A stretch of DNA of 64,000 bases, taken from assembly GCF_002214385.1 (NCBI RefSeq), contig NZ_CP014855.1, positions 1,488,001-1,552,000 on the forward strand, given 5' to 3'. The position numbers and the translations under genes are program-made. Positions 1 to 64,000 of this stretch are shown here, piece by piece (the first letter of the stretch is position 1; each line of letters starts with the position of its first letter). Source of the DNA: Thermococcus gorgonarius. GTDB lineage: Archaea > Methanobacteriota_B > Thermococci > Thermococcales > Thermococcaceae. The notes beneath the pieces are model-generated. The model had not been told where the DNA came from. It saw only the letters and a list, made by a program, of their open reading frames with translations, and did no database searches.

Positions 1-1218
1 GGCACTGTCGTCGCCCTAGCCGGCTTCATCTTCATGTTCTATGGCATGGAGTACATGAGCGGGAGAAACGTAGGACATCCGGTTGGAAAGGGGCGCGGTC
101 TCTTCTACGCCTGGATGACGCTCTTTGAGGGGGCAACACTCGGCTTCATTTACTCCTCCACATTCCTCGGCCTGCTCATCTTCTTCGAGCTGATGGGCCT
201 GGCCTGTTGGGGTGTGGTGAGTTACTACAACACTCCTGCAGGGAGGAGGGCAGGCTTCAAGGCCTTCATAATCCCGAACGTCGGGGCGATGATAGGCTTC
301 TACACGGCCATAGGGATTGGAATAACCCAGCTCCACGATTTAAGCCTCTTCTCGCTCTCCCACGTTTCCGATTCGGTAAAACCCTGGCTGTTTCTGGCTC
401 TGCTCATAGCCGGCTACACAAAGAGCGCCCAGTTTCCGACCTACTCGTGGATTCCCGACGCGATGGAGGCCCCAACTCCAGCGAGTGCATTCCTCCACGG
501 CGCGGCGATGGTCGAGATGGGCGTTTATCTTGTTGCAAGAGTGCTACAGTTCATCGGGACTCTGCCAACGTGGATCTTCTACTTCATGGCCGTGATGGTC
601 TCGCTCACTCTGCTCATCCCGATACTCAACTACCCTGTCCAGAACGACGCCAAGAGGCTTTTGGCTTATTCAACGGTCGCTGAAGCTGGAATAATGTTCG
701 TCGGCCTGACCTTTGCCTCCCTTGGCCTCGAAGTGGGCCTCAAAGCGGCCATGTTCCAGCTCACCACCCACGCCTTCGTCAAGGGATTGGCTTTCCTCAC
801 CGCAGGAACCTTCACCTACTCCCTCGGGACCCTCGACATGAGGAAGATCAGCGGTCTAAAGGAGGTTCTCCCGATCAACGCCCTCGCCTGGAGTGTTGCC
901 CTTCTCGGTCTTGCGGGCCTTCCGCCGATGGCCATAGCCTTCAGCAAGGCGGAGCTTTTAACGGGCTTGGATGCCCTCAAGACAACTCCCGTTGCGTGGC
1001 TCCCAATCCTCATGGTCTTAGCTGATTCGGCAGTGTTCCTCTGGGTCGGCGTCAAGTGGATAACCCGGAACGTCTTTGGAAAGAAGAGTGTCGAGATGGC
1101 CAGTACGCACCCAATAATAACGGCCTCGCTGATAATGCTTATCATTCTCGTCTTCATCGTTCCCTACCTGGCCTATCCTCTCGTCCATGAAATAGGCTTC
1201 TTCGGGGGTGGGCACTGA
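1..1218 (+). CDS. Proton/ion antiporter-like membrane subunit (NuoL/NuoM/MrpD family), 5' end outside window
   Basis: The frame is open from base 1, so the gene is truncated by the window edge; 405 codons are visible. The protein is a string of hydrophobic helices of the complex I/Mrp antiporter family. The family signatures are a helix with a channel lysine followed by WIPDAMEAPTPASAFLH, then KRLLAYSTVAEAG, then a helix with HAFVKGLAFL carrying the second channel lysine. Its stop overlaps the next start (TGATG at 1216-1220), so it belongs to the operon running to 7321. In Thermococcales such subunits precede the Mnh module of formate- or CO-dependent hydrogenase complexes; the catalytic genes would be upstream of the window, so the complex type is inference. 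Confidence 0.85.
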   Translation, partial: GTVVALAGFIFMFYGMEYMSGRNVGHPVGKGRGLFYAWMTLFEGATLGFIYSSTFLGLLIFFELMGLACWGVVSYYNTPAGRRAGFKAFIIPNVGAMIGFYTAIGIGITQLHDLSLFSLSHVSDSVKPWLFLALLIAGYTKSAQFPTYSWIPDAMEAPTPASAFLHGAAMVEMGVYLVARVLQFIGTLPTWIFYFMAVMVSLTLLIPILNYPVQNDAKRLLAYSTVAEAGIMFVGLTFASLGLEVGLKAAMFQLTTHAFVKGLAFLTAGTFTYSLGTLDMRKISGLKEVLPINALAWSVALLGLAGLPPMAIAFSKAELLTGLDALKTTPVAWLPILMVLADSAVFLWVGVKWITRNVFGKKSVEMASTHPIITASLIMLIILVFIVPYLAYPLVHEIGFFGGGH

Positions 1219-3095
1219 TGGAGCCACTCACGATGCTCAACCTTGCCCTCCTCCTTCTCTTCACGGGCGCGCTCGTTGCCCTCTTCAAGGGTGGCAGGAT
1301 AGCTTACCTCTTCACGCTCTCCGCATCTATCCCCATCTTCCTTGTCTCAATAGCCGGCATTGACGGCTTTAAGGGTGAAATACTTCCCTTCCTGCCGACT
1401 GGCGTTGACGTTGACCCCCTCTCCGCTCTCTTCCTGATGGTTCTGGCCTTTCTCACCTTCTCCATATCGCTCTACCTCCTCGATTATAGAGTCAGGGGAG
1501 ACGAGCGCTACCTCGGCCTCTCCGTCAACATGGCGCTGCTCTCTGCCCTGCTCTTCATCACCACAGACGACCTCGAGAGGCTCACCCTCGCCTACGAACT
1601 CTTCGCCGTCTTCACCTTTGTCCTGATTCTCACGTCAGAGACGAAAGGCTCGAGGAAGGCGGCGTGGAGGTACATCGTCTTAACCCAGCTCTTCGGCATA
1701 ATCCCCCTTCTCACAGCGACCTCCCTGGCTCACGCCGCCGGTGCTTTAACCTTTGAAGAGCTTAGAGCAAACCTCGCGAACCTCCCGGTTGGCCTCTGGG
1801 TCATGTATGCCCTCTACCTCTCGGCCTTCCTCGTTAGGGCTGGCGTTTTTCCCTTCCACACATGGGTTGCTAGAACCTACCGCTCGGTCCCTAGTCCCCT
1901 CATCCCAGTCTTCATCGTCGGTGAGGGCTTCGGCTTCTATGGCATTCTCAGGATGACGGAGTTCGTCCTTCCGACCTCGAAAACTGTGGGATACGTTATA
2001 GCCTCTCTCGGTGCAGTTTCAGCCTTTGCAACGCTCTACTCCTTCCGAGAGATAAGACTCAAGAGGAAGTTCGCCCACCACAGCATAATGGACGTTGGAA
2101 TCGCTTTCTTTGCCTTGGGTGCTTCTATGGTCCTCGGCGGAACCGCGGAAACGATAGTCCTCATCGGAGCACTCCTCCACATTCTCTACCAAGCCCTTTA
2201 CAAGAGCGCGGTTTTCTTCGGGCTTGGTGCGATAGAGCACTACGGCGAGGAACCCAACATCTGCTCGATTAGAAAGCTCCTCAAGGGGCACGTGATTTCC
2301 CTCCTCATCTCGCTCTCGGTCTTCTCAATGGCGGGCGTTCCCCCCTTAGCCGCCTTCGTCTCCAAGTGGCCGATATTTGAAGGCATAGCAACCTCAAAGG
2401 ACATTCTCCTCTGGCTCATGATGCTGACTGTGGCCTTCCTCAGCCTATTCCCTATGGCCTCGATACTCCAGATACGGCGCCTCAACAGGGAGCTGTGCAA
2501 GAGAGAGGTCGAGAGAGAGGAGATACCGCTCATGATAAGAACGGTCACGGGAATAGTCGCGATAGCTGGCTTCACCGTTGCCGTTTTCCCGCTCCTCATC
2601 CACCCATGGCTGGCCTCGGCCATAGAGGAGATAGGCGGTCCGATTCCCGAGACCCCAACTGGAGTCTTCTTTGCTTCCCCGTCTTTCCTGGTGGCGATAA
2701 CCCTTCTCGTTGCTGCCCCGCTGGCTGGCTGGAGGGTCGGCAGGGTTCCAACGGACAGGGTTAGCGAGCTCCTCCTTATCTTCTATAACATGGGGGACAT
2801 ACTGAAGGAGGCCTTCGGCTTTTTCCTTGACGAGTTCAGGAAAGCTTACATTCGCTACGTTCTCCCAATCATAAAAGTTGTTCCAAGGTACGAACTTCCG
2901 CTGGTGAAGGACGTTGACGACGCCTTCGACTATCCCGTGAGGCACCTCGACGAGGCCATGTTCATGCCGCTGATAAGGGCCGTAGAGCGGCTCGCTCGCT
3001 GGGGTAAAAGCAGAAACCTCGACATGAACGCGCTCATAGGCGGTTTTGCGGTGGCGATGGCCGTGTTAATAGTCCTGCTGGGGGTGTTTGCATGA
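1218..3095 (+). CDS. Large NuoL-like antiporter subunit with C-terminal arm
   Basis: 625-residue polytopic protein of the complex I/Mrp antiporter family, longer than the usual 480-520. The core keeps the helix HILYQALYKSAVFF with a channel lysine. At the site where relatives have K-SAQFP-HSWLPDAM it reads LVRAGVFPFHTWVARTYRS, so Arg replaces the usual Lys. After the last core helix there is an amphipathic stretch around residues 515-560 (MGDILKEAFGFFLDEFRKA) and a final membrane helix at the C terminus, reminiscent of the NuoL lateral arm. It overlaps both neighbours and is cotranscribed with them. Likely role: membrane arm of an energy-converting hydrogenase/antiporter complex. Family certain, exact subunit name unsure. 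Confidence 0.82.
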   Translation: MEPLTMLNLALLLLFTGALVALFKGGRIAYLFTLSASIPIFLVSIAGIDGFKGEILPFLPTGVDVDPLSALFLMVLAFLTFSISLYLLDYRVRGDERYLGLSVNMALLSALLFITTDDLERLTLAYELFAVFTFVLILTSETKGSRKAAWRYIVLTQLFGIIPLLTATSLAHAAGALTFEELRANLANLPVGLWVMYALYLSAFLVRAGVFPFHTWVARTYRSVPSPLIPVFIVGEGFGFYGILRMTEFVLPTSKTVGYVIASLGAVSAFATLYSFREIRLKRKFAHHSIMDVGIAFFALGASMVLGGTAETIVLIGALLHILYQALYKSAVFFGLGAIEHYGEEPNICSIRKLLKGHVISLLISLSVFSMAGVPPLAAFVSKWPIFEGIATSKDILLWLMMLTVAFLSLFPMASILQIRRLNRELCKREVEREEIPLMIRTVTGIVAIAGFTVAVFPLLIHPWLASAIEEIGGPIPETPTGVFFASPSFLVAITLLVAAPLAGWRVGRVPTDRVSELLLIFYNMGDILKEAFGFFLDEFRKAYIRYVLPIIKVVPRYELPLVKDVDDAFDYPVRHLDEAMFMPLIRAVERLARWGKSRNLDMNALIGGFAVAMAVLIVLLGVFA

Positions 3096-3376
3096 ACTTT
3101 GAGAGTGCCTTCCTAAACGTCCTGTACTTTTCAGCCGTCATCTACGCCTTAGCTTTCATCCTATACGGAATAAGGGCAATCAAGGGGCCGACGACGGCGG
3201 ACATTATCTTGGCCGTGGACTGCCTCTCCTTTGACATGGCGGCGTTCATGGTGGTTCTCGGCATCTACTTCAAGTCGATAATGCTCGCGAGCGGTGCGAT
3301 AATCCTAGCCCTCTGGGCCTTCATGCTCGACGTCTACTACACCAAATACGTCCTCTACGGGGAGGTGGAGGTATGA
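3092..3376 (+). CDS. mnhF: MrpF/MnhF-like antiporter subunit
   Basis: 94-residue protein with three predicted membrane helices. The motif KGPTTADIILAVDCLSF around residues 30-46 corresponds to the MrpF signature G-P-x-x-x-D-R-x-x-A-x-D, although the Arg of the signature is Ile here. MrpF is one of the small hydrophobic subunits that build the ion-translocating core of Mrp-type Na+/H+ antiporters. ATGA overlaps with the genes on both sides indicate translational coupling. First gene of a seven-gene F-G-DUF4040-B-C-E-D module. Confidence 0.82.
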   Translation: MNFESAFLNVLYFSAVIYALAFILYGIRAIKGPTTADIILAVDCLSFDMAAFMVVLGIYFKSIMLASGAIILALWAFMLDVYYTKYVLYGEVEV

Positions 3377-3828
3377 TCGAAGAAATCATCTTCATCCTCG
3401 GCTCAATCGCGATACTTCTCGGGGCAATATATGACCTCATAGCCGCGATAGGTCTCCTCCGCTTTCCGGATTTCTATATGAGGAGCCACGCCGCTACCGT
3501 TGGAACCATCGGGGGTGCCGCTTTACCCGTCTTTGGTGCTGGACTGGTTGCACTCGTCTATCACCCGCTCGGGGAGCAGAGGTTCTTCATGGCGGGAATA
3601 GCGTTCACAGTTGGTGCCCTCATACTCCTAATAGCCCCGACCGGCTCACATTCTCTTGTCTCCGCTGTGTACTTCGGAAAGGTCGGCAAAAAGCCCAAGT
3701 TAGTGGTTGACCAGCTGGAGGAAGACCTTCCGAAGAGGAGCGACGTTGCTGAACTCGTGAGAGAGCACGAGGAGGTTCCCGGGGAAGAGGAGGAGCCCAA
3801 GTTCTCATTCAGGAGGGTTGAGAGATGA
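3373..3828 (+). CDS. mnhG: MrpG/MnhG-like antiporter subunit with C-terminal extension
   Basis: 151 residues; three membrane helices in the first 100 with the MrpG pattern GLLRFPDFYMRSHAATVG around residues 28-45. The usual MrpG ends shortly after the third helix, near 110-125 residues. Here a charged cytoplasmic tail of about 45 residues rich in Lys/Glu follows (KPKLVVDQLEEDLPKRSD onward). MrpG contributes to the membrane part of Mrp antiporters. ATGA overlaps at both ends place it firmly in the operon. Confidence 0.82.
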   Translation: MIEEIIFILGSIAILLGAIYDLIAAIGLLRFPDFYMRSHAATVGTIGGAALPVFGAGLVALVYHPLGEQRFFMAGIAFTVGALILLIAPTGSHSLVSAVYFGKVGKKPKLVVDQLEEDLPKRSDVAELVREHEEVPGEEEEPKFSFRRVER

Positions 3829-4082
3829 TAGAGCTTCACCTTCTTATACTGGCAATAGTCGTTTCCTTCGGTTTCGTGTTCAGCTACTTAGCTATGAAGG
3901 AGCACGACTTGCTGAAGGCATTAGCTTTAAGCTCTGTCCAGTCCACTTTCTTCGCCCTCGGCTTCTACATCTTAGCTGCTCCGGACATAGTCTTAGCATA
4001 CCTCGCCATAGCGGTTGGAGCCTACACCGCCCTCGTCATCCTCGCGATAAGCAAGACCGAAAGGTACGAGGTGGGAGAATGA
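3825..4082 (+). CDS. DUF4040 / MbhD-like antiporter subunit
   Basis: 85-residue three-helix protein equivalent to MbhD of the membrane-bound hydrogenase and to the DUF4040 part of MrpA. The recognisable stretch is FYILAAPDIVLAYLAIAVGAYTAL, in which relatives carry APDVAIAEAAVG (compare the second copy at 42280). It ends with KTERYEVGE and its stop overlaps the next ATG. It probably forms part of the ion channel near the MrpB subunit. Confidence 0.82.
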   Translation: MIELHLLILAIVVSFGFVFSYLAMKEHDLLKALALSSVQSTFFALGFYILAAPDIVLAYLAIAVGAYTALVILAISKTERYEVGE

Positions 4083-4846
4083 AGCGAGACGTAATAGTTG
4101 CTCTTTCATTCCTCATAGCCTTCCTCTTCATAGCCTACGCCGTAACGGCCAGAAACGTCCTCGGCATCGGCGGAGCCGAACTCAGACCCCTCGGCGAGTT
4201 CTATTTAAGCCACTCCTTCGCCCACGAAGGCCTGACCAGCCACAGTCCAGAGGTAGTTACTGCCATAGTCTGGAACTACCGCGGCTTCGATACGCTCTTC
4301 GAGACCTTCGTGTTCTTCCTGGCCATAATGGGCGCCCTGAGCGTTCTCCGCCTCGATGGAGAGCAACTTAAGCAGGCGAGGGAGCTTGAGGCAGCGATGC
4401 CTCACAGGATGATGGACCTTATTGTTAGGGCAACGACCAAGCTGGTCGTGATAATGATCGTCGCGATTTCAGCCTCGATAGCCCTCCACGGCCACCTAAC
4501 CCCCGGCGGCGGCTTCCAGGGCGGTTCTGCTATGGCGGTAGCAGCTCTGCTCCTCTTCGCGGCCTTCAGCAAGTTCACGCTGGAAAGAAAGGGACTTACA
4601 CTTAAGCACACTATCTCGGCCTACGCGCTTGGTTTAGCCATTATCCTTGCGACCGTCTTAGCTCCTGTCTTCCTCTACGGTGGCAAAATCCTTGAGATAA
4701 ACCTCCTGCCGGGAGAGACTGGACTCTTTAACCTCGACGTTGGCGAGTACACCGCTGTCACCTTCGGCTTCCTCACGGTGTTCCTCGTCCTCGGAATCCC
4801 GGAGTGGGTCTTCAAAGCTGTTTTAAGGAGGGAGCTGAATGATTAG
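4079..4846 (+). CDS. mnhB: MrpB/MnhB-like subunit fused to an MbhE-like N-terminal domain
   Basis: The ATG at 4079 overlaps the previous TGA and gives 255 residues. The first ~95 residues resemble MbhE: one membrane helix, a loop with GEFYLSHSFAHEGL, then WNYRGFDTLFETFVFF and a second helix. The remainder is MnhB with the hallmark ALHGHLTPGGGFQGGSAMA. In the mbh operon these two units are separate genes (42540 and 42832), so this operon carries the fused form. Function: membrane subunit of an Mrp-type Na+/H+ antiporter module. A frame open further upstream to 3818 runs over the preceding gene and is not used. Confidence 0.85.
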   Translation: MKRDVIVALSFLIAFLFIAYAVTARNVLGIGGAELRPLGEFYLSHSFAHEGLTSHSPEVVTAIVWNYRGFDTLFETFVFFLAIMGALSVLRLDGEQLKQARELEAAMPHRMMDLIVRATTKLVVIMIVAISASIALHGHLTPGGGFQGGSAMAVAALLLFAAFSKFTLERKGLTLKHTISAYALGLAIILATVLAPVFLYGGKILEINLLPGETGLFNLDVGEYTAVTFGFLTVFLVLGIPEWVFKAVLRRELND

Positions 4847-5225
4847 CCTCCTGCTGGCCTACATCACAATAACGCTGTTCGCCATGATACTATTAGGGAT
4901 CTACGGCGTCGCTACCCGCTCCAACCTGATCAAGAAAATCATCATGCTCAACGTCATGGGAGATGCGATAAACATGCTGTTCATCCTCATAGGCTACCGC
5001 CTCGTCTTCCCGGTCTTCCCGCCCATCTACGAGAGCCACATAACCTTCGAGGAATTTCTGAGCAGGGCAGTTGACCCGGTGCCCCAGGCACTGGTTCTCA
5101 CCGCGGTCGTCATAGGCATGGCCATGAACATACTCCTAACAACTTATGCGATACAGTTCTACCGCCTCCACGGAACCGTTGATGCGAGGGACATGGCCGA
5201 GGTGGTTGGGGGTGAGGATTTATGA
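4839..5225 (+). CDS. mnhC: MrpC/MnhC-like antiporter subunit (NuoK family)
   Basis: 128 residues with three membrane helices of the NuoK/MrpC type: GIYGVATRSNLIKKIIMLNVMGDAIN near residues 20-45 and DPVPQALVLTAVVIGMAMN near residues 78-96, the standard family signature. A good ribosome site (AAGGAGGGAG) sits inside the end of the preceding gene. NuoK-like subunits carry conserved acidic residues used in proton translocation. Overlaps at both ends indicate an operon. Confidence 0.87.
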   Translation: MISLLLAYITITLFAMILLGIYGVATRSNLIKKIIMLNVMGDAINMLFILIGYRLVFPVFPPIYESHITFEEFLSRAVDPVPQALVLTAVVIGMAMNILLTTYAIQFYRLHGTVDARDMAEVVGGEDL

Positions 5226-5725
5226 ACCCGCTCAGGAGGTTCTCTCCGGCGACATTCGTCATAGTCCTCGCGGTTTACCTGTTCTACACTGGCTCAGTGA
5301 GCGAGTACGATCTCGTAACGGGATCGATAGTGGCTTTAATCGTTTCCTTCCTCGTCGGCCACTGGCTTGTGAAGAACGAGCTTAAGTTCTTCTCTCCAAG
5401 GAGATGGTTCTACGCGATAATCTACGGTCTCCGCTACTTCCTAATCGAAGAGACCAAGACCCACATTGACGTCGCCAAGAGGGTCTTCACACTCAAGGCC
5501 AACCCCGGCATAGTGAGAATCCCGCTTGAGGTGGAGAACGACTACGGAAAGGTGCTCGTTGCCAACTCGATAACAAACACCCCGGGAACCATTGTAGTTG
5601 ACATAAGCGACGACGGAAAGTGGCTCTACGTCCACTGGATAGACGTTTCCACGCTCGACGAGAAGGAAGTGAAGGAGAACGTTGTTTCCTACTTCGAGGA
5701 CTACGCGAAGAAAATATTCGACTGA
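5222..5725 (+). CDS. mnhE: MrpE/MnhE-like antiporter subunit
   Basis: 167 residues. Two N-terminal membrane helices are followed by a cytoplasmic domain with the MrpE pattern NPGIVRIPLEVENDYGKVLVANSITNTPGT and VDISDDGKWLYVHWI (read in parts). MrpE is needed for assembly or stability of Mrp antiporters. It starts at an ATGA overlap. A second copy, mbhA at 41152, shares the same VRVPVDLEND and NSITLTPGT motifs. Confidence 0.88.
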   Translation: MNPLRRFSPATFVIVLAVYLFYTGSVSEYDLVTGSIVALIVSFLVGHWLVKNELKFFSPRRWFYAIIYGLRYFLIEETKTHIDVAKRVFTLKANPGIVRIPLEVENDYGKVLVANSITNTPGTIVVDISDDGKWLYVHWIDVSTLDEKEVKENVVSYFEDYAKKIFD

Positions 5726-5734
5726 GGTGAGAGC

Positions 5735-7321
5735 ATGGAGGTTGGAATAGTCCCGGTCATACCCCTTGGCTTCGCCTTCTTCCTGCCGTTCCTATCAATA
5801 GCAACGAGGAAAAACAAAAAAGTCATCGTAGGTTACGCTTTGACGGTCCTCACCACGGCTTTCTTGGCTTCACTCTGGCTCTTTGAAAGGGTTTACTCCT
5901 CAAACGAACCCCTCGTCTACGCCTTCGGAAACTGGATAGCTCCGATAGGTATAGTCTTCGAGGTTGACAGGTTCTCGGCAACGCTCGTCCTTACCGCTTC
6001 GCTCGGCTTCCTCCTCGCTGGAATCTACTCGGCCAAGTATCTGTCGGAGTGGAACGGTTTAGAGTTCTTCTACACCTTCCTCCTGGGCTTAGAGGCCGGA
6101 AACCTCGGCGTCTTCATGACGGGAGATGCCTTCAACGTCTTCGTCATGTTCGAGGTCATGGGGGCGAGTGCGTACGCGATAGTGGGCTTTTACAGGACGA
6201 GGAGCGAGGCAATAGAGGGCGCCTTCAAATACGGCGTCAGCGGTGCCGTAGCTACCAGTCTCTACTTCTTGGCCCTGGGCTTCGTCTACGCATCCTTCGG
6301 AACGCTCAACATGGCCGACTTAAGTGCCAAGTTCCACGGGATGAGCTTCCCTGTAACGACTAGGCTCTTCGGCGACCCGACGCTCGCCTTAGCCCTCTTC
6401 TTTGCACTGACGATCTCGATGGTGATAGTCAAGAGCGCCATCTTCCCGGGCCACTACTGGCTTCCAGACGCTTACCAGGGTGCTCCAATACCGGTTGGAG
6501 CGGTGCTGAGCGGCTTCATCGAGGCAGCTGGAATATACGTTTTAGCTAGATACCTCTACACGCTCTTCCACGGCCTTCCATTTGACTGGACCCTCTCGCT
6601 CGTCTTCTTCACCCTTGGAGCGGCAACGGCCTTCCTCGGCTCCATAATGATGCTCGTTCAGAAGGATGTGAAGAGGCTCATCGCTTACTCAACGATACTA
6701 CATATGGGGTACCTTTTCATGACCCTCGGCGTCGGAACCCAGCTGGCCCTCATCGCGATAGACTTCCACCTCGTCAACCACGCCATAGCCAAGATGCTCC
6801 TCTTCTTCACGGTAGGGGCATTCATATACCGCGCCGGCACGAGCAGAATTGAGGAGCTGGCTGGAATAGGAAGGGCCATGCCAGTAAACACCTTCCTCTT
6901 TGGAATAGCCACGCTAAGCCTCGTTGGAGTGCCGCCGCTCAACGTCTTCTTCGGGAAGATGCTCATCTTCGACGCTTTGATGCAGGTGAGTCCATGGCTG
7001 GCCTCTGTCGTTGTTATAACGAGCGCCATAGCGGCGTGGGCCTATTTCAAGGCCTTCCTCTACCTCTGGCGCGGGAAGCCGAGCGAGGGCCACGGACACG
7101 GTCACGAGGAGCATGGAGGTAAGGAGAAAGCGAAATGGGACGTTGGGGAAGTCTGGACCTTCAACGCCGTCGGGGTGGTTTTGGCGGCTCTGGTTATCGC
7201 CCTCGGCATATTCGCTCCGGTGCTGATAGACAGGGTCTTCCATCCTGCTGCGGCCCAGGCGATGGACTATCAGGGTTACATAGAGGCTGTGAAAAAGCTT
7301 GCCGAAGCTGTTCTTCATTAG
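5735..7321 (+). CDS. mnhD: MrpD/MnhD-like antiporter subunit, last gene of the module
   Basis: 528 residues, ~14 membrane helices. Family motifs: VKSAIFPGHYWLPDAYQGAP (channel Lys, near residue 232), KRLIAYSTILHMGYLF and FHLVNHAIAKMLLFF with the second channel Lys. It should form an ion-pumping channel of the Mrp module. Start chosen at ATG 5735 behind GAGGTGAGAGC. An unusual hydrophilic loop near residues 448-465 is rich in His (EGHGHGHEEHGG) and lies between the last helices. A T-rich tract follows the stop. Paralogous to mbhH at 43640. Confidence 0.9.
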   Translation: MEVGIVPVIPLGFAFFLPFLSIATRKNKKVIVGYALTVLTTAFLASLWLFERVYSSNEPLVYAFGNWIAPIGIVFEVDRFSATLVLTASLGFLLAGIYSAKYLSEWNGLEFFYTFLLGLEAGNLGVFMTGDAFNVFVMFEVMGASAYAIVGFYRTRSEAIEGAFKYGVSGAVATSLYFLALGFVYASFGTLNMADLSAKFHGMSFPVTTRLFGDPTLALALFFALTISMVIVKSAIFPGHYWLPDAYQGAPIPVGAVLSGFIEAAGIYVLARYLYTLFHGLPFDWTLSLVFFTLGAATAFLGSIMMLVQKDVKRLIAYSTILHMGYLFMTLGVGTQLALIAIDFHLVNHAIAKMLLFFTVGAFIYRAGTSRIEELAGIGRAMPVNTFLFGIATLSLVGVPPLNVFFGKMLIFDALMQVSPWLASVVVITSAIAAWAYFKAFLYLWRGKPSEGHGHGHEEHGGKEKAKWDVGEVWTFNAVGVVLAALVIALGIFAPVLIDRVFHPAAAQAMDYQGYIEAVKKLAEAVLH

Positions 7322-7328
7322 ATGCTTT

Positions 7329-7348
7329 TGATCTTTCTTTTCTCAAGT
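7329..7348 (+). terminator. Likely T-rich terminator of the Mrp operon
   Basis: A T-rich stretch (TTGATCTTTCTTTTCTC) begins a few bases after the mnhD stop, as expected for archaeal transcription termination. The rest of the 182-bp gap up to the convergent peroxiredoxin gene shows no gene. Confidence 0.45.
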
Positions 7349-7503
7349 CGATAGGTCGGGCTTCGAGGTTTTCCATTCCTCCGGGAACTCGCCTGTGAAA
7401 GGAGTTGCATCAAAACTGCAATTGAGTCAAACAATAGGATGTTTGGGGGCGATACTGGAATCAATCTTCAAATGAGACAGAAGAACAGAAAAGGAAGAAA
7501 AGC

Positions 7504-8154
7504 TCACTCGAGCTTCTTGTAGCAGAACCACCAGTCGTAGCACTCGATCTCGCCCTTGGCCTTGGCCTCCTCGCGCTGCTTGACCTCTTCGACGGTGCTG
7601 GCCGGTGGGACGATGGCCTTGTCCCCGATGAGCTCGTTGTTGGGCCACTTGTGCGGAAGTGCAACGCCCTTCTCGGTGCTTATCTTGAGGGCCTTGACGA
7701 GCCTGAGTATCTCGTCCCAGTCCCTGCCGACCTCGGCCGGGTAGTAGACGATGGCCCTGATGACACCCTTGTCGTCAACGACAAAAACGGCCCTAGCGGT
7801 GTTCGTTGAGCCGCTCGGGATCATGCCGAGCTTGTCTGCGAGCTCGCCGCGGTCGTCGGCTATGACCGGGAAGGTTATCTCCTCGCCGAGGTTCTCCTTT
7901 ATCCACTCCATCCACTTGATGTGGCTGAAGACCTGGTCAACGCTCAGTCCGATGGGCTCGACGCCGAGCTTTCTGAATTCCTCGGCGCGCTTCTGCATGG
8001 CGTAGAACTCGGTCGTACAGACCGGGGTGAAGTCGGCCGGGTGGCTGAAGAGCACGAACCACTTGCCCTGCTCGGCGAAGTAGTCCGGGAGTTTTATTAC
8101 TCCGTGGGTGGTCTTGACCTCAACCTCTGGGAACTTTTCTCCTATGACGACCAT
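7504..8154 (-). CDS. Peroxiredoxin (alkyl hydroperoxide reductase, archaeal Prx6 subfamily)
   Basis: 216 residues, the usual length. The peroxidatic Cys46 sits in [13 protein letters not shown]. Two further cysteines, C205 and C211, lie in the C-terminal [13 protein letters not shown], as in the decameric archaeal peroxiredoxins in which C205/C211 form the resolving disulfide. It reduces H2O2 and organic peroxides in the cytosol with electrons from a thioredoxin-like system. The ATG is preceded by GAGGTGATGAAAG. Its promoter (TTTATATA near 8208-8219) overlaps the inverted repeat AAACC-TTTC-GGTTT. Monocistronic, oxidative-stress role. Confidence 0.95.
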
Positions 8155-8207
8155 CTTTCATCACCTCTCGTTTTTCTGTGTCGTCTTCACTATAAACCTG
8201 GTGGGTT

Positions 8208-8229
8208 CGAATATATAAACCTTTCGGTT
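8208..8229 (-). promoter_or_regulatory. Peroxiredoxin promoter with overlapping inverted repeat
   Basis: On the minus strand GGTTTATATATTCG reads as BRE/TATA about 55-65 bases upstream of the peroxiredoxin ATG. The BRE side overlaps the palindrome AAACCTTTCGGTTT (8216-8229). This resembles the AACCTTTGGTT core of the SurR sites at 40945 and 41025, but the spacing is one base longer. Regulation by a redox regulator is only a suggestion. Confidence 0.4.
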
Positions 8230-8330
8230 TGATATCGTCCAAAATTGAGGATTTAAAAGAACATGAAATAGCCCCTTATCCCGGAATCAAAGGCATCCTA
8301 GGCCCTCTAAATACACACATGTGGGTAAGA

Positions 8331-8360
8331 TTGTCCGAATTTTGGACAAAGCTTTTAAAG
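8331..8360 (+). promoter_or_regulatory. Palindromic operator candidate abutting the NBP35/Mrp ATPase promoter
   Basis: TTGTCCGAATTTTGGACAA (8331-8349) is a 19-bp near-perfect palindrome directly in front of the TATA-like GCTTTTAAAG (8351-8360). It would cover the BRE. A half site, GTCCAAAATTG, recurs at 8237. Together with the RBS GAGGTGG at 8380 this supports the start at 8394. Confidence 0.5.
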
Positions 8361-8393
8361 TTCCAGCCCAATGGAAAGTTGAGGTGGTTTAAG

Positions 8394-9278
8394 ATGACTA
8401 TCAAAGCTCCAACCTTAAACGTCGGTGGTCTCGGGGCCGATCCACTCACCGAAAGGATAAAAGAAAAGCAGCAGAAGTGGAAGTACAAGGTAGCGGTCTT
8501 AAGCGGCAAGGGGGGAGTAGGTAAAAGCACTGTTGCCGTGAACCTGGCAGCGGCATTGGCAAAGAAAGGCTACTACGTGGGCATACTGGATGCCGACATA
8601 CACGGGCCGAACGTGGCAAAGATGCTCGGCGTCGATAGGGCCGACGTCTTGGCCGAGAGAACGGAAGATGGAAGATTTGAGATGCTGCCTCCAATGACAG
8701 ACTTCATGGGACAGATCACCCCGATAAAGGTCATGAGCATGGGTTTCCTCGTTCCAGAGGATCAGCCGATAATATGGCGTGGCGCCCTCGTAACCAAGGC
8801 GATAAAGCAGCTTCTCGGGGACGTTAAGTGGGGCGAGCTGGACTTTATGATAATCGACTTTCCTCCGGGAACCGGCGATGAGATACTCACCGTCACCCAA
8901 AACCTCCAGCTGGATGCGGCCATAATCGTTACCACTCCACAGGAGGTCGCCCTACTCGACACAGGCAAGGCAGTCAACATGATGAAGAAGATGGAGGTTC
9001 CCTACATAGCCGTTGTCGAAAACATGAGCTATCTCATCTGTCCGCACTGCGGCAACGAGATAGACTTATTCGGCAGGGGCGGTGGCAAAAAACTCGCCGA
9101 AAAAGAGGGTGTTGAGTTCCTGGGTGAGATTCCGATAGACCTCAAGGCGAGAGAGGCAAGCGATGCTGGAATCCCGATAGTCCTCTACGGAGACACGATA
9201 GCGGCGAAAGCATTCATGGAGCTTACAGAAAAGCTCGTGAGGAAGCTTGAAGAGATGAAAGGGGAAGAAAAAGAGTAA
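8394..9278 (+). CDS. Mrp/NBP35 family Fe-S cluster carrier ATPase
   Basis: 294 residues. Deviant Walker A GKGGVGKST at residues 38-46, switch ADIHGPN, IIDFPPGTGDE, and a C-terminal CPHC pair near residue 220 that binds a bridging 4Fe-4S cluster in homodimers. It matches ApbC/NBP35 scaffold proteins that deliver Fe-S clusters to apoproteins in the cytosol. Start at ATG 8394 is favoured by the RBS GAGGTGG and the TATA box at 8351-8360. The open frame extends upstream to 8229 without any of these signals. The gene is divergent from peroxiredoxin. A T-rich terminator follows. Confidence 0.93.
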   Translation: MTIKAPTLNVGGLGADPLTERIKEKQQKWKYKVAVLSGKGGVGKSTVAVNLAAALAKKGYYVGILDADIHGPNVAKMLGVDRADVLAERTEDGRFEMLPPMTDFMGQITPIKVMSMGFLVPEDQPIIWRGALVTKAIKQLLGDVKWGELDFMIIDFPPGTGDEILTVTQNLQLDAAIIVTTPQEVALLDTGKAVNMMKKMEVPYIAVVENMSYLICPHCGNEIDLFGRGGGKKLAEKEGVEFLGEIPIDLKAREASDAGIPIVLYGDTIAAKAFMELTEKLVRKLEEMKGEEKE

Positions 9279-9310
9279 ACTTTTAAAATTTCACCTTTTT
9301 TAGTATTTTT
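9279..9310 (+). promoter_or_regulatory. TATA-like element plus T-tract between ATPase gene and candidate ncRNA
   Basis: ACTTTTAAAATTTC (9279-9291) reads as a TATA box; about 22-25 bases downstream the sequence changes abruptly to GC-rich at 9311. The T-run CCTTTTTTAGTATTTTT in between (9294-9310) could also end the upstream ATPase transcript. Both roles are inferred from composition. Confidence 0.4.
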
Positions 9311-9368
9311 AGCGCGGCTCAGACCGGCAGGAGCCGATGCGATGGGGCCGCGCTGGACCAGGCTATTT
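9311..9368 (+). ncRNA. Candidate GC-rich structured RNA, class unknown
   Basis: A GC-rich island in AT-rich flanks, a known mark of ncRNA genes in hyperthermophiles. AGCGCGGC (9311-9318) pairs perfectly with GCCGCGCT (9347-9354). Inside, CGGC-AGGA-GCCG (9325-9336) or alternatively GGCTC/GAGCC can form a second hairpin. A TATA-like box lies at the right distance upstream and a T-rich stretch follows. No C/D boxes and no clear ACA box were found, so it was not assigned to a guide RNA class. Confidence 0.4.
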
Positions 9369-9409
9369 TCAATAACTTTTTTAACCTTCTTACGAAGTTC
9401 AAGCCCAGT

Positions 9410-10459
9410 ATGAGTCAAAAGGGCTCTGTAACAATGCTGGCACTCATTATAGTTACCGCAGTTTTGCTTAGTCTGAACTCCGTAAACGTCCCAAAAGGTG
9501 TCGCTGTCTCGGATGCAAATGTAACGTTCAGCCACACTAACTTAATCCTGTTCGGGGGAATATACCTCATAACCGTGGCAGTTTTCACCTACCACTTAGG
9601 ACGTAGGGGGGAGTATGCAGATGTTTTGTACATCATGGTGGTTTCCCTTCTGGTTCTGTGGGCCTTAAACTCCCAATCAGAGCCAGCCGGACTTCAGGAA
9701 GAGTTATCCAACTTGATCGGCAGGCTGAACCTTCACCTGAAACCATCGCCAGAAGGTGTTTTCTATCTTTACGTTTATGCCTCCCTCCTCCTTGCCACAT
9801 CAACCTTCTACATAGCCCCCCGCCATTCAAGGGAGCTTGGGTTCCTCATATTCGGCATGACGTTCTCAATGCCGCTGTTCAGGGAATTTATAACCTCAAC
9901 GGAACTCGTTGGAATAGCCGCGTTTTCGATAACGCTCGCACTCTCAAGCTCGTTCTTTTCGTATTCAAGCCCATTAAGGGCCGGTTTAGAAGGGATTTTG
10001 CTGGCGATCTCAACGGTGATAGTTTTTTCCGTGAGACCTATAGCAGTACTCATTCCTGTGGCCCTTATCTTGACTTTCCCAAGAAAAAAGAGAAACCTCC
10101 TGTACCTGGCCCTTGCCCTCGCGGGTTTTTTGGTTGTGCAGAAAAACGATCTGTGGCTGAGGCCAAACTTTGTCGCAGTTCCCCTTGAGGATGCCATAAT
10201 TCAACTGCTCCTACCAACGCTGCTTTTTATCTATCTCACAATCGGGAAATCTAGAGCGATAAGAACCGTGCTCAGAAACACTAGGGGCCCAACCCCGTTT
10301 TTGATTTTCCTGACCGTGGCTTACGCTGTAGGCTTTGTTTACGATAGAACGATTTTTCCATACCTGCTTCTCCTGATAAGTTCGGTATCAACAAGGATAA
10401 TCTATCAGGTCAGAAACCTGGAAAAGGGAACAGCAGGGGCGAGGGCAGGGATTTACTAG
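9410..10459 (+). CDS. Polytopic membrane protein of unknown function
   Basis: 349 residues with roughly ten hydrophobic segments and short polar loops. The N terminus has a helix (residues 9-22), then an extracellular-type stretch with two N-x-T/S sites, and helices continue to about residue 325. No catalytic or transport signature was recognised. A promoter (CTTTTTTAACC near 9376-9386) about 30 bases before the ATG, with no ribosome site, suggests a leaderless transcript. Its stop lies within the 3' end of the convergent DUF2110 gene (4-base overlap). Confidence 0.75.
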   Translation: MSQKGSVTMLALIIVTAVLLSLNSVNVPKGVAVSDANVTFSHTNLILFGGIYLITVAVFTYHLGRRGEYADVLYIMVVSLLVLWALNSQSEPAGLQEELSNLIGRLNLHLKPSPEGVFYLYVYASLLLATSTFYIAPRHSRELGFLIFGMTFSMPLFREFITSTELVGIAAFSITLALSSSFFSYSSPLRAGLEGILLAISTVIVFSVRPIAVLIPVALILTFPRKKRNLLYLALALAGFLVVQKNDLWLRPNFVAVPLEDAIIQLLLPTLLFIYLTIGKSRAIRTVLRNTRGPTPFLIFLTVAYAVGFVYDRTIFPYLLLLISSVSTRIIYQVRNLEKGTAGARAGIY

Positions 10460-11184
10460 AACTTTATGGCCCCAAACACCGCGCCCTTAAGATGCGGCCC
10501 TATCTCCTTGATTATTCCCGGGGCCTGCGTACCCTTTTTCAGCACTAGGAGTGTCTCCATAAGGCCGAGTTCTTCAAGTCTCTTAACGTCCCGGCCATGG
10601 CCCGTCTTCACGAGGGCTTTCTCGACGTTCTCGCTTATCGTCCCAACCACGAATATCTTATCGTGTCCGTCCTCCAGCCACCCTCTAAACCGCTCCAGCC
10701 AGCTTTCCTCAAAGGTTAAGTCAACTTCTCTTGCTCCGAACTCAACTCTCGCAACCCTCACCTTAACGGGAAGGTTGTCAACCCATCCAAACTCCCTTAT
10801 CATCTGCCTAACCGGCTTCTCACCAAAAACGCTCTTGAGGTAGTAGAGGGGAAGAAGGGCATCCTTTGGCCTGGGCCTGAGGATCCCAATGTCAACGTAG
10901 GCACCATAGCCTACTTTACCCAGGTCAATAAAGCGGCCAACGTAAACTTCTCCCTCTTTAATGGATCTCAAAGAGTAAGGGATCTCACCGAATTCTTCCC
11001 TGACCAAGTTTGCGCTTACCTCTTCGTCTTCTTCGGAGAGAGAAACTTTGACCCAGTTCTTCAGAGTTGCTGACAGCTTCCACTCAACTTCCAGATCTCC
11101 CAGCAGAGCCTTGAGTTTTTTGTCAAGCTTCAAAAAACCACTCCTGTCGCCGTAAACCTTCTCTGGAACGACAACTTCAATCAT
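10456..11184 (-). CDS. DUF2110 family protein
   Basis: 242 residues from the ATG at 11184, chosen because GGATGGTGA lies just before it; an ATG three codons upstream (11193) is also possible. The protein is soluble, with a basic N-terminal half and a segment VYVGRFIDLGKVGYGAYVDI (near residue 90) that looks like an S1/OB-type fold. This fits the archaeal DUF2110 family, for which I know no assigned function. It lies 34 bases downstream of tfe in the same orientation, suggesting one transcript and a link to transcription or RNA metabolism by context only. Confidence 0.75.
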   Translation of the reverse strand: MIEVVVPEKVYGDRSGFLKLDKKLKALLGDLEVEWKLSATLKNWVKVSLSEEDEEVSANLVREEFGEIPYSLRSIKEGEVYVGRFIDLGKVGYGAYVDIGILRPRPKDALLPLYYLKSVFGEKPVRQMIREFGWVDNLPVKVRVARVEFGAREVDLTFEESWLERFRGWLEDGHDKIFVVGTISENVEKALVKTGHGRDVKRLEELGLMETLLVLKKGTQAPGIIKEIGPHLKGAVFGAIKF

Positions 11185-11218
11185 CTTCACCATCCCCGAA
11201 GTTCATTAAAAAGACCAT

Positions 11219-11815
11219 TCAAGCTACCGCCTCTGCCTCTTTGGAAGAGGCCTCAACTGATTTATTCTTGCCTTTCTTCGATTGAGATTTCGGCTTTTTG
11301 CGGAGACCCAGCTCGATTTCAAGTTCTTCAATACGCTTTTTGAGGTCTTCAACTATTGCACTGTTGTCGTACTCCATCAGGATGTCCCCACAGATCGGGC
11401 ACTGGAACTGATACTCCATGGCCTCATCAAAAGTCATCCTTGGATGGCCGGGTTTCCCGCACCAGAAATACATCTCACCGGTCTCCTGCTCGAGCATTTT
11501 CCTAAGTTCTTCGAGTTCTTTCATCTTTCTGTTTCTGATTATCTCGTCCAGCCTCTTTGTCTCAAGGAACCAGTAGTAATAGTACCATCCAGTTTCCTTA
11601 TCGCGGATGCGCTTAAAATCAGCCACCCCAACGTCATAGAGCTCGTAGAGTATCTTCCTAACGTTGTTTACCCGAATCCCGGTCATCTCAGCTAATTCCT
11701 CGTCAGTTATCTCCTTCTTTTTCTGGAGAGCCTTAACTACCTCAACGGCCTCCTCGCCTCCGATCTCCCTTGCAAGTTCGATGAGCTCTTTGCGCACGCT
11801 CTTTCTCCTTGCCAC
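11219..11815 (-). CDS. tfe: Transcription factor E, alpha subunit
   Basis: 198 residues from a GTG start preceded by GGAGGG. The N-terminal winged helix (residues 1-100) is typical of TFE/TFIIE-alpha: [20 protein letters not shown], then [20 protein letters not shown], then the WYYYYWFLE wing. It stabilises the open promoter complex with TBP, TFB and RNA polymerase. The zinc-ribbon region around residues 115-142 reads WCGKPGH...CPIC, so three Cys and one His appear to replace the usual four Cys. A coiled-coil and a Lys/Ser-rich tail follow. Promoter CTATATATAC lies at 11881-11890. Confidence 0.93.
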
Positions 11816-12012
11816 GATGAAACCCTCCAGGCCTTATTCCAGCAGTCACGAAATTCCAATTAGTTTTTATGTTCCTCACAGTATATATAGATTTTTGTCG
11901 AAACGACAACGCTGATGTCTTATAGTGTTCATTGGGATTGAGAATACTAACTCCAGGAAAATCAACCACAAAAGGAATAAGTGGCCGGAACTATTCAAAA
12001 ATGGTGAGGACA

Positions 12013-12564
12013 ATGCTCGAGATAGTTAGGGGAGACATAACGCGCTTCCCTGCCGAGGCCATAGTGAACGCGGCCAATAGGTACCTTGAGCACGGCGGTG
12101 GCGTCGCATACGCCATAGCCAAGGCAGCGGCAGGAAACGTCCGCGAGTACATCAGGATAAGCAAAGAAGCCATGAAAGAACAGCTCGGTAAGGACTCGAT
12201 AGAGCACGGCGAGGTCGTAGTAACGCCCGCATTAAGGCTGGAAAGGTTTGGAATCAAGTACGTCATACATACCGTCGGCCCCTACTGTGGCGGGGTTTGG
12301 GACGAAGACAAAAAGGAGAAGCTCAAAAAAGCCATCCTCGGCGCGCTAAGGAAAGCGGAAGAGCTGGGAGTCAAGAGCATAGCCTTTCCGGCGGTAAGCG
12401 CCGGCATCTACGGCTGCCCGCTTGAGGAGGTTGTGAAGACGTTCAAGGAAACTGTTGAGGAGTTTGAGCGAGAAGCAAAAAGCGTGGAGAGGGTTTACCT
12501 CGTGTTGTACTCGGAAGGAGATTATGAGGGGGCATTAAGGTATCTGGAAGAAAATTTAGGGTGA
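12013..12564 (+). CDS. Macro domain protein (ADP-ribose binding/hydrolase type)
   Basis: 183 residues. Macro-domain signatures: VRGDITRFPAEAIVNAANRY at the N terminus, LEHGGGVAYAIAKAAG, VIHTVGPYCGG and the loop FPAVSAGIYGCP. Such proteins bind ADP-ribose and often remove it from proteins, nucleic acids or O-acetyl-ADP-ribose. Start at ATG 12013 follows GGTGAGG; an upstream in-frame ATG at 12001 lacks this. The GTGA at 12561-12564 couples it to the next small membrane gene. Confidence 0.9.
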   Translation: MLEIVRGDITRFPAEAIVNAANRYLEHGGGVAYAIAKAAAGNVREYIRISKEAMKEQLGKDSIEHGEVVVTPALRLERFGIKYVIHTVGPYCGGVWDEDKKEKLKKAILGALRKAEELGVKSIAFPAVSAGIYGCPLEEVVKTFKETVEEFEREAKSVERVYLVLYSEGDYEGALRYLEENLG

Positions 12565-12938
12565 GACGATTGAAGGAATACATCCGTCTCCTACTCCTTC
12601 TGAGGCTCTTCCTGAGGCTTTTTGCCTTTACTTATCCCCTGCTCCTAACGGTTATGTATAACTTCTGGGTCTTTGAGAGACTGCCACTGGCCCTTTGGGT
12701 TGTCTATGTGGTCATCATAGCCCTTTGGGAGCTTCTCTCGGGAATTTTCGCGGACAGGCCTTTGCCAATGACTCTCTTGAAGGCTTACGCCGCCTTAACC
12801 ATCTTCCTTGAGTTTCCCTCCGTCCTTTTGAGTTCTCGCCTTTCCACTGCCTTTGCCTTTCTCCCCTGGGTTTCGCTCTGGTACGGTTCTCTTATGGTCC
12901 TGGCGCTCCTGGTTGTCCTGACGTCCAGACGTCGATGA
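12561..12938 (+). CDS. Small four-helix membrane protein, unknown
   Basis: 125 residues starting at a GTG that overlaps the preceding stop (GTGA). It is strongly hydrophobic, with about four helices, an Arg/Leu-rich N terminus (LLLLLRLFLRLF) and a basic end TSRRR. No family was recognised. Overlap with the macro-domain gene implies a shared transcript. A T-rich sequence follows the stop. Confidence 0.65.
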   Translation: MRRLKEYIRLLLLLRLFLRLFAFTYPLLLTVMYNFWVFERLPLALWVVYVVIIALWELLSGIFADRPLPMTLLKAYAALTIFLEFPSVLLSSRLSTAFAFLPWVSLWYGSLMVLALLVVLTSRRR

Positions 12939-13055
12939 TTTTCTTTTCCATTCGTCCTCTTGGCCTTTCCCGTGATTTTCCTCGCATAAACCCCCACGCG
13001 TAGGAAAAAGGGTAGCCTTTTATCCTTCCCCCTCCAAGTTAGACCGGTGGTGCCT

Positions 13056-14498
13056 ATGCACATCGAGGACGTCTACATCTGGGACATCAACGCCAAGTGG
13101 CTCGGGATTTCTCCACTTCAACTCATGGAAAACGCGGGCTCTGGAGTTGCGAGAGTTATTGAGGAGAAGTTTGGAAGGAACCTTAAGATCGCGGTTTTCT
13201 CGGGCACCGGCAACAATGGCGGCGACGGCTTTGTCACTGCCAGACATCTCAGCTTCGAGAACGAGGTTACCCTCTTTCTCGTGGGTGATGAAGCTAAGAT
13301 AAGGAGTGAAGAGGCGAGGCACAACTGGGAGATACTCAAGAGCCTCGACTTCGTGGAAATTAAAGTCCTCAAGGACTCCTCGTACATAAAGTCTCTCGAC
13401 CTTTCCGGCTTTGACGTCATCGTCGATGCACTCCTAGGGGCCGGCACGAGGGGTGAACCTCGCGAGCCCATACGCTCCGCGATAGAGAAGATCAACGAGT
13501 ACGCGGGGAAAGCCAGGATCGTCAGCATAGACCTGCCAAGCGGTTACCCCTCGAAAATCCGCGTCAAAACGGACTTCGCTGTGACGTTCCAGTGGGACAA
13601 GGAGGAGTATGAGGGCTTTGAGCGAATTGTGGTTAAAATAGGCTATCCGAAGGAGCTCTACCACCTCGTTGGCCCCGGCGATGTAAAGTTCGTGCTGAGG
13701 AAGAAAGGCCAGCACAAGGGGCAGAACGGGAAGCTGCTCGTGATAGGTGGAAGTGAGGACTACTTTGGGGCGCCTTACTTGGCATCAAAGGCCGCTTCCT
13801 ACATCGTTGACCTCGTTTACCTTGCGATGCCAGAGTATTCAGCGAGAAGGATAAGCGACCCCGACTTAATTCTCCGCCCTGTCGAGGGGAAGAACTTCAG
13901 GCCGGAGTACGTTGAGGGTTTGATTGAACTTGCCAAGAGGGTTGATGCCGTGGTGATAGGGCCTGGAATCGGTCTCAGGGAGGAGACCAAAGCCTTCGTC
14001 CGCGAGTTCGTTAAGCGCTGTGATAAGCCGCTCGTTATAGACGCCGACGGGCTGAAAGCCATTGCAAAGGACTTAAGCGTTCTCAGGGGCAAGACCTTTG
14101 TCCTAACCCCCCACGCCGGCGAATTCAGGGTGTTATTTGGCTCGTCGCCTGAAGGCTCACTAACGGAGAAGGCTGAACTCGTGATTAAAAAGGCCAGAGA
14201 AATTGGCGGTGTGATACTACTCAAGGGCCCCTACGACATCATAAGCGACGGAAAAACCTGGAAGTACAACAAAACCGGCAACAGGGGAATGACCACCGGA
14301 GGAACGGGGGACGTCTTGGCGGGCCTCGTAGGTGCTCTGCTCGCCCTCGGAAACGAACCTTTGAGGGCCGCATCGGTTGGAGCGTTCCTCAACGGCCTCG
14401 CAGGGGACATGGTGAAGGAAGAGCTGGGGGAGAACTTTACGGCTTTAGAGGTTGTTAAAAAGGTTCCAAAGGCCGTGAGGTGGGTGGAGGAGTTCTGA
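13056..14498 (+). CDS. nnr: Bifunctional NAD(P)H-hydrate epimerase / ADP-dependent dehydratase
   Basis: 480 residues. The N-terminal half (1-210) is the YjeF_N epimerase domain with GTGNNGGDGFVTARHL and DVIVDALLGAGTRGEP. The C-terminal half (about 225-480) is the ribokinase-like YjeF_C dehydratase with GPGIGLREET, TPHAGEF and GGTGDVLAGLVGALLA. Together they repair hydrated NADH and NADPH, damage that is faster at high temperature. ATG 13056 is favoured by GGTGGTG just upstream; two in-frame GTG codons lie within that ribosome site. Confidence 0.94.
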   Translation: MHIEDVYIWDINAKWLGISPLQLMENAGSGVARVIEEKFGRNLKIAVFSGTGNNGGDGFVTARHLSFENEVTLFLVGDEAKIRSEEARHNWEILKSLDFVEIKVLKDSSYIKSLDLSGFDVIVDALLGAGTRGEPREPIRSAIEKINEYAGKARIVSIDLPSGYPSKIRVKTDFAVTFQWDKEEYEGFERIVVKIGYPKELYHLVGPGDVKFVLRKKGQHKGQNGKLLVIGGSEDYFGAPYLASKAASYIVDLVYLAMPEYSARRISDPDLILRPVEGKNFRPEYVEGLIELAKRVDAVVIGPGIGLREETKAFVREFVKRCDKPLVIDADGLKAIAKDLSVLRGKTFVLTPHAGEFRVLFGSSPEGSLTEKAELVIKKAREIGGVILLKGPYDIISDGKTWKYNKTGNRGMTTGGTGDVLAGLVGALLALGNEPLRAASVGAFLNGLAGDMVKEELGENFTALEVVKKVPKAVRWVEEF

Positions 14499-14581
14499 AG
14501 GAGCACAGGGGCCACGATTATGGGTTACTATGGCTCCGTTATTTTTAAATACTTTTGCGGTATAATCCACTGGGGGATACA

Positions 14582-15013
14582 ATGATGAGGGAGTACCTTC
14601 ACAACAGGAAGTTTCTCCGTAATTTCCTTACCCGGTTGGTTGCGGCTGAGGTTCTGGTAGTGCTCTTCGGAAAGTATGGCCCAGAGATTGGTGTAAAGTT
14701 CGGCATTCTGTGGTTGCTCGCCATGACCCCCTTCATTTTGTATCTCTACCGCGAAGAGTGGCAAAAGTTCTCCAAGGTGTACTCTCCAAGGGAGGCCGAC
14801 AGAATAGCTACTAACCTCCTGATGGTGCGCTATATGATAGGATTCATACCGATAACGGCCGCACTGCTGGGAAGGTGGTTTGATGGAAACCTCATCGTAC
14901 TCGGCTTGACAGGTTTTCTCTTTGCGCTTCTGGCTGCAAAGCTCCTCACAGATGCCGGTTATCCCCTCAGCAGGGAGGAAAGAGAGAAGATACTTAAGGC
15001 GCAGTTCGCATGA
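14582..15013 (+). CDS. Membrane protein of unknown function
   Basis: 143 residues from ATG 14582 (a second ATG follows immediately); GGGGGAT is the ribosome site and TTTTTAAATAC (14541-14551) the promoter. Four hydrophobic segments arranged as two pairs: residues ~20-35 and 42-58, then ~83-100 and 105-122, joined by a charged cytoplasmic-type loop (REEWQKFSKVYSPREADR). The sequence ends SREEREKILKAQFA. No family recognised. Confidence 0.72.
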   Translation: MMREYLHNRKFLRNFLTRLVAAEVLVVLFGKYGPEIGVKFGILWLLAMTPFILYLYREEWQKFSKVYSPREADRIATNLLMVRYMIGFIPITAALLGRWFDGNLIVLGLTGFLFALLAAKLLTDAGYPLSREEREKILKAQFA

Positions 15014-15124
15014 CAGTGGTTGTGATGGGGGCTCTAGGGATCAGAGGCCCCTTCTGTCCTATTTCTCCGCTGGTGTTGGCCCTCTTCGGTGGGCACTTTG
15101 GATTCTTTTTAGAATAAAGAGAGT

Positions 15125-15682
15125 TTAAAATCTGATGAGAGTTTTAACTTCCCTGGCCTTTTCACAGAGCTCGCAACTCTGGAGGAACACGAGCATATTC
15201 AAAAGGTGAAAGAGCTCAACCTCGGTTAGGTCAACATCTGCCTCAGAAATTCTCTTTATTATTGGCTGTGATCTAATTTCGATCTCGTCTAAAACTTCCT
15301 TTGCAATCTTCTCCAGCTTTTCCCGATCCCTGATTTTAAAGCCGGCCCTTTCGAGTATCTGGACGAGTTTCCTAGCCTCTACCTGTAGATAAGCCTGTCG
15401 GAATTCCGCTATGCTCTCATCGGGTTCGACCTTTATGAGAAACATCCTCGCCGTCCTGCCATAAATCTTTTCGTTGCCGTGAGACTCAACTTCCTCAACG
15501 AGACCCTCAGATTCGAGAGCCTTAATATGACGGTAAATAGTTGTTCTATCCTTCCCAATAGCCATGCTAAGCTCGTTAATGCTCATCGGACGCTCCCTGA
15601 GGAGAGTGAGAATTTTAAACCGGGTCGGCTCCGAGAGTACCTTAACTGTTTCAGGGTTTGTTATTATGAGGACCTCTTTCAT
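15125..15682 (-). CDS. ArsR-type winged-helix transcriptional regulator
   Basis: 185 residues. An N-terminal winged helix carries SEPTRFKILTLLRERPMSI, then IGKDRTTIYRHIKALESEGL as recognition helix and wing. The C-terminal half is helical and ends with CELCEKAREV, a C-x2-C pair that might bind metal or sense redox state. It is a clear paralog of the regulator at 16000-16584, two genes upstream in the same operon, with DUF211 between them. Ligand and targets unknown. Confidence 0.87.
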   Translation of the reverse strand: MKEVLIITNPETVKVLSEPTRFKILTLLRERPMSINELSMAIGKDRTTIYRHIKALESEGLVEEVESHGNEKIYGRTARMFLIKVEPDESIAEFRQAYLQVEARKLVQILERAGFKIRDREKLEKIAKEVLDEIEIRSQPIIKRISEADVDLTEVELFHLLNMLVFLQSCELCEKAREVKTLIRF

Positions 15683-15691
15683 ATCTGACCC

Positions 15692-15997
15692 TCAATACTC
15701 TTCCAGTTTATCCTGGGGAGTCTCTTCTTCCTCCACTATTCTCTTCCCGGCAGCCACCATGTCGATGCTGTGCACCACGCCGCCGAACTCCTCTATTGTC
15801 TGGACTATCTCGTCGTAGTCCAAGTTGTCCCCAACAACGGTTATCTTAACGTTCTCCGTTTCCTTATCGATTTCAACGAGGGTTATGTTAACTCCCTCGA
15901 CACCCTCAAGCTCGCTCAGTCCGAGTGCCAGTTCAGTAACGATTGGCTGGTGGGGCTTGAGAACGTCGAGAACGAGGAGCCTTATTCCCTTTCCCAT
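15692..15997 (-). CDS. DUF211 family protein
   Basis: 101 residues. GIRLLVLDVLKPHQPIVTEL at the N terminus and GVNITLVEIDKETENVKI match the small archaeal DUF211 family, which has a ferredoxin-like/ACT-like alpha-beta fold; some members bind metal ions. It is embedded between two paralogous HTH regulators with gaps of 2 and 9 bases, so it may act as the sensory partner of these regulators (inference from context). Confidence 0.85.
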   Translation of the reverse strand: MGKGIRLLVLDVLKPHQPIVTELALGLSELEGVEGVNITLVEIDKETENVKITVVGDNLDYDEIVQTIEEFGGVVHSIDMVAAGKRIVEEEETPQDKLEEY

Positions 15998-15999
15998 CC

Positions 16000-16584
16000 T
16001 TACTCATTCCTCCTTTTGAGTATCTCCCCGAGTTCCCTAAGAAGGTTCAAAACCTCTCCGTCCCGGCCCATCCTGGCCATGGCCAGCCACTCTATCGCGT
16101 GGATTATGTCCTCGTCGGAGAAGTTCTTTAATTTCTCCTCGTTGGCCTCTATCTCCTTTGAGATCTCCGTCTTGTACTCGTGTTCCTTCTTGAGGAGTGC
16201 GTCCATCACGTTGAGCAGCTTTTCTTCATCAAACTCATAACCTAATGCCTTGAATATCTCAAGCTTTGTTTTCAGCCTTGAGCGGGCGAAGTAGCGGAGC
16301 TCCTCGTCACCGAGGTATAGGTTGATGTAGAAGGCATCCGCAGTTCTGCCGTAGTACTTCTCCACGAGGTTGCCCTTCATCTCCGTCCTCTTGACCTCTA
16401 CTAAGCCAGCCTCCTTGAGCTTCTCGATGTGGTGGTATATCGTCTGGGGTGTCTTCCCCAGTATCTCGCTCAGCTGTGATATCGTCATCTCCCTGTTTCG
16501 AAGCAACTGAAGGATCTTCCTCCGTGTATCTTCAAGCATGAGTTTTATTATATCTGGATCGGTAACGACTTTCACCTTTGCCAT
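16000..16584 (-). CDS. ArsR-type winged-helix transcriptional regulator, first gene of operon
   Basis: 194 residues from ATG 16584 behind GGTGGTGCCA. An open frame runs 49 codons further upstream but lacks signals. N-terminal winged helix: LEDTRRKILQLLRNREMTIS and LGKTPQTIYHHIEKLKEAGL, with a wing containing EKYYGRTADAFYIN. The C-terminal half is a long helical, probably dimerising domain. It heads the HTH-DUF211-HTH operon and diverges from the acyl-CoA synthetase gene. A strong TATA element (CATATATAAAATT on the minus strand, near 16665-16678) lies about 85 bases upstream. Confidence 0.87.
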   Translation of the reverse strand: MAKVKVVTDPDIIKLMLEDTRRKILQLLRNREMTISQLSEILGKTPQTIYHHIEKLKEAGLVEVKRTEMKGNLVEKYYGRTADAFYINLYLGDEELRYFARSRLKTKLEIFKALGYEFDEEKLLNVMDALLKKEHEYKTEISKEIEANEEKLKNFSDEDIIHAIEWLAMARMGRDGEVLNLLRELGEILKRRNE

Positions 16585-16762
16585 TGGCACCACCAATTTA
16601 AACGCTCTAATTTCCTTTTTAACGTTCCGGGATTTAACTCTTTTGCTTCCTTTAGCATCCGGCAATTTTATATATGTAAACCTCAACTGGAGAGGGATAT
16701 AAAATCCAGCCCCAGGAACCCTTAAAAACATAACTCAAAAAAGTCGGTGGAGGTGGTAGGGT

Positions 16763-18172
16763 ATGGAAAAGCCGAATCTGGACTTTCTGTTCTATCCAAA
16801 GAGTGTTGCCGTTATTGGTGCTTCCCACGTCCCTGGAAAAGTTGGAAACGCCATAATGCGCTCCATAACGCTTCGCTACGATGGGAAGGTCTACGCCGTC
16901 AACGTCAAAGGCGGTGAAATTGAGGTCAACGGAAGGAAGTTCCCGGTTTACAGAAGCATAAAAGATGTCCCGGATGAAGTTGATGTTGCAGTCATAGCGG
17001 TTCCGGCAAAGTTCGTCCCAGATGTCATAGACGAGTGCGGTGAGAAGGGCGTTAAAGCCGCCGTTGTCATCTCAGCTGGCTTTAAAGAGGCTGGAAGAGC
17101 TGACCTTGAGGAAGAGCTCGTGAGACGGGCTAAGAAGTGGGGAATCCGCGTCGTCGGCCCGAACTGTCTCGGCGTCACAAACCTTGAGAACGGCTTCGAC
17201 TGCAACTTCAACCCGCCTGAGAGGCAGGCGAGACCGCCCTTCGGAAAGGTTGCTTTCATGAGTCAGAGCGGTGCCTTTGGGGCGGCAATCCTCGACTGGG
17301 CCGCGAGTCACAAGATAGGAATGAGCAAGTTCATCAGCCTCGGCAACATGGCAGACCTCGACGAGAGCGACTTCATGGCATACCTCGGCGACGATCCGAA
17401 GACCGGCGTTATCACTGCCTACATTGAGGGGGTAAAGGACGGCAGGAAGTTCTTCAACACGGCCAAAGAGGTCACCCTGAAAAAGCCCGTCGTGGTGCTC
17501 AAGAGCGGCAGAACCGAGGCCGGAGCAAAGGCCGCCGCGAGCCACACAGGTTCTCTCGCCGGTTCCTACAGGATATACCAGGCGGCTTTTGAGCAGGCTG
17601 GCGTTCTGGAAGCGAAAAGCATGCGCCAGCTCTTCAACTACGCCAAGGCTTTGGCCATGCAGATGCCAGCAAAGGGCAACCGCGTGGCTATAGTCACGAA
17701 CGGTGGCGGAGCTGGCGTTATGATGAGCGACGGCCTGCTTGAGCGCGGAATGAAGCTCGCCGAGCTGAGCGAAGAAACCAACGAGAAGTTCAGGAGAGAT
17801 ATCGAGGCAGGAAAGCTCCCCGAGCACATGAGCTACAGGAACCCGATAGACGTCATCGGAGACGCTCCATCCAGCAGGTACGAGATAGCCATGCGCTACG
17901 CTCTGGAGGACCCAAACGTTGACGTTCTGGTGGTCATAGCGCTCTTCCAGAGTCCGGCTTTGGATGAGGGTATCGTTGGGGCCATGGAGAAGATGAAGGT
18001 CTACGGCAAGCCGATAGTCTTCGTTGCTCCGGGTGGGGATTATCCACACAAGATGGCCAGGAACATCGAGCTCAAAGGAATCCCGGTCTACGAGACGGTC
18101 GAGGATGGGGTTGACGCCGTCTATGCCCTTGTTAAGTATGGAGAATGGTTGAGGGAGAACGGAAAAATTTAA
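16763..18172 (+). CDS. ADP-forming acyl-CoA synthetase, alpha subunit
   Basis: 469 residues, the length of the alpha subunits of Thermococcales acetyl/aryl-acetyl-CoA synthetases. Order: CoA-binding Rossmann domain (FYPKSVAVIGASHVPGKVG), succinyl-CoA ligase-like domain (VVGPNCLGVTN, VAFMSQSGAFG), and the phosphohistidine segment ASHTGSLAGS near residue 258. With a beta subunit encoded elsewhere it converts acyl-CoA, ADP and Pi to acid, CoA and ATP, the main ATP-yielding step of peptide and sugar fermentation. ATG follows GGAGGTGG; promoter CCTTAAAAACATA near 16719-16731. Confidence 0.94.
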   Translation: MEKPNLDFLFYPKSVAVIGASHVPGKVGNAIMRSITLRYDGKVYAVNVKGGEIEVNGRKFPVYRSIKDVPDEVDVAVIAVPAKFVPDVIDECGEKGVKAAVVISAGFKEAGRADLEEELVRRAKKWGIRVVGPNCLGVTNLENGFDCNFNPPERQARPPFGKVAFMSQSGAFGAAILDWAASHKIGMSKFISLGNMADLDESDFMAYLGDDPKTGVITAYIEGVKDGRKFFNTAKEVTLKKPVVVLKSGRTEAGAKAAASHTGSLAGSYRIYQAAFEQAGVLEAKSMRQLFNYAKALAMQMPAKGNRVAIVTNGGGAGVMMSDGLLERGMKLAELSEETNEKFRRDIEAGKLPEHMSYRNPIDVIGDAPSSRYEIAMRYALEDPNVDVLVVIALFQSPALDEGIVGAMEKMKVYGKPIVFVAPGGDYPHKMARNIELKGIPVYETVEDGVDAVYALVKYGEWLRENGKI

Positions 18173-18202
18173 TTCCAATTTCCTTTTTCCCTACGACATT
18201 AT

Positions 18203-19144
18203 TTAGCCAACGACCTTTTCAAAGACCCTCTCAAAGTTTTTGAAGGTTATTCCCTCTATTTCTCTTCTGCTAAAGTTCTCCTCGAGTTTCTTGAGAAGGT
18301 TGGGTATGTCGCTTTCATCCCTCAGTCCAACAACGCTCCTTCCGCTCCATCCCGGGAGATAATAGACAAAATCGAAGCCAAGGCCAACGTGTTCATAGCC
18401 CAGAAGATCAACCATGTAGGCAATGTGGCCAACGTATTTTTCCAGCGTGGGGTTATTCCGATCCACAAAGCTGAATATGGCCACTGCCCCAACGACACCA
18501 TCCCTCTCAGCTATGGCCTTTAGTTGCTCATCGCTTAAGTTCCTAGGATGATCGCAGAGAGCCCTTGCGTTGGAATGGGAGGCGATAACAGGGAACGAAG
18601 TAACATCCAGAGCGTCCCAAAAGCCGGCCTCGTTTATGTGACTCAAGTCTATGAGAATTCCAAGTTCCTCAGCTTTACCAACGACTTCGACTCCAAAGTT
18701 AGTCAGACCCCCGTTGGTTCTTTCAAAGACTCCGTCGCCTATCTGGTTCCTTAGGCTCCACGTAAGAGTAAGAACCCTGAGTCCGAGGGAGTAGAACACC
18801 TCAAGGAGGTCCAGGCTCTCAATGGGCTCCCCTCCTTCAAGACCAACCCACAAAGCAACCCTGCCAGATCTAATTATCTCATTCATTTCCGAGACATTTC
18901 TCGCTATTTCAAAACTCTCGCTTTCGTGGACGTCTGCCCTAAGCCTGTTAAGGGCCTCCAGAGCATACCTTAGAGCCCACGGTCTTTTGTCGGGTGGCGT
19001 CCAGATCGATGTAACCCTCGACCGGATATACTCACCAAAGAATCTCTCGTAGTTCCGTTCAAGGACGAAAGCCTGTCCCTTACCCCTTTCCTCCCATAGG
19101 AAGGTGGGAATATCAGAGTGAGCATCAAAAATCATGGAGTCCAT
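18203..19144 (-). CDS. Membrane-dipeptidase-type (M19) zinc dipeptidase
   Basis: 313 residues. Metal-site motifs of the renal dipeptidase family are visible in order: FDAHSDIP at the N terminus, WVGLEGGEPIES, LIDLSHINEAGF, ASHSNARAL and VGLGFDFVY. The first motif has DAHSD where DGHND is usual. It should hydrolyse dipeptides in the cytosol, consistent with peptide fermentation; no signal peptide is present. The ATG directly follows the stop of the upstream helical-repeat gene, with its RBS (GGAGGAG) inside that gene, so the two are coupled. Confidence 0.9.
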   Translation of the reverse strand: MDSMIFDAHSDIPTFLWEERGKGQAFVLERNYERFFGEYIRSRVTSIWTPPDKRPWALRYALEALNRLRADVHESESFEIARNVSEMNEIIRSGRVALWVGLEGGEPIESLDLLEVFYSLGLRVLTLTWSLRNQIGDGVFERTNGGLTNFGVEVVGKAEELGILIDLSHINEAGFWDALDVTSFPVIASHSNARALCDHPRNLSDEQLKAIAERDGVVGAVAIFSFVDRNNPTLEKYVGHIAYMVDLLGYEHVGLGFDFVYYLPGWSGRSVVGLRDESDIPNLLKKLEENFSRREIEGITFKNFERVFEKVVG

Positions 19145-20233
19145 CTAGAACTCCTCCTCAAGCTTTTTCTTCAGTTCAGAGATATTCTCAACGAGATCCC
19201 TCCTTTTCTTTGGATCAGACACTAGAGCTGCCACTTCAAAAGCCTCAGAGAAATCTTTTCTCTCGGCCAGCTTCAAAGAGATAGTCCTCAGTGCCTCGTC
19301 CCTCTTCGCAGGATCGGCTATCTTCATAGCAAACTTAAGGGCCCTCTCCAGCTCATCCATGTCAGTTAGTATTACCGCTGCCTTCTGGACGTTCTTCTCG
19401 GACAGGCCGATTCTGTCAAAGAGCCTAAAAGCAACTCCCAGTACGTCCAGGTATTCAGGGGACCCGACCTTTTTCGCCCAGGAAGAGACCTCTAAAAGGG
19501 CTATAAATAGATCCTGGGGATCTTCAATTGACTTTTCGAGAAGGGAAACAACGTACCGATAACGTCCCTCCAGAAGGACCTTTCTTATTTCAGGAGTTCC
19601 AAAGAAGTAGACTGTTTTAGCCAGGTTTAGCTTTTTCTCGGCATCTGCAGCCTTCTGGCTCACGTAAAGTTTATCGAATATGTCGTAAGCTATTTTGTAG
19701 AATTCTATGGCATCTCTTGAGTGAAGGAAGTCAGCAGTGTTCTCTATGATGCTGGCCACCTCTATTAGGAGGTCTATTTTACTCCTATAGTCAATGTTGG
19801 CTGAAACTGCTAGCTCGAAGGCATCGTTGAACTGAGCCAAAGCCTCCTCAAAAAAGCCGGATCTGGCCAGATAGTGGGCTAGAACGCATATTCCCAGGAC
19901 CTGCTCACGGATGTCCTTTATCCTGGCTATTTCGTCAATTGCAATCTCAAAGAACTCATTTGCGGTATCGTAATCCCCAAGAAGAGAGTAAACGTGGGCT
20001 ATCTTCGAGGAGAGGTACGCTCTATCGTAAGGATCCTTTATCTTTCTTAACAGTTCAACTGCCTCCTCAAGCGCCTGGTGCTGTGCTATTCCATTAACGC
20101 CATTCGCTTTAATAGCTATTTCAAGGAGAGCATCCGCCCGATCAAACGGATCTTCGAGTTTTCTAGCTTCCTCAAGTGCCTCATCAAAGAGACCCTTCGA
20201 TGCAAGAAGAAGTATGTTGTCAAGTTTCTCCAT
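19145..20233 (-). CDS. TPR-like helical repeat protein
   Basis: 362 residues, almost entirely helical, built from ~35-40 residue repeats resembling TPR units: FDEALEEARKLEDPFDRADALLEIA, AYLSSKIAHVYSLLGDYDTANE (split here), FEEALAQFNDAFELA, LERALKFAMKIADPAKRDEAL. The repeated DP-x-K/F-R-x-x-AL-x-I pattern is characteristic. Such proteins are protein-protein interaction scaffolds; partner unknown. First gene of a two-gene unit with the dipeptidase; divergent from the DUF531 gene. Confidence 0.75.
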   Translation of the reverse strand: MEKLDNILLLASKGLFDEALEEARKLEDPFDRADALLEIAIKANGVNGIAQHQALEEAVELLRKIKDPYDRAYLSSKIAHVYSLLGDYDTANEFFEIAIDEIARIKDIREQVLGICVLAHYLARSGFFEEALAQFNDAFELAVSANIDYRSKIDLLIEVASIIENTADFLHSRDAIEFYKIAYDIFDKLYVSQKAADAEKKLNLAKTVYFFGTPEIRKVLLEGRYRYVVSLLEKSIEDPQDLFIALLEVSSWAKKVGSPEYLDVLGVAFRLFDRIGLSEKNVQKAAVILTDMDELERALKFAMKIADPAKRDEALRTISLKLAERKDFSEAFEVAALVSDPKKRRDLVENISELKKKLEEEF

Positions 20234-20294
20234 CGCCCTCGCCTTAAGAATTTTGGAAGGGAAAGTTTATAAAATTCCCGGAAGGGGGAGTTTT

Positions 20295-20870
20295 ATGCTA
20301 ACACTGGCCCTGTACAACACTTACGACACAAGAAGGCTTCACGAAGCCCATCTCAGGGCAATAGCAAGGGCTGGACCCGTAGCGTATGCCTTCGACTTTC
20401 ACCTGGCTCTGGTGGGATTTCCACTGGAAGGAAAGCCCACTGATGTAGCAGAGGAAATAGCCAAAAATACCACAATAGGAAAAGGAGGGAAGTACCTGCT
20501 GGAACTCGCCCAAAACAACAAGTTTCACCTCCTCGATTTTCCAAAAGGGGGATTTCCTCCTCAGTTCGGGATCCCAGTAGCAACCACGAGAAAGCCCTCA
20601 GAAGAAAAGAAGATAACTCCACTCGAAGTCGCCGAGAGGTCTCTTAGGGGAGAAAGCTTCATACTCCTAGTTGGCCTGGGGAGACACGGGCTACCAAAGG
20701 AAACGTTTAAGTTGGCACGATACCATATGGACATAACCGGAAGGGGAGTAAGCCTTGAAACCTGCACGGCCATAGGGGCGATTCCCTCCAAAATAAGAAC
20801 TCTGATGGAGGCCCTGCAATGGAAGACGGATGGGCAAAAGAACTGGCGTGGATACTCATCTCGATTATAA
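20295..20870 (+). CDS. DUF531 family (SPOUT-like) protein
   Basis: 191 residues from the ATG at 20295 behind GGGGGAG; frames open further upstream lack signals and would cross the promoter (AGTTTATAAAATT, 20262-20274). Motifs ALYNTYDTRRLHEAHLRAIA, IATTRKP-like PVATTRKPSEE and LVGLGRHGLPKE recall the knotted SPOUT RNA-methyltransferase fold, to which DUF531 is related. Its 3' end overlaps the signal peptidase gene by 52 bases in another frame. Confidence 0.8.
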   Translation: MLTLALYNTYDTRRLHEAHLRAIARAGPVAYAFDFHLALVGFPLEGKPTDVAEEIAKNTTIGKGGKYLLELAQNNKFHLLDFPKGGFPPQFGIPVATTRKPSEEKKITPLEVAERSLRGESFILLVGLGRHGLPKETFKLARYHMDITGRGVSLETCTAIGAIPSKIRTLMEALQWKTDGQKNWRGYSSRL

Positions 20871-21289
20871 TAGTGGCCGGAATAAACTACGGCCTCAAGA
20901 TCGTTATGAATACAGACTCCCCGCTCGTCATAGTCATAAGCGGTTCTATGGAGCCCGTGTTTTACAGGGGCGATGTAGTGCTTCTCAAAGGCGTGTCCCC
21001 CGACGACATTAAGGTTGGCGATGTGATAGTATACAACGCCCCCATGTATGCTTATCCAATAATTCACCGAGTTCGGGAGATAAAAACGGTTGAGGTAAAC
21101 GGGCATGAGGAAAAGTGCTTCGTTACATGGGGGGACAACAACCCAATTCCGGACTGGGGGGAGTACAGGCTCTACCCAACGCCCAACGGCGGAGTTCCCT
21201 GTGTGCCTGCCTATGCCGTGGATGCCAAGGCTGTTATGGTGTTCCCCAAGATAGGGGTAATACCCCTGTGGATCAGGGAGCACATGTAA
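20819..21289 (+). CDS. Signal peptidase I, archaeal (S26B) type
   Basis: 156 residues: one N-terminal membrane helix (9-28), then box B IVISGSMEPVFYRGDVVL with the catalytic Ser (SGSM), box D IIHRVREI with His in the place of the bacterial Lys, and WGDNNPIPD with the conserved Asp. It cleaves signal peptides of exported proteins at the outer face of the membrane. It starts inside the DUF531 gene (52-base overlap), behind GGAGGC, so the two genes are cotranscribed. Confidence 0.92.
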   Translation: MEDGWAKELAWILISIIIVAGINYGLKIVMNTDSPLVIVISGSMEPVFYRGDVVLLKGVSPDDIKVGDVIVYNAPMYAYPIIHRVREIKTVEVNGHEEKCFVTWGDNNPIPDWGEYRLYPTPNGGVPCVPAYAVDAKAVMVFPKIGVIPLWIREHM

Positions 21290-21296
21290 GAGGAAA

Positions 21297-21353
21297 CGGG
21301 ATGATGTGAGGGTAGGTGGCTGAGGGATGATGACCTAATCGGCCCCTGACCGG
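21297..21353 (+). ncRNA. C/D box sRNA (2'-O-methylation guide)
   Basis: All four boxes are present with archaeal spacing: C box ATGATGT (21301-21307), D' box CTGA (21320-21323), C' box ATGATGA (21327-21333), D box CTGA (21346-21349). Guide segments of 12 nt precede each D box: GAGGGTAGGTGG and CCTAATCGGCCC. A short terminal stem, CGGG before box C with CCGG after box D, completes the K-turn. The D'-C' spacer is 3 nt. It would direct L7Ae-Nop5-fibrillarin to methylate rRNA or tRNA; targets were not assigned. Confidence 0.82.
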
Positions 21354-21399
21354 CTAGAAACTACTAAAAACCTGGGATTGCATTTAAGGGGTACAGCAT

Positions 21400-21927
21400 A
21401 TGGGCTGGAAGGACAAACTCGGATTGGTTCACATATACACCGGAAACGGCAAGGGAAAGACAACGGCTGCCCTTGGTCTCGCCGTCAGAATGCTTGGTTC
21501 GGGGGGAAGGGTCTTCATAATACAGTTTATGAAGGCCCCTAATGTTTATGGTGAACAGAAAAAGATAGCCGAGTGCGGGGCAGTTATCGAATCCTTCGGT
21601 CTTCCAAAATTCGTCCACGGGAAGCCGGAGAAGGAAGATATAGAGGCCGCAAAAAAGGCACTGGAGCGCGCCAAAGAAATAGTTTCCAGCGGGGAATGGG
21701 ATCTGGTAATCCTGGACGAGATATGCGTTGCCCTCGGTTTTGGAATGCTGGAATTGGAAGAGGTTAAAAAACTCATAGAGAATAAGGCAAAGAACACTGA
21801 AATCGTTCTCACCGGTCGTTACTGCCCGGAGGAGCTCTTTGAGCTTGCGGACTACGTAACTGAGATGAGAGAAATAAAGCATCCGTACCAGAGGGGGATT
21901 ATGGCAAGGAAAGGGGTGGAGTTTTAA
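21400..21927 (+). CDS. cobO: Cob(I)alamin (corrinoid) adenosyltransferase, CobA/CobO type
   Basis: 175 residues. P-loop GNGKGKTT at residues 15-22 next to GLVHIYTG, then RVFIIQFMKAP, WDLVILDEICVALGFGML and VLTGRYCPEELFELADYVTEM, the order found in CobA/BtuR/CobO enzymes. It transfers the adenosyl group of ATP to reduced cobalamin or cobinamide in coenzyme B12 synthesis or salvage. ATG follows AAGGGG. It stands alone behind the sRNA gene, possibly on the same transcript. Confidence 0.92.
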   Translation: MGWKDKLGLVHIYTGNGKGKTTAALGLAVRMLGSGGRVFIIQFMKAPNVYGEQKKIAECGAVIESFGLPKFVHGKPEKEDIEAAKKALERAKEIVSSGEWDLVILDEICVALGFGMLELEEVKKLIENKAKNTEIVLTGRYCPEELFELADYVTEMREIKHPYQRGIMARKGVEF

Positions 21928-22029
21928 TTCGGAGATTTCGACGATCAACCGAAAAGCTTTTTAGCTAAGAACGATTAAGATAAGCTGGGAAAGTTTTAGT
22001 AACAATTTTTTAAGAAAGGAGGTGAGATC

Positions 22030-22284
22030 ATGAGTAGCGAGCTGATCCAGCAGATAGTTCAGGTTCTCAAGGAGCAAGTTGTTCAGGATACCGTTGTTCC
22101 CAGAAACATTAGAAGGGCCGCCGAGCAGGCAATAGAGGTTCTTCTGGATGAGAACAAGGATCCCTCGGTTAGAGCCGCCGATGCCATAGCCATTCTTGAA
22201 GAGATAAGCGAGGACCCGAACATGCCAATGCACACTAGGACAATTATCTGGGAAGTTCTCGGGGCACTTGAGCAGGTTAAGTGA
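22030..22284 (+). CDS. UPF0147 family protein
   Basis: 84 residues, all helical and acidic. VVPRNIRRAAEQAIEVLLDE and PSVRAADAIAILEEISEDPN are the family signature of this small protein found across archaea. No function is known to me. ATG behind AGGAGGTGAG. Its single-gene unit lies between cobO and the convergent aldolase operon. Confidence 0.9.
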   Translation: MSSELIQQIVQVLKEQVVQDTVVPRNIRRAAEQAIEVLLDENKDPSVRAADAIAILEEISEDPNMPMHTRTIIWEVLGALEQVK

Positions 22285-22300
22285 GCTTTTTCTTTTTAGA

Positions 22301-22861
22301 TTACAAACTATTTCGAGTCAGGTACCACAGTTTGGAGCTTTCCTCCACCAGTTCTGCCTTGTAAAAAGCTTCTCTAAGTGTTCTCCCAACGGTAACTACA
22401 CCATGCCGCTCCATTAAAACAGCGTCCACCTCGCTAAGCCCTTCGGCAACGGATTTAGCCAGTTCAACGCTTCCTGCAGGCTTAAACGGGATCACCGGAA
22501 TTCTGCGAAGATAAATTTCAGCTTCAGGAGTTATTATGGGGAGTTCTTTCTTTAGAATGGAAGACGCGGCTATCGCGTAAGGTGGATGAAGATGAACCAC
22601 GGCACGTACTTCGGGTCGTTTCTTGTATACCTCCAGATGAAGCCTGTACTCACTCGATGGCCTAACGGGGCTCAGGACTTTTCCGTCCAGGGTAATGGAG
22701 GCTATCTGGCCGGCAGTCATATCATCCATGACCGATCCAGTGGATTTTATCAGGACCAAGCTTCCAGTCCTGACGCTGAGATTGCCGCCAAACGCTGCTG
22801 TCAGACCCCTCTCATGCGCTTTTCTTGAATACTTTATAAGCTGGAGCTTTAGACATCTCAT
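22301..22861 (-). CDS. fucA: Class II aldolase (fuculose-1-phosphate aldolase-like)
   Basis: 186 residues from ATG 22861 behind GGTGGTGAG. Zinc-site motifs: AVVHLHPPYAIA (H-x-H, near residue 93) and the later MERHGVVTVG with a third His; the substrate loops are GGNLSVR and STGSVMDD. E at PEAEIYL is probably the catalytic glutamate. It matches small archaeal aldolases of the MJ1418 type that act on DHAP plus lactaldehyde or glycolaldehyde. It overlaps the upstream gene by ATGA. Specificity uncertain. Confidence 0.87.
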   Translation of the reverse strand: MRCLKLQLIKYSRKAHERGLTAAFGGNLSVRTGSLVLIKSTGSVMDDMTAGQIASITLDGKVLSPVRPSSEYRLHLEVYKKRPEVRAVVHLHPPYAIAASSILKKELPIITPEAEIYLRRIPVIPFKPAGSVELAKSVAEGLSEVDAVLMERHGVVTVGRTLREAFYKAELVEESSKLWYLTRNSL

Positions 22862-23430
22862 TTTCTCACCACCTTTATTTCGTACCCGCAGTCGAGACAA
22901 ACGGCCCGATCGTTCTTCCATCTCAGCTCTCCACCGCACACTGGACACGTGTCGAGCTTACCACTTTTGCTCCACCTCTCGTACGTCTCACCATCGATTA
23001 CTAAAACCACTCCACCCTCTTCTTCATTCACTTCACCCAAAACGGGATTGCTGAGGAGTTCTCCCGTTTCAGCATCGATTATAACGGGCTCCAGACCGAT
23101 GTTCCCTTCATACTCTATGTCGTTTGCCGGAAGAATCTCCAGAATGAGGGCGTTCAGTTTCCTATCGCGGTAGACAACGATCTCCAGAGCGTCACTGAGG
23201 TCGCCGCTTGAAGAGATAACGTCAATCACGAGACTCTCCCTGGGAATCAGCAGGGCAATTAAATCTCTGGACCGATAAACACCTATTCCACCCCTGAGAC
23301 ACAGCTCCTCCAGTCCGAGGTTTTTCAAGATATCCCCAACTTCATCACCGGAAGGCAACCTCAGGGTGGATAGCATTATCTTCATTATCTTTTCTGCGAG
23401 CGAAATCGCCAGTGCAACTGGCTCCATCAT
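22858..23430 (-). CDS. Zinc-ribbon protein of unknown function
   Basis: 190 residues from the ATG pair at 23430, placed 3 bases after GGTGGGG. The first ~150 residues form an alpha/beta domain without recognised signature (RLPSGDEVGDILKNLG, NDIEYEGNIGLEPVIID). The last 30 form a zinc ribbon, CPVCGG...CLDCG. Coupled by ATGA to the downstream aldolase gene. The promoter TTTATAAA (23459-23468) lies close to the divergent tRNA-Tyr gene. Confidence 0.72.
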   Translation of the reverse strand: MMEPVALAISLAEKIMKIMLSTLRLPSGDEVGDILKNLGLEELCLRGGIGVYRSRDLIALLIPRESLVIDVISSSGDLSDALEIVVYRDRKLNALILEILPANDIEYEGNIGLEPVIIDAETGELLSNPVLGEVNEEEGGVVLVIDGETYERWSKSGKLDTCPVCGGELRWKNDRAVCLDCGYEIKVVRK

Positions 23431-23507
23431 GATCCCCACCATCCCCACTCATCAGAAAAATTTATAAACCTCTCCCAGACACTAAAGGACGGGCTGAACT
23501 GTAGGGT

Positions 23508-23585
23508 CCCGCGGTAGCCTAGCCTGGGAGTGGCGGCGGACTGTAGATCCGCAGGTCCCCGGTTCAAATCCGGGCCGCGGGACCA
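23508..23585 (+). tRNA. tRNA-Tyr (GTA), CCA encoded
   Basis: Full cloverleaf: acceptor CCCGCGG (23508-23514) with CCGCGGG (23575-23581), anticodon stem GCGGA/TCCGC around loop CTGTAGA with anticodon GTA (23543-23545), T arm CCCCGGTTCAAATCCGGG. C1-G72 with discriminator A is the archaeal tRNA-Tyr identity pair. CCA (23583-23585) is present in the DNA. No intron. TATA at 23459-23468 fits its promoter. Confidence 0.97.
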
Positions 23586-23610
23586 CCAGAATTCTTCTTG
23601 GTGGGACATA

Positions 23611-24735
23611 ATGGGGTCACGCGTGTTAAAGGCCATTTCCCTGATTTTGATTGGACTGGTTGTTTTCGTTGGTCTGGATATAGCTTACAACGATGGACAG
23701 CTTTCAAGGAGATACCTTCCGCCTCAGATTTTCAATCTCTCCAAAGAAGCAGATGATGCAATAAGAGGGAAAATACTGGGCGAACTCACTGGAGACCCAA
23801 TAGAAGAGGCACTGGAAAAACACCTCAACAACAGGAGCGAGATCCAAACCGTTGAATATCTAACAGATGAACTCAAAGGTTCCAATATACTCGAATCAGC
23901 GTGGAATATCCTTAGATGGGAAGATGAACACATATCTTATGACTTTTCCAGGCGTGAACCCCTAATGAGACCGATTCCACAAATCATCACGAGCGGGAGA
24001 GGTATCTGCGGGGACTACACTCTGTTAACCCTGGCTATTCTGATTCAAATGAACTACACCGAGCTCTATGCCATGGCCATAACGTTCAACGAGTCCGATG
24101 TGGGGCACCTAACGGCTGTCATTAAATACGGCGGAAAGTTTTTGGTCGTTGACCAGCACCCCCCGGTTATGGATCTGGGCTCATACTACTGGTACTGGAG
24201 TGTTTACAGATTGGAGTACCTAAACGAAAGTCCACAACACATTAAAACCGCAACACTCTACAGAATCACGGTAGAAAACAGCAAAAAGATAAAGGTCGAA
24301 AAAGCTGGAGAACTGGAAGCCGGCGACTTTCTGAAAGAAGACTATAGTATCAGAGACTTAGACCTTGAGAGGGTAAAGACCAAGCTTCTTTCTAGGTTCA
24401 AAAGAGATTATGGATTGATTGAGGATCCCGGCCTGCAAAAGTACGGGGAAAACGAGGCGGTTCCTCCACGTTATTCGCGTCTCTACGTGTTCAAGGCCAC
24501 TTTTCCAGGATATGCAGAATTCTACTTTCCCGAAGGGGAAGACTGCTTTGTACAGGATCTCTACGAAAAGTTGAGAAATCATGAGAAACTGAAGGACATT
24601 CTCCCCAGCTCAAAGGCAATCTGGATAGATGTAACAGAAAGCAAGGGGTCCCTGGTTATAGGGCTATATACAGCAACTCGACTGGATATTTTCCAACTTT
24701 TGATCAAATCTTTGGGATTATTTAATTCCCAATAG
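23611..24735 (+). CDS. Membrane-anchored transglutaminase-like protein
   Basis: 374 residues from ATG 23611 behind GGTGGGA; an open frame upstream would run through the tRNA. One N-terminal membrane helix (residues 7-24) anchors an outward domain. The transglutaminase/protease triad appears as C133 in SGRGICGDYTLL, H166 in DVGHLTAVIKY and D181 in FLVVDQHPP. The C-terminal 150 residues match nothing I recognise. Such domains act as cysteine proteases or transamidases; the real substrate is unknown. It begins 25 bases after tRNA-Tyr. Confidence 0.8.
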   Translation: MGSRVLKAISLILIGLVVFVGLDIAYNDGQLSRRYLPPQIFNLSKEADDAIRGKILGELTGDPIEEALEKHLNNRSEIQTVEYLTDELKGSNILESAWNILRWEDEHISYDFSRREPLMRPIPQIITSGRGICGDYTLLTLAILIQMNYTELYAMAITFNESDVGHLTAVIKYGGKFLVVDQHPPVMDLGSYYWYWSVYRLEYLNESPQHIKTATLYRITVENSKKIKVEKAGELEAGDFLKEDYSIRDLDLERVKTKLLSRFKRDYGLIEDPGLQKYGENEAVPPRYSRLYVFKATFPGYAEFYFPEGEDCFVQDLYEKLRNHEKLKDILPSSKAIWIDVTESKGSLVIGLYTATRLDIFQLLIKSLGLFNSQ

Positions 24736-24823
24736 TTTATTTACAAACTTTGCAAACCAATAATAGAACTTTTCCAAGATTTTCATAACATACCTGGATA
24801 ATTCCTAAAACAAAACCATCTAA

Positions 24824-24857
24824 ATCTAGAAAAATATTTAAACATTAAGTTCTAGAT
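24824..24857 (+). promoter_or_regulatory. M20 peptidase promoter flanked by inverted repeat
   Basis: ATCTAGAA (24824-24831) and TTCTAGAT (24850-24857) form a perfect 8-bp inverted repeat on both sides of the TATA element AAATATTTAAAC, and the second arm touches the ATG at 24858. The TATA box is too close for initiation upstream of that ATG, so the mRNA may be leaderless or translation may begin at a downstream GTG (24867 or 24876). Confidence 0.45.
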
Positions 24858-26045
24858 ATGTATTTGGTGAAGAGCGTGGAGGAAGAGCTACTGAAAAAAT
24901 TGGTTTCAATACCTTCTCATTTCGAGAGCACCAGTGACATTTCAAACTTCGTGGTATCTTTTCTTGAAGAGCACGGACTAAGTGTTGAGTACCAAGAGGT
25001 GGAAAGTTTTGGCAGCAATGTGGTATCCCGCATCCCTGGGAAAAGGCTCACAGTCATTCTCAACGGCCACATGGACACCGTTGGGATTTCCCATGGATGG
25101 ACAAAAAACCCCTGGGGCGAGATTGAAGGAGATAAGTTCTACGGTCTCGGAAGCGCCGATATGAAAGGTGGACTGGCAGCCTTAATCTCCGCTTACATTG
25201 AGATATCAAAACTTCCCAGAAAAAAAAGACCCACTGTGATTTTCACGGCAGTGGTTGATGAAGAAGGCTATTCCAGGGGAACCTGGAAACTGATAGAGAG
25301 CGGACTGGCTAAGAACGCCGATGTAGTGTTTATAGCAGAACCGACAAACGAGAAAGTCATGCTCGGGGCAAGGGGACGCTTTGTGATAAACTTAAAAGCT
25401 AGAGGGAAAAAAGCCCACGCAGCACGCCCTGAAAAGGGAATAAACGCCATAGAACAACTTGGCATGCTCGTTTCAAACCTTCCAAAGATAAAGACCAAAA
25501 AACACAGATACCTGGGAACAGGTTCTTACTGTACCCTTCAGTTCACGGGGAAATCAGACGGTCTCAGCGTGCCTGATTACGCAGAAGCTATCGTAGACAG
25601 ACACATCGTCATTGGTGAAGACTGGGAGAGGGTAGAGAACGAGATAGAGAGGCTTGTGAAAAAACTCGGCATAAAGGCAGAGATCGAAATCTCAAAGTTT
25701 CCACGGCCAACCCCCGAAATGTTGCCATACACGGTAAGAGAAAACAGCAGGTTCGTATCGCTAATGAAGGCTACCTACTACGTCCTCTTTGGGGAGGAAC
25801 CTCAAATAACCTACGGACAAAGTGTTGGGGACTTCAATTACTTCGGAGCTTACCTCAGGGTGCCCACAATAGTGTTCGGGCCGAGAGGGGCAAACTGGCA
25901 TTCAGCTGATGAATGGGTAAGCCTCTCCTCAGTGAGAAGGGTGAAAATGGTCTACACCGAATTGCTCCAGATCCTCGGAAGCAGAAAGAGGTTCAATGAG
26001 CTTTTGGAGATCAAAGAACGAAAAACAGAAAACGCTGTCACATAA
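24858..26045 (+). CDS. M20 family metallopeptidase (ArgE/DapE/CPG2-like)
   Basis: 395 residues. The two-zinc ligand set is visible: H71 and D73 (LNGHMDTVG), D101 (GSADMKGG), E135/E136 (VVDEEGYS), E161 (IAEPTN), and a late His in GANWHSADEWV. A dimerisation domain with KKAHAARPEKGINAIE sits in the middle. The family removes acyl groups or C-terminal residues from peptides or amino-acid derivatives; substrate not predicted. Its end overlaps the convergent radical SAM gene by 8 bases. Start uncertain because of the promoter position. Confidence 0.9.
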   Translation: MYLVKSVEEELLKKLVSIPSHFESTSDISNFVVSFLEEHGLSVEYQEVESFGSNVVSRIPGKRLTVILNGHMDTVGISHGWTKNPWGEIEGDKFYGLGSADMKGGLAALISAYIEISKLPRKKRPTVIFTAVVDEEGYSRGTWKLIESGLAKNADVVFIAEPTNEKVMLGARGRFVINLKARGKKAHAARPEKGINAIEQLGMLVSNLPKIKTKKHRYLGTGSYCTLQFTGKSDGLSVPDYAEAIVDRHIVIGEDWERVENEIERLVKKLGIKAEIEISKFPRPTPEMLPYTVRENSRFVSLMKATYYVLFGEEPQITYGQSVGDFNYFGAYLRVPTIVFGPRGANWHSADEWVSLSSVRRVKMVYTELLQILGSRKRFNELLEIKERKTENAVT

Positions 26046-26874
26046 CGCAGCACTCATAGATTATCTCGACGTCTCTGATGCTTTTTGCCCACTCGATTAT
26101 CTTTCTCGGCGGGTTCGTCAGCCTGTCTACCCCAACCAAAACCGCCCCCCTGTCAAAATCGAGCCTCCACCTTCCGAGTGGCCGCATGCAACCTATGCTT
26201 AGCTCACCCTTAAAGCACTCTCTGGCGTATTTCACGACCTTCAGGCTCTCCTCCACGCTCGGTTTTGGGACGTTCTCCATCTCGGTTCCCTTCGTCGGAA
26301 TGAGCACGTCAAGGACGAGGACGTCTATCGGATAGCTCAGCAACAGGTCTATGGCTTTGTATTCCCAGTGGATTTTTCCAAAGTCCAGGCCGATGGTTAT
26401 GTGGGGTGCAACCCTTATTCCGTTCTCCGTGAGCAGGTCGAGGATTCTGAGGTAGTCTTTCACGGTCTTGTCTATTTTGTAGACCCGCTTTATCACATTG
26501 TCGTCGCCGACGAAGTCGAGGGAAACAACATCAACCCAGCGGAGCCACTTCAAATCGTTCTCGTCTATAAAGCCGACGTGGGCGTTGAGCTTGAGGTTGG
26601 TTCTCCTCTTTATCTCCCGGATTTCATCGGCGTAGAAATCCAGCGGGACCTTCAGCCTTCCGTCCATCCCGCCGCTCAGCAAACAGCCGGCGTAACCCTT
26701 TCTGGAAAGGTCGAGGCAGTAATCCAAAAGCTCTCCCCGCTCCGGCTTTCTCATGCCCTCAAGGTAGTGTTTCCCACAGTGGGCGCAGTTTAAAGCGCAG
26801 GCGCTGCCGGTGACGGAGATAGATGGAAATTTGATGCCGGGGATGTAGATTTTGAGCTTTTTTCGTTCCGTCAT
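26038..26874 (-). CDS. Radical SAM protein, unknown substrate
   Basis: 278 residues from ATG 26874. The cluster motif is C26-x3-C30-x2-C33 in GSACALNCAHCGKHY. Further radical SAM features are GCLLSGGMDGR and a TIM-barrel-like body with APHITIGLDFGKI. It would bind a 4Fe-4S cluster and S-adenosylmethionine. It has no partner genes and no extra Fe-S domain apart from CC near the C terminus (YECCVM). Promoter CCATTATATTTTT (minus strand, near 26918-26930). Confidence 0.85.
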   Translation of the reverse strand: MTERKKLKIYIPGIKFPSISVTGSACALNCAHCGKHYLEGMRKPERGELLDYCLDLSRKGYAGCLLSGGMDGRLKVPLDFYADEIREIKRRTNLKLNAHVGFIDENDLKWLRWVDVVSLDFVGDDNVIKRVYKIDKTVKDYLRILDLLTENGIRVAPHITIGLDFGKIHWEYKAIDLLLSYPIDVLVLDVLIPTKGTEMENVPKPSVEESLKVVKYARECFKGELSIGCMRPLGRWRLDFDRGAVLVGVDRLTNPPRKIIEWAKSIRDVEIIYECCVM

Positions 26875-26963
26875 CTGGAACACCGGTCGAGTTCCTCTTT
26901 TGGCATCTGGAGAAAAGTTGGGAAAAATATAATGGTTTTGGAACAAAAATGGGAAGAGGGAAG

Positions 26964-29900
26964 TCACTTCTTTTCTGCTTCCCCGCGGTTCTTGAACAGC
27001 GGCCACCAGGCCTTCTCGCTAAAGAGGCTCATGAAGGCCGGGCCAATGAGGTAGACCGCCATCGTCGCCGTCAGGAGTATTCCGGCCGCCAATGCGAAGC
27101 CCATCTCCCTCGTTCCCCACGTGCTGCTGAGCATCAGCGCACCGTAGGTGCTCGCGAGAACCACTGCCAAGCCTATGACGAGGATGTCCATCGTTCCGGC
27201 GGCAACTATCAGCGCCTCGTCTGGTTTCCTGCGCTCGAACTCGTCCCTTGCCTTCACGAGGTAGAAGCTGTTGTAGTCTATGCCGACTCCCATGAGCACG
27301 ACGAAGACCATCAGCGGCAGGAACCACATGACCTCCTGCCCAAAGACCTTCTCGAAGAGCCACGTCGAGACCCAGATGCTCGTCATGACACCGAGGAATA
27401 TTGTGATCATCGTGGAGGCCACTGCCGGCAGTCCCTTGAGGGTCGGTATGAGCGAGAGGAACATGAGCACTAAGGCCACTGGGATTATCCTGTGCCAGAA
27501 GATGTCGTTTATCCTGTCGGTTAGGTCCATTGAGAGCGCCGCGCCTCCTCCAACAAGGCCGGCCTTGATCCTCGGGTTCTTCTCGGCAACTTCCCTAACG
27601 TAAGTCCTTAATGCTTTCACGAGGTTCTTGGCCTCCTCGTCGGTCGGTCTGTACCTGCTCTCGACCTGAAGCAGTACCTTGTCACCCTTTGAGGAAATGA
27701 ATCTGTCGCCGCCGAGGGCCTTCACCGCCGAGAGGGTTAAATTGCTGACTGGCTCTCCATAGGGCCTGGTCGGTGAATAGACGGCTTTAACACCACCCAT
27801 CGTGGCTATGTGGGCGGTTATTTCGTCTATGAGCTTGAGGTCGTCGTCGCTAACGTTGCCGCTGAACTCGATTATCACGTAGTTGGGCGACATGAGCGAC
27901 GCGCCGAGCTTCTCCTCGCTGAGCGTCATGAACTTGAGGGTATCGCTGTCCTCAGGCAGGAAGAGGCTCATATCGTGGGTTCCCTTGAAGGTCACGAAGG
28001 TGTAAGTTGCTGGAGCCGCTATGAGGAGCGCTATTATGAGGACCACCTTGGCGTGCTTGACCACCCACTCGGCAATCCTGCTCCTCTCGTGGACGTCCAA
28101 AGCGCTGGCGTGCCTGATGTGCCTCGGCCACCAGAACCAGCTCTTGTCGCCGATGAGGGCGGTTATTGCCGGGATGAACGTTAAGCTCGCGATGAGGACC
28201 GAAACGACCGCGAGCGGTGCTATTATGCCCATCTGCTGGAATATCGGGAACTCCCAGGCGAGGACGAATGAAGCGAAGGCTATGATGTCTGTGAAGGCGC
28301 TGGCCAAAACTGCATCCTTGGCCCTCCTCAGAGCCTCAGCGACGGCCTTCTCGTGATCGTAGCCCTCTGCAATGTACTCCCTGAAGCGGTGGACGTAGTA
28401 TGTCGAGTAGTCTATACCGAGACCGAGGGCCGTCGTGATAGTCAGCATCTGCGCCCAGCTTCCGATGTCGATTATTCCTCCCCTCGCCAGGAGGTAGGCT
28501 ATTCCCAGAGCGGTCAGGGCTGAGGTCGCAACTCCCGTAAACGGCAGGAAAGTCGCGAGGAGGGCCATTCCCATGAGTATGAAGAGAACCACGAGCGCCA
28601 TTATCATGCTCGCCCTGGTGGTGACGCTGTTGTCCTTTCGGCCGTACTCTGTCATCTCATGCGCCTCAACTGGCGTTCCGCCGAGGGCGCCCTCAGCCTC
28701 CGGGAAGTACTTCCCTAACTCCTCAAGGGCTATCTTCTTGACAAGGGTGGCGTTTTCTGCCCTGTACCTGTAGATGTCCTCACTCGGCCCGGGCCTTCCG
28801 CGCGGGACGAAGGTTATGAGCATCGTAGTGTTGTCGTCGCTCTTGAGCATGCTCAGGTATGTTCCAGCCTTCTCCAGCACCGTCGGGAAGAGTTCCTCGG
28901 CTAACGGCTTGACGTCGTCCCTTGTCATTGCATTCGGCCTGTCCTTGAACTCGAAGGCTATATCAACGAGCTTCGAGGAGTCAAAGGCTATCTCGATGCC
29001 GTACGGGTTGTTCTTTGCGTAGGAATCTACGAACGACCTCACCGTCTCCTTGACGAGCTTTGCTATCTCCTCCTCGCTCATGGGGTAGTTCTTAACTATC
29101 GTCTCGGTCAGGTTGAGGAAAACTCCTCTGAACTCCTCGGGAACGCTGACGTTGGCGTTCTCCATCTGCTCCCTGGCCCCTTCGAGGAAGAGGTTCTCGG
29201 CCAGCTCCCTCGGGTCTGCGCCTTCGTAGAGTTCCTTCACAATCTCCGAAACGTTGAACTCCACATTTCCGCCCATGCCGGAGCTAAGCGCGGAAACGAC
29301 CTCTATGGTAGCCTCTTCAAGCCTCTCACCGCTTATTATTCCCTGGGGGTCTTCGGTGGCGGTTTTAACGATTATATCGGCTATGGCTTCAGCGTTTGGA
29401 ACGCCCGCCTTGGACAGCTGCTCACCTGTTCCGGCCTTGAGCATTTCAAGGGCGACCTTATCGAGAACCTCCGGGCTTCCGTTGCTCTCGTATAGCTCCT
29501 TCAACAGGTTCTCTTCAACGCTCAGGCCCATCTGGGCCGTTATGGCCTTGAGGACTGAGATTGTGGCTTCCTCAAGAGCAGCCGGGTCTTTTGAGAGAAC
29601 TCCGGTGGCGTTCTCGTCGTAAGTCAGAACCGCATCGACAATGAGCGGGGCGAACTTGGAAGCCTCAGCTGGAAGGTTCTCCGCCATGCCAGAGAGGAGA
29701 ATGCTTCTCTCAAGCTCCTTCGTCGGCCCGGTCTTTAAAAGCTCTTTCAGAACTTCTTTAGCGTTTGGAAGTCCCGAGAGCGGGTTGTTTGGGGCATTAC
29801 CAATGAGCGAGAACGCAACCTCAACGGCAGCGTTCTCAACGGCCTCAGCACTTGGGTTTGGTCCGAGTGAAATCGCCGTCTCGACTATTCCGGAGAAGGT

Positions 29901-31082
29901 CTTTGCATCGATGGTTCCAAAGCCCTCAACCTCAACCGTCTGGCTGCTCTGGGCTATTATCTCAGGAAGGCTCTGAAGGGCCGACGTGGCTATCTCAGAG
30001 ACAGCTTGGGTAAGCTCCTCCGGGCCCATGCCCTGGAGGGCATACTCGCTTCCGGCTTTTTCGTCGAAGGCCTTAACTCCAAAGTAGAAAGCTTTTCCGT
30101 AGGCCTCGACGAGGGGAACCTGTTCCGCCGGCGAGCCGGCTTTGACGATGCCCTCCGTAACGTTGGCGAGGAACGCGTCGGTTATAGCTTGAGTCCCCGC
30201 TCTGGCATAGACCGGATAAACCGAGTTGAAGACCGCGTAGACGAACTCCGGCGTTGTTCCGGTCTGGCTGGCTATGGCCTGCGCCTCGGCCTGGGTCAGG
30301 TTTCCTCTATCATAGGCTCCGCTCGCGAGTATGGCCTTGTGAACGGCTATCACTCCCATGTAGGTATTCCCGTAGGTCGCGTTCAGCGTGTAAAGTCCCT
30401 GGTTTAGCTCCGCCAGCGTGGAGTTGAGGGACTTGAGCATTTCCGCTGTTGAAGTGAGGTTTCTGTGAAGGACAAAGTAGGCCAAGTCGGTCTGATTGAG
30501 CGCGTCCCTGAGGAGAACCGTCTGGTTGTAAAGGTCAGTAACGTTCTGCTTCAGAGCTAAATAACCCTGCGCGGCACCGATGAGGCCGTTTTTGACCATC
30601 TCGGTGGTGTTGTCGAGCTGGTAAACCGCGGCGAGAAGCTGGCCAAAGCCCTCGTTCGTCTGGACCGCGGTTGTGTAGAGAAGTCCCGTAACGTTCGCTG
30701 TCATCCTGGTTATGTTCAGCGTGAGGTCGTACGTCATGTTCCATAGCTCATCGAGGGCATCGTAGTAAGAGGTCACGTTGTCGGCGTATTTGCCTTCAAC
30801 ACGCTCCTTGAAAGAATAGTAAGCTTCTCTCGCCCTCTCGTCGTTGACGCTTATGTTCGTGATGAGCAGGTACGTCAGGTTCTCGTTCCGTGCCTCTGAG
30901 AATTCCTCGGAGATTATGTCCTGAACCTTTATGGACTCTATGTTGTGGGACACCATTTGCTCCTCGCTGTAGTTGGTAACCTCGCTCAGCTTCGCCGCGA
31001 GGGGGGACATCAGGATTATCACGACTATCCACGCGAGGAGCACGAGCTTCGCGTGCTTGGCTATCCACTCGTTCCAGGCCAT
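26964..31082 (-). CDS. Very large RND/MMPL-type exporter
   Basis: 1372 residues. Helix 1 (10-30) is followed by an outside loop of about 790 residues, then six helices starting near residue 822 with the MMPL signature ALGLGIDYSTYYVHRFRE. A second helix/loop pair follows (loop ~170 residues) and a second helix block with VLMGVGIDYNSFYLVKARDE. Relatives are usually 700-1100 residues. The first loop contains about three tandem ~85-residue helical repeats (LEEATISVLKAITAQMG, LEEATIEVVSALSSGMG). It should export lipids, hydrophobic compounds or lipoproteins by ion motive force. Divergent from a PadR-type regulator gene. Confidence 0.88.
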   Translation of the reverse strand: MAWNEWIAKHAKLVLLAWIVVIILMSPLAAKLSEVTNYSEEQMVSHNIESIKVQDIISEEFSEARNENLTYLLITNISVNDERAREAYYSFKERVEGKYADNVTSYYDALDELWNMTYDLTLNITRMTANVTGLLYTTAVQTNEGFGQLLAAVYQLDNTTEMVKNGLIGAAQGYLALKQNVTDLYNQTVLLRDALNQTDLAYFVLHRNLTSTAEMLKSLNSTLAELNQGLYTLNATYGNTYMGVIAVHKAILASGAYDRGNLTQAEAQAIASQTGTTPEFVYAVFNSVYPVYARAGTQAITDAFLANVTEGIVKAGSPAEQVPLVEAYGKAFYFGVKAFDEKAGSEYALQGMGPEELTQAVSEIATSALQSLPEIIAQSSQTVEVEGFGTIDAKTFSGIVETAISLGPNPSAEAVENAAVEVAFSLIGNAPNNPLSGLPNAKEVLKELLKTGPTKELERSILLSGMAENLPAEASKFAPLIVDAVLTYDENATGVLSKDPAALEEATISVLKAITAQMGLSVEENLLKELYESNGSPEVLDKVALEMLKAGTGEQLSKAGVPNAEAIADIIVKTATEDPQGIISGERLEEATIEVVSALSSGMGGNVEFNVSEIVKELYEGADPRELAENLFLEGAREQMENANVSVPEEFRGVFLNLTETIVKNYPMSEEEIAKLVKETVRSFVDSYAKNNPYGIEIAFDSSKLVDIAFEFKDRPNAMTRDDVKPLAEELFPTVLEKAGTYLSMLKSDDNTTMLITFVPRGRPGPSEDIYRYRAENATLVKKIALEELGKYFPEAEGALGGTPVEAHEMTEYGRKDNSVTTRASMIMALVVLFILMGMALLATFLPFTGVATSALTALGIAYLLARGGIIDIGSWAQMLTITTALGLGIDYSTYYVHRFREYIAEGYDHEKAVAEALRRAKDAVLASAFTDIIAFASFVLAWEFPIFQQMGIIAPLAVVSVLIASLTFIPAITALIGDKSWFWWPRHIRHASALDVHERSRIAEWVVKHAKVVLIIALLIAAPATYTFVTFKGTHDMSLFLPEDSDTLKFMTLSEEKLGASLMSPNYVIIEFSGNVSDDDLKLIDEITAHIATMGGVKAVYSPTRPYGEPVSNLTLSAVKALGGDRFISSKGDKVLLQVESRYRPTDEEAKNLVKALRTYVREVAEKNPRIKAGLVGGGAALSMDLTDRINDIFWHRIIPVALVLMFLSLIPTLKGLPAVASTMITIFLGVMTSIWVSTWLFEKVFGQEVMWFLPLMVFVVLMGVGIDYNSFYLVKARDEFERRKPDEALIVAAGTMDILVIGLAVVLASTYGALMLSSTWGTREMGFALAAGILLTATMAVYLIGPAFMSLFSEKAWWPLFKNRGEAEKK

Positions 31083-31095
31083 CGCGACACCCCCA

Positions 31096-31174
31096 AAGGT
31101 TTTTAAGTCATTGTCATGGATATGTTGATTGTAAATCTATCTGATTCAAATATGTTTGATTCAGACATATATGG
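31096..31174. promoter_or_regulatory. Divergent RND/PadR control region with candidate PadR operator
   Basis: ATATGT-9 nt-ACATAT (31150-31170) is an exact inverted repeat close to the ATGT-n8-ACAT pattern known for PadR operators. It overlaps CTGATTCAAA-TATG-TTTGATTCAG (31141-31164), another near-perfect palindrome, and the TATA element CATATATGG in front of the regulator. The exporter's TATA (ACTTAAAAACC on the minus strand) lies at 31096-31107. Confidence 0.55.
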
Positions 31175-31215
31175 GTCGGGCTGAACTTATAAGCCTTTTG
31201 CCCGGTGGTGAGAGA

Positions 31216-31713
31216 ATGGCGGATTCAAACCTTGTGAGAAACCTCTACACAGTGCCCATGAAAAACATGATACTCCTTATCATCGGCTTAAAGGGGGAAG
31301 CCCACGGCTACGAGATTCTGAAAGAGATAGAGAAAATGACCTTCGGTAACTGGAAGCCGAGCCATGGCAATCTCTACACCATGCTCAACAAGCTGGCAGA
31401 GGAAGGGCTGGTAGAGCCGAGGGAAGAATACCGGGGGAAGAGGAGAATCGTTAAGTACGCGCTCACCGAGAATGGGTGGCTCTACCTGAGGGAAGCAAAC
31501 GAACTCGCCCTGAAGTCCCTGTATCTGGCCGTTCAGTACCATGAGAGGCTTCGCGAGAAGCTCAGGAAGATGGGCTACGGGAAGGAGATAGCCGCCACAG
31601 CCATAGACAGCTACATAGAACTGTTGGATGGCATCATCAACATCCTAGAGGAGAAGAAAAGGGAGCTTAAAGAGCTGAAGAGGGAAAAAGAGCTCAGAGA
31701 AACGGGTTCCTGA
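31216..31713 (+). CDS. PadR family transcriptional regulator
   Basis: 165 residues from ATG 31216 behind GGTGGTGAGA. The winged helix is of PadR type: [41 protein letters not shown], and the wing [15 protein letters not shown]. The C-terminal half is a helical dimerisation domain rich in Lys/Glu. It most likely represses the divergent RND exporter and itself through the palindromes between them. Its end overlaps the convergent enolase gene by 20 bases. Confidence 0.9.
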
Positions 31714-32986
31714 ACTTCCTACCCGGATAGACCGCTATTCCCTCAAGCTCCTCTTCTATCCTTATCAGCTGGTTGTACTTGGCGTTCCTGTCGCTCCTCG
31801 CTGGGGCACCGGTCTTTATCTGGCCGGCGTTGAGGGCAACTGCAAGGTCTGCTATTGTAGCGTCTTCAGTCTCACCGCTCCTGTGGGAGACAACGACGCC
31901 GTAGCCGGCCCTGAAGGCGGTGTAGGCGGCATCGATGGCCTCGCTGAGGGTTCCTATCTGGTTGACCTTGAGGAGGAGCGCGTTGGCGGCGCCCATCTCT
32001 ATGCCCTTCCTTATCCTCTTCGGGTTGGTGACGAAGAGGTCGTCGCCGACGATCTGTATCTTATTTCCGAGCTCCCTCGTTATCATGGCGAAGCCTTCCC
32101 AGTCCTCCTCGTGGAACGGGTCCTCAATTGAGACTATCGGGTAGGTGCTGACCAGCTCCCTGTAGAGCTCCAAAAGCTCGCCCCTGTCGTACTCCTTTCC
32201 AGAGACGACGTACTTGCCCTTGTCAGGGTGGAAGAACTCGCTTGAAGCAGCGTCGAGGGCGAAGGCTATCTCGTCGCCGGGCTTGTAGCCGGCTTCTTCA
32301 ATGGCCTCAATGAGAACTTCCAGCGGCTCGGTTACCTCCTTCATCGGCGGGGCAAAGCCGCCCTCGTCGCCGACGTTTATGGCGTTCTTACCGTAGCGCT
32401 CGGCGATGACCTTCTTGAGGACGTGGTATGTCTCGGAAACCCACCTTATTGCCTCCCTGAAGGAGTCGGCGCCGACGGGCATGATCATGAACTCCTGGAA
32501 GTCGAGCTCGTTGCCCGCATGAACGCCGCCGTTGATGACATTGCTCATAGGAACGGGCATGACGTAGGCGTTGGTTCCTCCGATGTACTGGTAGAGCGGA
32601 AGGCCCAGAGCGTTGGCGGCCGCCTTTGCAACGGCCAAGGAAACGCCGAGGATAGCGTTTGCACCGAGGTTGCTCTTGTTCTCGGTTCCGTCAAGCTCGA
32701 GCATTAGCATGTCGATGTCCCTCTGCCAGGTGACGTCCATTCCTATGATTTCGGGTGCGATTATCTTGTTGACGTTCTCAACGGCCCGCCTAACGCCCTT
32801 TCCGTGGTACCTCTTCCCGCCGTCGCGGAGCTCAAGGGCCTCATGGGTTCCGGTTGAAGCCCCACTCGGAACGGCCGCTCTGCCCATACTTATCGGCGTG
32901 TAGACCTCGACTTCAACGGTTGGGTTTCCTCTGCTGTCCAGTACCTCCCTCGCTATAACGTTCGTTATCTCAAACGGGTTCTCCAT
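31694..32986 (-). CDS. eno: Enolase (phosphopyruvate hydratase)
   Basis: 430 residues, the standard length. N-terminal [19 protein letters not shown] with [14 protein letters not shown] (the flexible loop), [47 protein letters not shown] and [19 protein letters not shown], covering the Mg2+ ligands and catalytic lysines. It converts 2-phosphoglycerate to phosphoenolpyruvate in glycolysis and gluconeogenesis. ATG 32986 behind GGTGATT; the open frame extends 30 codons upstream without homology. Confidence 0.97.
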
Positions 32987-33069
32987 ACCAATCACCTCGG
33001 GTGATATTGTTCGCGATTGTATAAAGGTTTCGGGATGAGCTTTTAAACCCATCTTGCCAACAATCTTCG

Positions 33070-33381
33070 ATGCCAATGAACTGGAAGAAACAGCTCAGAG
33101 AGGAGGGTTTCCTTGAGTTCAAAGGCTTCAGGATAGAACTCACCCTGGACAACACGTTCATGGATCTCGACTACATTCCCAGGATAGCGGTCTTCTGGGA
33201 AGGGGATGGACACTGGCACGTTCTCAGAAATCCGATACCCAAGGGGAGAACACTAGAAGAAAACTGGGACAACGCGGTTGAAGTTCTTGAAAGGATTATC
33301 AGGGGAGAAGAAAAGCCCAACTTTGAGAACCCGGATGTAGAAAAAGCCTTCGCTGAAGCCATTAAGGCCCTCAAAAGCTGA
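33070..33381 (+). CDS. Small conserved-looking soluble protein, unknown
   Basis: 103 residues. Promoter CTTTTAAACCC (33043-33053) lies ~25 bases before the ATG at 33070, so the mRNA is probably leaderless; ATG 33076 is an alternative. The sequence is a compact alpha/beta protein with [20 protein letters not shown] and [18 protein letters not shown]. No family recognised. Divergent from enolase. Confidence 0.72.
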
Positions 33382-33454
33382 TCGCTTCAAATTCCTTTGA
33401 AGCAGTAGAGCACGTTATATACCCAAATGGCCTATATTAAGTAAGGTGTGGATC

Positions 33455-34726
33455 ATGGGAAAACTTTACGGCGGCTTATTTGGAGTGATCCTGATGGCCC
33501 TGATGCTTGCTTCTCCACTTGTCCATGCCTGTTTTAACCCGAGCGATATGTATGCCGTTGAGGTTATTCTGAACAAGCCCGGGATAACTTACAATCCTCA
33601 GGCAAGTGTTCCAAGTGTTCTAACTGTGGGAAACCGAACTTTCCTCCTGAGAGTGTGGAATGATAGCGAAGGGATCCATATACGAGTGGAAATCCCAGAG
33701 AAGAGAGAGCTCGGAGCCTACTGGAGCTACTCGGGTGCGCTGGTCCTCACCAAAAACAACCTCAGCGAACTCACAAAGCTAGGCTGGATTGGAACGTCAG
33801 TTACCAAAAACGGTTCGAGTGTTAACGTCTTTAAAAAGGGCAACGTGACGCTCAAGATCATCTTCCCTGAGAAGGAGTGTAGTTCAGATTCGGACTGTGC
33901 CACTGGCGGCTGTTCGGGAGAGATATGCGCACCCAAAGAGGAGGTCGAGAAGATCGTCTCGCCGTGCGTCTACGCCCAATGGTACGAGTGCTTCAGGTTA
34001 ACCAGCTGCGGCTGTGTGAACGGAACCTGCTCGTGGAAGCCGAACCCTGCCTTCGAGAAGTGCTTGAAGGAGCACGGAGTCGACCCCAGTAAGGTTATAC
34101 GGGCTGGAACCGCGCGCGTTGAGGCAACGGGACCGAACCCAGAAGAGCTCGATAGGGCGTTGAGGGAGTTCTTCAGAACTGTGGGCATAAACTGCACGAG
34201 GTTCACGCTCATATCGGGCTCAAACGAAGGACCTGCGTACAGCCCGGAGGAAGTGAGCGCACCAGAGGTTCTGAAAGCCGCGCTCGAAGAGCTCCTGGAG
34301 GAAGGGATCATAGAGGGACTGAGCGAGAAAGATATCGAGGACATATCAAGAGTCGCGAACTGGGGAAAAGCCGGCTGGAACTCCCACATAGGCTGGTACG
34401 AGACCAAGAATGGAACCTACGCATGGATACCCTACGACGAGAGCAAGGATCCCCAGCTTGTAAGGTGCGGAGGAAGTCCCGGGGCAGAAAACGCCTCTAC
34501 CGGCTGGGTGGGACCACCGGTTCAGAGCAATGGCTCTTCATCTGGTGGAGCAAGTCCTGGAACCGGCGTTCTCAATCCGGGTAGCGGAATCAACATGACA
34601 CACGAAAACCAGGCGGCAGAGTCCTACGAACCGAAGACGAACGCCGGCGGATTAAGAACAATCTGTGGTCCGGCTTCTCTGATCGGGCTAAGCCTAATTT
34701 GGCCCATGGTGAGGAAAAAGAAGTGA
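33455..34726 (+). CDS. CGP-CTERM-anchored cysteine-rich surface protein
   Basis: 423 residues from ATG 33455 behind GGTGTGG. N-terminal signal helix ending SPLVHAC. A cysteine-rich middle part (about residues 140-210) contains ECSSDSDCATGGCSGEIC and SCGCVNGTC, similar to the eight-cysteine cluster domains of Thermococcales. A Gly/Ser-rich linker leads to the C-terminal sorting signal: CGPASLIGLSLIWPMV followed by RKKK. That is the CGP-CTERM pattern (CGP, hydrophobic helix, basic end), implying processing and membrane anchoring on the cell surface. Several N-glycosylation sites. Role unknown. Confidence 0.85.
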   Translation: MGKLYGGLFGVILMALMLASPLVHACFNPSDMYAVEVILNKPGITYNPQASVPSVLTVGNRTFLLRVWNDSEGIHIRVEIPEKRELGAYWSYSGALVLTKNNLSELTKLGWIGTSVTKNGSSVNVFKKGNVTLKIIFPEKECSSDSDCATGGCSGEICAPKEEVEKIVSPCVYAQWYECFRLTSCGCVNGTCSWKPNPAFEKCLKEHGVDPSKVIRAGTARVEATGPNPEELDRALREFFRTVGINCTRFTLISGSNEGPAYSPEEVSAPEVLKAALEELLEEGIIEGLSEKDIEDISRVANWGKAGWNSHIGWYETKNGTYAWIPYDESKDPQLVRCGGSPGAENASTGWVGPPVQSNGSSSGGASPGTGVLNPGSGINMTHENQAAESYEPKTNAGGLRTICGPASLIGLSLIWPMVRKKK

Positions 34727-34993
34727 TCAGCCACCACTTACCGGCGGAAAGAGGGCCACGATATCACCATCTTTCAATATTTCGTCGAACCTCACGTAAC
34801 GGCCGTTTCTGGAGACGTTGACATCGGCGAGATCATCGTCCTCGGCGAAGACCTCATTTTTGAGGACCGGATGCAGCTCCTTGAGCTTTTCAATGAGATC
34901 CCTGACAGTAGCCCCCTCCGGGAGTTCTACCTCTTCCTCACCCTTCCCAACCAGGGAGCGGTATCTGGCGAAGTATCTTACCGTGACCTTCAT
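34727..34993 (-). CDS. MoaD/ThiS family ubiquitin-like protein
   Basis: 88 residues from ATG 34993 behind GGTGAGG. Beta-grasp sequence MKVTVRYFARYRSLVGKGEEE and IVALFPPVSGG with the terminal Gly-Gly required for adenylation and thiocarboxylate formation or protein conjugation. Likely sulfur carrier for molybdopterin (tungstopterin) synthesis; tungsten enzymes are abundant in Thermococcales. A SAMP-like role is possible. It abuts the previous convergent gene without spacer. Confidence 0.88.
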   Translation of the reverse strand: MKVTVRYFARYRSLVGKGEEEVELPEGATVRDLIEKLKELHPVLKNEVFAEDDDLADVNVSRNGRYVRFDEILKDGDIVALFPPVSGG

Positions 34994-35098
34994 AATCCTC
35001 ACCAAAACAGGGTCGTGAGATGCCTTAAAAAACGTTTTCAAAGAAGTTTAAAAAGAGTTTAGATGCCCTTAAAGGGCGTGAGAAGTGAGACCAAACCA

Positions 35099-35314
35099 TC
35101 AGATAACTTGTGCAAATGCAAACTTCCTCTTAACTGAGTTGATAACGATATCAACTTCGTCTCCAACTTGAGTGTTCGGGACGAATATAACGAACCCCTT
35201 TATCTTGGCGATGCCATCACCGCCCTTTCCGAGGCTCTCGATCTTAACCCTGTATCTCTCCCCGACCTTAACGGGGGCTTCCTGTCCATATCCACCAAAT
35301 CTATCTCCATACAT
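35099..35314 (-). CDS. TRAM domain RNA-binding protein
   Basis: 71 residues from ATG 35314 behind GGTGTTGG. After a Gly/Arg-rich start ([10 protein letters not shown]) a single TRAM/OB fold fills the protein: [39 protein letters not shown] and [11 protein letters not shown]. Small archaeal TRAM proteins act as RNA chaperones, a functional counterpart of bacterial cold-shock proteins. Monocistronic. Confidence 0.9.
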
Positions 35315-35411
35315 ATCCAACACCAACTCTTTCAACTTTCAGGGCTCCCTCGAAAGACTCCGAGAAGAGTCCCAATAGTGGGTTGGTCGGAGGGTATATA
35401 AAGGTTTGCAT

Positions 35412-35870
35412 TCACTGACCCGGAGCAAAGGCTATTTTTTCGACAAGCTCTACGACCTTTGGAATCGCTCTCTCAACCTCATCGCTCAGCTCCATACCGA
35501 GGTCTATCTCCTTTGCAACAACGCCAATGAAGTGGATATCCACCTTTGCGAGCCTTTCATCGAGCGCCATCAGGAGCTTGAGCCCGTCTATCGCACCCAT
35601 GAAGTGGGCGCTCCTTATCTCGGCCTTCAGCTTCTCGAATACCTCATCTCCCCGGAGGTGGATTATCTCGCCTGGCTTCAGCTTATCGCTCAAAATCGCG
35701 TCAATGATGATAATCCTATCTTCCCCGCCGTAGTGGCTTGCGAGCCTGAATATATCGGTCCCAACCTCGAGGACGTTGTAACCCTTCTCGAGCAGGATTC
35801 TGCCTGCCTTAAGCCCAACGCCGTCGTCCCTCATGAGTTCGTTTCCCAGGGCGAGGATTAGGGTTCTCAT
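35412..35870 (-). CDS. Hydrogenase maturation protease (HyaD/HybD/HycI family)
   Basis: 152 residues. ILALGNELMRDDGVG at the N terminus includes E11 and D16, which bind Ni in the immature large subunit; AHFMGAIDGLKLLMAL contains the later metal-binding His. The enzyme removes the C-terminal peptide of a NiFe-hydrogenase large subunit after metal insertion. It lies 0.9 kb from hydA and in the same orientation, so HydA (ending SVHVARL) or MbhL (ending IGASCSR) is the likely substrate. Promoter CGTATATATAAAG (minus strand, 35923-35935). Confidence 0.9.
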   Translation of the reverse strand: MRTLILALGNELMRDDGVGLKAGRILLEKGYNVLEVGTDIFRLASHYGGEDRIIIIDAILSDKLKPGEIIHLRGDEVFEKLKAEIRSAHFMGAIDGLKLLMALDERLAKVDIHFIGVVAKEIDLGMELSDEVERAIPKVVELVEKIAFAPGQ

Positions 35871-35981
35871 GCGTTCCCCTCACTAGCTTTTTAGAGAACG
35901 TTTATGAAGTTTGCCAAAATCTTTATATATACGAGCCGCAGTTGTTAAAGTAGTATAAACTTGGGGATGAGGTGTGTTCCA

Positions 35982-36722
35982 ATGGTAAGGAAGATTGTCG
36001 CCCTGGTTCTCATTCTGACCGTTTTCTCGGCTGGATGTCTCGTGCAGATTGGGAGTAAGCCTTCAGCTTCACGAGGGTTCTCCGTCAACGTAACGGCGGC
36101 TCCCTTTAACGTTCCCGTCAACATAACGGCCGTTATGGTTAACGTCAGTGTCAACTTCGTAGGCTACCGCCACTTAACCGTCCACTACTCCTATCCCGTG
36201 ATATTCATAAAGGTCGGAGGGTCTGTTTACAACGTCTCGACCTTCAGGCTCTCGAACGACGTTTACATGGTCCCCTCGTACTCGATTCCCGCTTACGAGC
36301 ACAATGAATCCGGCGTGCCTCTTTCACTGACAGCGTTCCTGAACAACGGTTCAATAGTCCTCGTGGACATAGAGGTCTCTGGCGTTCCCAACGAAACTGT
36401 TGATATGGTCGTCAACTACGAGGTCGAGAAGAACGGAACTCATTACGTTGTGAGGCCCCTTGGCTGGTCTTTGGAGAAAATAACCCTCTGGGGCGAGGTG
36501 TTTAACCTTGCTATGGAGTTACACGAGCCCATTCAGATTGCCAACGCACCCGCGGTCAGGTTCGTAAACGGCACCTATATTGTTCCTTCCGTATGCAAGG
36601 TCAAGAATGGGAACACTGTTGTCAGCTATAAGTATTCGATTGGGGATGTTTACATAGTTGGGCCCGCAGGAAGGGGCTTCGTTGGCAAGGTTTACTTCCC
36701 GTGTGAGAAGATGAGTGAGTGA
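35982..36722 (+). CDS. Lipoprotein of unknown function
   Basis: 246 residues from ATG 35982 behind GAGGTG. Signal helix and lipobox FSAGC near residue 18 predict a lipid-anchored outer-surface protein. The rest is beta-rich with many N-x-S/T sites (NVTAAPFNV, NITAVMVNVSVNF). No family recognised. It shares an AT-rich divergent promoter region (35921-35935) with the hydrogenase maturation protease and ends 42 bases from the convergent hyd operon. Confidence 0.78.
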   Translation: MVRKIVALVLILTVFSAGCLVQIGSKPSASRGFSVNVTAAPFNVPVNITAVMVNVSVNFVGYRHLTVHYSYPVIFIKVGGSVYNVSTFRLSNDVYMVPSYSIPAYEHNESGVPLSLTAFLNNGSIVLVDIEVSGVPNETVDMVVNYEVEKNGTHYVVRPLGWSLEKITLWGEVFNLAMELHEPIQIANAPAVRFVNGTYIVPSVCKVKNGNTVVSYKYSIGDVYIVGPAGRGFVGKVYFPCEKMSE

Positions 36723-36743
36723 TTTTCCTTTCTCTTTATAATT

Positions 36744-36762
36744 ATCGTCAAAAAAGTTGAGA
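36744..36762 (-). terminator. Probable terminator of the hyd operon
   Basis: On the minus strand CTCAACTTTTTTGACG begins a few bases after the hydA stop at 36765; the T6 run fits archaeal termination. Confidence 0.5.
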
Positions 36763-36764
36763 GG

Positions 36765-38057
36765 TCAAAGCCTCGCCACGTGCACCGAACAGGAGATGCA
36801 CGGGTCGTAGGCCCTAACTACCATTTCCGTGAGGAGTTTGAGCTTCTCCGGGTCGTCGTTGTAGTGCTTCTCCGCCATCATCCTGACGTGTTGCTCCATC
36901 ATTGCCAGGTTGAACGCTGTCGGCGTTATGATGTCCGCGTAGGAAACCCTTCCGTTCTCAACGTTGAGAGCATACACCAGCACTCCGCGCGGTGCTTCCG
37001 TCGTGGAAACGCCGAAGCCGTCCCTTATCTCGACCTCGTCCCTGGCCTTGATGGGCCACTTCGCCAGGGCCTCGTCTATGAGGTCTATCGCCCTCTCCGT
37101 GAAGTAGACGAGCTCGAGGGCTTGAGCTAAGTTGTTGGCGAATGGGTTGGTTGCTCTAAGCAGGTCTTTGTGGGCCTCGTAGAGCTCCTTAGCCTTCCCG
37201 TAGAGAAGCGAAGCGTTATTGACGAGGCGCGATATGGCTCCAACCATGAAGGGCTTTTCTCTATAGACGCTGTGCTTGGCGAAGCTGTGTTCAACCACGA
37301 ACTCCTTTATGTGCTCCTTATACTCTTCACTCGGGAACTCGTTGCCGTCGCTCGCCTTGAGGTAGTCGCCGTAGATTCCATAAACATCATTTCTCGGCTT
37401 CACAGCTATGTGGGTTATCGGCCCCTCAACCTCCTCGTACTGCTCCAGCTTGGTGAAGAGCTCGAAGGTGTATTCAGCCTTCGGAAGGGCTTCCTTAAGG
37501 CGCTTCTTCATCGTCTCGAGGACGCTTTTGTCAGGAAGCTTTCCGAAACCGCCCATTATTGCGTTCTCTTGGTGGATTGCTCTGCTTCCTAGCTCGTCCA
37601 TCATCCATGAGCCGAGGTTTTTGAGGTCGAGCGCTATGCTGATTTCTTTCTTGTATTCCTCAACCATGTGGAGCGGTCCTGAGTAGCCGAGATAGTCCGG
37701 GAGCACCAAGAGGTAGAGGTGCAGGGCGTGGCTCTCTATCATGTCTCCTATGTAGAGAACCTCCCTCAAAGCCTGTATCTCCTCGCGCGGGGTGAAGCCG
37801 ACGGCCTTTTCCGCCGCTTCAACCGCGGTGAGCTTGTGGGCAACGGAACAGAAGGAGCATATCCTCGGGTAGATTGCAAGTGCCTCGTCGACCTTCTTGC
37901 CGAGGGATATCGCCTCGAAGAAGCGTGGCCCCTCTATGATGTTGAGCTTGACCTCCTTGACGCCGTCGTCGCCGACGACTATCTCAACTCCTCCTTTGCC
38001 TTCAACCCTCGCTATGTGGTCAATGGTGATTGGAAGGTAGACGTTCTTCATGCTCAT
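36765..38057 (-). CDS. hydA: Cytosolic NiFe hydrogenase (sulfhydrogenase I) alpha/large subunit
   Basis: 430 residues from 38057; starting two codons later (38051) gives the 428 residues and MKN start recalled for the P. furiosus protein. Ni-Fe site ligands: RICSFC near residue 67 and DPCISC near residue 420. It binds the NiFe(CN)2CO centre and interconverts H2 with protons, using NADP(H) through the other subunits, and can reduce sulfur/polysulfide. Its start overlaps hydD (ATGA). Last gene of hydBGDA; the C-terminal SVHVARL lies after the last Cys, where a maturation protease acts. Confidence 0.96.
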
Positions 38058-38860
38058 TCTTTCACCTCCTGGAAGACCTTCTCAACCATTTCCTCGAGCT
38101 TCGGGTTGTGGGCGTTGAATATCTTCATGCGCTCAAGGATTTCCTCCTTGGTTAGACCTTTCTCCTTGAATACCCTCGCGAGGGAGTCGAACCAGGCAAC
38201 GTCATAGCCTATCGCTCCCCTGCAACCTATACATGCTATTCCGTAGGCGGGACAGCGGGCGTTACAGCCAGCCCTCGTGAGCGGGCCGAGGCAGGGTTCT
38301 CCCTTCTCAAGGAGCACGCAGGAGTTCCCGTTCAGGCGGCACTCAAGGCAGACGGGATAGTCAATGTCCTCGGGCCACGAGCCTATTAGGAGGGTTCCGA
38401 GGGCGTAGATGAAGTCCTTTTTCTCCGGCGGACAGCCGTAGATTTTGTAATCGACCTTGATGTAGTTCTCCACTGGCTCGGCCATCTTCGGCTGGAACTT
38501 GACCTTTCCGTCACCGTAGACGGTCTTCCATAGCTCTTCAAGGTCTTTGTCTTTCTCCCAGCTCTGGACACCGCCCTGAGTGGCGCAGGCACCGACAGCA
38601 ACGACTATCTTCGCGTTCTCGCGGATTTTCTTAACCAGTTCAATCTCCTCCTCCGTCGAAACGCTCCCCTCGATGAGGGCTATGTCAACGGGCTCGACTT
38701 CCTTGCTGTCCCTTTCGAGCATGTACCAGCAGACGATTTCGACGTTCGGGATGAGTTGAAGGAGCTCGTCCATCATGGCGAACTGGAGCTGACATCCGTA
38801 GCATGAGGTGAGGGCGTAAAACCCGATGCGAACTTTTCCGTTTCCTTCCATCTCCATCAC
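38054..38860 (-). CDS. hydD: Sulfhydrogenase I delta/small subunit
   Basis: 268 residues from ATG 38860; internal starts a few codons on (before [13 protein letters not shown]) are possible. Fe-S ligands: TSCYGCQ at the N terminus, [17 protein letters not shown] and a C-terminal run of Cys ([33 protein letters not shown]) for the relay of three 4Fe-4S clusters. It carries electrons between the NiFe site in HydA and HydG/HydB. Overlaps hydA by ATGA and follows hydG with a one-base gap. Confidence 0.95.
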
Positions 38861-38861
38861 C

Positions 38862-39746
38862 TCAGTCCAGCAGTCCCGGGGTCGATACTATGTCGAAGTA
38901 CGTGAAGACCGGGCCGTCCTTGCAGATGTACTTCCAGCTGGTGCTCGTTCCGACGTTGCAGTGGCCGCATTTTCCTATTCCACACTTCATCTTCCTCTCA
39001 AGGGTTACGTAGATGTTCTCTGGCCTGTAACCGTAGTTGATGAGCGCCTCGAAGACAGACTTGTACATCCTCGGCGGGCCACATATGGCCACTGCCGTGT
39101 TCTTCGGGTTGGTGTTCGCCTCAGGAATGAAATTCTGAGGCCTTCCGTGTAGGCCGGGCCAGTCGGGATCGCGCGTAACGCTCTGGATTATCTTGACGTT
39201 CTCAGCTTCAGCTAAGTCTTTCATCGCCTCAAGCTCCTTGTAGAAGAGGAGGTCCTTCCCATAGCGGGCGGTGTTGATAAAGGTTATGTTGCCGTACTTC
39301 CAGCGGTTGTCCATTGCATAGAGGAAGACGCTCCTGAGCGGTGCCGTTCCGAGGCCAGCGGCTATGAGAAGCAGATCCATGCCCTCCCACTCATCAACGG
39401 GGAAGCCGTTTCCATAGGGACCGCGGACGAGGACTGTATCACCGGGCTTGAGCCTGTGTATTACTGTGGTAACCCTCCCGGCCCTTCTGATGCACAGCTC
39501 GAAGAAGCCCCTCCTCATCGCTGATGAACATATGCTTATCGGCACTTCTCCAACTCCGGGGATTGTAAGCTGGACGAACTGTCCAGGCCTGAAGGTCCAG
39601 TTTTCGGCGAGTTCGGGGTCTTCGAAGCGGAACAGGAAGAGCTTCTCTGTTTCGGTGAGCGGGTAAACCTTGAGCACCTTTACCCTGTGAAGGGTGTAAG
39701 GATTATCGTTGGGCATCATTATCTCCTTCGGGAGAACCATGCTCAC
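38862..39746 (-). CDS. hydG: Sulfhydrogenase I gamma subunit (FAD/NADPH oxidoreductase)
   Basis: 294 residues of the ferredoxin-NADP reductase fold. FAD site VPISICSS, Rossmann segments [13 protein letters not shown] and [12 protein letters not shown] for NADP(H), and a C-terminal 2Fe-2S motif CGIGKCGHC with a further C in YIC. The subunit exchanges electrons between NADP(H) and the Fe-S chain. Start codon at 39746 overlaps the hydB stop (4 bases). Confidence 0.95.
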
Positions 39747-40846
39747 AGCTCATCCCCCCTTATCTTAGTGGCGTAGGCGAATCCCTTCTTCGGAATCTCT
39801 TCGGTTATTTCAGGCGGACAGGACTTCTCCTCAAGCCCCATTATCGTGCGCAGGTTCCTGACAAAGCTTATGCCAGCCGGACAGAAGGCAGTACAGCGGC
39901 CACAGCCGACGCAGTAGCTTATACCCAGCTTCTCGTTGTAGGAATTCTTGCAGAGGTATCGGTTCCTGAAGCGGGCCTTCTTTGTCGGCCTGAAGTTGTG
40001 CCCGCCGGCGACAAGCCCATGGCTCCTGAACTGACAGGAGTCCCAGCGCCTCTCACGGTAGCCAGTGTTTCCGTCGAGGTTTACTATGTCCTGCACCTCG
40101 TAGCAACGGCAGGTTGGGCAGGTTGTGTTGCATATCCCGCACGCGAGGCAGATGTCAGCCTGCTCGTCCCACATGGGGTGCTCCATCTCGAGCTCAAGGA
40201 GATACCTGAGGTTGCTCCAGTCCTCGTGGTACTTGAAGGCATTACTCCTTTTGTTCTCGAAGTCGCGGAAGTTGCATATGTCCTCCGTCGTTACTTCCTC
40301 AAAGAGCTTGATGTTCTTGTCCACTATCCTGTGGCCGGTTGGTGTTCCAACGCGGACGAGCCATCCATCCGGAAGCTCGTGGAGGAAGAGGTCGAAGCCG
40401 TCGTCTGCAAAATCTGTCTCCCTGAGGTTGCAGAAGCAGTACTCATCGGGCATACAGCTTATTCCGATGATGATGCCCTTCTCCCTACGAGCCTTGTAAT
40501 ACTTGTCTGGGAGTTCGTCAAGGTAGATAGTGTCGAGAATCTTCAGCCCGTGAATGTCGCAGGCGTGGACTCCGAAGAGCACGAAGGGCTCGACGTCCTC
40601 AAGGACCTCTTTGTATTCGGCTTTCTTTATGTCGAACTCAAAGAGCTTCTCCCTCGGCTTGAAGAAGAACTTCTTCGGCGGCATTATCGTCCTGTTGTAG
40701 TGGAACTCGACATTCCTGACGTCGTCTATCTCCCTGAAGTCGTAGAACTTCTCTGAGATCTTAACCGGGGCATAGAGCTTACCCCAATCCTTGAGCCTTT
40801 CGAGGAAGGTGTAGGTGTTCTCGGCCGGAAGCTTAACGTACCTCAA
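39743..40846 (-). CDS. hydB: Sulfhydrogenase I beta subunit (Fe-S protein), first gene of hydBGDA
   Basis: 367 residues from TTG 40846. This start is chosen because AGGAGGTGG lies 6 bases upstream and because [12 protein letters not shown] matches the known SHI beta N terminus; the in-frame GTG at 40855 falls inside the ribosome site. Two 4Fe-4S ferredoxin motifs: [14 protein letters not shown] near residue 230 and [12 protein letters not shown] near residue 315. It links HydG to HydD. Expression should be controlled by SurR through the site at 40945-40961. Confidence 0.95.
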
Positions 40847-40928
40847 ACCAACCACCTCCTATGAACATAAGCGTACACGTGCACATTTCCGTTCCCTCAA
40901 TAGAGACTCGGCTGAGGACTAAAAAAGC

Positions 40929-40961
40929 ATTTTTAAACCCGAAAATTGTAAACCAAAGGTT
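40929..40961 (-). promoter_or_regulatory. hyd promoter with SurR-type site
   Basis: On the minus strand the TATA element GTTTAAAAAT lies at 40929-40938. Just upstream, 40945-40961 reads on the plus strand ATT-GTA-AAC-CAAAG-GTT, one mismatch from the SurR consensus GTT-n3-AAC-n5-GTT. Its position directly above the BRE suits activation of hyd by reduced SurR, as known from Pyrococcus furiosus. Confidence 0.75.
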
Positions 40962-41024
40962 GAAGATCGCATTTCCACGGAGAGAAGCGCGGACAAAACT
41001 TCTTAGGATACCCTAACTCACATA

Positions 41025-41094
41025 AACCTTTGGTTTACAACGGTCAGTTTCCTACCTTTTTTTGCCAAATTGAGCTTTGGAAAAGCGTTTTAAG
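41025..41094 (+). promoter_or_regulatory. mbh promoter with double SurR site
   Basis: 41025-41049 reads AAC-CTTTG-GTT-TAC-AAC-GGTCA-GTT, which contains the SurR consensus GTT-n3-AAC-n5-GTT in both orientations. The TATA element GCGTTTTAAG follows at 41085-41094. The first 16 bases (41025-41040) are the exact reverse complement of 40946-40961 in the hyd site. Confidence 0.8.
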
Positions 41095-41151
41095 TCGCGA
41101 GGGGAACTTATCATTGGGAGTAGCTAAAAACCGGAAGTTGGAGGTGGTAGT

Positions 41152-41655
41152 TTGCCTTTCATTGTCGCATTTATACTGAGCTACCTGCTGTGGCTTGTAC
41201 TGACTGCAGGGACGAACGGCCTGCTCTGGAGCACGCAGGAGCTGATAGCTGGACTGATATTTTCGCTGATAGTGGCCTATGCGACGAGAGATGTCATCGG
41301 CGAAAAGGCAGGAAGGTTCCTGAACCCGGCAAAGTGGATCGGCTTCATAGCCTATTCACCGGTCCTCTTCTGGGGAATGGTCAAAGCTAATCTCCAGGTT
41401 GCCTGGCTCGTCATAACCGGAAAGATAAGGCCCGGCATCGTCAGGGTTCCCGTTGACCTCGAAAACGACGCTCAGTACACGATACTGAGCAACTCGATAA
41501 CCCTAACGCCAGGAACGCTGACGGTGGATGCGTGCCCGGAGGAGAAGGCCCTCTACATCCACTGGATAAAGATACCAGAGGGAATGGAGAGGCCTGAGAG
41601 CTCCGAACCCGTTGCCGGGCCCTTTGAGAAGTGGGCGAGGAGGCTGGGAAGATGA
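41152..41655 (+). CDS. mbhA: Membrane-bound hydrogenase subunit MbhA (MrpE-like)
   Basis: 167 residues from TTG 41152; GGAGGTGG at 41140-41147 fixes this start. Two membrane helices, then the MrpE-type domain with PGIVRVPVDLENDAQYT and NSITLTPGTLTV. First gene of the 14-gene mbh operon, which oxidises ferredoxin, evolves H2 and pumps Na+. Promoter with a SurR site lies upstream. The last codons overlap mbhB (ATGATG). Confidence 0.95.
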   Translation: MPFIVAFILSYLLWLVLTAGTNGLLWSTQELIAGLIFSLIVAYATRDVIGEKAGRFLNPAKWIGFIAYSPVLFWGMVKANLQVAWLVITGKIRPGIVRVPVDLENDAQYTILSNSITLTPGTLTVDACPEEKALYIHWIKIPEGMERPESSEPVAGPFEKWARRLGR

Positions 41656-41915
41656 TGGAGCAGGTTTTCTTCTACGCGGCCCTGATAGTCATGGTAGCGG
41701 GCTTCATCTCGATGCTGAGGATAATGCTCGGGCCGAGCGTCCCGGACAGGGTGGTTGGCGTTGACACGCTGAACACCCTCGTGGTTGCCGCAATGATACT
41801 GCTTGGAGCAGCCTACGACAGGACGATCTACATCGACATCGCCATCGTTTACGCCCTGCTGAGCTACATAGGGACCCTCGCCGTAGCGCGCTACCTCCAG
41901 GGGGGATTGTCGTGA
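41652..41915 (+). CDS. mbhB: MbhB (MrpF-like)
   Basis: 87 residues, three membrane helices, with the MrpF motif GPSVPDRVVGVDTLNTLVV near residues 24-42. The ATG at 41652 overlaps the mbhA stop. Part of the Na+/H+ antiporter module of Mbh. Overlaps mbhC by GTGA. Confidence 0.94.
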   Translation: MMEQVFFYAALIVMVAGFISMLRIMLGPSVPDRVVGVDTLNTLVVAAMILLGAAYDRTIYIDIAIVYALLSYIGTLAVARYLQGGLS

Positions 41916-42283
41916 ACTGGGTCGATTACCTCATCTATGCTTTCCTCGCGATCAGCCTGACATTCAACGTGCTGGGAAGCATCGCTTTGCACCGCTTCCC
42001 AGATGTTTACACGAGGCTCCACGGCGCGACCAAGTGCACCACCTTCGGAACTATATTCGCGGTCTTGGCAGTCTTCACCCACGCCCTCTACCAGCTCCAC
42101 GTTACCGGGGACTCGAAGTACCTCCAGATGGCGCTCCACAGCGTCGTCGCTCTGATAGCACTTCTCCTGACGAACCCAGTCGGGGCACACGCTATAGCCA
42201 AGGCGGCCCATTTAAGCGGCTACAAGCCCGCAAAAGCCGTCGTTGACGCCTACGAGGAGAAGCTCGGGGGTGGAAGAGAATGA
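41912..42283 (+). CDS. mbhC: MbhC (MrpG-like)
   Basis: 123 residues from a GTG that overlaps the preceding stop. MrpG signature: LHRFPDVYTRLHGATKCTTFG near residues 27-47, followed by NPVGAHAIAKAAH. Membrane subunit of the antiporter module; ATGA overlap with mbhD. Confidence 0.94.
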   Translation: MNWVDYLIYAFLAISLTFNVLGSIALHRFPDVYTRLHGATKCTTFGTIFAVLAVFTHALYQLHVTGDSKYLQMALHSVVALIALLLTNPVGAHAIAKAAHLSGYKPAKAVVDAYEEKLGGGRE

Positions 42284-42543
42284 ACGCCCTTACCCTTGAC
42301 ATGACGATTCAGGCGATAGTACTCATCGGAGTCCTCATTACGGCCTACCTCACGATTCGCTCCAGGGATTTGCTGGTTGCGGCCTTAATGTCAGCCGCGA
42401 TGAGCCTGCTCCTCAGCCTCGAGTTCTACAGCCTCCACGCTCCCGATGTTGCCATAGCTGAAGCCGCGGTCGGCGCTGGTGTTGTAACAGCCCTGGTCGT
42501 CTACGGAATAGCGAAAACCGAGAGATGGGAGGGGAGAGAATGA
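42280..42543 (+). CDS. mbhD: MbhD (DUF4040, MrpA C-terminal-like)
   Basis: 87 residues with three helices. HAPDVAIAEAAVGAGVVTAL near residues 50-70 is the DUF4040 hallmark; the acidic residues are conserved here, unlike in the copy at 3825. Contributes to the ion path of the antiporter module. Confidence 0.94.
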   Translation: MNALTLDMTIQAIVLIGVLITAYLTIRSRDLLVAALMSAAMSLLLSLEFYSLHAPDVAIAEAAVGAGVVTALVVYGIAKTERWEGRE

Positions 42544-42845
42544 AGAGAACGCTCGCGTACCTATCACTTCTGTTCATCCTCGGGGTCCTCCTCTACGTGG
42601 CTAATCCAAACTACGGCCTCAAGTTCGGGCCGGGCGGAGAGGAGTGGAAGGCCCTCCGCTACACGGACGACTACTACATCACCCACGGGCTTGAGGAAGT
42701 CGGAGGAACCAACATCGTCACGGACATAGTCTTCGACTACCGTGGCTACGATACCATTGGAGAGGCGACGGTTCTCTTTACCGCTATAGCCGGTGCGGTT
42801 GCCCTTTTCAGGCCCTGGAGGAGGGATGGGGATGAGCACCACTGA
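42540..42845 (+). CDS. mbhE: MbhE
   Basis: 101 residues from ATG 42540 (ATGA overlap with mbhD). N-terminal helix, outside loop with YYITHGLEEVGGTNIV, then DFRG-like VFDYRGYDTIGEATVLF and a second helix. The same unit is fused to MnhB in the operon at 4079. Confidence 0.92.
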   Translation: MKRTLAYLSLLFILGVLLYVANPNYGLKFGPGGEEWKALRYTDDYYITHGLEEVGGTNIVTDIVFDYRGYDTIGEATVLFTAIAGAVALFRPWRRDGDEHH

Positions 42846-43287
42846 CGGCGACATGGGGGTTATAGTGAGAACCGGCGCGAGGGCCACGATACCGCTCATA
42901 GGCATATTCGGTGCCTACATAGTCGCACACGGCCACCTGACTCCGGGAGGCGGCTTCCAGGGTGGAGCGACCATAGCTGGAGCCGGAATACTCTTCCTGC
43001 TGGCCTTCGGCCTGGGTGAGATGAAGAGGCACTTCAACAAGAACCTCTACTCGGTCCTTGAGGGAATAGGCGGCCTGGCTTTCCTCGGCGCGGCGATGCT
43101 CGGAATCGGCACGGCATTCTTCTACAACGTCCTCTGGCACAACGGCCCGTTCTTCAACGGAAAACCCGGAACTCTGCTCTCAGCCGGTTACCTGCCGATA
43201 ATGAACCTCGCAGTTGGCCTGAAGGTCTTCACCGGTCTGGTCAGCGCGATGGTCGGCCTGGCCCTTTACAGGAGGTGGAGGAAATGA
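42832..43287 (+). CDS. mbhF: MbhF (MrpB-like)
   Basis: 151 residues from ATG 42832, placed behind GGAGGAGG; ATG 42826 is possible. AHGHLTPGGGFQGGATIAGA is the MnhB/MrpB signature. Four membrane helices. Overlaps the end of mbhE by 14 bases and mbhG by ATGA. Confidence 0.94.
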   Translation: MSTTDGDMGVIVRTGARATIPLIGIFGAYIVAHGHLTPGGGFQGGATIAGAGILFLLAFGLGEMKRHFNKNLYSVLEGIGGLAFLGAAMLGIGTAFFYNVLWHNGPFFNGKPGTLLSAGYLPIMNLAVGLKVFTGLVSAMVGLALYRRWRK

Positions 43288-43643
43288 TACAGTTCCAGTT
43301 CATAACCGCTTTCCTGCTCATAGCGCTTGGAATCTATGCCTTCCTCGCAAAGAGGAACCTGCTCAAGCTGATCCTTGCTTTGGACATCATAGACTCCGGC
43401 ATTCACCTGTTCCTCATAAGCCTCGGCTACAGGATAGAGCTGAACGAAGTTCCGACGGCGCCGATTTACACCGGCTACGAGACGCTGAAAAGCCCGATGG
43501 TCGGCCCTCTGCCACAGGCCCTCGTCCTGACGAGCATAGTCATCGGCGTCTGTGTGCTGGCCCTCGCCGTTGCCCTGACCGTTAATGCCTACCGCCACTA
43601 CGGAACCCTTGACGTGAGAGCTCTCAGGAGGTTGAGGGGATGA
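43284..43643 (+). CDS. mbhG: MbhG (MrpC/NuoK-like)
   Basis: 119 residues from ATG 43284 behind GGAGGTGGAGG. Family signatures: AKRNLLKLILALDIIDSGIH near residues 26-45 and GPLPQALVLTSIVIGVCVLA near residues 74-93. Membrane subunit of the antiporter core. Confidence 0.94.
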   Translation: MIQFQFITAFLLIALGIYAFLAKRNLLKLILALDIIDSGIHLFLISLGYRIELNEVPTAPIYTGYETLKSPMVGPLPQALVLTSIVIGVCVLALAVALTVNAYRHYGTLDVRALRRLRG

Positions 43644-45175
43644 TGGTCCTTCCGTACCTCATAATCATCCCGCTCTTAGGAGCGTTCTCGATGCCGATAG
43701 TGAGCCTAGCGGGAAGAAAAGCGAGGGAAGCCTGGGCCGTCCTGATAAGCGGTGCAACGCTTGCCGTTGGTTCGTGGGTCTTCTACCATGTCTACGAGAA
43801 CGGGACAATCCTCTACACCCTTGGCGCTAAAAGCCCGCTCGGCCAGGGCGTTAACTTCCCGATAAGGATAGTCTGGGAGGTCGACCTGTTCGGTGCCCTA
43901 ATGATGCTGATGGTTACCCTCGTCTCCTTCATGGCAGTAATCTACTCCATCGGCTACATGAGACACGACACCGGGCTGGACAAGTACTACACGCTCATAA
44001 TCATCCTCGAACTTGGAATGCTGGGTATAGCGATAACCGGAGACCTGTTCAACTTCTACGTCTTCCTCGAGATAATGAGCATAGCCAGCTACGCCCTCGT
44101 TGCCTTCAGGAACGACACATGGGAGGGGATTGAGGCCGGAATCAAATACATGTTCGTCGGTTCCCTGGCCAGCTCCTTCATTCTACTCGGCATAGCCCTC
44201 CTCTACGGCCAGTACGGGACGCTGACGATGGGCTACTTAGCTTTAAAGCTCTCCCAGAACCCGACTGTTACGGCCAAAGTTGCCCTGGCCCTCTTCATCG
44301 CCGGCCTGCTCTTCAAGAGCGGTGCTTCACCGGTCCACATGTGGCTTGCCGACGCCCATCCAGCCGCTCCAAGCTCGATTTCAGCAATGCTCTCTGGCCT
44401 GGTCATCAAGATAGGAGGCCTCTACGCTTTGTCGAGGATAGCCTTCAGCATCTACGGGGCGAGCGTCAGCGTGAAGACCGTCGGATGGCTCATCATAATC
44501 TTCGCCTGCATAACGCTGATCGTCGGCAACGCTATGGCGGTAATCCAGACGGACATGAAGAGGCTTCTCGCTTATTCCTCGGTCGGGCAGGTGGGCTACA
44601 TCCTCCTCGGCCTTGGAATAGGCTTGGCCGCCTACGGAAGCCAGACCGGCGAGGTAGCTCTGGCCGGAGCGATATACCACACATTCAACCACGCGCTCAT
44701 GAAGGCCCTGCTCTTCCTCATAGCGGGAGCGGTGATACACCAGCTCGGCACGAGAAACCTCAACGAGCTTAGCGGTTTGGCAAAGACCATGCCAAAGACG
44801 ACCTTCGCCTTCCTCATCGGAGCGGCGGCAATAGTAGGAATGCCACCGCTTAACGGGTTCGCGAGCAAGTGGCTTATCTACGAGAGCTCGGCCCTCTTCA
44901 ACCCGGTTTTAGGCGCGATAGCGATAATAGGGACGGCCTTCTGTACCGCCGCCTATGTCAGGGTTCTCTACACCTTCTTCGGAAAGCCGGGTGAGAAGGT
45001 CATGGAGGCAAAAGACCCAGGGGCGAGCATGCTCTGGCCGATGATAATCCTCACAATAGCGATAATCGTCATGGGCCTCTTCCCGTGGCAGATAAGCGAC
45101 AAGGTCATGATTCCAGCGGCAAAGGCCCTCGAAAACCAGCTGTCATACATAGCCACGCTTATGGGGGGTGGTTGA
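43640..45175 (+). CDS. mbhH: MbhH (MrpD-like antiporter subunit)
   Basis: 511 residues with ~14 helices. LLFKSGASPVHMWLADAHPA carries the channel lysine; KRLLAYSSVGQVGYILL and YHTFNHALMKALLFLIAG follow with the second lysine. It is the single large antiporter-like subunit of Mbh that couples H2 evolution to ion translocation. ATG overlaps the mbhG stop. Confidence 0.95.
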   Translation: MMVLPYLIIIPLLGAFSMPIVSLAGRKAREAWAVLISGATLAVGSWVFYHVYENGTILYTLGAKSPLGQGVNFPIRIVWEVDLFGALMMLMVTLVSFMAVIYSIGYMRHDTGLDKYYTLIIILELGMLGIAITGDLFNFYVFLEIMSIASYALVAFRNDTWEGIEAGIKYMFVGSLASSFILLGIALLYGQYGTLTMGYLALKLSQNPTVTAKVALALFIAGLLFKSGASPVHMWLADAHPAAPSSISAMLSGLVIKIGGLYALSRIAFSIYGASVSVKTVGWLIIIFACITLIVGNAMAVIQTDMKRLLAYSSVGQVGYILLGLGIGLAAYGSQTGEVALAGAIYHTFNHALMKALLFLIAGAVIHQLGTRNLNELSGLAKTMPKTTFAFLIGAAAIVGMPPLNGFASKWLIYESSALFNPVLGAIAIIGTAFCTAAYVRVLYTFFGKPGEKVMEAKDPGASMLWPMIILTIAIIVMGLFPWQISDKVMIPAAKALENQLSYIATLMGGG

Positions 45176-45176
45176 A

Positions 45177-45524
45177 GTGTTCGGCTACTGGGATGCCCTT
45201 TACTTCGTCTTCGCCTTCATCATCGGCCTAATCCTTGCTTACCTCCTCGACCAGTGGGCGAAGAGGAGCGGAATGGGAACGAGAGAAACCGGTCCCGGGG
45301 CGAAGATATTCATCAGCGGTGAGGACCCAGACAGGGTTATTCCGGGCTTCGAGCACCTGGAGGGCAACTACACGGGAAGGAACGTCATGTGGGGCCTAAC
45401 CTACGCCCTCAAGAACTTCTTCACCGCGCTGAAGAGGGAGCACACCGGCCTGCTGACGGACTACGCGAGCTACCTCGTGATAACGGCGGCCTTCGTCATG
45501 GGAGTTCTCCTAATCTGGGGGTGA
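45177..45524 (+). CDS. mbhI: MbhI
   Basis: 115 residues from GTG 45177, chosen because GGGGGGTGG lies at the right distance and MFGYWDALYF fits the family start; the frame opens at 45168. N-terminal helix, amphipathic middle (EHLEGNYTGRNVMWGLTYALKNFF) and a final helix. MbhI joins the antiporter module to the hydrogenase module. Confidence 0.9.
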   Translation: MFGYWDALYFVFAFIIGLILAYLLDQWAKRSGMGTRETGPGAKIFISGEDPDRVIPGFEHLEGNYTGRNVMWGLTYALKNFFTALKREHTGLLTDYASYLVITAAFVMGVLLIWG

Positions 45525-45530
45525 AGCGAA

Positions 45531-46049
45531 ATGGCGATAACCGTTCCTGCCAACAGTTCAAATTCATCAGAGCGCGAGAGGCTTGAAAAGAGGATAGCCC
45601 AGCTCTGCAGGTTCCTGGGCAGGTCGCCCTGGGTCTTCCACATCAACAGCGGCTCCTGCAACGGCTGCGACATAGAGATAATAGCGGCTTTAACTCCACG
45701 CTACGACGCCGAGCGCTTCGGTGTAAAGCTCGTCGGCAGTCCGAGGCACGCGGACATACTCCTTGTTACAGGCCCGGTGACCAACCAGAGCCTTGAGAGG
45801 GTCAAATTGGTCTACGAGCAGACTCCAGAACCCAAGATGGTGATAGCCGTTGGAGCGTGCCCGACAGGTGGAAGCGTCTTCTACGAGAGTCCATTCACAA
45901 ATGCACCCCTCGACAGGGTCATTCCCGTTGACGTTTACGTTCCTGGTTGCCCTCCGAGGCCCGAGGCAATACTCCAGGGAGTCGTTTTAGCCCTTGAGAA
46001 GCTGGCTAAAATCCTGAAAGGGGAAGTCCCGGAGGTGAGTGAGGAATGA
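45531..46049 (+). CDS. mbhJ: MbhJ, small hydrogenase subunit (NuoB-like)
   Basis: 172 residues. The proximal 4Fe-4S cluster ligands are C43 and C46 (SGSCNGCDIEI), the Cys in AVGACPTGG and the Cys in VPGCPPRPEAI. Soluble arm subunit that passes electrons to the NiFe centre in MbhL. ATG behind GGGGGTGAAG. Confidence 0.95.
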   Translation: MAITVPANSSNSSERERLEKRIAQLCRFLGRSPWVFHINSGSCNGCDIEIIAALTPRYDAERFGVKLVGSPRHADILLVTGPVTNQSLERVKLVYEQTPEPKMVIAVGACPTGGSVFYESPFTNAPLDRVIPVDVYVPGCPPRPEAILQGVVLALEKLAKILKGEVPEVSEE

Positions 46050-46612
46050 ATGATAATCCCGTTACCGAAGCAAACGAGGTTAAAGAGCCAACCAAGGCCG
46101 AGAAGGTCGCAAAGGCTATAGCAGAGCGCTTCCCCGAGGCAGAAGTTCAGGTAAAGACCAACAAGTGGGGGAGGCAGAGGGTCTGGGTGAGAATCCCGAG
46201 GGAAAAGTACAGGGAGCTGATGGAGTTCGTAAAAACGCTCGACGGCGAGGCCCACTACTCGATAGGCATCGAGCAGGACTGGGGGGACGAATTAGGCTTC
46301 CTCAGCCACCTCCTGATTTACTACGACGACGCCCCGGCGGTTTCCCTAATAGTAGATGTCCACGCGCCGAAGGACGACCCGGTGATTCCAGACATCAGCG
46401 ATATTTTCCCGATAGCGCTCCAGTTCGAGAGGGAAGGTATGGAGATGGTCGGGCTGGACTTTGAAGGGGCACCTGACAAGAGGAGGCTCTTCCTGCCGGA
46501 CGACTTCCCGGAGGGAATCTACCCGCTCCGTCTGGACGACAAAGGAATATCAGAGGATATGGTCAAGAACGCAGGCCATCCCTACTATCTGAAGGGAGGT
46601 GCAAAGAAATGA
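46046..46612 (+). CDS. mbhK: MbhK (NuoC-like)
   Basis: 188 residues. N-terminal charged helix and an alpha/beta domain with HYSIGIEQDWGDELGFLSHL and FPDDFP-type LFLPDDFPEGIYPLRL. It scaffolds the large subunit. Normally mbhL would follow directly; here the last codons GGAKK-stop and the downstream ribosome site are repeated 170 bases later, enclosing a small cistron. Confidence 0.94.
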   Translation: MNDNPVTEANEVKEPTKAEKVAKAIAERFPEAEVQVKTNKWGRQRVWVRIPREKYRELMEFVKTLDGEAHYSIGIEQDWGDELGFLSHLLIYYDDAPAVSLIVDVHAPKDDPVIPDISDIFPIALQFEREGMEMVGLDFEGAPDKRRLFLPDDFPEGIYPLRLDDKGISEDMVKNAGHPYYLKGGAKK

Positions 46613-46782
46613 GGTCTGTTAATGAAGTTCGCGCTCATCTGCCGTCAGGCATCAAAAGAGAGGCGAACGCTGAAAGTTCCAGTGGAAAGAGACCTCAAAT
46701 TACGAGAAAGCAGGTTGGTGAGTTGAATATCTTCCGCGAGCGCTTTGCGGAGCAAAGGGCTCTGGGAGGTGCAAAGAAATGA
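46594..46782 (+). repeat. 19-bp direct repeats bounding a 170-bp duplication/insertion
   Basis: GGGAGGTGCAAAGAAATGA occurs at 46594-46612 and again, identical, at 46764-46782. The first copy is the end of mbhK; the second provides the RBS and start overlap of mbhL. The unit between them contains the hairpin CTTTGC-GGA-GCAAAG (46743-46757). Confidence 0.9.
46609..46782 (+). CDS. 57-residue cistron inserted between mbhK and mbhL
   Basis: The ATG at 46609 overlaps the mbhK stop (ATGA) with the RBS GGGAGGTG 7 bases upstream; its TGA at 46780-46782 overlaps the mbhL ATG in the same way. The product is basic and hydrophilic, begins MRSVNEVRAHLPSGIKRE and ends RALGGAKK, copying the mbhK end. No family recognised. 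A second frame within the insert (46622-46726, starting MKFALICRQASKERRTLKV) is also open, so coding status is uncertain. Confidence 0.45.
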   Translation: MRSVNEVRAHLPSGIKREANAESSSGKRPQITRKQVGELNIFRERFAEQRALGGAKK

Positions 46783-48059
46783 CCGAGAAGGTCGAGTACT
46801 GGGTGAAGATACCCTTCGGGCCGATTCACCCCGGTCTGGAGGAGCCTGAGAAGTTCATACTCACCCTGGACGGCGAGAGAATCGTTGACGTCGACGTCAA
46901 GCTCGGTTACAACCTGCGCGGAATCCAGTGGATAGGCCTAAGGAGGAACTACATCCAGATAATGTACCTCGCCGAGAGAATGTGTGGGATATGCAGTTTC
47001 TCCCACAACCACACCTACACGAGGGCCGTTGAAGAGGCCGGGGGAATAGAGGTTCCCGAGAGGGCCGAATACATACGTGTCATCATCGGCGAGCTGGAGA
47101 GAATCCACTCCCACCTGCTCAACCTCGGCGTTTTGGCCCACGACATCGGCTACGACACTCTGCTCCACCTCACCTGGCTGGCAAGGGAGAAGGTCATGGA
47201 CACGCTCGAAGCCGTCAGCGGTAACCGCGTGAACTACTCGATGGTAACGATAGGCGGTGTCAGGAGGGACATCGACGAGAAGAAGAGGAGGATAATCCTC
47301 GACATGATCAAGTACTATAAAGAGGTCTTTCCGCAGATCGAGGAGGCCTTCCTGCACGACCCGACAATAGAGGCCCGTTTCAGGGACACTGCGGTGATAA
47401 GCAAGCGCGTTGCACTCGAGCAGGGAGCGGTCGGGCCAACTGGAAGGGGGAGCGGAATAAGGGACGACGCGCGCTGGAGCGAGAAGCTGGGCGTTTACCC
47501 GGACCTCGGGATAAAGCCCGTAATGCCTCAGGACGTCACCGGCGAGAGGCCGAGGGGCGATGTGTTCGACAGGATGGCGGTGAGGATAGGGGAGCTCTAC
47601 CAGAGCCTCGAGCTCATAGAGCACGCCCTCGATCAGATGCCAGATGGAAAGATAAAGGCCTTCCCGAAGGACAACGTCCTCTACGCGAAGCTCCGCCTTA
47701 TGGTCGATGGCGAAGGAATCGGAAGGTACGAGGCTCCGAGGGGAGAGCTCGTCCACTACGTCCGCGGGAAGAAGGGAAGCGACAAACCGCTCCGCTGGAA
47801 GCCTAGGGAGCCAACGTTCCCGAACCTCTTCGCTGTGGCAAAGGGAGTCATAGGCGACCAGGTCGCTGATTTTGTCGTTGCAGTTGCGTCAATAGACCCG
47901 TGCCTGAGCTGTACCGACAGAGTTGCGGTGATACAGGACGGAAGGAAGAGAGTTCTGACGGAGAAAGACCTCCTCAAGGAGTCGATAAGGAAGACGCGCG
48001 AGATAAATCCGGATATCAAGGGAGACCCGACCCCAATAGGAGCAAGCTGTTCGAGGTGA
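46779..48059 (+). CDS. mbhL: MbhL, large NiFe hydrogenase subunit (NuoD-like)
   Basis: 426 residues. NiFe ligands C69 and C72 (ERMCGICSFSH) and C375 and C378 (DPCLSCTDR), as in the P. furiosus Mbh. Catalyses proton reduction to H2. The tail after the last Cys is 48 residues and ends IGASCSR. Start overlaps the stop of the inserted cistron. Confidence 0.96.
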   Translation: MTEKVEYWVKIPFGPIHPGLEEPEKFILTLDGERIVDVDVKLGYNLRGIQWIGLRRNYIQIMYLAERMCGICSFSHNHTYTRAVEEAGGIEVPERAEYIRVIIGELERIHSHLLNLGVLAHDIGYDTLLHLTWLAREKVMDTLEAVSGNRVNYSMVTIGGVRRDIDEKKRRIILDMIKYYKEVFPQIEEAFLHDPTIEARFRDTAVISKRVALEQGAVGPTGRGSGIRDDARWSEKLGVYPDLGIKPVMPQDVTGERPRGDVFDRMAVRIGELYQSLELIEHALDQMPDGKIKAFPKDNVLYAKLRLMVDGEGIGRYEAPRGELVHYVRGKKGSDKPLRWKPREPTFPNLFAVAKGVIGDQVADFVVAVASIDPCLSCTDRVAVIQDGRKRVLTEKDLLKESIRKTREINPDIKGDPTPIGASCSR

Positions 48060-48064
48060 TGGCG

Positions 48065-49057
48065 ATGGACGTCGTTGGAGAGCTCGTTTATCCAGTTGCC
48101 GGCCTTTTGGGCCTCTACGCATTCGTCTCACTCGCATCGCTCGTCTGGGAGGGAATAGACAGGAAGTTAGTAGCGAGAATGCAGAGGCGCATCGGGCCGC
48201 CGATCCTTCAGCCGATATACGACTTCCTCAAGCTGGCGAGCAAGGAAACCATAATCCCCAATACTGCCAACTTCATGTTCAGGGCGGCACCGGTTTTGGC
48301 TTTAGCCACCGCCATAGCGCTTTTAGCTTACACTCCTATGGGCTTCGCTCCAATTTTGGCGAGCAAGGGTGACGTGATAGTGTTCATCTACCTCCTGACC
48401 CTCATCAGCTTCTTCAAGATACTCGGTGCCATAAGCTCCGGCAACCCCTACGCCAAGATAGGTGCCGCGAGAGAAGCGACCATAATGGTGTCTAGGGAGC
48501 CGGCCATGATGCTGGCGGTCTTCGCCATAATGTGGCGCCTCGGAAATCTCGGAGTTCCGAAGCCCTTCAGCATGGAAATCTTTTACACCCACAACATCTG
48601 GGAGATAGGGACGCCGATGAGCTTCGTTGGGGCATTAATTCTTCTCTACGTCTTCTGCGTCTGGCTGGCGAGCGAGATAGAGGTCGGGTTCTTCAACATA
48701 CCCGACGCGGAAGAAGAGATAGCCGAAGGTCTGCTCGTTGAGTACAGCGGCAGGTACTTGGCGTTGCTCAAGCTGACGCACTCGCTGAAGGCATTCATCT
48801 CCGCTTCGCTCGTCGTGGCGATATTCTTCCCGTGGGGGATCTCAGGCTACTTCAACCTCACCGGCCTTCCGGCTCAGGTTGTAGACCTGCTCTTCCACAC
48901 GCTGAAGGTCTTTGCCCTGCTCTTCGTCGTCCAGAGCGTCTTCAGGGCAGTGACGGGAAGGCTGAAGATAACTCAGGCGGTTGACTTCCTCTGGAAGAAC
49001 GTCTTCCTGGCTTCGCTCATCGGCTCGCTCCTCATAGCCATGGAGGTGATAATGTGA
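48065..49057 (+). CDS. mbhM: MbhM (NuoH-like)
   Basis: 330 residues from ATG 48065, behind GAGGTGATGG; ATG 48059 overlaps the mbhL stop and is possible. About eight helices with family signatures RMQRRIGPPILQPIYDFLKL, AKIGAAREATIMVSREPAMM and FNIPDAEEEIAEGLLVEYSG. NuoH-type subunit that connects the Fe-S arm with the membrane arm and holds the quinone-like cavity of complex I. Confidence 0.95.
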   Translation: MDVVGELVYPVAGLLGLYAFVSLASLVWEGIDRKLVARMQRRIGPPILQPIYDFLKLASKETIIPNTANFMFRAAPVLALATAIALLAYTPMGFAPILASKGDVIVFIYLLTLISFFKILGAISSGNPYAKIGAAREATIMVSREPAMMLAVFAIMWRLGNLGVPKPFSMEIFYTHNIWEIGTPMSFVGALILLYVFCVWLASEIEVGFFNIPDAEEEIAEGLLVEYSGRYLALLKLTHSLKAFISASLVVAIFFPWGISGYFNLTGLPAQVVDLLFHTLKVFALLFVVQSVFRAVTGRLKITQAVDFLWKNVFLASLIGSLLIAMEVIM

Positions 49058-49479
49058 GGGCACCGCCGCTTATTCCAACTGTCCTCAGGAACCTCTTCAG
49101 GAAGCCAGCCACCAACCCGTTCCCGAAAACGGAGCCGGTTCCCATTCCAGAGGACTTCAGGGGCATGATAGCATACAACGTCGACAAGTGCGTCGGCTGC
49201 AGGATGTGCGTCAACGTATGCCCGGCTGGCGTCTTCGTCTATCTGCCAGAGATAAGGAAAGTGGCCCTCTGGACCGCCCGCTGCGTCTACTGTGGGCAAT
49301 GCGTTGACGTCTGTCCCACAGGGGCGCTTCAGATGAGCAGGGACTTCCTCCTGGCGAGCTACGACAACAAAGCCGACCGCTTTATACCCCTGAAGCCAGA
49401 GAAGGTCGAAGAGCTGAAGAAGAAGGCCGAGGAGGCCAAGAAGGCGAAGGAAGCGGCAAAGAAAGAGGCAGGGAAGTAG
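49054..49479 (+). CDS. mbhN: MbhN (NuoI-like ferredoxin subunit)
   Basis: 141 residues from a GTG overlapping the mbhM stop. Two 4Fe-4S motifs: CVGCRMCVNVCPAG near residue 45 and CVYCGQCVDVCPTG near residue 75. It receives electrons from ferredoxin. The C-terminal 35 residues are Lys/Glu/Ala-rich. Its stop abuts the stop of the convergent ferritin-like gene with no spacer, so both transcripts must end inside the opposite gene. Confidence 0.95.
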   Translation: MRAPPLIPTVLRNLFRKPATNPFPKTEPVPIPEDFRGMIAYNVDKCVGCRMCVNVCPAGVFVYLPEIRKVALWTARCVYCGQCVDVCPTGALQMSRDFLLASYDNKADRFIPLKPEKVEELKKKAEEAKKAKEAAKKEAGK

Positions 49480-50019
49480 TCAGAGAAAGCCCTTTTTCCT
49501 CATCTCCTCTTCTATCTTCCCGACGTTTATCCCCATAAGCTCGGCCTCACCGCGGAGCCTCTGGTAGTGGGTCCACTCCATGCCGGCCAGGTACCCGTAG
49601 AGCCCTTTAGCTTGCTCGTTCTCGGTTATCGAGGCAAGGTGCTCGTAGAGCTTTTTGGCGACGAGTTCCGTCTCCATCGCAACCCTGAAGACGAACTCAA
49701 TGTTTGAAGGGTCTTCAAGTGCCCTCGCGAGGCTGACGGCCTCTATGTAGGGCAAATCAACCCTTTCAGGCTCCTCCCCATAGGTATTTACGTAGAGCCT
49801 CCTAAGGCTGTCCCCGTGCTCCTCCGACTCCTTGGCGAGCACTCTGAAGGTTGAAACCAGACTCGGGGGAAGCTTCAGCTCTTCGGCCTTCTTTGCCAGC
49901 TCCCAGTATATCTCCGCTTCCTCGTACTCCCCAAAAATCCAGTATGATAGGATTTCCTTCTCGGAGAGGGAGAGAACCATGTCCCTGAACTTCTTCAGGG
50001 TCTCCTCAAGGTCTTCCAT
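49480..50019 (-). CDS. Ferritin-like (rubrerythrin-fold) protein, copy 3
   Basis: 179 residues from ATG 50019; ATG 50025 overlaps the previous stop. Four-helix sequence with diiron-type ligands: EYEEAEIYWELA, AKESEEHGDSL, AMETELVAKKLYEHLA and GMEWTHYQRL. No rubredoxin domain. Paralog of the two genes upstream in the same operon; ~35 residues longer at the C-terminal side. Likely iron or peroxide handling; function inferred from fold only. Confidence 0.82.
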   Translation of the reverse strand: MEDLEETLKKFRDMVLSLSEKEILSYWIFGEYEEAEIYWELAKKAEELKLPPSLVSTFRVLAKESEEHGDSLRRLYVNTYGEEPERVDLPYIEAVSLARALEDPSNIEFVFRVAMETELVAKKLYEHLASITENEQAKGLYGYLAGMEWTHYQRLRGEAELMGINVGKIEEEMRKKGFL

Positions 50020-50021
50020 CC

Positions 50022-50504
50022 TCATTCCTCCAGGCCGAGGGACTTCCATAGGGAAGCTAAAGCCTCGTAGTGGCCTTTCTCTGTCTCCGCCAACCGGAGG
50101 TATACTTCCCTGAGCTTGGGGTTCTCCGTTTCCTCGGCGAGCTTCCTGTATATCGTCTCGGCGAGCTTCTCGCTCTCCATGGCTATTTTGAGGACGTCCC
50201 TGATGTCCTCCACCTTCCAGAACTTGCCGAGGACGTTGAGGGATTCAACGTTCGGAACCCTAACCTCGACAAGCTCGTCTCCGTATTCATCGCTGTATAT
50301 CTTAAGAAGCTCATCCCCGTGCCTCTTGGACTCGTCGCCGAGTCTCTTGAAGGTCTCCGCGACGTTCTCAGGAAGGCCGAGTTCTTTCGCACGCTCGGCA
50401 AGCTTCCAGTACGTTTCGGCCTCCTCGTATTCGCCCCTGATCCAGTAACTTAGGAGTTCGCGCTCGTTCAGCTTCCTTATCTCGTTTAAAATCTCCACGA
50501 CCAT
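50022..50504 (-). CDS. Ferritin-like (rubrerythrin-fold) protein, copy 2
   Basis: 160 residues from ATG 50504 behind GGGTGATTG. Diiron-type ligands: EYEEAETYWKLAERAKELGL, GDESKRHGDELLKIY, AMESEKLAETIYRKLAEE and AETEKGHYEALA. Shares with its neighbours the block LSYWIRGEYEEAE-YW-LA. Spacing to both neighbours is 1-2 bases. Confidence 0.83.
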   Translation of the reverse strand: MVVEILNEIRKLNERELLSYWIRGEYEEAETYWKLAERAKELGLPENVAETFKRLGDESKRHGDELLKIYSDEYGDELVEVRVPNVESLNVLGKFWKVEDIRDVLKIAMESEKLAETIYRKLAEETENPKLREVYLRLAETEKGHYEALASLWKSLGLEE

Positions 50505-50505
50505 T

Positions 50506-50985
50506 TCAATCACCCAGCTTTTCATACTCCCTCTTGAGGGCCTCGTAGTGGGTCCTCTCGACCTCGGAAAGCTTGAGGTAGAGCTCCCTCAGTTTTGGGT
50601 CTTTCACCCTCTCGGCGAGGGTCCTGTAGGCGTTCATCGCTATAAGCTCGCTATCCATGGCGGCCTTAAGAACTTCCTCCAGCTGGTCGGCCCGCTCGAA
50701 CTCTTCGAGGACGGAGAGAACCTCTATCGGCGGTATATCGCTCTCGGGTTCCTTAGAATAGCTCTCCCTGAAGAGCCTTGTCAGCTCCTTTGCATGTTTC
50801 TCAGAGTCCTTTGAGAGCCTTTTAAAGGTCTCAACAAGGCTTTCAGGAAGGCCAAGGTTTTTGGCACGCTCGGCAAGCTGGCGGTAGAACTCTGCCTCTT
50901 CCCTTTCACTCTTTATCCAGTAAGCTAATGCCTCCTCGTAAGAGAGCTTTGAGAGCCTTTCAATGACTTCATCAACGTCAATCAC
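50506..50985 (-). CDS. Ferritin-like (rubrerythrin-fold) protein, copy 1
   Basis: 159 residues from GTG 50985, which sits 7 bases behind GGAGGTGA. Same helices as the next two genes: EREEAEFYRQLAERAKNLGL, KDSEKHAKELTRLF, AMDSELIAMNAYRTLAER and SEVERTHYEAL. At two positions where copies 2 and 3 have Glu (ES..H and MES/MET) this copy has Asp, so its metal site may be altered. Overlaps the upstream ASCH gene by 8 bases. Confidence 0.82.
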   Translation of the reverse strand: MIDVDEVIERLSKLSYEEALAYWIKSEREEAEFYRQLAERAKNLGLPESLVETFKRLSKDSEKHAKELTRLFRESYSKEPESDIPPIEVLSVLEEFERADQLEEVLKAAMDSELIAMNAYRTLAERVKDPKLRELYLKLSEVERTHYEALKREYEKLGD

Positions 50986-51331
50986 CCTGATCACCTCCAA
51001 TCCAGCCAACCGGTTCCACCTCTATCGCGGCCACACCGTATTTCTTCTCTTTCTCCTCGGAATAAAACTTCCGGTAAATCTTCACCCCCTCCTCTATGTC
51101 CTTAACCCCTGGAAGAACGTTCTCAATTCCTTCGCTCTCCAGCATCTCTCTGAAAGAGGAGTAAACCCTGATGTCCTTTACAACGCACATTAGCCTGTTC
51201 TCAAAGATTATCGTGTCCCCAGGCTTTATCCCCTGCCTCTTCTCGTCGTACAGGCGACCCTCGATTTTCTTCTTGCCTTCGGCTATCGCCTTTAGGTACT
51301 CCTCCTGGAGACCCATCCTCCACGTTGCCAT
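50978..51331 (-). CDS. ASCH domain protein
   Basis: 117 residues. WRMGLQEEYLKAIAEGKKKIEGRLYDEKRQGIKPGD (read in parts) has the ASCH pattern of a small PUA-like RNA-binding domain: K-x-I-E-G/V-R near residue 22, then GDTIIFENR. ASCH proteins are thought to bind RNA or act as nucleoside/RNA hydrolases. Located between a flavoprotein reductase and three ferritin-like genes in one operon; ATG behind GGTGGTTG. Confidence 0.85.
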   Translation of the reverse strand: MATWRMGLQEEYLKAIAEGKKKIEGRLYDEKRQGIKPGDTIIFENRLMCVVKDIRVYSSFREMLESEGIENVLPGVKDIEEGVKIYRKFYSEEKEKKYGVAAIEVEPVGWIGGDQGD

Positions 51332-51340
51332 ACAACCACC

Positions 51341-52453
51341 TCACAGCAGAGCCCTGATAAGGGAAGGGCTTATCCTCAGGAGAGCCGCCAGAAGGCGCGG
51401 CTTCTTTGCAAGGGCCCTAAAAGTCCTCAGATGGTCATCGAAGTCCGCATACTCCTCTATGGTCTCAATGGCGTCCTCACTTCCAAGTATCTGGAAGATT
51501 TTCTCTATGCCCTCTTGGTTAAGCCCCTTGAAGACCTTTCTCACCCTCAGCCCGGAGGATATCTGCTTCCTGACTGCAGAGCATGAGCTCTCGTAACTTC
51601 TGAGGTCCCCTTCAATTATGGCCCGTGCCAGGTGGTGGGCACATATCGCCCCGAAGACTATCCCTCCGGCTGTGGTTGGCTTTATCTGAAGGGCTGCATC
51701 CCCAACGAGGGCAACGTTACCCGAGACCCAGGGCTTTCTCCAGCCAAGACCGACTGAGCCGGCCTTAAACTCCACTATAGAGGTCGGTTTTAGCCTCCTC
51801 TCCGCCAGGAACCTCCTGAAGGCATCGAACTCTCCAAAGGTTCCAACCCTGGCGACGTCCTCACTGACCGGTGTCACCCAGAAGAAAAAGTCCGGGTTGA
51901 GCTCCTTGTTAATCCAGACCTCAGTGAAGTCCCTCCGGAAGTTTCCAACGACCTCAACTTCATATCCCTTCAAGAATTCAGCCTCGCTCTTTGCCCCGAT
52001 CTCTCTGGCGACGGTGCTCGCCACGCCGTCCGCTCCCACGTAAAAGTCAGCCTCGATTTCAAAGGTCTCCTTCAGGTGCTGGAGCCTCGCTTTTCCGTTC
52101 CTGAAGCCGGTAAAGGTCGTTCCAATGAAGTAGTCTGCACCCCTCTTTATGGCCTCTTTCGCCAGCTCCCTTTCGAGGATCTTTCTATCCACCACGTAGG
52201 CCTGAGGGGACTCTCTCTGAATTTCAAAGCTCTGGATCTTCGAGTAAAAAACCGCCCCCTGAAGCTCGTTTATCACTGCCTCCTCTGGAAAGCCAAGCTC
52301 CTTAAAGCTCTCCGCTCCAATTATCCCTGTGCAGGCTTTTCCACCGAAGGAGGATTTCTTCTCCACCACGGCCACGTCCAGTTTACCCGCCAGAAGAGTG
52401 GCTAGGTAGTTGCCAACCGGGCCCCCACCGATTATCAGAACGTCGTACCTCAT
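51341..52453 (-). CDS. FAD-dependent geranylgeranyl reductase-like oxidoreductase
   Basis: 370 residues from ATG 52453 behind GGTGAGG. FAD fold: YDVLIIGGGPVGNYLATLLA at the N terminus, GKACTGIIGAESF, VGADGVASTVAREIG and a second FAD motif NVALVGDAALQIKPTTAGGI. Matches the archaeal geranylgeranyl reductase family that saturates isoprenoid lipids or quinone-like substrates. Heads a five-gene operon with ASCH and three ferritin-like genes; divergent from pcp, sharing the AT-rich TATA region near 52477-52487. Confidence 0.88.
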   Translation of the reverse strand: MRYDVLIIGGGPVGNYLATLLAGKLDVAVVEKKSSFGGKACTGIIGAESFKELGFPEEAVINELQGAVFYSKIQSFEIQRESPQAYVVDRKILERELAKEAIKRGADYFIGTTFTGFRNGKARLQHLKETFEIEADFYVGADGVASTVAREIGAKSEAEFLKGYEVEVVGNFRRDFTEVWINKELNPDFFFWVTPVSEDVARVGTFGEFDAFRRFLAERRLKPTSIVEFKAGSVGLGWRKPWVSGNVALVGDAALQIKPTTAGGIVFGAICAHHLARAIIEGDLRSYESSCSAVRKQISSGLRVRKVFKGLNQEGIEKIFQILGSEDAIETIEEYADFDDHLRTFRALAKKPRLLAALLRISPSLIRALL

Positions 52454-52514
52454 CCTCACCCCTCGATGGAAGTGGTTTTTAAAGCCTAAAAACCTAACCT
52501 TTTCGGTGGTCAGA

Positions 52515-53123
52515 ATGAAAGTTCTCGTGACTGGGTTTGAGCCCTTTGGGGGAGAGAGCATAAACCCCTCCTGGGAGGCCGTTAAAGCACTTCCCGATGA
52601 GATAAACGGGGCTGAGATAGTAAAACACCGCCTCCCCGTGACATTCAGGGGCGTCAGAGAACTTCTTCCAAGACTCATAGTGAAGGAAAGGCCAGATGTG
52701 GTTGTTCTAACGGGCCAGGCCGGCGGAAGGCCGAACATCACCGTCGAGCGCGTCGCGATAAACGTCATGGACAGCAAAATGCCGGACAACGAAGGCTTTG
52801 CCCCGGAGGACGAACCTGTCTTTGAAGGCGCTCCAGCCGCTTACTTCGCCACAATCCCGATAAAGGCCATCGTCAAGGCACTCAGAGAAGAAAAGATACC
52901 GGCGTCCGTTTCAAACACGGCCGGAACTTACGTCTGCAATACGGCCATGTTTACTGCACTCCACACGATAGCGGTTGCGGGGATGGAAACGAGGGCCGGC
53001 TTCATACACGTGCCATTCAGCCACGAGCAGGCCCTCGACAAACCGAGACCTTCGATGGCGCAGGAGACGATAAACAGGGCGATTAGAAAAGCCCTGGAAG
53101 TCTCGATTGAATGGGAAGGGTAA
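52515..53123 (+). CDS. pcp: Pyrrolidone-carboxylate peptidase (pyroglutamyl peptidase I)
   Basis: 202 residues from ATG 52515 behind CGGTGGTC. C15 family triad: Glu in GQAGGRPNITVERVAINV, Cys in SNTAGTYVCNTAMF and His in FIHVPFSHEQA. N-terminal VLVTGFEPFGGESINPSWEA is the family start. It removes N-terminal pyroglutamate from peptides in the cytosol, in line with peptide use. Confidence 0.96.
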   Translation: MKVLVTGFEPFGGESINPSWEAVKALPDEINGAEIVKHRLPVTFRGVRELLPRLIVKERPDVVVLTGQAGGRPNITVERVAINVMDSKMPDNEGFAPEDEPVFEGAPAAYFATIPIKAIVKALREEKIPASVSNTAGTYVCNTAMFTALHTIAVAGMETRAGFIHVPFSHEQALDKPRPSMAQETINRAIRKALEVSIEWEG

Positions 53124-53129
53124 TTTGAA

Positions 53130-53456
53130 TCAGAGCTCGTTGAAGTCTATCTCGTACGAAACGGAGCCGTTGAAGCTCTGGGCCTCCCTAAACCTAGCTA
53201 TTAAAGCGCTAAGAGCCCCTATCAGTGCTTCCCTCACCTCTCTCATGAGCCTCTCTGCCTCCTCCCTCGTCTGGAGCTCAAAGGATCGCTCCGTTAGTTC
53301 CGAGAGCTTTACTTCTTCGCCTCTTATTCTGATAGCTGGATCCATTCCGTCCAGGACTTTCCTGAGCTCCTCGTCGAACTCCAGTTCCCTGACGCGCACC
53401 CTGTAAACCCCAGAGAGGATGTCGTACTCCTTGTCAAAAACAACCCTCATCTTCAT
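53130..53456 (-). CDS. Small protein of unknown function
   Basis: 108 residues from ATG 53456 behind GGGGTGATC. Beta strands first (VVFDKEYDILSGVYRVRVRE), then a long charged helix (TREEAERLMREVREALIGAL), ending VSYEIDFNEL. No family recognised. Divergent from the DUF460 gene and convergent with pcp. Confidence 0.65.
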   Translation of the reverse strand: MKMRVVFDKEYDILSGVYRVRVRELEFDEELRKVLDGMDPAIRIRGEEVKLSELTERSFELQTREEAERLMREVREALIGALSALIARFREAQSFNGSVSYEIDFNEL

Positions 53457-53571
53457 GAGATCACCCCATTGGGTTACCGTTCAACTCCCAAATTACATTA
53501 TCGGTTCGAAATCATAACCGCCTAAGCTTTTAAAGCCCCGCCAACACACCCCCTAATGAAGGTGGTGCCTC

Positions 53572-55578
53572 ATTCTAATACTCGGACTTGACGTTGTTGG
53601 TGAGAACCCAAAGAGGTTCGCCGTCGTGAGCTGGTTCAACGGAAAACTGGAAAGAAAGGGTGAGTTCACACTCTACAGGCTAATCCGCTTCATCCAAAGT
53701 AAGAGGCCCGACATCGTTGCAATTGATAGTGTTACCGAGCTCGGCGATGATTTGAGGAAGTTCCTCCGCTCACTACCGCCCGAAACGAAACTCGTCCAGA
53801 TCACAGGAAAACCCGGGGAGCAGAGAAGCCTTCAGAGCCTGGCCAAAGAATACGGGATAAGAACTGCCGACCGCTTCGACCCCTACGAGGAGGCCAAGCT
53901 TTCAGCTTTGCTCGCGAGCAAAGGTGTTGGTTATGAGGTTCTTGCTTTTGAGGACGAGGTCATCATAAAGGTAACCCGCGGAAGAAGCCATGGGAAGGGC
54001 GGCTGGAGCCAAGACCGCTACAGGAAAAGGGTTCACAACCTCGTCCGCGACAAGGTGAGAGAAATAGAGGACAGGCTCAGGAAAGCCGATATACCCTTCG
54101 ATCTTGAAACTGAAGAGAAGGATTACGGCCTGGCGAGGGGGGAGTTCCGCGTTTACGCGAGCAGGGAAGAGCTGGCAGGCCTCGTGAAGCCCATGCACGG
54201 CGGGGACGTCGAGGTCAGGATTTATCCAGTGGAGAGAGCCGAGCTCGGCTTTGCACCGCTCAAGGGGGAGGAGGCCATCAGGGAGCGGAGGAGCATTATA
54301 GTTGGAATTGATCCTGGGATAACGGTTGGTATAGCGGCCATAGACCTGAACGGGAGGATAATAGCTCTCCACAGCGAGAGGAACATGCCGGTTGGGGAGG
54401 TCTTCAGGTTTATCAGTGAGATTGGACACCCGGTTATAGTCGCCACCGATGTTTCTCCCGCTCCCGGCTTCGTCGAGAAGATAGCACGCTCCTTCAAGGC
54501 CCAGCTTTTCGTCCCCAGGGAGAGCCTCCGAGTAGAGGAGAAGAACGAGCTTTTGAGGAATCTGGGGATTACCGTCGACGACGACCACCAGAGGGATGCT
54601 TTGGCTGCAGCCTACAAGGCCTACCTCCGCCTGAAGCCCAAACTGGAGCACATAGATGCCCGCCTGCGGGAGGTCGGCCTTTCCAAGAAAGCCGACGAGG
54701 TTAAGGCCCTCGTTATACAGGGTTACAACCTCGGCGAAGCCATGCAAAAGGTCTCGCTTAGAGAGAGGCCAAAGGTTGAGGAAAAAAGAGAGGAGCAGGT
54801 TAGGGAAGTTCCTGACCTCGAACCTTACATCAGGCGCATAAGGGAACTGGAAAGAAAAATCGAGATGCTGGAGAACGAGAACCGCGAGCTCAGAGAAATC
54901 ATCAAGGAGCAGAGGAAGACGATAGGCAGGCTTGAGAGAAAGCTCGTTGACTACGACGAAGAAGTTAGGAGGAAGGTTCTCAAAGAGAAGGAGCTAGAGG
55001 CCAAAGTAAAGCGAATTGAAACTCTAGAGAGACAGCTGAAGGAGGCAAAGGCTCTCATAGAAAGACTCAGCAAAGATCTGGTACAGGTAAAGAGAATGAA
55101 CGTCATAGAGATCCGCGGTTCGGCGGTTCCGCTCAAGGTTCTCAGGGTTCTCAGCTGGAACGAGCTTGAGAGAATAGAGCGCGAAGTTGGCCTTAGAAGG
55201 GGCGACGTGCTCTTTGTAATCAACCCCGCAAGTGCCGGTAAATCCATAGGGGAAGAACTCGTGGAGAGGGGGATAAGGGCGATAATAACCGAGAAGCCCC
55301 TTCCCGAACCCGTTAGAGAAGTTCTTAGGGAAGCCCACATCCCGTTCTTTACGAGCGAGGAGCTTGACGTTAAACGTGTTGATGACTTTGCAGTAGTCGA
55401 GAGAAAAACCCTCGAGGATGCCATCGAGAAACTGCTCAGGAAGTGGGAAGAAGAGGACCGCGAGAGAGAAGCCAAAAAGTTCCTCAAGCTGATCGAGGAG
55501 TACAGAATTGAAAGGGCAAAGGAGCTGGAGAGAAAAGCCCTTGAGGAAATCGAGAGAGAGCGCAGAAGAGAACCGTGA
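53572..55578 (+). CDS. DUF460 protein with RNase H-like domain, non-canonical start
   Basis: TATA GCTTTTAAAG (53526-53535) and RBS AAGGTGGTG (53559-53567) point to initiation near 53572, where the in-frame codon is ATT. No ATG, GTG or TTG lies between the stop at 53557 and GTG 53626. Starting at 53626 would remove LILGLDVVGENPKRFAVV, the beginning of the first RNase H-like domain. A second RuvC/YqgF-like domain holds IVGIDPGITVGIAAI, ATDVSPAP and DDDHQRDALAAAYKA. A coiled coil of about 120 residues and a C-terminal ~150-residue part follow. Probable nucleic-acid-processing protein; biochemical role unknown. Confidence 0.75.
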   Translation: MLILGLDVVGENPKRFAVVSWFNGKLERKGEFTLYRLIRFIQSKRPDIVAIDSVTELGDDLRKFLRSLPPETKLVQITGKPGEQRSLQSLAKEYGIRTADRFDPYEEAKLSALLASKGVGYEVLAFEDEVIIKVTRGRSHGKGGWSQDRYRKRVHNLVRDKVREIEDRLRKADIPFDLETEEKDYGLARGEFRVYASREELAGLVKPMHGGDVEVRIYPVERAELGFAPLKGEEAIRERRSIIVGIDPGITVGIAAIDLNGRIIALHSERNMPVGEVFRFISEIGHPVIVATDVSPAPGFVEKIARSFKAQLFVPRESLRVEEKNELLRNLGITVDDDHQRDALAAAYKAYLRLKPKLEHIDARLREVGLSKKADEVKALVIQGYNLGEAMQKVSLRERPKVEEKREEQVREVPDLEPYIRRIRELERKIEMLENENRELREIIKEQRKTIGRLERKLVDYDEEVRRKVLKEKELEAKVKRIETLERQLKEAKALIERLSKDLVQVKRMNVIEIRGSAVPLKVLRVLSWNELERIEREVGLRRGDVLFVINPASAGKSIGEELVERGIRAIITEKPLPEPVREVLREAHIPFFTSEELDVKRVDDFAVVERKTLEDAIEKLLRKWEEEDREREAKKFLKLIEEYRIERAKELERKALEEIERERRREP

Positions 55579-55594
55579 GAAAACCGCTGGACTC

Positions 55595-56368
55595 TCACAC
55601 CTCAATCCAGGTGAAGTCCCTTGCGACCTCCCCAATAACCCCTGCCTCTCTCACTCTCTTCTCCAGAACCTCGTGGGTGTAGTTGCTGTGGCTTATGTGG
55701 GCGAAGACAGTGTAGCCAGCTCCGACTTTCTTGGCAAGTTCAATTGCATCTTTAACCCCAAGGTGCGTCCTCGGTATTGATTCCCTGTGCGTCATCTCAG
55801 CTATTAGCAGGTCAGCTCCTTCCATCGCTTTGATTGCCTCATTATCATCCAGTATCTCCGGCCCTGTGTCGCCCGTTACCGCTATCCTCTTCCCCTTCAG
55901 CTCGGAGACGAAGCCGCCGGAGTTTTCTATCGAGCGGTGAACCGTCCTGAAGTGGAAAACTCTCATCCCATCAAGCTCAACCCATTCGTTGAACGGAATC
56001 TCGTGGTAGCGCCACACCCTGTTATCGGGGGAAGCTCCACCGAGGAAGAGGGAAGCCAAATGCTTTGCCGTTTCAACGCCCTGTCCATGGGAATACACAT
56101 CGAGCTCCCCGAAGACCTGAAGCTCCGGGAAGCCCGCTATGTGGTCGAAGTGGGCATGCGTTATAAAGACCCTCTCGACTTTCCTGTTGAGCCTCTCGAG
56201 GTGGTAGTGTAAGTCTGGACTTGGATCAACGAGGGTCTTCTCAAAATAAAGTGAGAACCTCGTTCTCCTCAGGGCAGGGTTTGTTCTCGCCCTTGAGCAG
56301 TTCTCGCAGTTGCAGAACGGTTTCGGAGTCCCGCTGTAGGAGCCGGAGCCGAGGACTACCAGCTTCAT
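55595..56368 (-). CDS. MBL-fold phosphodiesterase (PhnP-like)
   Basis: 257 residues from ATG 56368 behind GGAGGTGAGG. Metallo-beta-lactamase motif THAHFDHIAG, later His in RTVHRS, AVTGDTGPEILDD, and a final FAHISHSNYTHE. The N-terminal GSGSYSGTPKPFCNCENC carries three cysteines as in PhnP and related cyclic-phosphate phosphodiesterases, which bind an extra structural Zn. Hydrolyses a cyclic phosphodiester or related substrate; exact substrate not predictable. Follows the EamA transporter gene by 4 bases. Confidence 0.88.
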   Translation of the reverse strand: MKLVVLGSGSYSGTPKPFCNCENCSRARTNPALRRTRFSLYFEKTLVDPSPDLHYHLERLNRKVERVFITHAHFDHIAGFPELQVFGELDVYSHGQGVETAKHLASLFLGGASPDNRVWRYHEIPFNEWVELDGMRVFHFRTVHRSIENSGGFVSELKGKRIAVTGDTGPEILDDNEAIKAMEGADLLIAEMTHRESIPRTHLGVKDAIELAKKVGAGYTVFAHISHSNYTHEVLEKRVREAGVIGEVARDFTWIEV

Positions 56369-56372
56369 CCCC

Positions 56373-57215
56373 TCACCTCCTCCCGCTCTTCTCAAGGGCC
56401 ACTAAAAGGGTTCCGGCTATTATGAGGGCAAGCCCAACCACGTGATAAACCGTGACCCTCTCACCTAGGAGGGCCATCGAGGCTACGACCGAGAGGACCG
56501 GCGAAGGGGTAAGAATTGCCGTGGCCTTCGAGAGGTTTATCCTCGCTATCGAGTAATACCAGAGGGACTGGGTTAGGGCTATTATCACGCCCTCCGCTAA
56601 GGCCAGCGGCGTGAAGGCGAAGCCGGTCTTTAGGGCTGGGATAAGGAGCAAAAGTCCCCCGAAGGTGTTCCTCAGCGTCGCTATCGTCAGGGGGGAATAA
56701 GCGGTTCTCTTCGCTATCGCGTGGCCTATCTGCCAGAAGAGTGGAGTTAGGAGGAGTAGGACGTCGCCTTCCCTGATGGCCATTCCCTTCCCGCCTGTGA
56801 CGACGAGGAAAACGCCGGAAACGAGAGCAAGGGCAGAGAAAGCACCCTTGGCTGTTATCTTTTCCCTCAGGAAGAGCCACCCGATGAGGAAGGAGTAGAA
56901 GACCTCGAAACGGGTCAGTATTGCGGAGTTTATGGCCGTACTGAGCCTCGTTCCGTAGGTGAAGAGAGAATAAGCCACGGCAGTCGCGAATAGGCCCGTC
57001 AAAAAGGTCTTTTTAATCTCACCCGGCTTTTCAAGGATTTCCCCGGCCTTTCCCGTTGCGAGCAGTGCCGCCCAAAGGATGAAGGACGCGAAGAGCGACG
57101 CCGTTGAAACAAAGGCAAATGGATTAACCGGACTGGCCTTTATGACTATTGGTTCCATTCCCAAGAGGACTAAGACCACGAAAGCCAGCAGCGTTCCAAC
57201 AGTTTCCTCCTTCAT
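56373..57215 (-). CDS. EamA/DMT family transporter
   Basis: 280 residues from ATG 57215 behind GAGGGGATC; an open frame extends upstream without signals. Ten helices in two repeats of five, the EamA layout, with AINSAILTRFEVFYSFLIGWLFLREKIT in the first half and LSKATAILTPSPVLSVVASMALLGERVT in the second (read in parts). Such proteins export or import amino acids, nucleotide sugars or other metabolites; substrate unknown. Cotranscribed with the MBL hydrolase. Confidence 0.88.
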   Translation of the reverse strand: MKEETVGTLLAFVVLVLLGMEPIVIKASPVNPFAFVSTASLFASFILWAALLATGKAGEILEKPGEIKKTFLTGLFATAVAYSLFTYGTRLSTAINSAILTRFEVFYSFLIGWLFLREKITAKGAFSALALVSGVFLVVTGGKGMAIREGDVLLLLTPLFWQIGHAIAKRTAYSPLTIATLRNTFGGLLLLIPALKTGFAFTPLALAEGVIIALTQSLWYYSIARINLSKATAILTPSPVLSVVASMALLGERVTVYHVVGLALIIAGTLLVALEKSGRR

Positions 57216-57367
57216 CGCGATCCCCTCATGATTCTCCAAAAACTTTAAATTTGCTTCCCCCATTTTCACCCCATGCGCGGTGGTCGCTTTTGGCCCTGGT
57301 GAAGTTTGCCCCTTTCTGACCGCCCTATTCTGGAGTTTTCTTTCCACTGGAAACGGAGGTGCTCTGA

Positions 57368-58522
57368 ATGGACGACTTTAAGGTTACTCCCTGGGACGTT
57401 GAAGGTGTGGTGGACTACAACAAGCTGATAGAGCAGTTCGGGACGAGCCCGCTCACCGACGAGCTGATCCAGAAGACGGCCGAGCTGACGAAGAGCGAAC
57501 TCCCGATATTCTTCAGGAGGAGATTCTTCTTCTCCCACAGGGACTACGACAAGGTTTTGGAGGACTACGAGAGCGGGAAGGGCTTCTTCCTATACACGGG
57601 CAGAGGCCCGAGCGGGCCAATGCACATAGGCCACATAATACCGTTCTACGCAACCAAGTGGCTCCAGGAGAAGTTCGACGTCAACCTCTACATCCAGATA
57701 ACTGACGACGAGAAGTTCCTCTTCAAGGAGAAGCTGAGCTTTGACGATACAAAGTACTGGGCGTATCAGAACATCCTCGACATAATAGCTGTAGGCTTCG
57801 ACCCCGACAAGACGTTCATCTTCCAGAACAGCGAGTTCACTAAGATCTACGAGATGGCCCTGCCGATAGCGAAGAAGATAAACTTCTCGATGGCCAAAGC
57901 GGTTTTCGGCTTCAACGAACAGAGCAAGATTGGAATGATCTTCTATCCAGCCATACAGGCGGCGCCGACCTTCTTCGAGAAGAAGCGCTGTCTGATTCCT
58001 GCGGCTATTGATCAGGATCCATACTGGAGGCTCCAGAGAGACTTCGCAGAAAGCTTGGGCTACTACAAGACCGCGGCAATCCACTCCAAGTTCGTGCCCG
58101 GCCTAACCAGCCTCGGCGGCAAGATGAGTGCGAGCAAGCCAGAAACTGCCGTCTACCTCACCGACGACCCGGAGGAAGCTGGCAAGAAGATATGGAAGTT
58201 CGCCCTGACCGGTGGAAGGGCCACCGCCAAAGAGCAGCGCGAGAAGGGCGGAGAGCCCGAGAAGTGCGTCGTCTTCAAGTGGTTCGAAATATTCTTCGAG
58301 CCTGACGACGAGAAGCTCATGGAGCGCTATCGTGCCTGTAAGGCCGGCGAACTGCTCTGTGGCCAGTGCAAGCGCGAGCTGATCGAGCGCGTCCAGAAGT
58401 TCCTCAAGGAGCACCAGGAGAGGAGAAAGAAGGCCGAGAAGCAGGTCGAGAAGTTCAAGTACACCGGCGAACTCGCGAGGGAGCAGTGGGATAAGGCGAT
58501 ACCAGAGCCTCTAAAGAAATAA
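57368..58522 (+). CDS. trpS: Tryptophanyl-tRNA synthetase
   Basis: 384 residues, archaeal/eukaryotic type. GRGPSGPMHIGHIIPFYATK is the HIGH motif, LGGKMSASKPETAVYLTD the KMSKS motif. The N-terminal extension DFKVTPWDVEGVVDYNKLI is typical of archaeal TrpRS. The C-terminal part has C-x2-C (LLCGQCKRELIERVQKFL). It charges tRNA-Trp. ATG behind GGAGGTGCTCTGA. Confidence 0.97.
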   Translation: MDDFKVTPWDVEGVVDYNKLIEQFGTSPLTDELIQKTAELTKSELPIFFRRRFFFSHRDYDKVLEDYESGKGFFLYTGRGPSGPMHIGHIIPFYATKWLQEKFDVNLYIQITDDEKFLFKEKLSFDDTKYWAYQNILDIIAVGFDPDKTFIFQNSEFTKIYEMALPIAKKINFSMAKAVFGFNEQSKIGMIFYPAIQAAPTFFEKKRCLIPAAIDQDPYWRLQRDFAESLGYYKTAAIHSKFVPGLTSLGGKMSASKPETAVYLTDDPEEAGKKIWKFALTGGRATAKEQREKGGEPEKCVVFKWFEIFFEPDDEKLMERYRACKAGELLCGQCKRELIERVQKFLKEHQERRKKAEKQVEKFKYTGELAREQWDKAIPEPLKK

Positions 58523-58530
58523 AGGAAAAG

Positions 58531-58782
58531 TCAGAACCAGTTTCCCATATCAAAGATCTCGTCTGCATCTATCCCTTCTTCTCCTGCGGACGTAATTAGT
58601 TCAAGAACAAAATCTTCAAATCTTTTTTCTTGTTCTTCGTCTTTTGAGTTCCTAGCGGCGGCGCTCATGGCTCTGCTCTTGAACCCTTCGTCGGCAGAGA
58701 CTGCCCTCCCGCTATCGACGGCGCTCTGTATCCTCCTTGCTGCGTCCCAGGTCATGGGCTTGGAACTACTTTTCTTTTCCAT
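58531..58782 (-). CDS. Small acidic protein with seed-maturation (SMP)-like motif
   Basis: 83 residues from ATG 58782 behind GGGGGTGAC. MTWDAARRIQSAVDSG and GFKSRAMSAAARN resemble the repeat of seed maturation/LEA-type SMP proteins (AA-RIQSA ... GFARAQSAAARN), known from plants, fungi and bacteria. The C-terminal half is acidic. Located in an AT-rich island divergent from a winged-helix gene; both share the near-symmetric TATA sequence ACTTTATAAGT. Function unknown; similarity judged by eye. Confidence 0.62.
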   Translation of the reverse strand: MEKKSSSKPMTWDAARRIQSAVDSGRAVSADEGFKSRAMSAAARNSKDEEQEKRFEDFVLELITSAGEEGIDADEIFDMGNWF

Positions 58783-58821
58783 CTGAAGTCACCCCCTTCA
58801 GGTTTTCAGCTAAATATCGGC

Positions 58822-58840
58822 ATTTTACTTTATAAGTTAG
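58822..58840. promoter_or_regulatory. Shared near-symmetric TATA region of the AT-rich gene pair
   Basis: TTTTACTTTATAAGTTAG contains the near-palindrome ACTTTATAAGT, which reads as a TATA box on both strands. It lies 45 bases from the minus-strand ATG and 30-65 bases from the possible plus-strand starts. Confidence 0.5.
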
Positions 58841-58898
58841 TATTCTCAAAAGAAAATGCTTTTTTGTGAATATTCTGAGAGGTACTTGGGAACAGTTT

Positions 58899-60005
58899 AT
58901 GGGGCGGCCAGCGAAGAGTGATAAGTTTGAAGTTGCCGAGAAGATAATAGAACTGGCAGAAAGCGGAGATGAGCTCACCATATACAATATTTACAGTAAA
59001 CTTAGGAGAAAATATGGTTTCAACGTGCGACAGGAGTCTGTTCGAAGAATTCTGAATGAATTCGTACGCTTGAAAATTCTGGCGGAGTATCCAGAGGATA
59101 GAGTTTCTTCTCAGGCAGGCAGGAGAAAAAAGCCGTATAAACTTTTATGGGATACTGAAAAAGCTCGAGCGATTATCCAGTGCTGGAAGGAGTTTCACTC
59201 TTTACGTGGGAAACTTAATGCTCTGAAATCCCTGGTCGATTCCAAAGAGCAGGAGTTTGAGTTTTCAGAGCTCACTTATAAGTTCTGCCCTTATCTCGTT
59301 CTTCTCGGTATTGACTGGATTGAAGGAATTACAGGCTTCTTGGGAAAGTTTGATTGGAGGACTTTCCTAGATTACGCAATTCCCCTATATGGGGCTGTGT
59401 TCTCACTGAAGTATGACCAAGAGCTTAGGGTACTAAATGAGGAGTATCCTGGCGGAGAATTTTTCATCGCACTTGAGGGTAATTCATGTGACTTCTTTGA
59501 GAAGGCTCGATGGGTGGAATACGTGGCTCGCAGGAAGGCTAAAATGGAGATAGAAAACAAGCTTTTAGAGACTTTTTACAAGGGAAATGAATTCAAATGT
59601 GCCAGTATTCACTATGGCGATGATGGCGTTCCAAAGCTTTCGAATTATATCCTGGGCGTTAGGTACTTCGTCCAAGATTCTCGGCTTGTTGTCTTTGATC
59701 TGTCCCCAAATCCATTTTTGACAAAAGACGACGATGAAAAGGTCGCTACTGCTTTTGAGACACTGGTTCAAGAGCTTCCTAAAAAACACCCTGAAGTGGA
59801 GTTTATTCAAGTTAGGTCTGTTTCATCAGCTATGGGTGAGCTCCTAAAGTCTATGGGATTTGAAGAGTGCTGTAAGTTCTATCTCTCCACCAGAACGGAG
59901 AAAGTTGGCGATGCTTCTCGTTTCATTGTTGAATTCTCGAAAAATCAGCCACTTGCAAGTGAAAGGGAATGGGCGATAAGAGTCTTTGAGAAACCGGTAA
60001 AGTGA
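58899..60005 (+). CDS. Winged-helix protein of an AT-rich island, unknown
   Basis: 368 residues from ATG 58899; a GTG at 58866 would suit a leaderless mRNA and add 11 residues. The first ~95 residues look like a winged helix (MGRPAKSDKFEVAEKIIELA, VRQESVRRILNEFVRLKILA, then RRKKPYKLLWD). The remaining 270 residues match no family I know, with aromatic-rich segments such as FEFSELTYKFCPYLVLLGID. Codon use is visibly AT-richer than in neighbouring genes, suggesting transfer from a virus, plasmid or another lineage. Confidence 0.75.
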   Translation: MGRPAKSDKFEVAEKIIELAESGDELTIYNIYSKLRRKYGFNVRQESVRRILNEFVRLKILAEYPEDRVSSQAGRRKKPYKLLWDTEKARAIIQCWKEFHSLRGKLNALKSLVDSKEQEFEFSELTYKFCPYLVLLGIDWIEGITGFLGKFDWRTFLDYAIPLYGAVFSLKYDQELRVLNEEYPGGEFFIALEGNSCDFFEKARWVEYVARRKAKMEIENKLLETFYKGNEFKCASIHYGDDGVPKLSNYILGVRYFVQDSRLVVFDLSPNPFLTKDDDEKVATAFETLVQELPKKHPEVEFIQVRSVSSAMGELLKSMGFEECCKFYLSTRTEKVGDASRFIVEFSKNQPLASEREWAIRVFEKPVK

Positions 60006-60129
60006 CTGTCTTTAATTCCATTTTATTCCTCGGTCGTTTCTTTATCAGAGTTGTGAAGAGATTGGATCAGATTTTTAATCATCTCTCAAAACCCTTTTAT
60101 ACTTCAGTGGGTTTAACTTTTCCTGAGGG

Positions 60130-61955
60130 ATGCGAATGAGAAAGGGCCCTCTGGCGTTCCTTCTTGTCCTTGTGGTTCTCGTGAGCGGCTGCCTGAGGGG
60201 CTCAAACACCTCAACAAGCACAACTTCCACGACGGGTTCAAGTTCCCAATCTATGACCACCACGACGCACTCATCGAGCTCAACCACGACACCACCGCAC
60301 TATGAAAATTCCCGCTGAAGTTCCTGTATCCAGAATCTCCAAAGGTCGTAAACTGGAGCTACGAAGAAGCTTACCGGTTTTTTGAGGAGAACTACACCCG
60401 CGTCCCCTATTCCCAGTACGGCAACATAACGGTGAACTACTCCTACGGCGTCTTCCACGGGAGGTACGAGTTCGTCCTCACTAACTTCACGTCGGGGACG
60501 CTGTACCTGGCCCGCCCTAACGACGCCCAAGAACCCCATAACTCTGAACATAACCATTGAAGGCGTCCCGCTAAACCTCTCAAGAGTTGACCGCTACCGC
60601 CTCATTCTCCCGGACGGGGAAGGGGTCGGCATCGATTTCTACTCAGTCAACGTTTCCACAAACCTCACGACGCTGAGGGGCGTCGCCGAGTACGAACTCC
60701 GCTATTTGGAAAACGAGAGGCACATATTCTTCCTAACAAGCAGAGACATCGGATTCGGAACCGACTTTTCCTGGTGGGAGTTCGCCTCTAGGAACGTGAG
60801 CATAAGGGTGGTCCCGGAGTTCCCCAAGGACACGGTCTTCGTGCTCTTCTACGGGGGCATAATCCGCTCAGGCATGGAGGTTACCTACTCTGATAATTCC
60901 TATCCCCACGGTGGCTTCACCCTCTACCTCCAAAATATGGAATGGAAGGGCTTTGAGTGGGGTGGAATAAACTTCACGGTCTACTTCACCCCCGATATCT
61001 ACAGCGATGAGGGCTTTGAGTTGATTAAGGAGGAGCTCATCTTCGCGATGGACCTCTACAGGAACATGATCGGTATCCTCCCCACAACGAAGTTCGACGC
61101 GATGTTCTATCCGGATTTCAGCCAGGCCATGGCCAAACGCCTCGGCACTAAGGCATTCGCGTTGAACTTCGGGCATGTCATAATCATCAACTGTCCAGCC
61201 GACATGGAGGACTCCGCAACCAACTACGCCTCCTTTATATTCCACGAGGTTGCCCATGAGTGGGCCGGTCCATATATCTCCCTAGACCTTGACGTTCACA
61301 GGCTGGTCGAGCCGCTGGCAACCTTCATGCAGATGGAGGCCTATGGTAAGTGGGAACCGGACGGCTACCTCCGCTGGCTGAACGACAAAGAGTACACGAC
61401 CCTCAGGTACGGAAATATGAGAACCTTCTACGAGTCCTTGGGTCCCACAGACAAATACACCGTCTACGTTCTCTACTACAGGGGAGCCTTCACCCTGCGC
61501 TCCCTGAGGTTCGTCCTCGGCGAGGAGAACTTCTCGAAGGTGTTCAGGGGAATCTTTGAGAAGTTCCACACCACCCAGTGCAAGAACATCACGATGTTCG
61601 AAGATACCATCGAAGAGCTCAGCGGGAAAGACCTCGACTGGTTCTTCAGCGAATGGTTCAACTCGACGCTCTACCCGGACTACAACGTGACTGACCTAAG
61701 CCTAACTAGGGGAGCGGACGGCTATATCCTCACCTTCACCGTAACCGACGCCAGCAACTTCACGATGCCCGTCCCGGTAAGGGTCTACTCGAGGACGGGA
61801 GCTTCAGAGACTACAGGGTCTGGGTGAACGGCACCGCCAGGGTGAGCATTGAACTGCCCGAAAAACCCGTAAAAATCGTCATTGATCCAAACGAGGTTAT
61901 GGCCAACGTAAACAGGGAGTTCGAGGTGAACGGGATAAAGGTAAAGGTCAATTAA
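60130..61955 (+). pseudogene. M1-like metallopeptidase lipoprotein broken by three frameshifts
   Basis: ATG 60130 starts a signal peptide with lipobox LVSGC, then a Ser/Thr-rich linker. At 60305-60308 an A4 run shifts the frame (stop TGA at 60316); at about 60511-60517 an extra C in CCCGCCCTA shifts it again; near 61785 a lost C ends the frame at 61827, although the C-terminal coding continues to TAA 61955. Read through, it is a gluzincin with FHEVAHEWAG and a downstream Glu in RLVEPLATFMQME. Intact relatives would be surface-anchored peptidases. Either decaying or sequence error. Confidence 0.8.
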
Positions 61956-62947
61956 GGAGCAAGCCCCCATCCACCCGCTGTGGTTTCCTTTTCTTCACCT
62001 ATCTTCCGTTCTTCGAATTCAACTTCAACCTTGAAAACATCCGTCTCAACAACGTCCCTACCCAAGGGTATATCTAGAACAGCCTTGAGCTCAAAGGTTC
62101 CGTGTCCCATGATAACGGGCCCGCTCCACAGCTTTCCGAGTATCGAGCGGGGCGTAACCGAGCCATAGTGTGTGAAGAGCACAGTTTTCTCCTCGGGGAG
62201 AGTTGAAAAGCTGAAGTCAAAGCTGCCTCCTTCGGCGACTTTTTTCCATATATCACCCGAGCCGACTTCTATTCTAACTTTTCTTGCCTTCGAAAGCTCT
62301 GCCCAGACGTTACCGCGCAGGAACTTCCCATCTCCCCTAAAGCTCACCTGAGCCATGTCGTCTCCTCTGCTCAGGCTGAGCTGTCCTTCTCCTTCAACAA
62401 CTCCTTTATCTGTCAGGACGAGTATAAGGGAACCGTCGTACCTGCCGCCCCTGATCCTCAACGCAGGAGCTTCAATGATCCCAGTGCCGTCCGGACGGAG
62501 CTCAACGCGGAAGGGGCCCTCCGGAAGTGGAGCTTCCAGGCCGCGTCCCCGCTCTTCAGCCCTAAAGCTCCTTCTCGTTCGGTACCTCCTACTGGTCGTG
62601 GTTCCAGAGCTCGTTGTGGTATGCCCGTACGTCCAGTAGCCCTCGAGGAAGACCCTGCCCAACTCGTATTCAACTTCCTCAGGAAAAGCCACCGAAGTTT
62701 CAGTTAGAGAAGCCTCATTGAACAGGGACGAGGCCTTCTTTCCACCACCAAGGACTCTCACGCCCATCCCAAATATCGCTCCCAGAATCAGCAGAGGGAC
62801 CAGGATAAAGGGAAGGAGGAACCATGAGGACACGAAAGATGATGCCAAGCTGAGTATCGAAAGGGACGTTATTATGAAAACGATTGTGAAGAATGCTCCA
62901 GCAACCATAACACCCGTTGGATTCTCCTTAACGAGCACCTTTTTCAT
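61952..62947 (-). CDS. Two-TM membrane protein, unknown
   Basis: 331 residues from ATG 62947 behind GGTGGTC. Two N-terminal helices (about residues 14-36 and 42-65), then a soluble domain with a Thr/Ser/Arg-rich segment (HTTTSSGTTTSRRYRTRRS) and beta-rich repeats (GTFELKAVLDIPLGRD, VEVEFEERKIG). Ends GGWGLAP. No family recognised. Its stop overlaps the stop of the preceding convergent pseudogene by 4 bases. Confidence 0.75.
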   Translation of the reverse strand: MKKVLVKENPTGVMVAGAFFTIVFIITSLSILSLASSFVSSWFLLPFILVPLLILGAIFGMGVRVLGGGKKASSLFNEASLTETSVAFPEEVEYELGRVFLEGYWTYGHTTTSSGTTTSRRYRTRRSFRAEERGRGLEAPLPEGPFRVELRPDGTGIIEAPALRIRGGRYDGSLILVLTDKGVVEGEGQLSLSRGDDMAQVSFRGDGKFLRGNVWAELSKARKVRIEVGSGDIWKKVAEGGSFDFSFSTLPEEKTVLFTHYGSVTPRSILGKLWSGPVIMGHGTFELKAVLDIPLGRDVVETDVFKVEVEFEERKIGEEKETTAGGWGLAP

Positions 62948-63044
62948 GAGGACCACCGTACTAAGATGGGCATAGAGCTTATTACCTTTTCCCATCGTAG
63001 GGAAAAGCTTTAACCCCGCACCTCTGAAACCCCGTGGTGATACC

Positions 63045-63722
63045 ATGGTCAGACTTCCATTCCGAGATACCTATTACGAGCTCCGCCCGAGCAAGATAGT
63101 GGCTCTCGCTAAAAACTACGCCGAGCACGCTAAGGAGATGGAGAGCGATGTCCCGGAAAGACCGGTCTTCTTCCTGAAACCTCCAAGCTCGCTGATAGGC
63201 CCTGGAGAGCCGATAATTCTTCCAAGGATGAGCAAAAGGGTTGACCACGAGGTCGAGCTGGCGGTGATAATCGGAAAGCGCGCGAAGCGCGTTCCAGCGG
63301 AAAAGGCGATGGACTACGTTTTAGGTTACACCATAATGCTCGACATCACCGCCAGAGACCTTCAGGCAGAGGCGAAGAAAAAGGGCCTCCCCTGGACGAT
63401 TTCCAAGGGCTTCGACACCTTCGCCCCGGTCGGGCCGAGGGTTGTTGACAGGCGCGAGTTGAACATTGACGACCTCGAAATCGGCCTTAAGGTGAACGGC
63501 CAGCTGAGACAGCTCGGGAGGACGAGTCAAATGGTCTTCAAGGTTCCGGAGCTGATTGAGTACCTAAGCTCCGTCATGACGCTCGAGCCCGGCGATATCA
63601 TAGCCACCGGAACTCCCGCCGGAGTCGGCCCGCTGAGGCACGGTGATAAGGTTGAGGCCTGGATAGAGGGCATAGGAAGGGTCGAGTTCGACGTTTTAGC
63701 AGAGGACTCGATACTGTGCTGA
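63045..63722 (+). CDS. Fumarylacetoacetate hydrolase family protein
   Basis: 225 residues. The FAH fold core: KIVALAKNYAEHAKEM, then FLKPPSSLIGPGEPI, the metal ligands Glu/Glu in DHEVELAVIIGK and Asp in IMLDITARDLQAE, and the end IIATGTPAGVGPL. Members hydrolyse or decarboxylate acylpyruvates and related beta-diketones (for example oxaloacetate tautomerase/decarboxylase). ATG 63045 behind CGTGGTGATACC. Single gene. Confidence 0.92.
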   Translation: MVRLPFRDTYYELRPSKIVALAKNYAEHAKEMESDVPERPVFFLKPPSSLIGPGEPIILPRMSKRVDHEVELAVIIGKRAKRVPAEKAMDYVLGYTIMLDITARDLQAEAKKKGLPWTISKGFDTFAPVGPRVVDRRELNIDDLEIGLKVNGQLRQLGRTSQMVFKVPELIEYLSSVMTLEPGDIIATGTPAGVGPLRHGDKVEAWIEGIGRVEFDVLAEDSILC

Positions 63723-63767
63723 GAAACTTTTTTAAGTTCTCTTTCTTTAACTCTACTAGGTGGTACC

Positions 63768-64000
63768 ATGAGGGGACGCTTCGCGGTGTTTCTGACCCTA
63801 ATGCTTATCGGCACAGTGGTAACCGCTGGATGCATCGAGGGCGGCAACTTCGTCTACTCCAAGGGAAAGAGCCTCTCCCCTGGAGACTCGCTCACCTAAG
63901 TCTTCAGCGGGCCTGTGAACCTGACGGTCAAGGTGAGTTCGAACGTTCCCGTTGAGGTTAAGATAGTTGGAGACAAGGACGTCCTAAGGGATTTTGGTTG
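63768..64000 (+). pseudogene. Lipoprotein gene interrupted by in-frame TAA, continues beyond window
   Basis: ATG 63768 (behind AGGTGGTACC, promoter CTTTTTTAAG near 63727-63736) encodes a signal peptide and lipobox VTAGC. After 43 codons an in-frame TAA (63897-63899) follows LSPGDSLT. The same frame then stays open to the window end with plausible sequence (VFSGPVNLTVKVSSNVPVEV). A TAC/TAT to TAA change would explain this. Family unknown; the rest lies outside the window. Confidence 0.6.

Follow-up and report, generated by a model that had tools for sequence, protein, structure and literature searches.

Two separate archaeal promoters, each activated by SurR and placed back to back, very probably occupy the DNA between the divergent hyd and mbh operons of Thermococcus gorgonarius, as judged from sequence comparison across the Thermococcales. 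In the window (the whole 64,000-nt stretch of DNA that was analyzed), predicted SurR sites lie upstream of a predicted BRE/TATA element on both sides at a near-constant distance, and the same sites precede hyd and mbh throughout the order, regardless of operon adjacency. When elemental sulfur is absent, reduced SurR would occupy the sites of the AACCTTTGGTT type above each BRE/TATA, raising the transcription of hydBGDA leftwards and mbh rightwards; sulfur would oxidize the CxxC of SurR, SurR would leave, and both operons would fall together. The hyd promoter would have a single site close to its TATA box, and the mbh promoter a row of half-sites with a 14-bp period; this row, made up of two good modules followed by a degenerate one, could accommodate more than one SurR dimer. 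Here, we infer binding, activation, and the number of SurR dimers; the redox switch is known from other Thermococcales.

SurR activates from positions upstream of the TATA box and represses from downstream ones, and it comes off the DNA when sulfur oxidizes its CxxC (PMC12162507, PMC12401011). The addition of sulfur nearly shut off mbh transcription in T. kodakarensis (PMC4247193). An earlier note on this DNA proposed that one regulator could switch both operons together, which is consistent with the placement of both predicted sites upstream of BRE/TATA, a position from which SurR reportedly activates (PMC12162507).

Flanking operons and the candidate regulator

The left operon is hydBGDA (sulfhydrogenase I), in which HydB, HydG, HydD, and HydA match NCBIfam equivalogs above cut-off. 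The right operon is mbh; for its large subunit, the best match is the alpha subunit of the membrane-bound hydrogenase in PDB 6cfw, and a homologue of its first gene was found in 93 of 94 Thermococcales. The hydB start is likely the TTG at 40844–40846, behind the ribosome-binding site (RBS) GGAGGTGG (40852–40859); the listed GTG start (40855; ORF 39743–40855) overlaps this RBS and is the less likely of the two. A second inverted repeat (I2) found in the window search proved to be merely the two RBSs.

Table 1. Genes and predicted promoter elements of the hyd/mbh region (window coordinates)
Feature	Position	Strand	Evidence or sequence
hydB, sulfhydrogenase I beta subunit	39743–40846	−	NF040833 HydB, 807.7 bits (cut-off 750)
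hyd leader dyad	40861–40886	−	ATGTGCA-n12-TGTTCAT; conserved across most of the order's hyd leaders
hyd TATA box (predicted)	40920–40926	−	sense TTTTTTA, BRE-like AAAAAT just upstream; conserved T-run
hyd SurR site (predicted)	40945–40961	−	sense AACCTTTGGTTTACAAT; core AACCTTTGGTT at 40951–40961
mbh SurR module 1 (predicted)	41025–41035	+	AACCTTTGGTT; AACn5GTT here in 62/78 distinct mbh promoters
mbh SurR module 2 (predicted)	41039–41049	+	AACGGTCAGTT; 14 bp downstream of module 1
mbh degenerate module 3 (predicted)	41053–41063	+	TACCTTTTTTT; 28 bp downstream of module 1
mbh BRE/TATA (predicted)	41081–41094	+	AAAAGCG-TTTTAAG; conserved T-run
first mbh-operon gene, MrpE-like subunit	41152–41655	+	NF006245; TTG start behind RBS 41140–41147

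The SurR gene adjoins pdo in the 1.67-Mb genome (NF047699, 398 bits against a cut-off of 250), and the encoded protein matches PDB 2qlz/PF0095, with CTEC as the CxxC at the redox switch position. The long SurR motif occurs 38 times in the genome versus 7 times for the reversed control, and the core AACCTTTGGTT 8 times (two of them in the hyd/mbh region) versus none. Several long motifs precede pdo, nsr, mbs/mbx-like, nfn-like, and hypA-like genes, the names being read from the proteins. Because it is encoded with its CxxC and its motif is in such excess, SurR is by far the best candidate regulator. The earlier assignment of the sites to the SurR type is supported.

The mbh promoter array

The mbh upstream regions of 85 Thermococcales genomes and the hyd upstream regions at 70 loci were compared, and distinct sequences were counted (78 mbh and 60 hyd promoters). 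The mbh side matches GTTn3AACn5GTT perfectly twice in overlapping positions, 41025–41041 (−) and 41033–41049 (+), as had been noticed when the site was said to satisfy the consensus in both orientations; these are the only two perfect long matches in the window, with 0.34 expected. Modules 1 and 2 together form these perfect long sites on both strands, and AACn5GTT is found at the module 2 position in 56 of the 78 distinct promoters. Across the Thermococcales, mbh promoters have the same core followed by half-sites 14 and 28 bp further on, and the T-run starts 63 or 64 bp from the module 1 start in 74/78.

When the hyd profile was slid along the mbh profile, the best fit scored 12.7 at offset +28, and lower peaks appeared at 0 (11.3) and +14 (6.6). 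The last of these is not significant by itself in this test, in which 99.9% of column-shuffled maxima fell below 8.1. Module 3 is a weak element, and its profile match is owed in part to the shared BRE/TATA; the T-run lies 35 bp from the module 3 start, as it does from the hyd core start. From these profiles, we read module 3 as the probable positional counterpart of the single hyd site.

In many genomes, another long SurR motif is present 29–31 bp before the mbh start (L002, L005, L019, L027, L028, L030, L033, and others). This mbh-proximal motif lies downstream of the mbh TATA, from where SurR reportedly represses, and its copy in the window (41123–41139) has one mismatch; a short SurR motif is listed at about this position in T. 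piezophilus (PMC8595942).

Arrangement and spacing of the two sites

The hydB gene and the first mbh gene are divergent neighbors in 11 genomes, 10 of which have sites at both places, a few with core changes (e.g., L006, on the mbh side). In the remaining genome, L005 (G072), the hyd TATA/site block was lost through a deletion of about 46 bp, while hydB remains open. A new TATA-like AAATATTTAG is present at the junction, and the mbh array would be the sole SurR site for both operons; this genome is possibly a natural test of site sharing, or an assembly fault.

Both arms may alternatively form one bidirectional unit, with SurR dimers in contact or looping, selected spacing, and paired switching, which we consider unlikely. 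Several observations are consistent with such a unit: the edge-to-edge distance between the cores is 61–63 bp in each of the ten divergent genomes with both sites, the spacers of the three groups are mostly at shuffled-level identity to one another despite this constant length, the length of the mbh leader at these loci ranges from 59 to 86 nt, and the divergent arrangement is patchy, appearing at no fewer than three places on the mbhA tree. However, each site is present and conserved without a partner nearby, so that neither depends on the other for its occurrence; recognizable cores remain at both operons in G023, where about 7 kb separates them, and in G026, where they are far apart. At L090/L011 in G023, the two operons are divergent across this interval of about 7 kb, which looks as though a block had been inserted there or the adjacency had closed up elsewhere. 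Furthermore, the contrast between leader and spacer derives mainly from one genome (L054), and simple simulations of neutral indels gave equal constancy with a probability of 0.03–0.42, which weakens a strong claim of spacing selection and makes the hint from spacing a weak one. A gap of 63 bp is well under one DNA persistence length, which makes looping costly, and the analysis gave no positive evidence for the looping between arms that had been suggested. It is likewise improbable that in several Thermococcus lineages the adjacent promoters constitute a single spacing-constrained SurR element, in which the mbh array and the hyd site are occupied together and H2 production is coupled to H2 recycling.

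The hyd promoter and leader

Read on the plus strand, the hyd site is ATTGTAAACCAAAGGTT, with one mismatch to GTTn3AACn5GTT, which bears out the earlier count. Under the published consensus, it counts as "mutated," as the SHI site was called in PMC8595942, and this tells against our reading. The AACn5GTT core is present in 59/60 distinct hyd promoters and strict GTTn3AAC in only 9/60, and the sequence here, GTTTACAAT, lacks the strict motif; the form without AAC is typical, with AAC at the corresponding place in only 1/60. The order-wide consensus is AACCTTTGGTTta-AAtTTt-GGGTTTAAAAAcgCTTTTTTA, and the hyd promoter carries AACCTTTGGTTnnnAA across about 90 Thermococcales, with or without an adjacent mbh. 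The one-mismatch hyd site thus appears to represent what hyd promoters conserve, rather than a decayed site.

The absence of strict GTTn3AAC from most hyd promoters could also mean that a different regulator binds the hyd element, or that this element is mainly core promoter, with SurR acting on the mbh side only; the authors of the T. piezophilus study considered another regulator possible (PMC8595942). This is very unlikely, as the hyd core recurs unchanged in the mbh promoter and ahead of other presumed SurR targets, and GTTn3AA is kept in 59 of the 60 hyd promoters.

In nearly all hyd promoters, the T-run starts 35 bp from the SurR core start. A TATA box at TTTAAAAA (40930–40937) was considered, but this sequence becomes TTTAGAAA in many genomes, whereas the TTTTTTA T-run is conserved order-wide; the TATA box is therefore better placed at the T-run, and the SurR site would lie 18 bp above it, not directly above as first described. 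The TATA region was also considered as a plus-strand promoter towards mbh; this was discarded, since hyd is preceded by that sequence even in genomes without an adjacent mbh. An AAACAAA-like stretch occurs about 10–17 bp above the hyd SurR core in many non-divergent genomes (e.g., L103, L117–L122) and is seemingly absent from the divergent ones.

Just upstream of the hydB RBS, the leader dyad follows the pattern ATG-n2-CA-n12-TGTTCAY. An operator of a wider regulon was rejected, since the pattern occurs once in the genome, here only, and a leader peptide over the dyad (judged by eye) was rejected because the dyad is one base longer in Pyrococcus-like genomes, which shifts the frame. An RNA hairpin in the hyd leader was rejected as well: folding was no better than for shuffled sequences (z 0.72), and there was no Rfam match.

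Origin of the inverted repeat

The repeat search of the window returned 40946–40961 and 41025–41040 as exact 16-bp reverse complements, confirming the perfect inverted repeat of the earlier note, with 63 nt between the arms rather than 64. Eleven of the 16 bases belong to the common SurR core, 2 are the conserved AA, and 3 fall in the variable n3; since 13 of the 16 are accounted for by the shared core and AA, no special cause is needed for the match. The copies are inverted because each promoter carries its own site in the same sense, and the symmetry of the arms would thus be a by-product of the divergent placement of hyd and mbh. As one arm is the only hyd site and the other the most distal mbh module, the arms are not positional equivalents.

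Among the divergent relatives, the cores persist at the same places in 10 of the 11 genomes, whereas the repeat is exact in only 3 (L001, L003, and L004); conservation therefore extends to the cores and not to the repeat. The idea of a mirror-image pair as the functional unit did not hold up: a large distance between hyd and mbh makes no difference to the conservation of either site, and the exact repeat is gone in most divergent relatives while the cores stay. A chance inverted repeat of no regulatory meaning, although compatible with an exact match in just 3/11 divergent genomes, is scarcely credible and is already contradicted by conservation, with the cores kept order-wide at a fixed distance from TATA; moreover, the only two perfect long motifs of the 64 kb (0.34 expected) both fall in the hyd/mbh region.

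Comparison with known SurR-regulated promoters

The design is largely known, with some unreported detail, and the region is an ordinary but well-conserved SurR promoter pair. The literature searched, which was mostly without subscription papers, did not describe the adjacency of hyd and mbh or the 14-bp phasing. The conserved recognition unit of sulfhydrogenase I promoters may need correcting to AACn5GTT (AACCTTTGGTT) from GTTn3AAC, in which case the "mutated" sites are probably normal. Order-wide, mbh promoters carry a phased half-site row ending at the hyd-site position, which makes dimer number and activation strength directly testable, and the divergent neighbors provide a compact natural construct in which both promoters can be studied together.

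The SurR-activated sulfhydrogenase I and mbh promoters of Pyrococcus and Thermococcus (Lipscomb 2009 and Yang 2010, as cited in PMC12162507 and PMC12401011) involve, as reported there, the same genes, regulator family, and GTT/AAC half-sites upstream of BRE/TATA. Relative to those accounts, the operons here are divergent neighbors, the hyd site keeps AACn5GTT without strict GTTn3AAC, and mbh has a 14-bp-phased row with a degenerate third module. In the motif tables of T. barophilus and T. piezophilus, both long and "mutated" motifs are placed upstream of mbh and SHI; among them are an mbh site of the GTAn3AACn5TTT type and the SHI site "gttttaacctttggtt" (PMC12162507, PMC8595942). Those tables treat the deviations as mutations, whereas in our order-wide comparison the hyd promoter and the module 2/3 region of mbh seem to have them as their conserved state. 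For T. barophilus, the clusters of Mbh and SHI are depicted as separate loci (PMC12162507, PMC8595942), whereas here the two are adjacent. The surR/pdo intergenic region is similar in that divergent genes of one regulon have SurR sites between them, but there one gene is reported to be activated and the other repressed (PMC12162507), whereas both hyd and mbh are expected to be activated.
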